A program made the translations under genes and the position numbers. From a virus: a DNA stretch of 29,521 nt. The notes beneath the pieces are model-generated. The model was not told the DNA's origin and ran no database searches. It worked only from the letters and a program-made list of their open reading frames with translations. The stretch spans positions 1-29,521 of the IMG/VR virus record IMGVR_UViG_3300020450_000068, one strand, 5' to 3'. Of this stretch, positions 1 through 29,521 are shown one piece after another. Positions within the stretch are counted from its first letter, which is position 1; every line of letters starts with the position of its first letter.

Positions 1-35
1 TATTTATATATTCTCTCTTTAAGAGGTATAAAAAT

Positions 36-58
36 TGACCTATGGTAGGTCATTTTTT
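36..58. terminator. bidirectional hairpin terminator at end of leftward operon
   Basis: TGACCTA (36-42), loop TGG, TAGGTCA (46-52) form a perfect 7-bp stem. On the plus strand it is followed by six T (53-58). On the minus strand it is followed by AATTTTTATA. The stop codon of the adjacent minus-strand gene (40-42) lies inside the stem, so the leftward operon ends exactly here. Confidence 0.75.
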
Positions 59-465
59 GACCCCCTAATTTTATTTATAGCAATAACCTTTTTATCCTTA
101 ATAGCTGTTTCATATTTATTTTTAGCTTTAATTTGTTTCATTTTTTTAGACATGGATTTTTTTCTGCCTAATTGCTGCCTGATAAAATATTGCATTTCAT
201 TTTTATCAAAAGTGTATTGATTGGCTTTTTTCTTCTCAGGTTGTCGCCTAGCACATAAGCCATACAAGGATAAATTATCTAAGTATTTTCTTAAGGTAAT
301 TTTTGATTTAATACCTGTTCTTTTCATTAAATACTTATTGGAAACATTTATGCCATTTTTACAATTCCTAAATCTTCTAAGTAAAATATAAATTAATTTT
401 TCATGGCTATTGAGATTTAGATTATCCAATAGCTCAATATCAACTTTTTCAAATGTCCAACTCAA
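40..465 (-). CDS. winged-helix DNA-binding protein, possible replication or regulatory factor
   Basis: The N-terminal half (about residues 15-90) reads as a winged helix: HEKLIYILLRRF, then NVSNKYLMKRTGI, a recognition-like helix (KSKITLRKYLDNLSLYGLCARR) and a wing. This is the pattern of phage replication-initiator N-termini and MarR/GntR-like folds. The C-terminal half is very lysine-rich. The start is taken as TTG at 465: it overlaps the upstream stop as TTGA and has GGGAG just upstream. TTG at 471 is an alternative, and there is no nearby ATG. It is the last gene of the leftward operon and runs into the terminator. Whether it is an initiator, a regulator or an excision factor cannot be told. 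Confidence 0.6.
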   Translation of the reverse strand: MSWTFEKVDIELLDNLNLNSHEKLIYILLRRFRNCKNGINVSNKYLMKRTGIKSKITLRKYLDNLSLYGLCARRQPEKKKANQYTFDKNEMQYFIRQQLGRKKSMSKKMKQIKAKNKYETAIKDKKVIAINKIRGSKNDLP

Positions 466-971
466 TTCCAACTCCCATCTTTAAGCAAAAATATTGGTGT
501 TAACTGGTCAATGGGTACTGCATGACATTTTGGTCTTTTCAAATTAAAGTCAGTAAGATATTCTGTTGTGCCTAAAATTGCAGATGAATTTACAAAACCT
601 TTAATTAAAAATAAAGGTGCATGATCCTCAACATAAATATAAATTTCTTTTGGTCTGGCAGATGTGCGAATAATTAAAGAATTTTTATTATTTTTTTTTG
701 GAATTTGAGATCTGACCTGGATTTTTAGATCCTTGTAATAAATATCAGGTGCAGAGCCAACATTTACAGTATAAGTGAATGGTATCTCAAGAAAATTACA
801 AACTGCCATTTCTGCCATTGAACCTGATATGCTTTTGGCAAATTTATCATTTAAAGTAGATTTAAAACCATGCCCCCACTCTTGACCTAATTTGACAGAC
901 TCCAAACATCTTAAAATACCAAGATGAGCTGCTGATTGCATTTCATATAAACTTAAATTTATTTCTTTCAT
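462..971 (-). CDS. PD-(D/E)XK-like nuclease-fold protein with altered catalytic motif
   Basis: 169 aa. The arrangement GSMAEMAV (Glu54), APDI (Asp76), then IQVRS (Gln85, Arg87) follows the E...D...(E/Q)xK spacing of the PD-(D/E)XK restriction-endonuclease fold. Gln replaces the usual acid, as in some resolvases, and Arg sits where the catalytic Lys is expected. A preceding Gly/Ser/Ala helix start is typical of phage proteins of this fold. The gene overlaps the gene before it as ATGA and the gene after it by a few bases, so it is translated within the leftward operon. The fold call is by eye; an inactive or altered nuclease is possible. Confidence 0.5.
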   Translation of the reverse strand: MKEINLSLYEMQSAAHLGILRCLESVKLGQEWGHGFKSTLNDKFAKSISGSMAEMAVCNFLEIPFTYTVNVGSAPDIYYKDLKIQVRSQIPKKNNKNSLIIRTSARPKEIYIYVEDHAPLFLIKGFVNSSAILGTTEYLTDFNLKRPKCHAVPIDQLTPIFLLKDGSWN

Positions 972-1213
972 CTAACCCAATTTCCTTGTTTGTCCTTGCA
1001 ATAGTGCATGAATACAACTTTATCTTTGTAAGTATGAAAACCCCAAACTTCACCATTACCATCTTCATAATTTGGGTTTAATTTCCACTCAGTATATTTT
1101 TCAAAAGCATGATCGCAGGTAACTTTTTGAATACCTTGCGTTATTGGAATTTTTAATAATTCGTAACCTGGATCATTTGAGAGCAATCCCAAAAATAAAA
1201 AAAATATTTTCAT
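968..1213 (-). CDS. small protein with hydrophobic N-terminus, unknown
   Basis: 81 aa. Residues 1-12 (MKIFFLFLGLLS) are hydrophobic after Met-Lys and could be a short signal or anchor. The rest is soluble, rich in Trp, Tyr and His, and has two Cys (in VTCDHAF and HYCKDKQ). No family is recognised. It overlaps both neighbours (TAATG with the metallopeptidase upstream, ATGA with the nuclease-fold gene downstream), so it is certainly part of the operon. An envelope role such as superinfection exclusion is conceivable, but nothing shows it. Confidence 0.6.
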   Translation of the reverse strand: MKIFFLFLGLLSNDPGYELLKIPITQGIQKVTCDHAFEKYTEWKLNPNYEDGNGEVWGFHTYKDKVVFMHYCKDKQGNWVR

Positions 1214-1530
1214 TATGTTTCATATTTTTTGATGCCTTTTTTGATGATGTTTATTAATTTTGGATTTTGATAAAAAATTTTTGCAAATTCCTCAGTTAGT
1301 GTTGCAAAGGTTTCCTCTGATTTTGGTTTAGTTTTAGCTTTATCAACTAAAAAATGAGCTAATTCATGTAAAAGAATCGCTATATAATTTTGAATGTTTA
1401 AATTTTTTTGGATATAAATTGTTGATTTACTTGGCAAATACAACCCAAAGGCATTTTCAATCTTAGCTTGTTTAATGCTCATATATCTCACTTTTACCTT
1501 GTAATTCTTGTATTTTATTTCTTTTATCAT
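1213..1530 (-). CDS. small zinc metallopeptidase with HELAH motif (ImmA/SprT-like)
   Basis: 105 aa. LLHELAHFL carries the HExxH zinc motif at residues 55-59. A following acidic segment (EETFATLTEE, about 72-81) offers a third zinc-binding Glu with an ExxA spacing like that in ImmA/IrrE-type peptidases. It is short for a protease, about the length of single-domain ImmA or SprT-like phage proteins. It is the first gene of the leftward operon and is divergent from the putative repressor, the place where ImmA-type anti-repressor proteases often sit. The candidate promoter is TTGTCA (1572-1577), 16-bp spacer, TATTAA (1550-1555), all on the minus strand. Substrate unknown; cleavage of the repressor is only a hypothesis. 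Confidence 0.7.
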   Translation of the reverse strand: MIKEIKYKNYKVKVRYMSIKQAKIENAFGLYLPSKSTIYIQKNLNIQNYIAILLHELAHFLVDKAKTKPKSEETFATLTEEFAKIFYQNPKLINIIKKGIKKYET

Positions 1531-1649
1531 CCATGCGAATAATACCTAGTTAATACCTATTTTAACTTTGTTGACAAGTAATTTAATTTGTGCATAGTCA
1601 ACAAGACATTAACAAAATGAGAATAGACAAAATTAATTAAAATTATATT
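1531..1649. promoter_or_regulatory. divergent promoter/operator region of the lysogeny switch
   Basis: This holds a minus-strand promoter TTGTCA-16-TATTAA (1577 down to 1550) and a plus-strand -35 TTGACA (1571-1576) with a weak CATAGT at 1593. The two -35 boxes share the same bases, so the promoters should exclude each other. Inverted GTTGAC (1570-1575) and GTCAAC (1597-1602) lie in it. The dyad at 1549-1566 covers the minus-strand -10. Just before the repressor ATG there is also a TATATT (1644-1649), which could give a very short leader from another start. Confidence 0.6.
1549..1566. promoter_or_regulatory. predicted repressor operator, copy 1
   Basis: GTTAATACCTATTTTAAC is an imperfect dyad: the left arm GTTAATAC against the inverted right arm GTTAAAAT matches at 6 of 8 bases. 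It covers the -10 of the leftward promoter. Over the 17 bases that follow the first position it matches copy 2 at 14. A weaker related half, AATACCTAGTT, precedes it at 1541. Confidence 0.55.
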
Positions 1650-2321
1650 ATGGATATAAATAATATTAAAAAAATGCCTACTTTTAACAAGGAATTACTT
1701 GAATATTGTAAACATAAATATGGTGTTACAATGGATCAAATTATTAAAGAAATTAAGCCAAAAAATGAATTTGCTAATTGGAAAGTAAAAATATCAAGGT
1801 TAATTAATAAAAAAGAGTCAGATCCATCAAATTTTGGTTTATTAGAATTATCAGAAAATTTAGCTGATTATTTTAATTTAATATCTAGTGAGCATGACCA
1901 AAAATTTACAGCATCACAATTTATTGAAAAAGATTGTATAATTAATGTAGTTGGCGAATGTGTTGAAACTGGAGAAATTATTGAATGGAAAAAAAATAAA
2001 TGGAAATTAAAAGTTCCTAAAAATTTATGTAATTTACAAGGTTATTATATTAGACAAGGTGTATCACAAGGAAAAGTCAGAATTGCAAAAAAATTAGATG
2101 TTGATGGTTCAGCAGAATACAATTTTTCTATAGTTAAACAAAAAAAGACCAACAAATTATTTTATGGTTATTTAAAACCACTATCTAATGGAAAATTTAA
2201 TATTTGCGATTATTCAGTAATTTCAAGCGAAATTAAGATTTTACATCAAAATTTAGAAATAGTTAATAAAACCAAAATAATTAGCATGATTTCACCCAAA
2301 GAAAGCGATTGGGTTAAATAA
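1650..2321 (+). CDS. putative CI-type phage repressor
   Basis: 223 aa. The N-terminal ~70 residues are basic and helical (LLEYCKHKYGVTMDQII, then KISRLINKK), as in an atypical HTH domain. Residues ~95-215 look like the beta-rich S24/LexA-type oligomerisation half: VVGECVETGEII resembles the usual vvG-v-aG start, and GYYIRQGVSQGKVRIAKK sits where the substrate-groove strands would be. No Ser-Met or obvious catalytic Lys pair is visible, so self-cleavage is doubtful. Its place between a divergent operon and the early operon, with dyads on both sides, supports repressor function more strongly than the sequence alone. Confidence 0.55.
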   Translation: MDINNIKKMPTFNKELLEYCKHKYGVTMDQIIKEIKPKNEFANWKVKISRLINKKESDPSNFGLLELSENLADYFNLISSEHDQKFTASQFIEKDCIINVVGECVETGEIIEWKKNKWKLKVPKNLCNLQGYYIRQGVSQGKVRIAKKLDVDGSAEYNFSIVKQKKTNKLFYGYLKPLSNGKFNICDYSVISSEIKILHQNLEIVNKTKIISMISPKESDWVK

Positions 2322-2325
2322 CTTA

Positions 2326-2343
2326 ATTATCATCTATTTTAAC
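2326..2343. promoter_or_regulatory. predicted repressor operator, copy 2
   Basis: ATTATCATCTATTTTAAC. From its second base on it matches copy 3 (in the integrase promoter) at 15 of 17 positions and copy 1 at 14 of 17. It lies just upstream of the -35 (TTGACT, 2349-2354) of the early operon, a position suited to repression. Confidence 0.6.
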
Positions 2344-2384
2344 TATATTGACTTTCAGTTTAATTTGTATTATTGATTTGTTTA
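2344..2384 (+). promoter_or_regulatory. early operon promoter, very short leader
   Basis: TTGACT at 2349-2354 and TATTAT at 2368-2373 are the best -35/-10 candidates, although the 13-bp spacing is short. Bases 2334-2372 align without gaps to 1557-1595 (28 of 39 identical), so this looks like a duplicated control module. Transcription from here would start within a few bases of the ATG at 2385. No Shine-Dalgarno sequence is visible, so the first message may be leaderless. Confidence 0.45.
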
Positions 2385-3293
2385 ATGGCGAATCAACTAA
2401 AAATAATTGGTGAACCCTATAAAAAGTTTGGCTTGAAGCATACATCTAAGTCAACTGCTACCCTGCCTCACACTATCAGATTTTTTAAAAAGCATGTTCT
2501 TGATTATAAAGAGGCTAACAAATTGTCTAATGCCTCTCTGCAAGGTGGAACAATAATTCATTTAATAGTTCAAGAATGTTTAACAAATAATGTCAGTGTC
2601 GATAAAGCACTTAATAAAAAAGAAATACAAGATAAAATTAATTCTTATGAACCTTTTAATGAAAAAGATAAAAAAAAATATGAAATGATAATTAAGTTTG
2701 CTAGTGAAACTGCAAATAATCATTTAGAAAATATAAAAGAGTTACCTAAAGAACAATGGACAGATGAAATAGAATATACAGTTTGGACTCCACCAGTACA
2801 AACATATTGGTTAATGAGTCTTGATTTGGTGGGTAAGTTTTATTTTGGCGATTTAAAAAATAAATTTGGATCAGTTGAATTTAAACCATTAAAGAAAAAA
2901 CAAACAAAAATAAATCCAAATAGAATTGGAGATTATGTTATTTCATCAGTAAAAATACCTGATCGACCATTTTTTTCTGACTTGTTACAAATCGCTTTGT
3001 ATCAAAAAGCTTGTCCTAAAATACCTTTTTTGTCTTATGCAAGTCATACAGATAGAAAATTATTTACTGCAAAAAATTGTGAGGATTTAAAACAAAAAAA
3101 TTTAGATAATTATTTAAAGCAGCTAATGATTTATGAGATAGCTTGGCAAAAAAAATTAGAATGTGCTGATGGCGATATAAAAAAATTAGCTTGGTTATGT
3201 CCTCCTGATTTTTCAGATATTAAAAAAGATTCATTTTGGTGGCAGGGAGTGCCGAAAGAATACATCAACAGGTATTTAAAATATTATGAGTGA
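2385..3293 (+). CDS. RecB/Cas4-like PD-(D/E)XK exonuclease
   Basis: 302 aa from the ATG at 2385; an in-frame TTG twelve bases upstream seems less likely. All motifs of the RecB-type nuclease are in order: GTIIH (His59), Asp147 in MSLDLVG, VEFKP (Glu165, Lys167), and a closing LLQIALYQ (Gln202, Tyr206) like the QxxxY motif. Such phage nucleases chew one strand of double-stranded ends to make single strands for annealing. The ERF-type annealing protein two genes downstream fits an exonuclease/annealase pair like lambda Exo/Bet in logic, but from different families. It overlaps the next gene by 8 bases. Confidence 0.8.
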   Translation: MANQLKIIGEPYKKFGLKHTSKSTATLPHTIRFFKKHVLDYKEANKLSNASLQGGTIIHLIVQECLTNNVSVDKALNKKEIQDKINSYEPFNEKDKKKYEMIIKFASETANNHLENIKELPKEQWTDEIEYTVWTPPVQTYWLMSLDLVGKFYFGDLKNKFGSVEFKPLKKKQTKINPNRIGDYVISSVKIPDRPFFSDLLQIALYQKACPKIPFLSYASHTDRKLFTAKNCEDLKQKNLDNYLKQLMIYEIAWQKKLECADGDIKKLAWLCPPDFSDIKKDSFWWQGVPKEYINRYLKYYE

Positions 3294-3474
3294 TATGGGT
3301 ATTATAAAACCACTTAGGAATAGGATTAGAGATTTAGAGCAAATAAATAAAGAACATCAAAAATTAGTTGGTAATTTGCAAACCCAACTAAAAGACAAAA
3401 ACAAAAAAATAGATGAGCTACAAGAAAGAATGAACAACCCATTAAAAAAAATGAGAGGATTTGGAGATTTATGA
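3286..3474 (+). CDS. small coiled-coil protein
   Basis: 62 aa. Residues ~14-48 form an unbroken charged heptad-like helix (RDLEQINKEHQKLVGNLQTQ and onward), with a short Gly-containing tail (MRGFGDL). It overlaps the exonuclease stop by 8 bases and the annealing-protein start as ATGA, so the three are co-translated. It could bridge or scaffold the nuclease and the annealing protein, but that is only inferred from position. ATG at 3295 is an alternative start. Confidence 0.6.
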   Translation: MSDMGIIKPLRNRIRDLEQINKEHQKLVGNLQTQLKDKNKKIDELQERMNNPLKKMRGFGDL

Positions 3475-4124
3475 AAGATTTATTAAAAAAATTACACAAA
3501 GCATCAAATGAAGCAAAGAGTGTAACTAAAGAAAAAAAATCAGGTGGTATGAATTTTGAACCATTATTAGCTGATAAAGTCAAAGAGGTTGCTATGAAGG
3601 CATTTATTGAAAATAAACTTTATCCAATTTGTAATTACGAAACACATATAAAAGATAATTTTGTAATGATTGTTTGTAATATGAAGATTTATAATGTTGA
3701 AAACCCAAATGAATTTATTGAGGTAAATGGTAGCTCTGGTTATGGCAAACTTGACCGATATGGAACAGGTAATGGTATGACATATTCTCAAAAATATGCT
3801 TACCTTGCTGCTTTGAATTTAAAAACAGGAATTAAAGATGAAGATGGATATAATTTTGAATTAAATGAAAACACAACTAGTAAACAAAAACCAAATTTAA
3901 AAGTAGTAACCACTGATAAAAATTTTGTTGATGATTGGATTAGCAAAATGAATGAGGTTGCAAAATATGCAAAATCTCAAAATGATTATGAAAAAAGAAT
4001 TATGCCATTAAGAGAAGAATATCAAACAGAATTACATCAAATATCAACCGACCTAGTATCTCAACAAAGAATTGATGATGCTGAGTCTAAATTAAAACAA
4101 CAAATAAATATGAGGTATGAATAA
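3471..4124 (+). CDS. ERF-family single-strand annealing recombinase
   Basis: 217 aa. The ERF signature lies at about residues 87-127: a Gly-rich turn with GYGKLDRYG, then a GNGMTYSQKYAYLAALNL helix and TGIKDEDGY, matching the usual G-x-x-x-D...GKAxTYAxKYALxxxF...DxxD of the family. The N-terminal ~85 residues carry the beta strands (MIVCNMKIYN). The C-terminus (150-217) is helical and variable, as usual. ERF proteins anneal complementary single strands and circularise or recombine phage genomes. Together with the upstream exonuclease it forms the phage recombination module, which may matter for replication here because no polymerase gene is in the window. Confidence 0.8.
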   Translation: MKDLLKKLHKASNEAKSVTKEKKSGGMNFEPLLADKVKEVAMKAFIENKLYPICNYETHIKDNFVMIVCNMKIYNVENPNEFIEVNGSSGYGKLDRYGTGNGMTYSQKYAYLAALNLKTGIKDEDGYNFELNENTTSKQKPNLKVVTTDKNFVDDWISKMNEVAKYAKSQNDYEKRIMPLREEYQTELHQISTDLVSQQRIDDAESKLKQQINMRYE

Positions 4125-4345
4125 TGTCCGACTATAATAATACGATTGCATTTTGGAAAAGAAAACCAAAAGATAACGATGAACCTGGAAAAAAATATCC
4201 TAACTACACTGGTAAAATGACTGTAGATGGTAAACAAAAAGAGGTTTCATTGTGGCTTAATATGAAAAAACCAGAGGAAAGAAAAGAAGGTGATCCTGAT
4301 ATGAATGGCAGAATACAAGATCCATACAAGGCTAATAATGACTAA
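4124..4345 (+). CDS. small Y-x-G/VDG/W protein, possible single-strand-binding helper
   Basis: 73 aa. The core AFWKRKPKD...YPNYTGKMTVDGKQKEVSLW matches a pattern seen in many small phage and DUF736-like proteins: basic strand, YxG, VDG turn, then a strand ending in Trp. It is likely a small five-strand barrel. It starts at TAATG on the ERF stop and overlaps the next gene by 8 bases. Its place in a recombination operon and its basic barrel suggest nucleic-acid binding, but this is inference. Confidence 0.6.
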   Translation: MSDYNNTIAFWKRKPKDNDEPGKKYPNYTGKMTVDGKQKEVSLWLNMKKPEERKEGDPDMNGRIQDPYKANND

Positions 4346-4637
4346 AGAACAAGTAAACCCAGATTATTATAAAAATAAATCTATTGAAACTTACGATGCT
4401 ATAGTTTCTCAGTTATCGCCATTAGAGGTCATTGGTTATCATAGATCACAGATTATGAAATACACAATGAGGTTTGGTGAGAAACATGGTGAAACTATAC
4501 ATTCGTCTTTAATGGACGCATCAAAGGCTCATTGGTATTCAGAAAAATTAATTCAATACATGAATGACTTGAAAACAAAAGGAATAGATATTGAGCCAAC
4601 AACTAATATTGAGGAGTTATTTAAAGAAAAAAAATGA
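4338..4637 (+). CDS. DUF3310 family protein
   Basis: 99 aa from ATG 4338; an earlier ATG at 4305 is possible but would add a 33-base overlap. It fits the DUF3310 pattern: VNPDYYKNKSIETYDAI, LSPLEVIGYHRSQIMKYTMR, then a DASKAHWYSEKLI helix, where the family has PxHY...E-x-iDvi...gfx-x-x-x-iKY-x-R...DLxKAxxYLxxLI. The family is common in phage early operons and is sometimes tied to nucleotide metabolism, but its function is not settled. Confidence 0.8.
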   Translation: MTKEQVNPDYYKNKSIETYDAIVSQLSPLEVIGYHRSQIMKYTMRFGEKHGETIHSSLMDASKAHWYSEKLIQYMNDLKTKGIDIEPTTNIEELFKEKK

Positions 4638-4921
4638 AAAAAACTAATGGACATAAAATATATTTTTCAGAAAAAAAATTTAAAGTTTTAAAATTTATAA
4701 AAGATTTTATTGAAAAATATAATTATTCGCCAACTTTATTTGAAATTGCAAATCAGTTTGGTTATTCAAGAGCTAGAGCAGGTGTTATTGTTAGGGATCT
4801 GTACAAAATGGGTTTGATTTATAAAGGTGAAAGCAATCATAGAAAAATAAGAATGACTGCTAATCAAATAAGTTCAGTTAAAAATTTAAAATTTAATAGG
4901 GAGTTTCAAGCACATGCCTAA
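4634..4921 (+). CDS. LexA-type winged-helix DNA-binding domain protein
   Basis: 95 aa. Residues ~12-75 match the LexA N-terminal DNA-binding domain: FIEKYNYSPTLFEIANQFGY (SPT and EIA are diagnostic), then SRARAGVIVRDLYKMGLI and RKIRM in the wing. There is no C-terminal S24 peptidase half; the remaining ~20 residues are polar. It overlaps the preceding gene as ATGA. It is probably a small regulator, either of the phage's own promoters or of host LexA-type sites; no target can be assigned. Confidence 0.75.
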   Translation: MKKTNGHKIYFSEKKFKVLKFIKDFIEKYNYSPTLFEIANQFGYSRARAGVIVRDLYKMGLIYKGESNHRKIRMTANQISSVKNLKFNREFQAHA

Positions 4922-5126
4922 GATTACAAAAGAAAGTTATTTTGATGTCCAATGTAAGGCACAAGAAGAATTTGAAAGTGTAGAACAAGCTATGCAATCA
5001 AATAGACCTAGTGAAAATTCTATGGTCGAAATCTTGAATGTTAATATTACTAACACCAAGATTAAAACAATAAAGGAGCAACAAGAAGCAAATGAGTCTA
5101 AGCAACAGCAAAAGCCTCAAGTATGA
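4914..5126 (+). CDS. small acidic early protein, unknown
   Basis: 70 aa, no family recognised. The N-terminal half is helical and acidic (VQCKAQEEFESVEQAM). The middle has a short beta-like segment (MVEILNVNITNTKIKTI), and the tail is Gln-rich. It overlaps the LexA-like gene by 8 bases and the next gene by up to 35, so it is expressed with the early operon. Confidence 0.5.
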   Translation: MPKITKESYFDVQCKAQEEFESVEQAMQSNRPSENSMVEILNVNITNTKIKTIKEQQEANESKQQQKPQV

Positions 5127-5274
5127 CAAAATGAAAGAGCTTTTTGAGAAAATTTATGCAGGTAAAGACACTAGGCAGTGTGTTTGCAGACTAAAGCATA
5201 AAAAAAAGTTCGATCAATTATATAGAGAAGTTGTCAGAATTGAGAATAGAGATGCTAAATTTATGTATGGTTAA
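5092..5274 (+). CDS. small basic early protein, unknown
   Basis: 60 aa from ATG 5092; ATG 5131 gives a 46-aa version starting MKELFEKIYAGKD with only a short gap after the previous stop, and may be the true start. The core is helical and basic (CVCRLKHKKKFDQLYREVV). No family recognised. It is followed by a 65-base gap before the DnaA-domain gene. Confidence 0.5.
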   Translation: MSLSNSKSLKYDKMKELFEKIYAGKDTRQCVCRLKHKKKFDQLYREVVRIENRDAKFMYG

Positions 5275-5328
5275 GTAAACCATAACTAAAAGTTGTAAAA
5301 AACTACAGGCTATTTGTCTGCTCAAATT

Positions 5329-5342
5329 AAGGAGGGAGCTTG
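5329..5342 (+). promoter_or_regulatory. strong ribosome binding site selecting a TTG start
   Basis: AAGGAGGGAGC directly precedes TTG at 5340. It is the strongest Shine-Dalgarno match in the early operon, where most starts have almost none. It makes the TTG start more credible than ATG at 5358, which would lie too far away. Confidence 0.6.
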
Positions 5343-5843
5343 AGAACTAAATTATCTATGATTAAGAGTGCCATGAAAGCACCTCAATATGAAAATTTAA
5401 CAACTCAAGAATTAAATATTTTTCAATCAGGTTTTAGGAATGGATTTAATATTGCTCATTTAGAATTTAAAGAAAAAATTAAAAAATTACATATTATCAT
5501 TAAACACCTCAAAAAAAGACAACCGATATTAATTCAAACTGATTTAAAAAAAACTGCATCAGCAAATGATATGAAAAAAGTCCTACAATGGGTTTCAAAT
5601 AAATTTAATGTTGATGAAAATGTTATCACTGCAAAATCAAGATTGGCAGATGTAACAAAATTAAGATCCCTTGCATTAAATATTATTTATGAAAATTACG
5701 ATGTCAGCACACCTGCTATGGGTAGATTTTTTAACATGGATCATACAAGCATATTGCACCACATAAATAATAAAATGAATTTAAGAAGCTGTTGGAAAAG
5801 TAATTCTAATTTATGGAAATATTATAATGAATTTAAAAGTTAA
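5340..5843 (+). CDS. stand-alone DnaA domain IV-like DNA-binding protein
   Basis: 167 aa. Residues ~78-148 match the C-terminal DnaA-box-binding domain of the bacterial initiator: ITAKSRLADVTKLRSLAL corresponds to the basic loop and helix (SKSRxxxVTxARxxAM), and MGRFFNMDHTSILHHINNK to the IGxxFxRDHTTVLHA signature (Asp134-His135-Thr136). There is no AAA+ Walker region; the first 75 residues are a short helical extension. The protein could bind DnaA boxes to recruit or block host initiation, or act as a regulator. It is the last gene before the terminator. Confidence 0.8.
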   Translation: MRTKLSMIKSAMKAPQYENLTTQELNIFQSGFRNGFNIAHLEFKEKIKKLHIIIKHLKKRQPILIQTDLKKTASANDMKKVLQWVSNKFNVDENVITAKSRLADVTKLRSLALNIIYENYDVSTPAMGRFFNMDHTSILHHINNKMNLRSCWKSNSNLWKYYNEFKS

Positions 5844-5954
5844 AGTTTTACAGAATTATTGGGTTAATGTTGGATCACCTGATAATCATTCATAATGCTC
5901 TTTGAGAATGAAAAAGTATCCAAACAATTTGATGTAATGATGATGATGACAACT

Positions 5955-5975
5955 GGGGGCTTTTAGCCCCCTTTT
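5955..5975. terminator. GC-rich terminator between convergent early and integrase genes
   Basis: GGGGGCT (5955-5961), loop TTT, AGCCCCC (5965-5971), then TTTTGTCTT on the plus strand. It ends the rightward early operon. On the minus strand the hairpin lies just after the integrase stop and probably ends that transcript too, although the U run there is poor. Bases 5844-5954 contain no gene; a GATGATGATG run near 5936-5950 is the only notable feature. Confidence 0.85.
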
Positions 5976-5978
5976 GTC

Positions 5979-7121
5979 TTAATTCCAAATAATATTTTCT
6001 GAAAATTTTTGTTGCTTATTGTTATGCTCAAATGGAGCAATATAAGTTCTATTAACAAAGTTTATATCTTTATCACCAATAAAATGTGCAAGTTCTAAAG
6101 CATTGTTAAACTTACCTTTAGCTGCAAAATAAGTAGTTCTATAATGCCTAAAAAGGTATGCTTTTCGCTTGATTGGAAAATCCTGATACTCAGGTCGCAT
6201 TTTTTTAAAACTCTTGTTTATGGCTCTTATAAGCCTTTCTACGCATATATATTTACCTTTTGTATTAAGAAATAGTTTATCTTGTAGGTCAGGCAAGGAA
6301 TTGACATAATCTACTATATGATCTTTAAGCGATGCTGATATTTCAACAATTCTCTCACCCTGTTCAGTTTTTGTTTCACCAAGTTTCTTATGCCTTTTTA
6401 CTGCCTTATTTATATTTATTTGCAAATTGTTTGATTTTAAGAATATCAAATCCGATCTTTCTAATGCTCTTATCTCACTTGGTCTTGCAGCAGTTTCTAA
6501 TAAGATCATATATATAAGTTTAATCATCTTATCATCAATATTGTAGATAAGCTCTTGCATGACCTCAAAAGTCCAAAAATCAAGATCAATCTTTTTTCTT
6601 TTTTTATTGGGTGTAAATATATCTGTTAAATAATTAATATCTTTTGTAATATTAAAATCTAGCCTACCTTTGTCTGCACAATAAGAAATAATATTTTTAA
6701 AATGATTAAATATTTTAGTGATTGTTTTACCATCTAATTGTTTGCTTTTTAAGGACTCTATAAAATCAATTATATTTTGCTTTTCAATTAATCTTACATC
6801 TTTGTTTTTAAAAAATGGATAGATATGGCATTTATAAAAACTATGATAATCTTCAATAGTGCTATCGCTAGTTTTACCAATGCTCCTTTTATAATTAAGG
6901 TGGGAGTTTACAAAAAAGTCCTTTGCCTCATTTAAGGTAAGCTCTTGGCTATTTGTTTTGATAAAACCTCTGTCTTTAAATATTTTTTCTATTTTATCAT
7001 TTAGTAAGGCCTTAGTAGGTGCTTGTAAAAAAGCTGTTTTACCATCTGCTTTTTTATATTCAAACCTTGCAATTTTTTTACCTTTTTTATTTATGGTAAA
7101 ATGTATATTGTAATTAATCAT
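5979..7121 (-). CDS. int: tyrosine recombinase integrase
   Basis: 380 aa, normal length. Residues 1-60 are an arm-binding N-terminal domain (HFTINKKGKKIARFEYKKAD), 65-165 the SAM-like core-binding domain, and 180-365 the catalytic domain. Arg213 (AARPSEIRAL), Lys251 (ETKTEQGER), Arg325 (YLFRHYRTT) and the nucleophile Tyr360 (FVNRTYI) are in place. Tyr322 stands where HxxR usually has His, a variant known in other integrases. IGDK puts Asp350 where the second His/Trp is expected. A good AAAGGAGAG precedes the ATG. It lies beside the attP and acts on the tRNA-Thr site. Confidence 0.92.
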   Translation of the reverse strand: MINYNIHFTINKKGKKIARFEYKKADGKTAFLQAPTKALLNDKIEKIFKDRGFIKTNSQELTLNEAKDFFVNSHLNYKRSIGKTSDSTIEDYHSFYKCHIYPFFKNKDVRLIEKQNIIDFIESLKSKQLDGKTITKIFNHFKNIISYCADKGRLDFNITKDINYLTDIFTPNKKRKKIDLDFWTFEVMQELIYNIDDKMIKLIYMILLETAARPSEIRALERSDLIFLKSNNLQININKAVKRHKKLGETKTEQGERIVEISASLKDHIVDYVNSLPDLQDKLFLNTKGKYICVERLIRAINKSFKKMRPEYQDFPIKRKAYLFRHYRTTYFAAKGKFNNALELAHFIGDKDINFVNRTYIAPFEHNNKQQKFSENIIWN

Positions 7122-7124
7122 TTT

Positions 7125-7178
7125 CTCTCCTTTAATATAGTTATCATTTAGTTATACCATTGTTATCATCTATTGCAA
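7125..7178 (-). promoter_or_regulatory. integrase promoter and ribosome binding site
   Basis: On the minus strand TTGCAA (7173-7178), 16-bp spacer, TATAAC (7151-7156), then AAAGGAGAG eight bases before the ATG. The -35 is inside dyad copy 3. A second GTTATCAT (7140-7147) lies 22 bp from the one in the dyad (7162-7169), two helical turns apart, bracketing the -10. Confidence 0.6.
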
Positions 7179-7179
7179 C
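7162..7179. promoter_or_regulatory. predicted repressor operator, copy 3
   Basis: GTTATCATCTATTGCAAC. Apart from the first base it matches copy 2 (2326-2343) at 15 of 17 positions. It covers the -35 of the integrase promoter, so the repressor could shut integrase off together with the early genes. Confidence 0.55.
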
Positions 7180-7193
7180 TAATCAATTGACAT

Positions 7194-7238
7194 AACTATG
7201 TAGAAAATATGAGAAAAAACTATGTAAAAACTATGTAA
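7194..7238 (+). repeat. integrase arm-type sites, P arm (three copies)
   Basis: AACTATGTAG (7194-7203), AACTATGTAA (7218-7227) and AACTATGTAA (7229-7238). The last two are 11 bp apart, about one helical turn. They lie between the integrase promoter and the attP core, as expected for arm-type binding sites of a lambda-like integrase. Confidence 0.7.
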
Positions 7239-7274
7239 AAAAATAACAAATACAATTTTTAGCCATAATTTAGG

Positions 7275-7316
7275 CACAAAAAAAGTGGCTCTTATACTTA
7301 AATTAGTATAAAAGCC
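7275..7316 (-). terminator. rho-independent terminator of the late operon
   Basis: GGCT-c-TTATACT, loop TAAATT, AGTATAA-a-AGCC (7287-7316) is an 11-bp stem with one mismatch. Read on the minus strand it is followed by ACTTTTTTT, a good U tract. It would stop the long leftward late transcript after the attP and before it enters the integrase promoter region. Confidence 0.7.
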
Positions 7317-7331
7317 TATATATTTAACTAT

Positions 7332-7373
7332 GCCCTTGTAGCTCAGCTGGTAGAGCAATTGATTTGTAATCAA
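7332..7373 (+). other. attP core: 5' half of a tRNA-Thr(UGU) gene
   Basis: The sequence has a complete tRNA 5' half: acceptor strand GCCCTTG, D arm GCTC-AGCTGGTA-GAGC, and anticodon arm ATTGA-TTTGTAA-TCAA with anticodon TGT at 7365-7367. After TCAA the tRNA pattern stops (no variable loop, T arm or acceptor 3' strand). This is the expected signature of an integration core shared with a host tRNA gene. It is unusual in carrying the 5' rather than the 3' part. An arm-like AACTATG (7326-7332) abuts it. Confidence 0.8.
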
Positions 7374-7418
7374 AGTGCTGCCACAATAAAAGCTAATTTT
7401 ATTATATTTTTGTCCACT

Positions 7419-7481
7419 GACTATGTAACAACTATGAAACATTGGTGAATACTTTATTAACACAATGTCAATAACATAGTC
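7419..7481. repeat. integrase arm-type sites, P' arm (two direct, one inverted)
   Basis: GACTATGTAA (7419-7428) and AACTATGAAA (7430-7439) are again 11 bp apart. An inverted copy, GACTATGTTA on the minus strand, lies at 7472-7481. They use the same motif as the P arm on the far side of the core. A separate perfect stem AATAGCT-CTA-AGCTATT sits at 7499-7515, without a T run. Apart from these, 7122-7550 holds no gene. Confidence 0.65.
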
Positions 7482-7550
7482 AAGCCCACCCTGCACCCAA
7501 TAGCTCTAAGCTATTTCCGATCTACTAAACAAGTCGATCTTCCTATTCTG

Positions 7551-7817
7551 TTAAGCAAAAGTTTTGACATTTATTGGTTTGCCACCAGTATTGCCTTTTC
7601 TTTGTGCTTTTCTTTTTCTTGTTACTGCACTCCTAATTTGCGATGCAGACATTCTTCTAGCTTTTGCAAGAGGCACACATTTTGGGTACTTAGATTTTCT
7701 ATCTTTTTCAAGCTTAGACCTTCCACATTTTGCAAAAGATCCATCTTTTTTTCTTGAGCCAATATCAACCCAGTTTTGCCTAAACCATTTTGTAAGTCCA
7801 GCTCTTGCTCTGCTCAT
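7551..7817 (-). CDS. small basic late protein (WVDI/CGR/YPKCVP type)
   Basis: 88 aa, strongly basic. It has the order W-F-x-QNWVDIGSRKKDG, AKCGRSK, YPKCVPLAKA, then AVTRKRKAQRK, a pattern I know from small proteins of marine phages and some large viruses without an assigned role. Two Cys at equal spacing after the WVDI could bind metal or form part of a small fold. It is the last gene of the late operon, starting on the ATGA of the previous stop. Confidence 0.7.
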   Translation of the reverse strand: MSRARAGLTKWFRQNWVDIGSRKKDGSFAKCGRSKLEKDRKSKYPKCVPLAKARRMSASQIRSAVTRKRKAQRKGNTGGKPINVKTFA

Positions 7818-7960
7818 GTGGTTCTATATCCCCCACCTCTTTTTTTGTAAGTTCTAACAAGCCAGGCATTAGCATAAGCTGAAGGGTAAACTTTAAATTT
7901 TCTTTTTGCCTCAGACTTTACCCTTGCATAAAGTTTTTTATTTGTAGGAACATTAGCCAT
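7814..7960 (-). CDS. small basic late protein (YPSAYAN type)
   Basis: 48 aa. Reads NKKLYARVKSEAKRKFKVYP then SAYANAWLVRTYKKRGGGY, a widely shared short marine-phage pattern (DUF5872-like as I recall). ATG 7960 follows one base after the previous stop, and its TGA overlaps the next ATG. Nearly all charged residues are Lys or Arg. Role unknown; a nucleic-acid-binding virion component is a reasonable guess from charge and late expression. Confidence 0.75.
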   Translation of the reverse strand: MANVPTNKKLYARVKSEAKRKFKVYPSAYANAWLVRTYKKRGGGYRTT

Positions 7961-7961
7961 A

Positions 7962-8114
7962 TTATTTTCCAACTAACCTTTGTGCTTTTTTATGAGCTGC
8001 TGTGAATGATTTACCCATTTTCATTTCTTTTCTCATCATAGCCATGTGCTTTTTAGAATGATGAACAGAGTGTTTTTTAAGTGTTGATTGTTGTCTTTTA
8101 GTAAGTTTTTTCAT
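7962..8114 (-). CDS. small Lys/His/Met-rich basic protein
   Basis: 50 aa, starting at TAATG on the previous stop. Composition is extreme: many Lys, five His and five Met besides the start (HSVHHSKKHMAMMRKEMKMG), followed by KSFTAAHKKAQRLVGK. It looks like one or two amphipathic basic helices. No family recognised. The tight coupling on both sides argues for a real gene. Confidence 0.65.
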   Translation of the reverse strand: MKKLTKRQQSTLKKHSVHHSKKHMAMMRKEMKMGKSFTAAHKKAQRLVGK

Positions 8115-8245
8115 TATGCCTTCCTTCTTTTTTTTGACATTCTTAATTTTGCAAAGTCAGCACCAGTTATTTTATTTCTAGGTGCAGCTACTCTTGCAAT
8201 CTTCATTTGTTTTTTACTATATTTTTTATTTTTACCTTTCGGCAT
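8114..8245 (-). CDS. small basic late protein
   Basis: 43 aa: MPKGKNKKYSKKQMKIARVA, then PRNKITGADFAKLRM and a KKRRK tail. The ADFAKLR segment resembles the end of other small phage proteins of this class. It overlaps the zinc-finger gene by 14 bases and ends in TAATG with the next gene. Function unknown. Confidence 0.65.
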   Translation of the reverse strand: MPKGKNKKYSKKQMKIARVAAPRNKITGADFAKLRMSKKRRKA

Positions 8246-8417
8246 TTTTTTCCTTTTCTTGATGTAATTCGTCATCTTTTTTCATGCAAAGATAGTGAGC
8301 ATGATCTTTTGAATAAAAACTTACGAATGAATCTGTGTTTATTATTTCACCCTTACAATATCTGCAATAGCCAACAAACATGATGGCATTTGGTTTTTTC
8401 CATAATTTTTTTTTCAA
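8232..8417 (-). CDS. small zinc-binding protein
   Basis: 61 aa with start TTG directly abutting the TAA of the preceding gene; an internal ATG (residue 13) is the alternative. CRYCKGEI (Cys18, Cys21) and HAHYLC (His41, Cys44) form a C-x2-C...H-x2-C zinc site of treble-clef or ribbon type. The tail is charged and helical. Likely a structural zinc fold; what it binds is not known. Confidence 0.6.
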   Translation of the reverse strand: MKKKLWKKPNAIMFVGYCRYCKGEIINTDSFVSFYSKDHAHYLCMKKDDELHQEKEKNAER

Positions 8418-8693
8418 TTAACAATTCCATTTTCTTAATGCTTTGTTAATCCTTGAATTAGGATCTCTAGCTGTTTTTTTTGATGTAAGCCTTTTCTTCA
8501 TGCCTAACATTCTGGCACAAAAGCTCTTTCTACGATTAGCAGCTTTGCTACCTTTTTTTAATTTACTTGGTTTTGTTGTGACTGGTGCTTTAAGATTGCC
8601 ACCTGTAGCTCTATTATAAGCTGCTCTACCTCTAGCATTAAGTCCACCAGATTTAGATTGACCTGCTTTTCTTTGCCATACTGGAGTTGCCAT
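8418..8693 (-). CDS. basic late protein with GGLNARGR and KSFCARM motifs
   Basis: 91 aa from ATG 8693, chosen because it overlaps the previous stop as TAATG; a longer reading to 8741 is unlikely. Motifs in order: PVWQRKAGQSKSGGLNARGR, AYNRATGGNLKAPV, RRKSFCARMLGM, then RINKALRKWNC at the C-terminus. This is a recognisable family of phage late proteins (DUF6321-like as I recall), of unknown role. Confidence 0.75.
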   Translation of the reverse strand: MATPVWQRKAGQSKSGGLNARGRAAYNRATGGNLKAPVTTKPSKLKKGSKAANRRKSFCARMLGMKKRLTSKKTARDPNSRINKALRKWNC

Positions 8694-8929
8694 TATGAAG
8701 ATACTCCTGGTTTTGCAGGTGGAACTATTAATTGTTGACAATCAAACTTTATGTAAATTTGATGTTTATTAATTTCTTCTCTACCAATTTCAATAATTTT
8801 ATCGTTTGCTTTGCCATAACCATCTACTAAACAATCGTAAATATCATTATAAGAATTTGGAAATGTATGTGGTTCAATGCAAGTCTGAGCCATTGTACTA
8901 CACATAACAATTGTTAAAAAAACTTTCAT
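8693..8929 (-). CDS. small exported protein, unknown
   Basis: 78 aa with a probable signal peptide (MKVFLTIVMCSTMAQTC; basic residue, hydrophobic core, Ala/Cys region). The mature part has paired Cys (DCLVDGYG, FDCQQLIVPP). A similar plan (signal, then DC...G...C) recurs in small marine phage genes near lysis genes. It overlaps the coiled-coil gene upstream by 4 bases. A periplasmic spanin-like or adhesion role is possible but unproven. Confidence 0.6.
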   Translation of the reverse strand: MKVFLTIVMCSTMAQTCIEPHTFPNSYNDIYDCLVDGYGKANDKIIEIGREEINKHQIYIKFDCQQLIVPPAKPGVSS

Positions 8930-9123
8930 TTATTACTTTCTTCTAATTGTTTTATTTTATTATTAGCTTCTTCCAAATCCTTGTTTGTATTTTCAAGTTT
9001 TTGTAAGCACCTTTTATTAGCTGCATCTTTAGACTTACCTGCGTCTTGCAATTCAGCAACCTCTTGTCTTAAGATACGAATTTGATCTTTATATTCGTTT
9101 ATTATTTCTGAGTTATCTGACAT
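8926..9123 (-). CDS. coiled-coil protein of the lysis region
   Basis: 65 aa, almost entirely one helix with heptads (YKDQIRILRQEVAELQD ... LENTNKDLEEANNKIKQLEE). No membrane segment. It directly follows the holin gene (stop 9124) and overlaps the exported protein. Possibly it works with its membrane-anchored neighbours; no family assigned. Confidence 0.6.
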   Translation of the reverse strand: MSDNSEIINEYKDQIRILRQEVAELQDAGKSKDAANKRCLQKLENTNKDLEEANNKIKQLEESNK

Positions 9124-9501
9124 TTATTTTTTTCTCATAATATCTGCACCTTTAAGTCCATAGATTGCAGATACAACACCAATAAATATAGCTTGATACC
9201 AATATGGTAAGTTTTTAAAGTATTCAAAAAATAAATCTATTTTTTCTCTTATTGAAGGATCGTCAGAAAAAACAGACCAACCCAATAAAATAATAGGAAT
9301 AGATATGAGAACAAGGACAAATTCGTCTTTGTAACCTTGATCGTTGCTTTCAATAATTTTTGCTTTATATTCAATTTCACCTTTTGCCATTTTTTCAGCA
9401 TGAAGCATTTGAGCATCTGACATCAATTGTTTTGTTCTTTGTTTATTTTGATAAAGATGCGTTCCTGTTTTTATCGCCATTTTTGCTAGTGATAACCACA
9501 T
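9124..9501 (-). CDS. holin-like membrane protein
   Basis: 125 aa. The N-terminal 55 residues are amphipathic (KGEIEYKAKIIESNDQGYKD), followed by two membrane segments (~61-78 FVLVLISIPIILLGWSVF and ~100-116 YWYQAIFIGVVSAIYGL) and a GADIMRKK basic tail. This layout recurs in marine phage holins and matches its place right after the lysozyme gene. It is expected to permeabilise the inner membrane to release the lysozyme. Confidence 0.75.
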   Translation of the reverse strand: MWLSLAKMAIKTGTHLYQNKQRTKQLMSDAQMLHAEKMAKGEIEYKAKIIESNDQGYKDEFVLVLISIPIILLGWSVFSDDPSIREKIDLFFEYFKNLPYWYQAIFIGVVSAIYGLKGADIMRKK

Positions 9502-9510
9502 TTTAACCTC

Positions 9511-9942
9511 CTAAAGTTTTGCTGACCTCATTTTTCCTGCTAACTTACCTGCTCTTGCAGGAACTTGTTTTGCATAAAGACTGTCTAAAAGTTGAAATGA
9601 TGCTTCACCATAATCCTCTTTATCTAAAGCAGAAAGCATTTTAACAAATTTTTTTGTTCTTGGCATTCCAATATTAAAAACAAGTTCAATAATTACTTCT
9701 CTTGCAACATTGTTTACTGGTTTTCCTTCTAAAATTTTGTTTGCATCATTCAAAGCAATATCAAAATCTTTTTCAAATACTAAATCCAATTCTTCTTTTG
9801 TATATTCTTTATTATCATCCCACTGTTCTATATCTAAACATAAATGACCATATCCCACAGTTCTGTTTGACAAATGGTCAAGGTAAACTTTGTTTCTATA
9901 ACCTTCATGTTCTTGTATTTCTTTTTTTAATGTGTCGTACAT
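9511..9942 (-). CDS. endolysin, T4-type lysozyme (GH24)
   Basis: 143 aa. The catalytic triad of phage lysozymes is visible: Glu13 (EHEGYR), Asp22 (VYLDHL) and Thr28 (RTVGYGH). The C-terminal part has the family helices (NVAREVIIELVFNIG and VPARAGKLAGKM). It cleaves the glycan backbone of peptidoglycan. No signal peptide, so it depends on the holin encoded next. Its start has GAGG upstream and lies inside the previous small gene. Confidence 0.9.
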   Translation of the reverse strand: MYDTLKKEIQEHEGYRNKVYLDHLSNRTVGYGHLCLDIEQWDDNKEYTKEELDLVFEKDFDIALNDANKILEGKPVNNVAREVIIELVFNIGMPRTKKFVKMLSALDKEDYGEASFQLLDSLYAKQVPARAGKLAGKMRSAKL

Positions 9943-10048
9943 AAATCCTCTTTTTTAGTTTTGTGGTTAATCTTATTCTTGTTCCCCAAACAAACGCATA
10001 AAGTTTTCTGCAAAAGTTTTCTAATTTTAAAAGAATTAGCTCTAACAT
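9905..10048 (-). CDS. small amphipathic protein upstream of lysozyme
   Basis: 47 aa: MLELILLKLENFCRKLYAFVW then a very basic C-terminus (TKLKKRIYVRHIKKRNTRT). It has one of the better ribosome sites of the region (AGGAG, seven bases before ATG 10048) and overlaps the lysozyme start by 38 bases in another frame. A hydrophobic/basic helix of this kind could sit on the membrane. No family recognised. Confidence 0.6.
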   Translation of the reverse strand: MLELILLKLENFCRKLYAFVWGTRIRLTTKLKKRIYVRHIKKRNTRT

Positions 10049-10057
10049 AATAATCTC

Positions 10058-10255
10058 CTAACATTGACATCCTTCACAAACACATAAATCACCATCATAC
10101 CAATGCGTATGCAATTCTTCCTTACAATGACATTTACAATGACAATTTTTGCATTTTTTTCTTTTTCTTTTTTTTGGTTGTGGAAACATGGCTTTGTCCA
10201 TGTCATCAACAATTTTATCCATAAAGGTAAAAAATTTTAAAAAAAAATTATCCAT
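10058..10255 (-). CDS. Cys/His-rich metal-binding small protein
   Basis: 65 aa. After an acidic/aromatic N-terminus (to residue 26) comes a Lys/Arg block (PKKRKRKK). The C-terminal 31 residues then hold nine Cys (35, 38, 40, 42, 44, 58, 60, 63, 65) and four His. CKNCHCKCHCK and CVCEGCQC resemble metallothionein or a pair of compact zinc knuckles. It lies in the lysis region, three bases after the preceding gene. Confidence 0.65.
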   Translation of the reverse strand: MDNFFLKFFTFMDKIVDDMDKAMFPQPKKRKRKKCKNCHCKCHCKEELHTHWYDGDLCVCEGCQC

Positions 10256-10258
10256 GAA

Positions 10259-10465
10259 TTATTTGAGTATTAATTTTTTAATACTTTTTTCACCCATATA
10301 AATTTCTGTTTCAGCTTCGCTACGAATACATTTATAATAAACATTACCACTGGATCTTTCAGCTTCTCTTTTTGCTTTCATACAAGCTGACAAACTTGGT
10401 TGTATCCTGTGTTCTTTAATTTCATGGTCAATAATCATTAATAAAGCAAAAACTGTTTCAATCAT
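10259..10465 (-). CDS. small protein with N-terminal hydrophobic segment
   Basis: 68 aa from ATG 10465; a TTG at 10486 or GTGs between would lengthen it. The N-terminus (MIETVFALLMIID) is hydrophobic, then HEIKEHRIQPSLSACMKAKR and YYKCIRSEAETEIYMG. The order hydrophobic start, KEHR, SLSxCxxxKR, C-x-x-x-x-A-E recurs in many small marine phage genes. Probably an exported or membrane-attached protein; role unknown. Confidence 0.6.
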   Translation of the reverse strand: MIETVFALLMIIDHEIKEHRIQPSLSACMKAKREAERSSGNVYYKCIRSEAETEIYMGEKSIKKLILK

Positions 10466-10534
10466 CACAAGCACATCTTTTACCAAATAGTTTTATAAAC
10501 CATTTAGTTTTTGTTATTTTTTTTAATAAATTTT

Positions 10535-10702
10535 TCACCCTAAGACTTTGCCTTTATTAACACCTTGTTTGATAGTATATTTGCTGCTACCAAAACGATT
10601 AATAACAACTTCTTTTCTAAGCTCTGTACTTAATTTTTTTTCAAGTTGTTTTTTTTTAACATCTTCAATGTGTTTAATAATTTGTCTATTAATGCGTTCC
10701 AT
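10535..10702 (-). CDS. small basic protein, unknown
   Basis: 55 aa: MERINRQIIKHIEDVKKKQL, a charged helix, then KEVVINRFGSSKYTIKQGVN and KGKVLG. The ATG at 10702 overlaps the previous stop by 14 bases out of frame, the same spacing seen elsewhere in this operon. No family recognised. Confidence 0.55.
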   Translation of the reverse strand: MERINRQIIKHIEDVKKKQLEKKLSTELRKEVVINRFGSSKYTIKQGVNKGKVLG

Positions 10703-11021
10703 TTAATTTTTTTTGTAAAATATCAACCTGTTCTTTGAGGTGATCTATGTTTACTTTATTGTATCTGCCTAACTTTAGTTCTTCTTCAATATCTTCTATT
10801 TGTCCTGCAAGGTGTTCTATAAGCATATACATTTCTAAATTTTTAGGTTCTTGTTCAGCTCTTTTAAGCAAATCAGCTTTTTGTAATGTATCGGCAGTTT
10901 CTAATTGGTTTAGTCTTTCAATAACTCCAAAATAAGCCCATGCACCAATTGCTACTGCTGCTATGATAGCCAACATATTTCTTATTGGCATTGAAATAGA
11001 TGTGTTTTCACTGACTTTCAT
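10689..11021 (-). CDS. membrane-anchored coiled-coil protein (possible spanin or ejection accessory)
   Basis: 110 aa from ATG 11021. One membrane segment at ~14-34 (MLAIIAAVAIGAWAYFGVI) is followed by a long charged coiled coil (RLNQLETADTLQKADLLKR ... EDIEEELKLGRYN ... LKEQVDILQKKL). An N-terminal membrane anchor and periplasmic coil is the plan of an inner-membrane spanin, which would fit the adjacent lysis genes. A structural role in the ejection apparatus is also possible. It overlaps the nuclease stop by 14 bases. Confidence 0.6.
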   Translation of the reverse strand: MKVSENTSISMPIRNMLAIIAAVAIGAWAYFGVIERLNQLETADTLQKADLLKRAEQEPKNLEMYMLIEHLAGQIEDIEEELKLGRYNKVNIDHLKEQVDILQKKLNGTH

Positions 11022-11346
11022 GGTCAATCATTAATAATTTAATATTTAATTTTTTTTGTAATTCTGTTCTGCCTCTACCTATTTTTTTAGAATAATGAGG
11101 TTTTTTAATCTTTTTTCTGTAAGTGTTAGATTTAACATCTAACAATACAATCTTACCTTTTTTATCAACCACCACTAAATCAAATGGACATTGAGGATCT
11201 ACTGCTTTAGCAACATAATAACCTTTTCGCAAAAAGTTTATCACCTCTTGGTATTCACCAATTGATCCTTTTATAGATGTTGTTAATTTAATAGACTTAT
11301 TATCAGACTTAGTAATGAGCTTAGACTTACCATACCTACTGCCCAT
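11008..11346 (-). CDS. PD-(D/E)XK endonuclease, Holliday-junction-resolvase-like
   Basis: 112 aa. Motifs: GSIGE (Glu31), CPFDLVVV (Asp56), VLLDVKS (Asp70, Lys72): a complete E...D...DxK active site with normal spacing, in the size range of archaeal-type Hjc or small phage resolvases. A resolvase would debranch replicated DNA before packaging, fitting late expression. ATG 11346 is the only start in this frame upstream of the motif region, which forces a 64-base overlap with the preceding membrane-protein gene. Confidence 0.75.
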   Translation of the reverse strand: MGSRYGKSKLITKSDNKSIKLTTSIKGSIGEYQEVINFLRKGYYVAKAVDPQCPFDLVVVDKKGKIVLLDVKSNTYRKKIKKPHYSKKIGRGRTELQKKLNIKLLMIDHESQ

Positions 11347-11489
11347 AATAATTTATAAACATTTGACACCTTCATATCTAAATGGTGTAAATGATTATCC
11401 TTAATTACACTTATTTTGTTATGTATTAATTTTATTTCACCTTGTAATTTGATTATTTCGTTTGCATTTTTTTGAGATTGAGTAGGCAT
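11283..11489 (-). CDS. small membrane protein, XhlA-like
   Basis: 68 aa. A helical, partly coiled N-terminus (ANEIIKLQGEIKLIHNKISV) is followed by LDMKVSNVYKLLWAVGMVS and one hydrophobic segment to the end (SLSSLLSLIISLLN). The layout recalls XhlA/haemolysin-type lysis accessory proteins. It starts on the TAATG of the ejection protein gene. Its last 64 bases also encode the N-terminus of the nuclease in another frame. Confidence 0.6.
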   Translation of the reverse strand: MPTQSQKNANEIIKLQGEIKLIHNKISVIKDNHLHHLDMKVSNVYKLLWAVGMVSLSSLLSLIISLLN

Positions 11490-13432
11490 TAGTAACCACC
11501 TTGTTTAATTTGTTTGAGAACATCATCTTTTTCATCCTCATCAATTAATCCTTCTTTTGACATTTGTGCCACTATTTGTCTAAATGTTCTTCCTGCAAGT
11601 GTTTGATTTGTATTATATCTAAAACCTGTAGTTAAAAGTTTTACAATTTTTGGTGAGGTAAACATTTTTCCTAAAATTCCTGGAGCAAGTAAAATAGTTG
11701 CAGCAGCAGGTACTCCACCCACAGCTCCACCACCACCTATAGCACCAAGTTTAGTCAAAGTCATAACTGCACCAGATTGTTTCATTTGAATAAATATTGC
11801 ACCTGGCAATCCACCTTTTTTTCTTAATTTACCTTGTGAAAATGCTAAAGCATTTTTTAATTTTTCAATATTTCTTAATTGTTCTGGTTCAAACAATTCT
11901 TTCATCATCATTGTTTTTTTTGAAAAAAAATTATCTAATTTTGTTGCGTCTAACTCTTGACCATACTGAACATTACTTTTTTGAGAACTTCTAATTGCAT
12001 CATCTAAAAATTCACCTCTTAAAGCAGTTTTTAAATTATTTTTTACAGTTGTATCTTTTATTCTTTTTTCTAAAATATCAAAAGTTTTTCTTACTAATAC
12101 AGGTCTATCACCTGCTGCAATTATTGATTTATAAACAACATCAGGCTCATCTTGTAATAATTTTTTAAAAAGTTTTGTGTTAAAAATTTCTGCACCATCT
12201 TTATAAAAAGATTGAGCATCATCATAAGCAATTCTTACTGACTCTGGAATTTTTGCATCATCCATAGCTGCTGTAAATTTTTTTCCATATTCAGTAGAAA
12301 ATTGTTTATTTACATTACCAAACTGATCTGAAATATTTCTGCTTCTACTTAAAAAATCTGATCGTATTGAATTTGCTTTACTAAAATTAATTAAATCTGG
12401 CAATTTTGTAATTGCTATTAAATCTTTTTCTAAAGCAGGATTTGTGCCAGGTAAACCAATGTTTTTCAATCTTGCTGTTGCTGCTGTTTTTATTGAAGAT
12501 ATATTTATTGCATTTGGATTATTTTTTTTCAAAGCTTCATCTAATTTTGCATATTTTTTATTAGATGCTCTTTTAAAAGCAGTCAAATCATCAGCTAAAG
12601 TTTTTTGATATAAATTTCCTAAATCTTCTAAATCTCCAACATTTCTTAAAGCTCTTACATAATCAGTTATTCCTGCACTAGCTAAAGTTTCTGCACCTTC
12701 TCTAGCATATCTGACTGATCCACCTCCAAATAAAGATAATTCTGACAAATTTTCTAATAAATCTACTAATTGACCTTCTTGTAAAAGTCCAGGTGTTAAA
12801 GTTCCTGTTTTTGTAGCATCTAAAATTTTTCTATCATAATCTTTTGGATTAGCTAAAATTTTTTTTCTTTGTTGTTCTATAGTTTCTACTGCTTCTTCAG
12901 CACCATCTATTAATTTTTTATTTTTTCCTAAAGCTTTAGCAATTGCTCTATTTGCAATAGTACCAACACCCTCTGCTGTAGCACCTGTAGCAAATGCTCT
13001 TAACATTTCTTTAGATACACTTTCTCTTGGATCAAAACTTTGTGCTGCTAAAGCACCACTTGCCTCACCCAAACCTGCACCTGTCATTCTTGTTGCTACT
13101 GCTTGTAATGCAGGTCTTACAAAAGCTGCTGCTCTACCGATATAAACTGGTAAAGCTATTTGTGGTGCAACAACTGTTCCGACAACTCCCCCAGTAACTT
13201 CTAAAACTAATCTACCAAAAGCAGGTGATGTTAAATATTCTTCTACTGCTTCGGATCTTGCATTTGATGCAGGAATTTCAATATCGTCAATTATACCTGG
13301 AAATCCTTTATCAGTATTTTCTTGTTTTTGTGCGTTTCTTCTATCTATTTCATTTTGTATTTTTTCAAGACTCATGCCTTGTTGTATCAAATTTCTTCTT
13401 TGAATTTCTTTTTCAATAAGTTCTCTGTTCAT
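11489..13432 (-). CDS. large internal virion (DNA-ejection) protein
   Basis: 647 aa, the biggest of the core proteins. The start is charged (EKEIQRRNLIQQGMSLEKIQ). An Ala/Gly-rich hydrophobic region at ~70-165 could insert in membranes. Then come long helices with many Lys/Asp, and a final Gly-rich hydrophobic patch (LGAIGGGGAVGGVPAAATIL) near ~560-590. This composition and place (between hub/fibres and lysis) match podoviral ejection proteins, which leave the capsid to form a channel across the envelope. No enzymatic motif seen. Confidence 0.7.
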   Translation of the reverse strand: MNRELIEKEIQRRNLIQQGMSLEKIQNEIDRRNAQKQENTDKGFPGIIDDIEIPASNARSEAVEEYLTSPAFGRLVLEVTGGVVGTVVAPQIALPVYIGRAAAFVRPALQAVATRMTGAGLGEASGALAAQSFDPRESVSKEMLRAFATGATAEGVGTIANRAIAKALGKNKKLIDGAEEAVETIEQQRKKILANPKDYDRKILDATKTGTLTPGLLQEGQLVDLLENLSELSLFGGGSVRYAREGAETLASAGITDYVRALRNVGDLEDLGNLYQKTLADDLTAFKRASNKKYAKLDEALKKNNPNAINISSIKTAATARLKNIGLPGTNPALEKDLIAITKLPDLINFSKANSIRSDFLSRSRNISDQFGNVNKQFSTEYGKKFTAAMDDAKIPESVRIAYDDAQSFYKDGAEIFNTKLFKKLLQDEPDVVYKSIIAAGDRPVLVRKTFDILEKRIKDTTVKNNLKTALRGEFLDDAIRSSQKSNVQYGQELDATKLDNFFSKKTMMMKELFEPEQLRNIEKLKNALAFSQGKLRKKGGLPGAIFIQMKQSGAVMTLTKLGAIGGGGAVGGVPAAATILLAPGILGKMFTSPKIVKLLTTGFRYNTNQTLAGRTFRQIVAQMSKEGLIDEDEKDDVLKQIKQGGY

Positions 13433-13436
13433 AAGT

Positions 13437-14414
13437 CTATCTATATAATTCTCTCATTCTTAATAAATCTTCATCAGAAACATTTGCAAAAGGATTTAAT
13501 GGATCTTCATTATTTCCTGTGCCACTTAGAGATAAATTAAGAATTGGTGATGTTATAAATTGTAATCCACCTTGAGATTGATATGATTTAACATCAGCAT
13601 CATCAAAACCTGCAAATGCTAATTTTTTTTGTTTTTCTAAAACCCTTCTATTTTCCTTTAAAATATCTAAAAAAACATTTTCATTAGCAGTTTTAATAGA
13701 TCCTGCTAATTCATTTTGTGATCTTGTTAATTCATTTGGTGTAACTTGCGAACCTGATCTTTTCTTCAATCTTATGTTTTCATAAGCTTGTACTAATGAT
13801 CTTAACTTTAAACCTTTTTTTTCAGTAAAAAAATCTGGCACATTTCCTTGAACAATACCAATACCAGGTAAATTTTTCTCTCCAGATTTTATTAAAGTTG
13901 ATATTTCATTTTCAATAGCTTGTAATGCTTCATCTACCTCATTAATTTTAGAATCTTTTACAGCTTTTCTTATTTCTTTTACTCTGTCATCTGTTTTTGA
14001 TGTAAATTTGTAATCTGTAATATTATCATTTTGATCTACTGTGGCTGTAACTCTATCGGTAGTTGGTATATTTAATTCTTGTTTTTCTGAATCTGTCATT
14101 TGTCTTACAGATTTTTTAGGTTTAGCTTTATTTTTCATTATACTTGAATAACCTCTTATGGGATCAATTTTTAAAATAGCTTTTTCTAAATCTGTTAATC
14201 CTGTCATATCCATTTTTGATATTTCATCTCTAACATCTTTTATGTTTTGTTGATTTTGAAACATGTTTGCAGTTCTTGTAGCATTAATTAATTGTGGTAA
14301 TGCTGCCTGACCTAAGTTTTGTCCTTGAGATCCTGCTGATAAAAGACCTGCACCTAATAAGAATTGTTCATCTTGTAATAAACCTCTTAAATTAAATCTA
14401 TCAAATATACTCAT
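13437..14414 (-). CDS. internal virion protein
   Basis: 325 aa. The start (FDRFNLRGLLQDEQFLLGAG LLSAG, Gly/Gln/Ala after that) is typical of marine podovirus internal proteins. The middle (105-260) is charged and helical. Four bases separate it from the large ejection protein gene and one from the gene upstream. It is inferred to belong to the ejection set; no domain identified. Confidence 0.65.
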   Translation of the reverse strand: MSIFDRFNLRGLLQDEQFLLGAGLLSAGSQGQNLGQAALPQLINATRTANMFQNQQNIKDVRDEISKMDMTGLTDLEKAILKIDPIRGYSSIMKNKAKPKKSVRQMTDSEKQELNIPTTDRVTATVDQNDNITDYKFTSKTDDRVKEIRKAVKDSKINEVDEALQAIENEISTLIKSGEKNLPGIGIVQGNVPDFFTEKKGLKLRSLVQAYENIRLKKRSGSQVTPNELTRSQNELAGSIKTANENVFLDILKENRRVLEKQKKLAFAGFDDADVKSYQSQGGLQFITSPILNLSLSGTGNNEDPLNPFANVSDEDLLRMRELYR

Positions 14415-14415
14415 A

Positions 14416-15459
14416 TTATATTAGTCCTTGTGATTGTAACTCATCAAAGAATGGATTAGCAGATGTCATACTCATTGAAAAGTTTGAAAAAGGATCTGCA
14501 TTAAATCCAAATTGTTGAGTGTTTGGTGTTAAGTTTAAAGTTTGTGCCATTTTTGTTTTAGCTGCATTGTAGGTATTCAAGTAATTTGATGAAATACCTA
14601 AATTATTATTATTCAAATTTGCAAAATATTGATTGACCATAGAATTTTCATTAGTTTCAATTGTTCTAGCATCATCAGGATTATCAAATAAAATAGTATT
14701 GTCGTTGCCATCATTATTATTATTATTTGACTGCACTGTATTAAAATAACCTGCATCAGTTAAAAAATCAAACTCTGGCGATCCTTGAACAAGAGTAGCA
14801 TTAGGATCAAATGCCCTACCATTAGCAATAAAAAAATCTCTTGCTCTTGGCATACCAAATTGGTCAGTACCTTGTAAAAAATTAGTTCGTCTTTTTTTAT
14901 TAGCAGCATTAGCAAAAGGTGCTGTTATTTGTTTGATTGTATTTAATGTAAAAAATGGTGAACTTGTTAATCTTTCTAAAGATGTTTTGCCAGTCAAAGC
15001 ATCATTAATATTAACACCTTGATTTACCAAGTCAGTTACATTTTGTGCAACAACTCTGTCTTGTTGAGCATCTGACATGGCAGTATTAAACTGATTACTT
15101 TGTTGACCTTGAAAAGCAGCAGTAGAACCACCACCAGATGATCTTTGTCCACTATCATCTTGACCTCTATCCATAGCACCTGATACATCGCCACCTGCTC
15201 TGTTCTGTCCTGGATCTGTTGATCCAAAACCATCAAAGCTAAGTAAACCTGATGCACCCATATTAGGCTTACCATCTTTAATAGAACCATGTAAGTTAGC
15301 ATCTGCTAACAAACCTTTTTCTGCTTCAGTAATGTATGCTAATTCTGTAGGTGGACTATCTGGTGATGACTGCCAAAATTTAGGTGCTGTAACTTCTTCA
15401 GTTTTACCAAGATAATTTCTTACACCACCTTGCATAACAAAATCTTTATCTAAAAGCAT
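14416..15459 (-). CDS. virion protein of the ejection set (FVMQGGVRNYLG family)
   Basis: 347 aa. The N-terminus (DKDFVMQGGVRNYLGK, then PKFWQSSPDSPPTELAYIT and GPS-like GASGLLS) is a conserved marine-phage family start. The middle is Gly/Ser/Gln rich and disordered (RSSGGGSTAAFQGQQ). The C-terminus is Asn-rich with a run of five Asn. AAGG lies just before its ATG. Function not known; a minor structural or ejection protein by place. Confidence 0.7.
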   Translation of the reverse strand: MLLDKDFVMQGGVRNYLGKTEEVTAPKFWQSSPDSPPTELAYITEAEKGLLADANLHGSIKDGKPNMGASGLLSFDGFGSTDPGQNRAGGDVSGAMDRGQDDSGQRSSGGGSTAAFQGQQSNQFNTAMSDAQQDRVVAQNVTDLVNQGVNINDALTGKTSLERLTSSPFFTLNTIKQITAPFANAANKKRRTNFLQGTDQFGMPRARDFFIANGRAFDPNATLVQGSPEFDFLTDAGYFNTVQSNNNNNDGNDNTILFDNPDDARTIETNENSMVNQYFANLNNNNLGISSNYLNTYNAAKTKMAQTLNLTPNTQQFGFNADPFSNFSMSMTSANPFFDELQSQGLI

Positions 15460-15467
15460 TTTTTTCC

Positions 15468-15578
15468 TTAAAAAATTATTGAAACGATAAATAATCCACC
15501 CAAAATCATAATATATTTTGAGGTGTTATTATCTATATCTGTTTTTAAATCATAAATAAGTTTATTTATTTTATCCAT
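15468..15578 (-). CDS. 36-aa single-span membrane protein
   Basis: MDKINKLIYDLKTDIDNNTS then one membrane segment YIMILGGLFIVSIIF reaching the C-terminus. It starts on TAATG of the preceding stop, with AGGAGG upstream inside that gene. Seven bases after its stop, AAGGAAAAAA leads into the next gene. The tail-anchored plan resembles tiny phage membrane proteins; a lysis or ejection helper is possible. Confidence 0.65.
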   Translation of the reverse strand: MDKINKLIYDLKTDIDNNTSKYIMILGGLFIVSIIF

Positions 15579-16279
15579 TATAATAGACCTCCTAATAAAC
15601 CACCTAAAACAGCTCCACCTATTCCAAACTCAGCTCCACCAATCATATTACCAATTAATGCACCACCTAAACCTTGTGTCACTCTGTTAGGATTGGTTGC
15701 TGTTTGTTGAACTGGAAAACCAGTTGCAATAGGGTTAATTAAAGATGAGTATTGTTGTAATGATTGAAAGGGTGCTAAGTTTCTTTGTCTTTCAATACTT
15801 TCTAATTGTTGACCAGTTTGTAATAGACTAGGTGCTGCTGTAGCAATACCAAGTTGTCTATTTCTTTCTCTTTCAAATTGGTCAAAGGCTAATGGTAAAG
15901 CTTCTTGAGTGATACCTGATAATATTTGTTGCTGATTCATTGGACTGCCAGGTGTTCTTCCTGCACCAGAAAACTGAGTATTTACAGCATTAGCAATATC
16001 CATAGCAGAACCTTGTAACATTGGAGATAAAAAAGGATTTAAAAATCTACCACTTAATGTGTCTGATAATTGTTGATTTGCTGATCTTGCAAGTAATTCT
16101 TGCGATGCTAAACCTTCAGTTGTTTGTTGACTTGGTGCAACATAACCTGATGCTGCTACTCCTTGATTATATAAATTACCTGCCTCAGATATAATCTGAT
16201 TTAATGCAGGTTGTGCAGGTGCATAAGGATTAACTTGTGCTTGTGATCCTCCACCACTTGATCCTCCTCCAAATGACAT
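15578..16279 (-). CDS. Gly/Gln-rich virion protein, ejection set
   Basis: 233 aa. It begins with Gly/Ser/Gln low complexity (FGGGSSGGGSQAQVNPYAP), then long Gln- and Ala-rich helices, and ends in a Gly-zipper-like hydrophobic tail (IGNMIGGAEFGIGGAVLGGL) suited to membrane insertion. The plan is shared with small ejection proteins of podoviruses. It lies three bases after the GNAT-like gene. Confidence 0.7.
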   Translation of the reverse strand: MSFGGGSSGGGSQAQVNPYAPAQPALNQIISEAGNLYNQGVAASGYVAPSQQTTEGLASQELLARSANQQLSDTLSGRFLNPFLSPMLQGSAMDIANAVNTQFSGAGRTPGSPMNQQQILSGITQEALPLAFDQFERERNRQLGIATAAPSLLQTGQQLESIERQRNLAPFQSLQQYSSLINPIATGFPVQQTATNPNRVTQGLGGALIGNMIGGAEFGIGGAVLGGLLGGLL

Positions 16280-16281
16280 AA

Positions 16282-16725
16282 CTATTTATCCTTTTTATTT
16301 GTTATTGTTTTTTCAAGAACAATATGAGTTTCTTTGTAATCAAATTGTTCCATTATTTTTTTCCAACCTTTTCTTGCAATAAGCTCAATGTTGGTACACT
16401 CATGTTTACTAGCAAAATCTTCAATAATTTTTATAAGATGTTGCCATTTTTGTCTATGTCTGCCAGTTACAATAAATATATTGCAAGATTTTTTTAATTT
16501 TCTTTCAATAATTTCAGTAACAACAACTCCATAGTATTTTTCAATCGTTGCTTTTTTTGAATTATCCCAAAGCACCCACAATTGCATTTTGTTATTTTTT
16601 ATAGTTTCATAAACAAAATCTGCATCTGTATGATTGCCTGAGTAAGATAAAGCTTGTTGAATATCTTTTTTAACTAAATTCCAAACATCATTTAGTTGTG
16701 ATGGTGGAATATTTACTAAATTCAT
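16282..16725 (-). CDS. GNAT-like fold protein
   Basis: 147 aa. LWVLWDNSKK, KYYGVVVTEII, CNIFIVTGRHRQKWQHLI and CTNIELIARKGWKKIMEQF-DYKE follow the strand/helix order of GNAT acyltransferases, with the last part resembling the usual a-xx-fYxkxGF region. The Q/RxxGxG/A acetyl-CoA loop is not intact (GRHRQKW), so catalysis is uncertain. Similar proteins are common beside internal virion genes in marine podoviruses. Starts at TAATG on the previous stop. Confidence 0.65.
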   Translation of the reverse strand: MNLVNIPPSQLNDVWNLVKKDIQQALSYSGNHTDADFVYETIKNNKMQLWVLWDNSKKATIEKYYGVVVTEIIERKLKKSCNIFIVTGRHRQKWQHLIKIIEDFASKHECTNIELIARKGWKKIMEQFDYKETHIVLEKTITNKKDK

Positions 16726-17051
16726 TATGTAATACTTAAGTAGCTGATGCCTAAGTGTATGCTATCTGTTGAGCTAACAGTTGCTTTTAAAATATCTGAT
16801 GGCTCTAAAACTAGAGGTTTTGATAACATTTCCTCTGAGTTATTTGCAGAAAGCGATTTAGTATTGATGATGGTAAAATCTGTTGTTTGTGAATTATCAT
16901 TTACATCAAATGAAATATTTGGTGTATTTGCAGTATTATTAGTAACAATAATAGATTTAATAATTATTGTTTCATTAGTACCTGCTGTAATAATATTTGT
17001 TTCAGATGATGCTGCTAAAGCTTTGCCAAAAAATCTATAAAGATTAGCCAT
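16725..17051 (-). CDS. small beta-rich virion protein
   Basis: 108 aa starting MANLYRFFGKALAAS, then repeated beta-type segments (ETIIIKSIIVTN, NISFDVND, DFTIINTKSL, SILHLGISYL-like end). This looks like a single beta sandwich as found in small fibre-base or decoration proteins. It overlaps both neighbours by a few bases. Exact position in the virion unknown. Confidence 0.6.
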   Translation of the reverse strand: MANLYRFFGKALAASSETNIITAGTNETIIIKSIIVTNNTANTPNISFDVNDNSQTTDFTIINTKSLSANNSEEMLSKPLVLEPSDILKATVSSTDSIHLGISYLSIT

Positions 17052-17262
17052 TTTGTTCTTCTTTCTTAGGTATGTAACTTAGAATATGTTGTAGCTTAGA
17101 ATAATTTTTTTCTTTAACATCTAACCAATGATCTATTTCTTTATTAATATCTGTATGCTCTGGAATTACTTTTGGGTTGTGTAAAAGTAATTTTATATTT
17201 TCATCAGCTTCTAAAATTTTAGATTCATATTGTTTTTTTAATGACTCAACCCTGTTAATCAT
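17044..17262 (-). CDS. small helical protein in tail module
   Basis: 72 aa, charged helical hairpin (VESLKKQYESKILEADENIK, then HTDINKEIDHWLDVKEKNYS), no membrane segment. It lies between the adhesin and the beta-rich protein and overlaps the latter by 8 bases. It may be a chaperone or assembly factor for the fibres, inferred only from position. Confidence 0.55.
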   Translation of the reverse strand: MINRVESLKKQYESKILEADENIKLLLHNPKVIPEHTDINKEIDHWLDVKEKNYSKLQHILSYIPKKEEQNG

Positions 17263-17264
17263 AA

Positions 17265-18299
17265 TTATCTAGCTGTGCATGGTACATTATTTGAACCTAC
17301 TAAGGGTGCTTCTGCAAATGCCATGTAGATGTAGTTTTGTCCAGACGCATTTATACCTGAATTATTATTACGACACTTAATACCATTACTTAAAAAATCA
17401 AAATCTAAACCAGTTGATTCAGCATCATTTGAATTTGGTTTTAAAAAATCATCAACAGCATTAAATGTACTTCTTTTATTATCATATATAATCCAATTAG
17501 TTGAAGAATCTGTAGTTTCTTTCATTAAAAAGAAAGCAGGTTTAAATCCTGTATAAATAAATGTTCCATCAGCATTACCATTACCAGTATAAGAACCAAA
17601 CTTGCTGTAACCAGTTTTTTCTGCGAAGCAGTAGGCAATAATAGAATTTCCAGAACCATTATCTTCTGTAAAAGCATCTAAAGTAAAAACAGATGATGTA
17701 GGTGCTGTTATAGAACTATCTGATTTAGCATTTGATAAGTTTAAATACAATAAATCATAAGAACCATCTATAGCAGTAGTGTGAAATCTCCAATGTTGAG
17801 AAGAACTTCTATTTTTAATAATAATTACTTTTGGTGCAACACCTAACCCATGACCTACTGTTGCAGCATTAGTAGCATTTCCTGTATAAGACACAATACT
17901 AAATCCTGCTGTTGTATTTACTGAAACTGTAGAGTTTATTGTACCATCTGTATTAGCTGAACCTGCTCCATTTGCTTTCCAGTTCCATGCTACATAAGTT
18001 CTACTATTAAAATTTGTGCTTCCTCCATTACCACTGCCATTCATGGTAAATCCATCACTATCTAAAGATGTAAATCCATCACTAGCTCTGTTTGCTTCAG
18101 CATCAGTTTCATTTGTTGATAAAGAATAAGTTGTTCTTAAAGCATCAAATAATTGATGTCCATTTGCATCACTTCTACACTTTACCCATAACCAATCTGG
18201 TTGAAATCCTACACCTGTTTGTGCATTTGTTGAACCATTACCAGTATAAAGTTTAGTATTAAAATGGTCTGTCGATTTATTAATTGTTGTGTATGCCAT
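17265..18299 (-). CDS. tail adhesin-like protein with three repeated modules (DUF7483-like)
   Basis: 344 aa. A beta module is repeated: YTGNGSTNAQTGVGFQPDWLWVKCR (from ~18) is echoed as SYTGNATNAATVGHGL...PKVIIIKNR (~138) and SYTGNGNADGTFIYTGF...KPAFFLMKE (~237). Each runs on to an FD- or Y-type strand and a D/G-rich turn. This is the pattern of a module common in marine phage tail proteins and likely binds the host surface. AAGGAGA lies upstream of its ATG inside the small preceding ORF. Confidence 0.7.
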   Translation of the reverse strand: MAYTTINKSTDHFNTKLYTGNGSTNAQTGVGFQPDWLWVKCRSDANGHQLFDALRTTYSLSTNETDAEANRASDGFTSLDSDGFTMNGSGNGGSTNFNSRTYVAWNWKANGAGSANTDGTINSTVSVNTTAGFSIVSYTGNATNAATVGHGLGVAPKVIIIKNRSSSQHWRFHTTAIDGSYDLLYLNLSNAKSDSSITAPTSSVFTLDAFTEDNGSGNSIIAYCFAEKTGYSKFGSYTGNGNADGTFIYTGFKPAFFLMKETTDSSTNWIIYDNKRSTFNAVDDFLKPNSNDAESTGLDFDFLSNGIKCRNNNSGINASGQNYIYMAFAEAPLVGSNNVPCTAR

Positions 18300-18301
18300 G
18301 A

Positions 18302-18388
18302 TTAAAATATCTCCTTATTGTAAATTTCTTTGCTTTGATAAATCAAAGAAAAGTTTTCTTTGCATGAGTGTAACGAATGTAAAGCCAT
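18302..18388 (-). CDS. 28-aa translationally coupled ORF
   Basis: MALHSLHSCKENFSLIYQSK followed by EIYNKEIF. It starts at TAATG on the LamG/SPRY gene stop and ends two bases before the next ATG, and its last codons contain the AAGGAGA of that next gene. This geometry matches the other small genes here, but it may merely be a spacer that keeps ribosomes coupled. Confidence 0.4.
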   Translation of the reverse strand: MALHSLHSCKENFSLIYQSKEIYNKEIF

Positions 18389-19731
18389 TATGTATTTAAT
18401 CCTTTCGTTGATAATGATTTAAAAGATTTAGATGAGCCATCTAAAGTAATATTATTTGGATCATATTTAAAAATACCATTTCCATCTGAACCATTGTAAG
18501 TCGTTCCAGTAAGTTGCGTTGAACCAAATGCACCATTACCAAAATTACAACTTAAACTTCCTCCATTATCATAGACAGAAACACCAAACATATAAGTTAA
18601 TCCAGCTGTTAAACTATATCCAGTTGTGTTTAACATTGTTCCATTTTTTGAAAAATATAATTTTAAATTATCACAATCTAAGAAAACACCTATGTAATCA
18701 CCATTTGCATAAGTTCCTATTGCTGAACCAAGAGTAGTACCATTATGTCTAGGAATACCATCATTATCATATAATCCCCAACCTTGTGATGTATGAGCTA
18801 TATAGTCATTACCTGATCCTGATGTAGAACCATCTGCTTGTTCAGCTCCTCTGATTCCAACTATATTATTAGCACCACTATTTTTTAATGTTTCAAAATA
18901 ATATTTACCAGTTGTCATTCCTAAAGTAGAATAACAAGTTCGCCAAGCATCTGAACCTGATCTATCAACTTTTGTATTACCACTTGAATATGTGACATTA
19001 CCAGCAACTTTTACTAAAGGATTTAATGTAGCAAAAACATTACTTGGATTATCTTCTGTTTTTGTAAGTGTACCTTGCTCAACTGAAAAGTCGTTACTAT
19101 TACCAGATTGGTCTGTTACTGAGTTACCATCTTTTAAAATAAAGAAACCATTAGTTCCATAAGTAACAGATGGCGAAGTATTTATTTTCCATTCTCCAGT
19201 TGTGCTATCAAATGAACCAAATGCTGATGCGTCATACATAGTTCCATCTATATAATGAATGTGAGAATAAACACAAGTTGCTTCCATTCCTGCACCATCT
19301 CCATTTTTATTAAAATAAATATGTTCACCTGATATATTTACTTGTAAATCTTGGTCTTGTGATGGATAAGTTGGTGAACCACCAGAAGCATTAGTAAATG
19401 AAGTTTCTTGCACACCATTAATATACATTTTTGCTCTGTTTGTATCTGTACCTTGTTCAGTATCAAAAGCTGTAACTATATGATACCAAGCATTAGGATC
19501 TCTAAATTTTCTAGTAGTGACTAAATCTATTTTTTTACTACTGCTTACTTGACTTGTAAATCTTAAAGTGTCATCAGTATTAAAAAGTATATTGTGATTA
19601 TTTCCTCCACTTGTATAAGATTGATATACCATTCTTGATGTTCCTACTTCACATTTTTTATACCAAAAAGACAAAGTTCCTTTTCTTCTTGAACCATTAC
19701 TTGTTAAAGTTCTAGCTATACTTGTTGTCAT
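18388..19731 (-). CDS. LamG plus SPRY domain tail/adhesin protein
   Basis: 447 aa. Residues ~1-215 are a LamG/concanavalin-type jelly roll: TLSFWYKKC, AWYHIVTAFD, RAKMYINGVQETSF, HIHYIDGTMYDASAFG. Residues ~250-400 are a SPRY/B30.2-like fold: GKYYFETLKN, IVGIRGAEQ, QGWGLYDNDG, GDYIGVFLDCDNLKLYFSKN. Both are beta-sandwich ligand-binding folds, so this is a good candidate for receptor or glycan recognition. It starts at TAATG on the fibre gene. Confidence 0.8.
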   Translation of the reverse strand: MTTSIARTLTSNGSRRKGTLSFWYKKCEVGTSRMVYQSYTSGGNNHNILFNTDDTLRFTSQVSSSKKIDLVTTRKFRDPNAWYHIVTAFDTEQGTDTNRAKMYINGVQETSFTNASGGSPTYPSQDQDLQVNISGEHIYFNKNGDGAGMEATCVYSHIHYIDGTMYDASAFGSFDSTTGEWKINTSPSVTYGTNGFFILKDGNSVTDQSGNSNDFSVEQGTLTKTEDNPSNVFATLNPLVKVAGNVTYSSGNTKVDRSGSDAWRTCYSTLGMTTGKYYFETLKNSGANNIVGIRGAEQADGSTSGSGNDYIAHTSQGWGLYDNDGIPRHNGTTLGSAIGTYANGDYIGVFLDCDNLKLYFSKNGTMLNTTGYSLTAGLTYMFGVSVYDNGGSLSCNFGNGAFGSTQLTGTTYNGSDGNGIFKYDPNNITLDGSSKSFKSLSTKGLNT

Positions 19732-22073
19732 TAGTTAAATTGTCCTCCACCTGTTGCACCGAAGCTAGATGTTAAGCTAAATGCTCTATCTGCTGTTTGA
19801 CCTTCGGCATCTGTTATTCTTATTGTAAAATTATAAGTGGTTGCTGTAGTTGACGAACCACCAAAATCACTTGTTGTTATCACACCTGTTGAACTATTCA
19901 AACTGCAATTTGCCTCTGATGCATTTGTTAAAACAGATGTTGTTTCAGAAAAAGTTATGGCACTGTCGGATGATCCTGCAATAGTTGCAACTGTTCCTGA
20001 GAAATTTCCTGCAATCGTACCTAAAGAACCTGCTGATGTTGAAAAACTAGGTGCAGTAGATGCTGTAATAATATTATTTGTTGATCTACCTGCTAAACCA
20101 TCTGGGTTTTCAACTCTGACATAATAGTTTCCTGATGTTAAAGTTACATTTACTGAAAGTGTTGTAGCATTAGTAAATGAAACTGTGTTTGCTCTTGTAA
20201 CAGCTCCAGTTGAGCCATTAACAAAATCTACTTGTGGTATTGAAACAAAACCTGTTCCTGTAATATTTATTGTTGTAGCAGTCGATGGTGCAATTGTTTG
20301 AGATACATTAGCCACTGTTGGTTTTGTTTCTGCAATATCTGCAAAAGATAAAACACCTGATCCATTGGTTACTATAGCTTGTCCACTTGTGCCTGTACCA
20401 CCTGGTAATTGCAAAGTTACATTTCCTGAAAATTGTGAATGAGGTGGAGCTTTTATTGCAAGATAATGTGCGTTAGATGACTCACAATATAATCTTAGTT
20501 CTGATTGTGAACCACCATTTTTAAGAGCTATTAAACCTGTTGAAATATCTACATTACCATCAAGTCTAACAACACCTGATCCATTAGGTGTAAGAGTAAT
20601 ATTGCCATCTGATGTTGAAACAATATCTCTACCATTTACATCAAGATCACCTCCTAATTGTGGTGATGTATCTTGAACTAAATCTAATGTTGTTACATTT
20701 TGTTGTTGATAAACTATATTGTCAGCTCCTAATGTACCACCAAAATTAGATGTACATAAAAATAATCTATCAGCTTGAGTTGAACCTTCTTGAACAGAAA
20801 TTAATTGACCTGCAAGTTCATTGAAAGTATCAAACTCAGTTGGTCTTGTAGCTGTACCACTAGCGACAACATCATAAATACCATTTTGTGTAGCATTAGT
20901 TTGATTTTTAACTAACACCCTATTATCTGTTGCAAGAGTTACACCATCTATTGTGTCGCCATTTTGTAAGTCTTGAGTTAAATCAATATTTGCTGTTGTA
21001 GCAACTCTAACTGAAACTCTTGTTCTTATACCTGCTAAAAGATCATCAACATATTGTTTGGTTGCAACCTCAGAGTTTGCAGAAGGTTGAGATAATCCTG
21101 TTATAGATCCACCAGTTATAGCAATTGAATTTGAATTTTGTGTTGCAACACTACCCAAACCTAAAGATGTTCTTGCAGTAGCTCCTGTTTCTGTAACAAA
21201 ATTTGAACCATCACCAACAACAAAATTGCTATCAGTTGGTGTTAGTCCTGCAATATCACTAAGTTGAGCATCAAAAGCTTGAACATTTGTGCCAATAGCA
21301 AGACCTAAGTTTGTTCTTGCAGTAGATGCTGATGCAACATCTGATAAATTATTTGATGCAGTAAGTTTAGTATTAATTTGAGTTTGTATAGCTGAACTTA
21401 CACCTGATACATGGCCAAGTTCTGTAGCTGTAACTGAGCTAACCTCTACTTTACCTGATCCATTAGATTGTAATGCTCTTGATGCTGTTAAATCAGATGT
21501 AGCTATTGTAGATGCTGCACCAGTTATTGTTGCATTTTTTGCATCTATTTGTGTTTGAATATCGCTTGTTACACCATTTAATCTTTGAAATTCTGCATCG
21601 CTAATAGATCCATCTGCAATTTTAGTTGCTGAAATTCCTGTTGGTATAGAGTCGTTTGTTTTAGATAAAGCTCCAATATAAACATTTGATATAGCCTCAT
21701 TTGATAAAGAACCACTATCAAAAGAAACAACTATTGTAGTGTCTGTTGAAAAAGATGAACTTGTTATAGTACCAAATATTGTGCCAGGTGTAGATGCTAT
21801 AATTTTTAATCTACGACCTGCATGATAAATAGATGTTACATCTGAACCTTCTATTTTAAAAGATGTAGCTGAAACATAAGTAGCTGTAAAAGAACCAGAG
21901 CCATCACCATATTCAACCCATTGTGCATCATTAAACCAATCTCTTGTATTTTTCATTAATGCTCTAATGGCATTATTTAAGTTTGAAGGTAGCATACCTT
22001 CTGCAACACTTATGCCATTCAATGATGTATTGTTAGCTTGTGTTGTTGAATAATCTTTAATATTTGATGTCAT
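19731..22073 (-). CDS. tail fibre protein with C-terminal IPT/TIG-like and Ig-like domains
   Basis: 780 aa. The N-terminus ~1-165 is a virion attachment part (SNLNNAIRALMKNTRDWFND). Then come Ser/Thr/Ala-rich fibre repeats (IQTQIDAK, IQTQINTK, ARTNLGLAIG, ARTSLGLGS), a module with QNGDTIDGVTLATDNRVLVK at ~345-460, a triple-stranded-looking section (LTPNGSGVVRLDGNV), an IPT/TIG-like domain at ~590-670 and a final putative Ig domain (SSTGVITTSDF) to the end. It is the long host-contact fibre. AAGGAT precedes the ATG. Confidence 0.8.
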   Translation of the reverse strand: MTSNIKDYSTTQANNTSLNGISVAEGMLPSNLNNAIRALMKNTRDWFNDAQWVEYGDGSGSFTATYVSATSFKIEGSDVTSIYHAGRRLKIIASTPGTIFGTITSSSFSTDTTIVVSFDSGSLSNEAISNVYIGALSKTNDSIPTGISATKIADGSISDAEFQRLNGVTSDIQTQIDAKNATITGAASTIATSDLTASRALQSNGSGKVEVSSVTATELGHVSGVSSAIQTQINTKLTASNNLSDVASASTARTNLGLAIGTNVQAFDAQLSDIAGLTPTDSNFVVGDGSNFVTETGATARTSLGLGSVATQNSNSIAITGGSITGLSQPSANSEVATKQYVDDLLAGIRTRVSVRVATTANIDLTQDLQNGDTIDGVTLATDNRVLVKNQTNATQNGIYDVVASGTATRPTEFDTFNELAGQLISVQEGSTQADRLFLCTSNFGGTLGADNIVYQQQNVTTLDLVQDTSPQLGGDLDVNGRDIVSTSDGNITLTPNGSGVVRLDGNVDISTGLIALKNGGSQSELRLYCESSNAHYLAIKAPPHSQFSGNVTLQLPGGTGTSGQAIVTNGSGVLSFADIAETKPTVANVSQTIAPSTATTINITGTGFVSIPQVDFVNGSTGAVTRANTVSFTNATTLSVNVTLTSGNYYVRVENPDGLAGRSTNNIITASTAPSFSTSAGSLGTIAGNFSGTVATIAGSSDSAITFSETTSVLTNASEANCSLNSSTGVITTSDFGGSSTTATTYNFTIRITDAEGQTADRAFSLTSSFGATGGGQFN

Positions 22074-22080
22074 AGTATCC

Positions 22081-22227
22081 TTAATTCATAAACCAACTAA
22101 AAGCTTTATCACTTTCAGTATTGTTTTTATTTATTAGTGTATTAACTGCTTCCTCAACTTGTCTTTGAAAAAGTTCTTTAGCTTCAAAAGAGTATCTAAT
22201 GTTGTCAATGTCAACTTTATCACTCAT
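22081..22227 (-). CDS. 48-aa helical protein between hub and fibre genes
   Basis: MSDKVDIDNIRYSFEAKELF, then QRQVEEAVNTLINKN and a Trp-containing end (AFSWFMN). It starts at ATGA on the hub stop and ends seven bases before the fibre ATG. Mostly one amphipathic helix. It may help fibre assembly or attachment; no family recognised. Confidence 0.6.
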   Translation of the reverse strand: MSDKVDIDNIRYSFEAKELFQRQVEEAVNTLINKNNTESDKAFSWFMN

Positions 22228-23687
22228 CTATTACCTCCAGGACTAGCTTCTAAATCTATTCCTTGTGCATGATTCCAAATAGAACCTTCTGGAATTTTTA
22301 CATTTATTTTAAAATATCTGCCTGATTTTCTAACTTGATTTAAACCACTTGAGTTCATTGATGTTGATGAACTTGATGTTGGTGTATCAGCTAATCTTTC
22401 TCTTGTTTTAATTACCACATTCGCTGTAGCATCAACAATTGGTCTAATACCAGTAATATTTGTTCTTGAACCTTTTATTAATTCAGCTTCTTTTGTTTCT
22501 AATTCTGCCTCTAAATTTTGACCAGAAAATATTGCTGCTTTAAAATTTTCATCAATTGCACCAAGATTTAAAAATCCTGATGACCAGAAAGGAGTATCTA
22601 AAGCAAAGTTAATACTATCTAAATTTTCAGAAATTAAATCCATTTTTTCAACAGTATCGATAACAACAAATTGAGGAAATATTTGTGATGCTTTAACCTC
22701 TGCAATTGTCCATTTTTTTGTTACATAATTATAAATTAATAATCTATCACAAATACCTGTAGTGTTTGCTTCATTAACAGATGGATATAACCAAATCGCT
22801 AATGTATTAAATGGATCAACTGATGCTGATATTCTATCTGAAAAAGATTTATTCAAATCTTGGTCAAAAAATCTATTAATTTTTTCTGCACCTATAGGTA
22901 TTACTTGGTCGCCATCTATTTGAAAAAAACCATCATCGGCATAGAAAAATATTTGTCTGTTGTCTTGGCAAACAGTTTGTCCATAAGTTGCACCTCTGTT
23001 TGAAGATATAACAGAAAATCTAAATACAACATTACCACCAACAAAGTCCATACGAACTATTTGATTTTGACGAAATATATAACCCACCTCACCTGATGTT
23101 ATGTGAACTACTTCACCACCAGATCCAGGTAAATCTTGAACATCAGATGATTTTTCACCTGCTGTCCATACAGAAATATCATTTAAACCAGACCAAGCTA
23201 CTCTGTTTTTTGCATTAGCAATAGAACCAGTAACTAAAAAATCTCTTATAACACCACTCACTCTAAATACTGGTGGTGTGCCTGATGTTGCAATACTAGA
23301 TAAATTAGCAAAGTTTGTAGATGTACCCATTTGATAAACTTGAGCTGCATCAACACCATTACTGGCAATAATAAAATTACCAAACTGAGTAAAGGTAATA
23401 AAATCTGTATCTGAACCTGTTAGTCCTGATTTTCTTGATGTAAATGTACCATTTGCTAATTGAAATAAATCTGTTTTTGTTGCAACAAAAGTAAATACAG
23501 TATTAGTGTTATCTCTAAAACTACCTGCACCTTTAGAATTTTTACCAATATTATTTGCACTATAAGAAACTAAACCTTTAAATGGTTTGTAACTTGTTTG
23601 AGCATGATAAACATTGGTTGCAACAGTAGCACCAGGATTTAAGTAATCAGGTTGGTCAGGTAGCCATTCTCCAAAAGGTAATTGCAT
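22224..23687 (-). CDS. P22 gp10-like tail hub / DNA-stabilisation protein
   Basis: 487 aa. The start LPFGEWLPDQPDYLNPGATVATNVYH is the hallmark of this family in marine podoviruses. Beta-propeller-like repeats follow (TVFTFVATKTDLFQL, GNFIIASNGVDAAQVY, RDFLVTGSI..NRVAWSG, QIFFYADDGFFQI). P22 gp10 and its relatives close the portal/adaptor channel and hold the fibres. Its neighbours (adaptor upstream, fibre downstream) agree. Confidence 0.8.
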   Translation of the reverse strand: MQLPFGEWLPDQPDYLNPGATVATNVYHAQTSYKPFKGLVSYSANNIGKNSKGAGSFRDNTNTVFTFVATKTDLFQLANGTFTSRKSGLTGSDTDFITFTQFGNFIIASNGVDAAQVYQMGTSTNFANLSSIATSGTPPVFRVSGVIRDFLVTGSIANAKNRVAWSGLNDISVWTAGEKSSDVQDLPGSGGEVVHITSGEVGYIFRQNQIVRMDFVGGNVVFRFSVISSNRGATYGQTVCQDNRQIFFYADDGFFQIDGDQVIPIGAEKINRFFDQDLNKSFSDRISASVDPFNTLAIWLYPSVNEANTTGICDRLLIYNYVTKKWTIAEVKASQIFPQFVVIDTVEKMDLISENLDSINFALDTPFWSSGFLNLGAIDENFKAAIFSGQNLEAELETKEAELIKGSRTNITGIRPIVDATANVVIKTRERLADTPTSSSSTSMNSSGLNQVRKSGRYFKINVKIPEGSIWNHAQGIDLEASPGGNR

Positions 23688-23689
23688 AA

Positions 23690-24364
23690 TTAAGTCGATG
23701 TAGTTGTTGTTGTATAAACCTCTTTAAAGGGTGATCCCACAGTATCCTCTGATCTAATTTGTAATGGTGAACCAGAAAATTGATCTTCTCTATCGTTTTG
23801 TTCTAGTCTTTCTAATGCTGTACCAAACATTTGTTGCCAAGTTTGAACCTGTTGTGGATTATAACCACCTAAAAAGTTCGCAGCATGAAATAAAGAACCA
23901 TACAAATAAATTGCAGGATGATCTGATAAAATAAAATTACTTGTATTTGATGTGCTTAAAGCAGTAAATTTTTTATAATAATTTATTACACCTGAGTAAG
24001 AACTATCAGGCTTTGGCATAAATCTAAAAGTATCACCAAGAATTGTATAAGCTAGAGGTAAACCAGTATTAGATGTGCCTTTTGTTTGATCCATTTGTGA
24101 TGGAGTCATATATCTTAAAGGGTGTTTGGTACTACCACTTAATATATAAAAATCTCTTACTTGTAAAAAATCTGTAGGTAAACTTGCAGTTTCAGCATCA
24201 ATCGTTATAGATGCTTGTGTTATCATTTTTCTAATTCTTAATTTTGAATTAAAATCTGCCTCTGTTAATTTAATAAAGTCATCAGCTATCTCACTTGTTA
24301 AATCTGATCTATTTAACCAATTTGCTATTGATGCTTTTAATTCTGTATAATTACTTAGTGCCAT
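23690..24364 (-). CDS. head-to-tail adaptor protein
   Basis: 224 aa. The N-terminus (NYTELKASIANWLNRSDLT, then FIKLTEADFNSKLRIRKM) and the middle (ASLPTDFLQVRDFYI, RYMTPSQMDQ, GDTFRFMPKP) match the podovirus adaptor family (SU10-type, T7 gp11-like in role). It docks under the portal and carries the hub. Starts at TAATG on the previous stop and is two bases from the hub gene. Confidence 0.8.
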   Translation of the reverse strand: MALSNYTELKASIANWLNRSDLTSEIADDFIKLTEADFNSKLRIRKMITQASITIDAETASLPTDFLQVRDFYILSGSTKHPLRYMTPSQMDQTKGTSNTGLPLAYTILGDTFRFMPKPDSSYSGVINYYKKFTALSTSNTSNFILSDHPAIYLYGSLFHAANFLGGYNPQQVQTWQQMFGTALERLEQNDREDQFSGSPLQIRSEDTVGSPFKEVYTTTTTST

Positions 24365-24702
24365 TATAAATTACCTGGTGCAGTTCTAAAATATCTATAT
24401 TCAGAACTATTTAATTTTTTTTTTAATATTTTATTTTGAACATTTTTAGGTAAAGCAAACCAATTACCTTTGTTTTGATCTTGATTGTATTCTTTAGCCC
24501 AAATTTCTAAAACTAAAATAGGTATTGATGCCACCCTTTTTAATTCTTTAGATGCTGAGTAACCATCATTTTGAGTATATAATTTTTTATTGTGATCTAA
24601 TATAGGTTTGTGATCCATCTTTCGTTCATGGACAACAGAGTTTTCACCTTGATGAAATACATCTGTAATCAAACCTTCTTTTTCTGTGCTATACTTAGAC
24701 AC
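24364..24702 (-). CDS. small head-module protein, unknown
   Basis: 112 aa with GTG start that overlaps the previous stop as TAGTG. N-terminal half polar with His/Lys (FHQGENSVVHERKMDHKP), C-terminal half helical (VASIPILVLEIWAKEYNQD) ending YRYFRTAPGNL, a common ending of a marine podovirus gene in this position. Role unknown; virion component by context. Confidence 0.6.
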   Translation of the reverse strand: MSKYSTEKEGLITDVFHQGENSVVHERKMDHKPILDHNKKLYTQNDGYSASKELKRVASIPILVLEIWAKEYNQDQNKGNWFALPKNVQNKILKKKLNSSEYRYFRTAPGNL

Positions 24703-24860
24703 TATTTACCACTCCTATTATATCTCTTAAACGATCTTTTTTTATGCTTATTCATAGAACTCATCTTAGGTTTGCGTTTTGAAATAGATGTTCTTTTGAA
24801 CTTAGCTTTGCTTTCATGCTCAACTTTTGCGTAAAGATTATTTTTTTTCTTTTTAGCCAC
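24702..24860 (-). CDS. 52-aa very basic protein of the head module
   Basis: MAKKKKNNLYAKVEHESKAK followed by FKRTSISKRKPKMSS and KHKKRSFKRYNRSGK. GTG start overlapping the previous stop as TAGTG, and its own stop overlaps the next GTG the same way. About 20 Lys/Arg among 52 residues. It resembles small DNA- or capsid-binding basic peptides; function not established. Confidence 0.65.
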   Translation of the reverse strand: MAKKKKNNLYAKVEHESKAKFKRTSISKRKPKMSSMNKHKKRSFKRYNRSGK

Positions 24861-25132
24861 TACGCACTAAGTTCAGAAATTGAAACATTAGATGATCCAA
24901 TCGCTGCAACTTTTTCACCTGGAGATACTTTAAACACCTCTGGTTGATCTTGTGCTATGAAAATACTGCTAGATGTAGCTGTAGGATTTGCACCGAATAA
25001 AATATGACAATCTGCATCTGCACAAATTCTTACATAGTATGTGTAATCACCAAAAGCACTAGACTGTGATGATGTACCAGACGATGTTAGCATCTGAACA
25101 GTTGTAGGTCTTAATCCATAATTAAAACTCAT
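24860..25132 (-). CDS. small beta-rich virion protein
   Basis: 90 aa: FNYGLRPTTVQML, YTYYVRICADADCHILFG, ATSSSIFIAQDQPEVFKVSPG, then KVAAIGSSNVSISELSA. This strand pattern is shared by small decoration-like or capsid-surface proteins downstream of the capsid gene in marine phages. It starts at TAATG on the basic-peptide gene. Confidence 0.65.
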   Translation of the reverse strand: MSFNYGLRPTTVQMLTSSGTSSQSSAFGDYTYYVRICADADCHILFGANPTATSSSIFIAQDQPEVFKVSPGEKVAAIGSSNVSISELSA

Positions 25133-25236
25133 TAGTATCTACCTTTTCTTGTTTTCATTTTTTTATTTTTTTTAGACTTTTTATTTTTTGATGGTCTGCC
25201 TTTTTTAGAACCATAAGTACCTTTTCCCATTGGCAT
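25132..25236 (-). CDS. 34-aa very basic peptide downstream of capsid genes
   Basis: MPMGKGTYGSKKGRPSKNKK followed by SKKNKKMKTRKGRY. It has AGGAG eight bases before ATG 25236 and ends in TAATG with the next gene. MP-GKGTYG-x-KxGRP is a recurrent start of tiny marine phage proteins. Probably a DNA- or capsid-binding peptide, by charge only. Confidence 0.7.
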   Translation of the reverse strand: MPMGKGTYGSKKGRPSKNKKSKKNKKMKTRKGRY

Positions 25237-25256
25237 TTTGTTTTCTCCTATAATTA

Positions 25257-25276
25257 TTGGGGGCTTTCACCCCCAA
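25257..25276 (-). terminator. GC-rich stem-loop after decoration-type gene
   Basis: TTGGGGG (25257-25263), loop CTTTCA, CCCCCAA (25270-25276), right after the stop of the 115-aa gene on the minus strand. It is not followed by a U run (TAATTATAGG), so it may be a weak terminator, a processing site or an mRNA-stabilising hairpin. Confidence 0.5.
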
Positions 25277-25280
25277 AGTT

Positions 25281-25628
25281 TTATCTTCTAATGATGATAG
25301 TAAATGTTGCAGCTATTGTATTTGAAGATGCACCATTAGTAGTTAGCTTGATACTATCTCCTTCAACTACACTGTGAGCTGCTGTAGGTTCAGATGTATC
25401 TACATCCCCTGCTCCAGAGCCAGATTGTGTAATTGTTATAGCTCCATTAGTTATGTTAGTTCCACCGATTGAAGGTGTGATAACTGCATCAGCAGTTCCA
25501 ATAGCTCCATCGATAACTGACATAATTTTAATAACAGTGCCTCCATCTGGTACTGCAACAAATACAGATCCAGAAGTTGAAACATCTGTCATTTTTACTG
25601 TTAAAAAGTAATCGTTAAGTGTTCTCAT
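25281..25628 (-). CDS. capsid decoration-like protein
   Basis: 115 aa: MRTLNDYFLTVKMTDVSTSG, GSVFVAVPDGGTVIKIMSVI, DAVITPSIGG, then EGDSIKLTTNGASS and an end in strands (TFTIIIRR). Nearly all beta. Gene order (directly after the major capsid gene) and composition suggest a head decoration or head-fibre base protein. It lies between two GC-rich hairpins. Confidence 0.65.
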   Translation of the reverse strand: MRTLNDYFLTVKMTDVSTSGSVFVAVPDGGTVIKIMSVIDGAIGTADAVITPSIGGTNITNGAITITQSGSGAGDVDTSEPTAAHSVVEGDSIKLTTNGASSNTIAATFTIIIRR

Positions 25629-25694
25629 TTTTTACCTATTAGTTTGCTTCGTTCTGCCAATGAATGACTTCAAAGACCAAACAAATTGTTGAGA

Positions 25695-25714
25695 TAGGGG
25701 GATTGCTCCCCCTA
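25695..25714 (-). terminator. GC-rich stem-loop after major capsid gene
   Basis: TAGGGGG (25695-25701), loop ATTGCT, CCCCCTA (25708-25714), 13 bases after the capsid stop on the minus strand. No U run follows (TCTCAACAAT). Same plan as the hairpin at 25257-25276. It may lower readthrough or protect the 3' end of an abundant capsid message. Confidence 0.5.
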
Positions 25715-25726
25715 CCATGTTTATTA

Positions 25727-26674
25727 TTATGATGTTGTTAAATCAAAAATACCACCACTTGCTTTTTCGTTTTTAGAAACAAGTGTGTATTCTGCTAACA
25801 ATGCTTGTTTAGTTGCATCACCAGTTTTTGCTAAATCCATTAATGAGAAATCTCTCAAAAATGCAACACTGAACATATCAGGTTGTAAAACATAAGCTGA
25901 TCTGCTTCTTGAGAATCTGTTAGGCATTACTTGTAATGCACCAAAGTCAGACTCATAAACATCAACAGACGCAACTAATCTTTTGTTTTCAGCAGGATCA
26001 AATCTTGTAGATCCACCTGTAAAGCCAGATAGTTTTTGTTTGTTGAATGAACCAAGCATAACCATAGATGGATCACCACCTTCATCCCAACAAGATTTTA
26101 TAACATCTTTAAGTTGAGCTTCTGTGAAGGCTCTTTGGTTTCCATCAGTTCTTGCATTAGTTCCTGATGTAGTTGGATCTGCTCCTGATCCACCACCTTT
26201 GTTAGTGTTTGTTTTTAACCAAGACTCAAGTCCTGCAAGTTTTCTTGCATTAGAATCATCACCTGTTACTGGTGCTTGATTAGCTGTAAGAATTGTTTCC
26301 ATATCTCTTTTTAGCTCTTTTGAAGCTTTTGAGATTTGGTAAGCAAGTTCGTTATTTCTTCCTGCTTTACTTACAGTATCAAGAGTTCCAGAAACAATTA
26401 CAGATTTTCTTGAAATCTGCGTTCTGTTTCCAAGTCTTGTTGTAGCCGATGGTGCTGAGAATGAAATTTCATCACCTTCGATTTGTGCGTTGTTAGCTGT
26501 CGCTGCTGCTAAGCTATCTGTTTGCCACTCATGTAATACTGCCGATGCTTGTTCTTTAGCAATACCTGACATGAATGGAGTGTCAGTAGGTGCAATAGAG
26601 TAGATTATATCTGATAAGTCTTCTCTTTGACCAACTGCATCATAGGAACTAAAAGTTCCAGTTACCTGTGCCAT
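25727..26674 (-). CDS. major capsid protein (SU10/DUF5309-like, HK97 fold)
   Basis: 315 aa. The start VTGTFSSYDAVGQREDLSD, then IYSIAPTDTPFMSGIAK and VLHEWQTDSL are the signature of the DUF5309/SU10 major capsid family. RNRTQI-type and later QVMPNRFSRSRSAYVLQPD segments match too. It self-assembles to form the head on the upstream scaffold. TAAGGAGTC lies just upstream as a ribosome site. Confidence 0.88.
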   Translation of the reverse strand: MAQVTGTFSSYDAVGQREDLSDIIYSIAPTDTPFMSGIAKEQASAVLHEWQTDSLAAATANNAQIEGDEISFSAPSATTRLGNRTQISRKSVIVSGTLDTVSKAGRNNELAYQISKASKELKRDMETILTANQAPVTGDDSNARKLAGLESWLKTNTNKGGGSGADPTTSGTNARTDGNQRAFTEAQLKDVIKSCWDEGGDPSMVMLGSFNKQKLSGFTGGSTRFDPAENKRLVASVDVYESDFGALQVMPNRFSRSRSAYVLQPDMFSVAFLRDFSLMDLAKTGDATKQALLAEYTLVSKNEKASGGIFDLTTS

Positions 26675-26695
26675 AATTGACTCCTTAAATGTAGG

Positions 26696-27727
26696 TTATT
26701 TATTGTTAATCATATCTAAAAATACACTGGTTGCATCTTTCATGCTGCCAGATTTTTTCAGACGACTCAATCTATCTTTCCTAGCTTTAAGAGTGATGTC
26801 AGATTTTGACTGTTTAACTCCTGATGAAAAAACTTTGCCTGGTTTTGTAATTTTTTTTGCAATATTAGGTTTTGCCTTTTGCATATTACGATATTTCATA
26901 GCATCGTTTACCAACATAACAATTCGATGATCGTAAACTTGATTTATCTCTTGGTCTGAAAAACCATAAGAATTTAAAGTTACTTTCATTCCAGTTTTTA
27001 ACTGAGAGGCTTTACTTGGATCAGAAAAGTCTGGCATTTTACTTGCCAATTGTCTTTGCTGTTCTTGAATAAAGTCTTGCATTTGTTTTTTCTGCTGTGA
27101 TTGAGTTTTTTCCATAGCTAGATTTATCTTTTCTTGTTTCTTTCTAAGCTTATGTTCAATCCTAGCAGCTTCAGTTGGATCTTCTTCGTACAACTTTTCT
27201 AAATCTACAGAATTTGTATCTGCATTAAGCTGTTCCTGAGCAACTGCCAATAACTGATTCAACTCATTAAGTTTGGTCGAATAGTCTTGTCTTTGCTTGT
27301 CAGACTCAGATTGAAACTGCCTTCTTTCAAAGGATAGTTCTTCTGTCTTTCGTCTGTAGTCTGCATCTCTTGAATAGCCATTCTTTAATTCGTCAAGGGT
27401 AACATCAAGCTCTTGACCTGCAACTTTTACCTTGTAGGTGGAGTCTGGTTTCTCTTGAATCTCAGATTGTTCTTCATCTTGAGAAGCCTCATCTGAAACT
27501 TCATCGTTAGATTCAGTTTCATTGTTTTCCTCAGTCTGAGGTTGTTCTGTTTCAGATTCCTCACTAGACGACTCAGGAGAATTTTGTTGTTCTTCTTCCT
27601 TAGTTTCTGTTTCTTTTGTTTCTGTTACTGTTTCTTTTTTGGGATCTAGTAATCCACTTATTGCCTTTGTTGCTTTACCGATGTCAGTTTCAGCTTCCTT
27701 CAAAGGATTAGCATAATTGTCTGCCAT
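26696..27727 (-). CDS. scaffolding protein
   Basis: 343 aa. The N-terminal third is extremely acidic (Glu/Thr/Ser/Gln rich, ~45-95). YKVKVAGQELDVTLDELKNG (~97-118) is a compact motif found in many phage scaffolds. Long coiled-coil helices follow (120-260), and a basic C-terminus (KAKPNIAKKITKPG, KARKDRLSRLKKSG) would bind the capsid protein. It lies directly upstream of the capsid gene, with AGGAG before the ATG. Confidence 0.8.
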   Translation of the reverse strand: MADNYANPLKEAETDIGKATKAISGLLDPKKETVTETKETETKEEEQQNSPESSSEESETEQPQTEENNETESNDEVSDEASQDEEQSEIQEKPDSTYKVKVAGQELDVTLDELKNGYSRDADYRRKTEELSFERRQFQSESDKQRQDYSTKLNELNQLLAVAQEQLNADTNSVDLEKLYEEDPTEAARIEHKLRKKQEKINLAMEKTQSQQKKQMQDFIQEQQRQLASKMPDFSDPSKASQLKTGMKVTLNSYGFSDQEINQVYDHRIVMLVNDAMKYRNMQKAKPNIAKKITKPGKVFSSGVKQSKSDITLKARKDRLSRLKKSGSMKDATSVFLDMINNK

Positions 27728-27789
27728 TTTATTTGCTCCTGTTAAGTTAAGTTCCTCTTATGAGGTTGACTTATCCTAAACTTATTTGT

Positions 27790-28083
27790 TTAGAATTTTT
27801 TTTTAGAAATATTTTTTCTAAAATCTTCTAGCTGTTTCTCTGCTAGTTTACCTGTATCAATCATTTCAATAAAGTGTTGCTCAACTTTGTTGACTATGTT
27901 GTATGCCAACCAAAGTTTTTCTCTTGTGCTTTCTTCATTAACCCCTGTATTAAATAAGCTGTCTTGATAAAGTTTTCTTAATTTATCAAAAGCCTCTTTA
28001 ACTAAAGGATTTTCAAATAATTGTTTAGCTTTGTTCGACTGGGTTATCTCCTGTTGGAGTTTGCCCTCTTGTTCCTTGTTCAT
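27790..28083 (-). CDS. small helical protein overlapping the portal gene
   Basis: 97 aa, all helical and charged (EAFDKLRKLYQDSLF, LWLAYNIVNKVEQHFIEMI, KLAEKQLEDFRKNI). A gene of this size and type is common between portal and scaffold in podoviruses. The only start in frame is ATG 28083, giving a 59-base overlap with the portal C-terminus. Function unknown. Confidence 0.7.
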   Translation of the reverse strand: MNKEQEGKLQQEITQSNKAKQLFENPLVKEAFDKLRKLYQDSLFNTGVNEESTREKLWLAYNIVNKVEQHFIEMIDTGKLAEKQLEDFRKNISKKKF

Positions 28084-29521
28084 TTAATCTGTCTATTTGT
28101 TGACTCAACTGATTAGCTGATTGTTCTGCTGCTAAAAAAGTTTTGTTTCGATTAGATGTAATGAGTTTTTCTAGGTCTGCATCTGCCTTTATTTTCGCAG
28201 TGTCTAATTGCGTATTATATTTAAGCTCCATTTCTTTGATTTTAGTTTCAAAACCAAGAATAGCCTCTGCTGTTTCTGCTCTTAATTTTTTGTTTTCTAT
28301 TTCTAGTTCAGCAAGTTTTCTTCTTTCCTCAGACTGTATTCTAGTAAATTCTATTTTCTCAATTGGTGTTAATGGTGCAGCAGGAGGTGGAGTAACCATT
28401 TGCTTACCTTCCTCTGGATTGACAAAATAATTTTCAACATTTTTCAACCCTGCATTTTCTATAATTTTAGATAAACTATTATAAATATTTTTAAGAGTTA
28501 CCATTGGAAACTCTCTATTACCTTGTAAACCAAAAGCTTGAAGTTGTCTTTCTAAAATATTATTTAAAATTACTATTTGTTGTTCTTTAGAACCTGATCC
28601 TAAACCAACTGTAATTGTAATATTATATTTGTTTCGCCATTCAGTCGGCATGACAGGTACAAACTGATTATTTAACTGAACAATTCTTTCTTTGTTTTGA
28701 TACTTAACAGTTAATTCAAATATTTTTCTAAATAAATCTTTAACACCTGTTTCAGAAAATACTCTAGCGATTAACTCCATACGCATTTGCGTTTGTGTCA
28801 TTAGAGTGTTTATTCCTGTTGCAGTTTTATTTAAGCTATCTGCATCTAAACCTTGTGCGTATCTTGTAACCCCAGTTCTACTTTCTCTAACAGTATCTAA
28901 GTATTCAAGTAAAGGAAATGCTTGTTGAGATATTGTCTGCGATTGCATCGGCATCATAACTTGATTTGGTGGTTGTTTAGTTCTAACAACCCCACCTGGT
29001 CTTGATGTTAATAAATCATCTAGGTTGACCATACCATCCATGATGGCAACTCTGTTATTGTTAGTTAAATACATATTATCTAACAACTGACGCATAACTG
29101 TTGATTTAACTAATTGAACATCCTCAACTAATTCTGAAACTGATCTACCATAAAATCTATGTGGCATTGGAATTGGTGTTAGTGAACAAAATGGAATTGA
29201 ATCACAAGCCATATTCTCAAGGATTGTATAACCTCCATCACCTGCAACTACAACTTTTCTAAGTTCAGCTACACCATCGCCATCCATATCTACTCTGATA
29301 TAACATTCATATAGTTCAATATCTGCTGTAGATTTATCTGTGGATTGATTTATTGGCGACTCATCAATATCTGAAAGTCTTGTTAATCTTTCATCATTCA
29401 ATATCATATTGTTTGATGTTGGTAAGCTTTCAATAATCTCTTGATCGAACCCCATTTCAATTAGGTCTGATCTTGTTTTTAAAACCCTATGAGCTACAAA
29501 ATTTGCATCTTCAATAGTTTT
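28025..29521 (-). CDS. portal protein, N-terminus beyond window
   Basis: 497 codons are visible and the frame stays open to the window edge (VAHRVLKTRSDLIEMGFD lies upstream of the first ATG at 29455), so the N-terminus is missing. DMDGDGVAELRKVVVAGDGG, then CSLTPIPMPHRFYGRSVSEL and RVAIMDGMVNLDDLL are P22-type portal signatures of marine podoviruses. The C-terminal 130 residues form a long charged coil, likely the barrel or an internal extension. It forms the dodecameric entry vertex. Confidence 0.88.
   Translation of the reverse strand, partial: KTIEDANFVAHRVLKTRSDLIEMGFDQEIIESLPTSNNMILNDERLTRLSDIDESPINQSTDKSTADIELYECYIRVDMDGDGVAELRKVVVAGDGGYTILENMACDSIPFCSLTPIPMPHRFYGRSVSELVEDVQLVKSTVMRQLLDNMYLTNNNRVAIMDGMVNLDDLLTSRPGGVVRTKQPPNQVMMPMQSQTISQQAFPLLEYLDTVRESRTGVTRYAQGLDADSLNKTATGINTLMTQTQMRMELIARVFSETGVKDLFRKIFELTVKYQNKERIVQLNNQFVPVMPTEWRNKYNITITVGLGSGSKEQQIVILNNILERQLQAFGLQGNREFPMVTLKNIYNSLSKIIENAGLKNVENYFVNPEEGKQMVTPPPAAPLTPIEKIEFTRIQSEERRKLAELEIENKKLRAETAEAILGFETKIKEMELKYNTQLDTAKIKADADLEKLITSNRNKTFLAAEQSANQLSQQIDRLNEQGTRGQTPTGDNPVEQS

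Follow-up and report, generated by a model that had tools for sequence, protein, structure and literature searches.

A probable CI-like repressor with candidate operators at both ends of its gene, and an integrase promoter with its own conserved element, in a temperate Pelagibacter podophage

Can one repressor, acting through copies of the same 18-bp dyad, shut the leftward operon, the early rightward operon and the integrase gene of a temperate phage, and thereby tie integration to the switch that governs lytic growth? The question is raised by a stretch of viral DNA of 29,521 nucleotides (the window) listed in the virus collection IMG/VR. An earlier note had pointed out three such sites in it and proposed that a single repressor uses all of them. 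Few viruses are more abundant than the phages of Pelagibacter, and the lysis/lysogeny decision of the temperate ones is scarcely described. The window offers a compact, testable switch, the repressor of which escapes sequence searches, and related contigs provide natural variants, some having the repressor gene and some lacking it. For comparison, 30 loci containing the early nuclease gene were collected, the relatives being metagenomic contigs. The reading that we favor, with a probability of about 0.7, sees in the locus the immunity region of a temperate podophage of Pelagibacter, with a CI-like repressor acting at two operators, O1 and O2 (sites 1 and 2), and an integrase promoter that carries a conserved element of its own. 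It is thus an ordinary kind of phage switch, found in a little-known group of viruses.

Three 18-bp sites and their predicted promoters

Re-reading of the letters placed GTTAATACCTATTTTAAC at 1549-1566 (site 1), ATTATCATCTATTTTAAC at 2326-2343 (site 2) and GTTATCATCTATTGCAAC at 7162-7179 (site 3). When the first base is left out, sites 2 and 3 agree at 15 of 17 positions and sites 1 and 2 at 14 of 17, as counted before, and the additional GTTATCAT at 7140 is present as well. The earlier note had found no similar site in noncoding DNA elsewhere in the window, and this was borne out: the pattern GTTATCATCTATTTTAAC, searched with up to three mismatches, occurs at just three places in the 29.5-kb window, compared with a mean of 0.15 in dinucleotide shuffles, none of which (0 of 100) contained three or more.

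The claimed relations to promoters, all of them predicted, also agree with the sequence, with site 1 lying at the -10 of the leftward operon, site 2 at the -35 of the early operon and site 3 at the -35 of the integrase gene (int). The predicted leftward promoter (1550-1577, minus strand) consists of TTGTCA (1577-1572), a 16-bp spacer and TATTAA (1555-1550); these elements are unchanged in L001, L016 and L017, while L023 and L031 have TATAGA. The predicted early rightward promoter (2348-2376, plus strand) reads TTGACT-17-TATTGA, of which TTGAC and TA.T.A are invariant in nine relatives, and from it the early operon, starting with a codon at 2385, would be virtually leaderless. The predicted int promoter (7151-7178, minus strand) combines TTGCAA (7178-7173), 16 bp and TATAAC (7156-7151), and both hexamers are kept in eight int promoters. 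Since a generic promoter-consensus scan returned a number not above chance (15 versus 10.3 +/- 3.0 expected), the support for these promoters rests on their conservation. A further predicted rightward promoter, absent from the earlier note, begins 4 bp past site 1 (TTGACA-16-CATAGT, 1571-1598, plus strand; 10/12 in the consensus scan), and TTGACAAG at this promoter is invariant across all relatives. It likely drives the repressor gene, which by this prediction is served solely from 1571 and not by the leftward operon.

The leftward operon had been taken for a lysogeny operon, a view that its gene content does not bear out. The first of its genes (1213-1530, 968-1213, 462-971 and 40-459) encodes a HELAH metallopeptidase and the last an O-like replication protein, and with this replication gene the operon looks lytic. 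The metallopeptidase (1213-1530, minus strand, 105 aa) belongs to a metallo-protease PHROG and is M78/ImmA-like or SprT-like; its match to M78 (E 4e-4, score 20.6) lies under the curated cut-off of 22. The early rightward operon opens with a nuclease-like gene (2385-3293, plus strand), followed by an ERF recombinase gene at 3471.

The protein encoded between sites 1 and 2 and its candidate operators

The gene at 1650-2321 (plus strand) encodes a protein of 223 aa with a predicted HTH and a predicted LexA/CI-type C-terminal fold. It matches no Pfam family and no Pfam HTH, a profile search of solved structures with its sequence gave no match, and none of the isolated phage records matches it. 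Its AlphaFold model (pLDDT 81, from an alignment of 15 relatives) was compared with the PDB by Foldseek, and the best match was the CI repressor of phage 186 (E 2.2e-4, prob 1.00), while the C-terminal domains of lambda CI and LexA matched with prob of about 0.9-1.0. The model has the C-terminal LexA/CI (S24-like) beta fold, and its helices at 14-24, 28-35, 38-52 and 64-78 are compatible with an N-terminal HTH. Because the closest solved structures are 186 CI, lambda CI and LexA, the assignment of this product as a repressor, made previously from the letters, is well founded. CI/LexA-type repressors have an Ala-Gly cleavage site and a Ser/Lys dyad and undergo RecA-stimulated self-cleavage, features that 186 CI is not known to have; by sequence reading, a GDS-type (GDSM-like) catalytic serine motif was not seen in the alignment of the repressor and its relatives.

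Repressors of the window type are 81% identical to that of the window in L001 and L003/L019, 62% identical in L016, L017 and L018 and 48-52% identical in L023 and L031, with L026 being partial. Throughout the 62-81% group the dyad RTTAAnAY-nn-RTnTTAAY is found at both ends of the repressor gene, single copies departing from it in places, and in the 48-52% group a related 19-bp form takes this position. Dyads thus accompany both the repressor's own promoter and the early lytic promoter down to 62% identity, and in the related form down to 48%. Site 1, the candidate operator O1 (1549-1566, plus strand), is conserved in L001, L003, L016 and L017; site 2, the candidate operator O2 (2326-2343, plus strand), is conserved in L001, L016 and L017, has the 19-bp form as its counterpart in L023, L026 and L031, and is missing or altered in L007 and L008. 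At site 1 of L016/L017 the outer pair G..C has become A..T, with both sides changed, and symmetric pair counting on the site-1 alignment, which holds seven sequences, is weak. The operators of these two contigs have near-perfect halves (ATTAACAT/GTTAAGAT), and their site 2 reads ATTAACAT-CT-ATCTTAAC, again with nearly perfect halves. The distance from the dyad to the rightward TTGAC is constant in all relatives read that carry a window-type repressor, including those at 48-52% identity.

An operator model built from the relatives alone, leaving the window out and comprising only eight sites, assigned 20.9 to the position 1549 and 19.0 to 2326, compared with 12.4 for the best non-site, and shuffling gave p of about 0.0005 for each of O1 and O2, which is the floor of the test. 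Moreover, when 2.9 million viral contigs were scanned for the operator together with a TTGAC -35, the matches were confined to this phage family. Sites 1 and 2 are therefore, as far as sequence comparison can tell, very likely operators of the protein of 223 aa whose gene they flank, and the proposal that one repressor shuts three transcripts is supported for the leftward and early promoters, on the conservation and model scores of their sites, with a mixed outcome for int. Likewise, the expectation that the sites should not be lost in relatives that keep the flanks held for sites 1 and 2 and gave no clear pass for site 3.

We infer that dimers of the CI-like repressor would bind these two single dyads flanking their own gene and repress from them. 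O1 spans the -10 of the predicted leftward promoter and most of its spacer, and repressor bound there would block, via the -10, transcription of the genes from the metallopeptidase to the replication protein. O1 also ends 4 bp upstream of the -35 of the predicted repressor promoter, in the same geometry as O2, which stops 4 bp short of the early rightward -35, so that the O1-bound protein may control its own rightward promoter and set its own level by autoregulation. Repressor on O2 would block the rightward early promoter, which serves the nuclease and the ERF recombinase. As O2 lies upstream of the -35 and does not cover it, such blocking needs steric interference, looping or lost upstream contacts; RNA polymerase might be hindered from just upstream of the -35, or O2 might be looped to O1, the centers being 777 bp apart.

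Relatives lacking the repressor gene also occur. L007, the flanks of which have 98-99% DNA identity to the window, has about 60 bp in place of the repressor gene and site 2 and keeps site 1, and L008 has between the metallopeptidase and nuclease genes a gap of 65 bp that holds one decayed site. L021, L037, L042, L043, L022, L024 and L025 are without a repressor beside the nuclease within the reach of their contigs. A relative of the repressor elsewhere in the repressor-less records, most of which are fragments, was not found in a search with a working positive control; the record of L008 extends over 27 kb and has no repressor gene by the same control. L007 and L008 were considered and rejected as strict tests of selection on O2, which disappears with the repressor gene in the same deletion, so that its loss is not independent evidence of relaxed selection. 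The metallopeptidase gene is retained in the repressor-less L007, L008, L021, L037, L042 and L043.

The integrase promoter

The tyrosine integrase gene (5979-7121, minus strand, 380 aa; phrog_1, E 5e-32) has near it an attP region at 7195-7439 (plus strand), in which ACTATGTA arm-type repeats at 7195, 7219, 7231, 7420 and 7431 surround a tRNA-derived core at about 7333-7383; the tRNA-like core was read from the sequence directly, and ARAGORN does not call a whole tRNA. With the integrase as the query, no prophage copies were found in bacterial genomes. The small gene beside int differs from lineage to lineage, and DnaA boxes (TTATNCACA), considered in connection with a DnaA-like gene beside int, are absent from the window.

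Site 3 (7162-7179, minus strand) joins an operator-like half to the int -35 TTGCAA (7173-7178), so that one of its halves is good (GTTATCAT) while the -35 dictates the other. The relatives-only model gives the site 12.6, the third-highest score in the window, versus 12.4 for the best non-site, and its occurrence in the int upstream region of about 210 bp has p 0.012; models that include the window sites give p 0.001-0.005, and the symmetric operator model gives p 0.08, equal to background. The rank of site 3 with the window-free model, and its position inside the int upstream region, fit the proposal of the earlier note that a single repressor occupies all three sites, with the leftward, early and int promoters shut and the integrase off in the lysogen. 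In addition, site 3 and the O2 of L023 share GTTATCATCTATT without a difference, the O2 of L001 matches it at 12/13, and the second GTTATCAT at 7140 is found in L002/L006 too. However, site 3 is at background with the symmetric model and nearly equaled by the best non-site, and the comparison with relatives makes this proposal doubtful. L008 keeps site 3 unchanged inside a 41-bp identical stretch, although its record is without a repressor; it is also without the tRNA-like attP core. The int promoter of the L016/L017 lineage reads GTTGACATTTATTGCAAC, a sequence that fails to match the operators found in the same lineage (p 0.32-0.35), and those of the L031 group do not match the general operator model (p 0.13-0.51).

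The int promoter of the L016/L017 lineage was read from L066, L067 and L068, the int genes of which were compared with those of L016/L017. Since two of these genes overlap at 96-98% and the third is near-identical, the contigs are assigned to this lineage as its int side; the pairing of L066/L068 with L016/L017 relies on 124-373 bp of int at 96-98% identity and, in part, on a shared metagenome, and not on one contig. By this pairing, which is inferred and not final, the int operator was not found to change together with the other operators of the repressor. Site 3 is thus probably not a full part of the operator set, and we consider it unlikely that the repressor occupies site 3 and the half-site at 7140 as well, so that only three single operators control both lytic operons and the integrase. 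If this were true, the pelagiphage would have a very small switch for lysogeny, with no cII- or cro-like components. In the reading that we favor, the element of the int promoter resembles half an operator, and in the lineage of the window the repressor may touch it weakly.

What all int promoters have in common, whether the operator has changed or not, is GTTnnCATnTATTGCAA, followed by TAATCAAT and then the -10, which suggests an integrase-promoter or excisionase-type element. Site 3 may be nothing but a conserved core integrase promoter that resembles the operators by coincidence, as would fit the almost equally high score of the best non-site elsewhere in the window and the retention of the -35, the -10 and the flank TAATCAAT in all int promoters. 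We hold this to be possible yet improbable, since the spacer between the hexamers (GTTnnCATnTA) is conserved too, a feature that a bare promoter could do without, and chance placement in the int upstream region has p of about 0.01. An exact search for site 3 in all viral contigs returned family members and others that were seen to match in the 18-mer alone.

Across the int promoter (7140-7172, plus strand) run tandem GTTAT units at 7140, 7151 and 7162, with an 11-bp spacing (three-unit statistic p 0.004, the units having been picked after inspection), and at site 1 the direct repeat AATACCTA occurs at 1541 and 1552 with the same spacing (p 0.002, a statistic likewise chosen post hoc). These repeats would be expected if a dual regulator of the excisionase type bound direct repeats one helical turn apart at the int promoter, and perhaps also within O1, in which case the shared motif would reflect that protein and not the CI-like repressor. 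The Apl protein of phage 186 acts in this manner, binding direct repeats spaced by one turn at att and between pR and pL (PMC7498355). In the window, the int-promoter element has int on one side and the attP arm sites on the other. Nevertheless, site 2 has no 11-bp direct repeat (p 0.99), and in L008, L066 and L031 the repeats have degenerated. A gene for an excisionase was not identified, the small gene beside int varying by lineage, and we regard such a regulator as rather unlikely. For the immunity region as we read it, with the CI-like repressor at O1 and O2, int-promoter function, or another DNA-bending protein such as an excisionase, accounts better for the conservation of the int element.

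Relation to known switches

The locus resembles the CI regions of phages 186 and lambda in its repressor with a predicted HTH and LexA/CI-type fold, in the dyads at divergent early promoters and in the repressor promoter that adjoins an operator. In contrast to these regions, it has two single operators, 777 bp apart with the repressor gene between them, and not clustered tandem operators, and no cro-like gene was found beside the repressor, which has no sequence similarity to 186 CI and lambda CI and no obvious catalytic serine motif. In the ImmR/ImmA module of ICEBs1 and phages, an M78 metallopeptidase is encoded beside an HTH repressor, which it cleaves. The arrangement of genes is similar here, as the M78-like HELAH metallopeptidase gene of the window is divergent from the repressor gene, but unlike in that module the peptidase gene persists in relatives that have no repressor, and its M78 match is below the curated cut-off.

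Apl of phage 186 combines the roles of an excisionase and a switch regulator, acting at att and at early promoters (PMC7498355). The window likewise has related sites both at int/att and in the early promoter region, and direct repeats one helical turn apart at the int site; it differs in that no Apl homologue was identified and in that the early-operon site is a dyad and not a repeat array. Isolated pelagiphages (HTVC024P, Lederberg EXVC029P, Greip EXVC021P and others) differ from the window in that none matches the repressor and that the integrase matches are distant and in other phages, but they do encode a distant homologue of the early nuclease, with 22-26% identity, and by DNA the nearest isolates are Pelagibacter phages.

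Repressor locus in the relatives

In a group of related viral loci (L027-L040) a second type of repressor (22-28% identity) occupies the same position, and the flanking repeats differ as well (CAGATTAA); these loci likely represent a separate immunity group. In another related contig, L007 (3300030330_004279, positions 4860-4987), the repressor gene and site 2 are missing and their place is filled by about 60 bp of unrelated sequence, while the flanking DNA is 98-99% identical to the window; this contig represents a natural variant without the repressor, or else an assembly effect. The M78/SprT-like metallopeptidase gene (window 1213-1530), which is divergent from the repressor gene, is retained in relatives that do not carry the repressor.

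Early promoter and leader

In the relatives read, the early -10 lies about 8 bp ahead of the first start codon, and the stretch from the early promoter to the start (window 2348-2387) contains no ribosome-binding site. Because of this short spacing and the missing ribosome-binding site, the early mRNA is probably leaderless.

Surroundings of the integrase gene and attP

A terminator on the minus strand (window 7287-7316), located between the attP core and int and kept in relatives, would keep late transcripts that run leftward from reaching int. In L008 (5800-6048), a relative with no repressor in its record, the integrase ORF and the int promoter are both intact; the tRNA-derived attP core is absent, and the P arm side is joined directly to the P' arm side. 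The slot adjoining int (window 5340-5843; L008 7315-7575; L031, another relative, 5553-5879) holds small genes that are unrelated between lineages, encoding, depending on the lineage, a DnaA C-terminal-domain protein, a protein of 83-86 aa or an XRE-type HTH protein.

A conserved intergenic element outside the window

Outside the window, a strongly conserved intergenic element was found between convergent genes (L016 975-1140; L049 3990-4160; L008 13220-13390), made up of a terminator, a dyad resembling an operator (ATTAATATnnAnnTTAAC) and the promoter-like pair TTGACA...TATAAT.

Follow-up and report, generated by a model that had tools for sequence, protein, structure and literature searches.

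The question raised by this locus is what would transcribe a host tRNA gene after insertion of a phage that itself carries the 5′ half of that gene. The DNA analyzed here, referred to as the window, is virus record IMGVR_UViG_3300020450_000068 over its whole length (positions 1 to 29,521, 29,521 bases). An earlier note on it had proposed that positions 7332–7373 are an attP with the 5′ half of tRNA-Thr, so that the prophage would have to provide the upstream region of the tRNA or the host would depend on another copy. The explanation we favor, and regard as probable, is an attP at tRNA-Thr with a phage-built upstream module that would keep the tRNA expressed in the lysogen.

Results

Gene layout and integrase

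Head, portal, and lysis genes lie on the minus strand of the window and ERF-like, LexA-like, and DnaA-C-domain genes on its plus strand, with the integrase gene placed between these two arms. The product of the last of the plus-strand genes named (5340–5843) is small and matches the C-terminal, origin-binding domain of DnaA (8e-11). The integrase is a tyrosine integrase of 380 aa on the minus strand (5979..7121), directed away from the proposed attP, which matched the PHROG integrase family at 4.7e-32 and Pfam Phage_int_SAM_3 at 2.9e-6, with a sub-threshold match to Phage_integrase; a 10-member alignment of its relatives (A1) was built. A candidate int promoter, TTGCAA and TATAAC separated by a 16-nt spacer (7151..7178, minus strand), was picked out by eye and as a conserved block, and is absent from the output of the consensus promoter scan, which requires a final T in the −10. 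When the integrases of three clade members were searched against 50,697 phage records, these queries gave only distant matches (<29%) among phage isolates or none. The closest cultured match by major capsid was HTVC106P (58%), which has no annotated integrase.

The tRNA half and its match to SAR11

Positions 7332..7373 on the plus strand match bases 1–42 of the tRNA-Thr(UGU) of SAR11 (Pelagibacterales) exactly, as the earlier note had supposed from the letters alone, and this 42-mer occurs once in the virus record. ARAGORN found no tRNA in the window, and the Rfam tRNA model gave the half 27.5 bits, short of its cut-off of 29, the 3′ part being absent. Identity with the SAR11 gene starts 2 nt upstream of tRNA base 1 and runs through base 42, the last of the anticodon stem. 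The comparison with host tRNA-Thr(UGU) genes that the note had called for yielded the exact 42-mer in at least 119 species-genome stretches, and it was also present in 19 IMG/VR stretches; an exact match over 42 bases cannot be put down to chance. Among 80 matches listed, 78 were titled Pelagibacteraceae, Pelagibacter, or Pelagibacterales and two were bins labelled Flavobacteria. These two (L065 and L095, with Flavobacteriales/Flavobacteriaceae labels) contain a SAR11 tRNA-Thr with island-type upstream DNA and are probably misbinned. Because of the exact matches in these stretches, and because the pattern with two variable bases was found in 218 of 397 Pelagibacterales genomes, the predicted host is SAR11-like.

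The attachment site

The anticodon stem-loop core occupies 7358..7373 (plus strand), where identity ends, and is the only part kept in the core-only relatives described below; the 7-base anticodon loop within it (7363–7369, plus strand) is the likely overlap region and thus the presumed position of strand exchange. The core is flanked left and right by arm-type repeats. To the left are two ACTATGTA units (7195–7214 and 7219–7238, plus strand; repeat family D1), kept in the C-group alignment, and to the right are a further, conserved ACTATGTA unit of the same family (7420..7439, plus strand) and an inverted arm pair, TGACTATGT / ACATAGTCA (7418–7426 and 7474–7482; inverted repeat I7, 100% complementary). 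These putative arm-type repeats are conserved even in relatives whose integrase identity falls to about 59%. In all nine phages compared, identity with the host gene broke off at the anticodon stem or slightly beyond it (base 41–45).

When phage and host were joined in silico in the anticodon loop, the int-side junction gave a complete tRNA-Thr(tgt) with phage DNA in front of it for nine of nine phages, the arrangement that the note had predicted, and the other junction gave a tRNA for none of the nine; as controls, the native host gene was detected and phage DNA alone gave no tRNA. Since the tRNA half adjoins a tyrosine integrase and has arm-type repeats on both sides, 7332–7373 is, on this reading of the sequence, the attP of that integrase, with crossover presumed to fall in the anticodon loop. 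A recombinase gene beside the site, identity ending at the anticodon arm, and flanking arm-type repeats are among the features expected of an attP at the anticodon subsite, and the presence of the 5′ part of the tRNA in the phage element is what distinguishes 5′-half integration.

Relatives of the phage

The 5′-half pattern was found in 70 IMG/VR stretches, nearly all of them with the same layout of hairpin, AT-rich box, fixed spacing, and half. Fifty distinct flanking contexts were compared, the window included, and two of these, with a whole host-like tRNA and unrelated upstream DNA (L012 and L018), were excluded from comparison of the module. Clade integrases were 35–100% identical to that of the window, and a whole group of SAR11 viruses appears to use the 5′-half arrangement. 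Eight relatives (L294–L296, L298, L302, L304, L307, and L315) have a tRNA-Asn 5′ half instead, behind the same module (anticodon GTT by eye), with exact matches in 12 of 31 SAR11 genomes. Two others have a complete tRNA-Thr at attP behind the same promoter (L002:6732–6804 and L019:5138–5210; 73.1 bits), with a 3′ half different from that of the host; we rejected these as integrated junctions, since phage genes lie on both sides and the tRNAs are thus whole and phage-encoded.

Other variants were seen among the relatives. In L246, L251/L336, L252, L335, and L338, all C-type, attP is reduced to a 14–15-base anticodon core, so that integration would break tRNA-Thr as it does in tRNA-dependent lysogeny; no tRNA was found in the parts of their sequences searched. 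The tRNA half is lost and the hairpin retained in L144 (about 4850–4960), L317, and L331, and L144 has also lost the left arm repeats while retaining an open 380-aa integrase. L140, L205, L223, L238, and others have attP variants with A at a D-loop position, a form that matched none of 397 SAR11 genomes, and despite this A the L140 integrase is 99.7% identical to that of the window. An A-type hairpin without tRNA-like attP occurs in L265/L318, L287/L332, L310/L319, and L324, with a related integrase in L265, L287, and L310; between L310 and L003, a relative with the tRNA-Thr half, integrase identity is 97%.

The upstream module

An A run and a hairpin form the start of the module in every type. 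The hairpin of the window is an intrinsic terminator followed by a T run on the minus strand (7287..7316), identified by terminator search and by its fold z-score of −5.0, and it is the only terminator in 7050–7560, where shuffled sequences give 0.2. Among six distinct C-type hairpins, each of the eight plus-strand mismatches becomes a G-U wobble when read on the minus strand, so that the minus strand has none left; among seven A-type hairpins, the three extra plus-strand mismatches are likewise minus-strand wobbles, with the other 14 mismatched on both strands. The hairpin therefore looks, from its substitutions, to be maintained as minus-strand RNA, which would fit the need for a late-operon terminator in front of int.

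Between hairpin and half lies TATATATT (7317..7324, plus strand), 7 nt before the tRNA and a candidate −10 of a phage-supplied tRNA promoter; the TATATT that the earlier note had pointed to is correctly placed within it at 7319–7324. The box has the same position and spacing in seven of the eight distinct att regions of type C that carry a tRNA half, the exception (L207) having an insertion, and the distance from hairpin to base 1 is 15 nt in 7/8. A similar box also occurs in five core-only C-type contexts (in changed form in L246) and in the tRNA-less L144. In the window and in type C generally the candidate −10 is conserved and the −35 is poor. Promoter-like matches in the window were not enriched (5 versus 3.6 expected), and a full sigma-70 promoter in the window itself was set aside as unsupported by the consensus scan; a phage-supplied promoter there is suggested by position and by the family.

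Relatives of types A and B present a fuller picture. In each of the 34 distinct hairpin/spacer combinations that precede a tRNA half, 24 nt separate hairpin and tRNA, and TTG at −41 and TATAA at −18, with a 17-bp spacer between them (TTG-N17-TATAA), occur in 23 of 23 distinct 60-nt upstream sequences, counts that rest on related phages and do not constitute an independent-sample statistic. L199, outside the 23-sequence count, has the same layout. By comparison, TATAA is in register in none of seven distinct A-type att regions without the half; two of the seven are deletions (L317 and L331), TATAA lies 4 nt earlier in L287 and L310, and TTG is lost in L287, L310, and L324. Types D (two contexts) and E (three contexts) have the hairpin without a clear TTG-N17-TATAA, as judged by eye. 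The note had seen only weak promoter candidates, which holds for the window itself with its poor −35 and does not hold for the relatives, where a terminator/box module is conserved and types A and B have the full TTG-N17-TATAA. From conservation of this promoter-like element in relatives, we infer that the restored tRNA would be transcribed from DNA of the element.

The host gene

The tRNA-Thr pattern was present as a single copy in 212 of the 218 genomes that contained it and as two copies in six. In four of these six, the ones inspected, the extra copy was a 5′ half only; G032 and G147 are outside this count. With tRNA-Thr(UGU) usually encoded by one gene in SAR11, a second copy to fall back on is unlikely, and the suggestion that the host might rely on another tRNA-Thr does not hold up.

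The context of the host gene was compared in a sample of 119 SAR11 stretches with 122 matches, three of them at a contig end and five of them 5′ halves only. Ninety intact tRNA-Thr genes lay 39–54 nt after rlmB (named from its translation), and TTGAT was present at −42..−33 in 90/90. In the same sample, 24 of 117 intact genes had foreign DNA in front, and 22 of these 24 had a TTGAT of their own within 60 nt. Two stretches, L077 and L084, retain a dead 5′ half with the native promoter, and about 4.1 kb downstream of it comes an intact gene preceded by a new upstream region. G118 and G194 likewise have a dead half 2.6 and 9.7 kb upstream of the intact gene, and in G001 the segment measures 10 kb and contains a DNA methyltransferase-like gene. 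Replacement of the promoter region by 5′-side insertion of other elements thus takes place at tRNA-Thr in SAR11 chromosomes.

Islands of 2.6–10 kb between a dead 5′ half and an intact tRNA-Thr were seen in L077, L084, L189, L190, L191, and L156. Several share similar ends with different cargo, no integrase was noticed nearby, and they look like cargo elements moved in trans. We considered whether the 4 kb and 10 kb segments were prophages of the window's integrase family and rejected this; they contain transporters, a methyltransferase, and similar cargo (named from translations). No match to the window integrase was found beside the islands in the genome stretches compared, and the upstream sequence of the islands differs from that of the phage. 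Tyrosine recombinase matches were obtained in 18 of 25 island-type genomes, mostly to one gene of about 300–330 aa, which by its length may be XerD-like.

Search for lysogens

At E 1e-20 or better, the window integrase family was found in 0/397 SAR11 genomes taken by order and 0/387 taken by family, two overlapping sets, and the same profile found four of four phage control records. No integrated junction of this phage was present in the 397/387 genomes sampled; these zeros signify absence in the sample and not disproof.

Discussion

Patterns detected are consistent with the following course of events. The integrase would recombine the 42-base core with the single SAR11 tRNA-Thr(UGU) gene in the anticodon loop. 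As it is the 5′ half that the phage brings, the native promoter would be left with a dead 5′ half at one junction, and the int-side junction would hold the intact tRNA with phage DNA upstream, in the order TATATATT or TATATATAAG module, 5′ half, and then host AGGTCCGCGG. The minus-strand terminator would halt antisense late-operon transcription before int, and the short promoter region directly before tRNA base 1 would keep the essential tRNA expressed in a lysogen.

An alternative explanation could be that the attP is real and the upstream block a late-operon terminator only, with TATATAT as the AT-rich flank of the hairpin and the tRNA transcribed from elsewhere in the phage, e.g. further left on the plus strand, or transcribed poorly. 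This would account for the minus-strand wobbles (8/8 in type C and 3/3 of the extra plus-strand mismatches in type A), for persistence of hairpin and TATATAT box in L144 and the core-only C-type relatives, and for the lack of a good −35 in the window, but it would not account for the observation that TTG and TATAA of types A and B are invariant and in register before the tRNA half while, in relatives lacking the half, the hairpin persists without these elements, nor for the fixed distance to base 1 (24 nt in A/B, 15 nt in 7/8 of C). Moreover, the nearest plus-strand gene upstream of the half ends at 5843 with the antisense int in between, and we consider a terminator alone unlikely. That the half is not an attachment site at all and is instead a functional RNA or a remnant, such as a tRNA fragment acting as a decoy or a defective tRNA gene of the phage, is highly improbable; the complete tRNA-Thr at the same place in L002 and L019 would be compatible with it, but the half sits between arm repeats beside int, identity ends at base 41–45 in 9/9 phages, and five distinct C-type relatives keep just the 14–15-base core.

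It is also possible, if doubtful, that integration is transient or very rare and that the promoter question hardly arises in nature. The zero counts of the integrase in 397 and 387 SAR11 genomes and the loss of the half in L144, L317, and L331 are consistent with this, as is the behavior of T7-like cyanophages, of which S-TIP37 and P-SSP7 are described as entering tRNA-Leu during lytic infection, with no stable lysogens found (PMC8776855). Nevertheless, the tRNA half is intact in most relatives with the promoter-like element in register, and the window has a LexA-like DNA-binding gene, though this by itself is no proof of lysogeny. Taken with these observations, an attP whose upstream module keeps the tRNA expressed in a lysogen is the explanation we retain as probable.

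Phage-supplied expression of an integration target has precedents. According to a review, restored tRNA genes of bacteria keep their original promoter with very few exceptions (PMC8371274), and Islander lists 159 islands with a 5′ fragment versus 3760 with a 3′ fragment (PMC4383910), which bears out the note's contention that carriage of the 3′ end is usual. On account of these two statements, the present arrangement belongs to a rare known kind, of which it is a clade-wide variant. Islander islands with a displaced 5′ tDNA fragment have the same geometry, but the word promoter does not occur in the Islander text, and here a phage clade shares one module (PMC4383910). The pTN3-like integrases of Thermococcales, which the review sets against the bacterial rule, are similar in that a tyrosine integrase is involved and the restored tRNA is described as driven by a promoter of the element; they are however archaeal and the integrase's own promoter is said to serve, whereas here int is directed away from the tRNA, toward which a distinct terminator/promoter module points (PMC8371274). 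In tRNA-dependent lysogeny of actinobacteriophages, as described, a phage-supplied promoter-bearing element also secures an essential tRNA after integration, but there the tRNA is disrupted at a short core and replaced by a complete one from the phage, while here a half is restored (PMC10865867). In the present case the 42 bases rebuild the tRNA in silico and the window, which possibly represents an incomplete record, has no whole tRNA; among the relatives, the core-only L246 and L251 could be of the actinobacteriophage kind. T7-like cyanophages and the pelagiphage/Fonsiphage group resemble the present phage as marine or freshwater phages with an integrase and a tRNA attB (PMC8776855, PMC6811365), the latter with SAR11-type hosts as here (PMC6811365), but the target described for both is tRNA-Leu, unlike tRNA-Thr (PMC8776855, PMC6811365), and uv-Fonsiphage carries its own tRNA-Leu (PMC6811365). 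No SAR11 phage with a 5′ tRNA half was found in the literature, judged mostly on titles and abstract openings. New here is a SAR11 phage clade with the 5′ half as a rule, whose members have a terminator/promoter module in common and switch between tRNA-Thr and tRNA-Asn as targets.

Once inserted, virus DNA would have to switch on a single-copy host tRNA gene, and re-wiring of this gene does occur in chromosomes, with foreign DNA in front of about a fifth of the intact tRNA-Thr genes (24/117). More tentatively, promoter capture may be the normal lysogeny of a large clade of uncultured SAR11 phages, in which the only tRNA-Thr(UGU) or tRNA-Asn gene would be re-wired to a phage promoter with an antisense terminator, and loss of the module would be lethal to the host. 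SAR11 are the most abundant bacteria of the ocean, and with this clade it can be tested concretely who is in control of an essential single-copy tRNA once integration has occurred, with a promoter/terminator module defined at the level of sequence that is assayable outside SAR11. If promoter capture is true, an essential component of translation would depend on a prophage.
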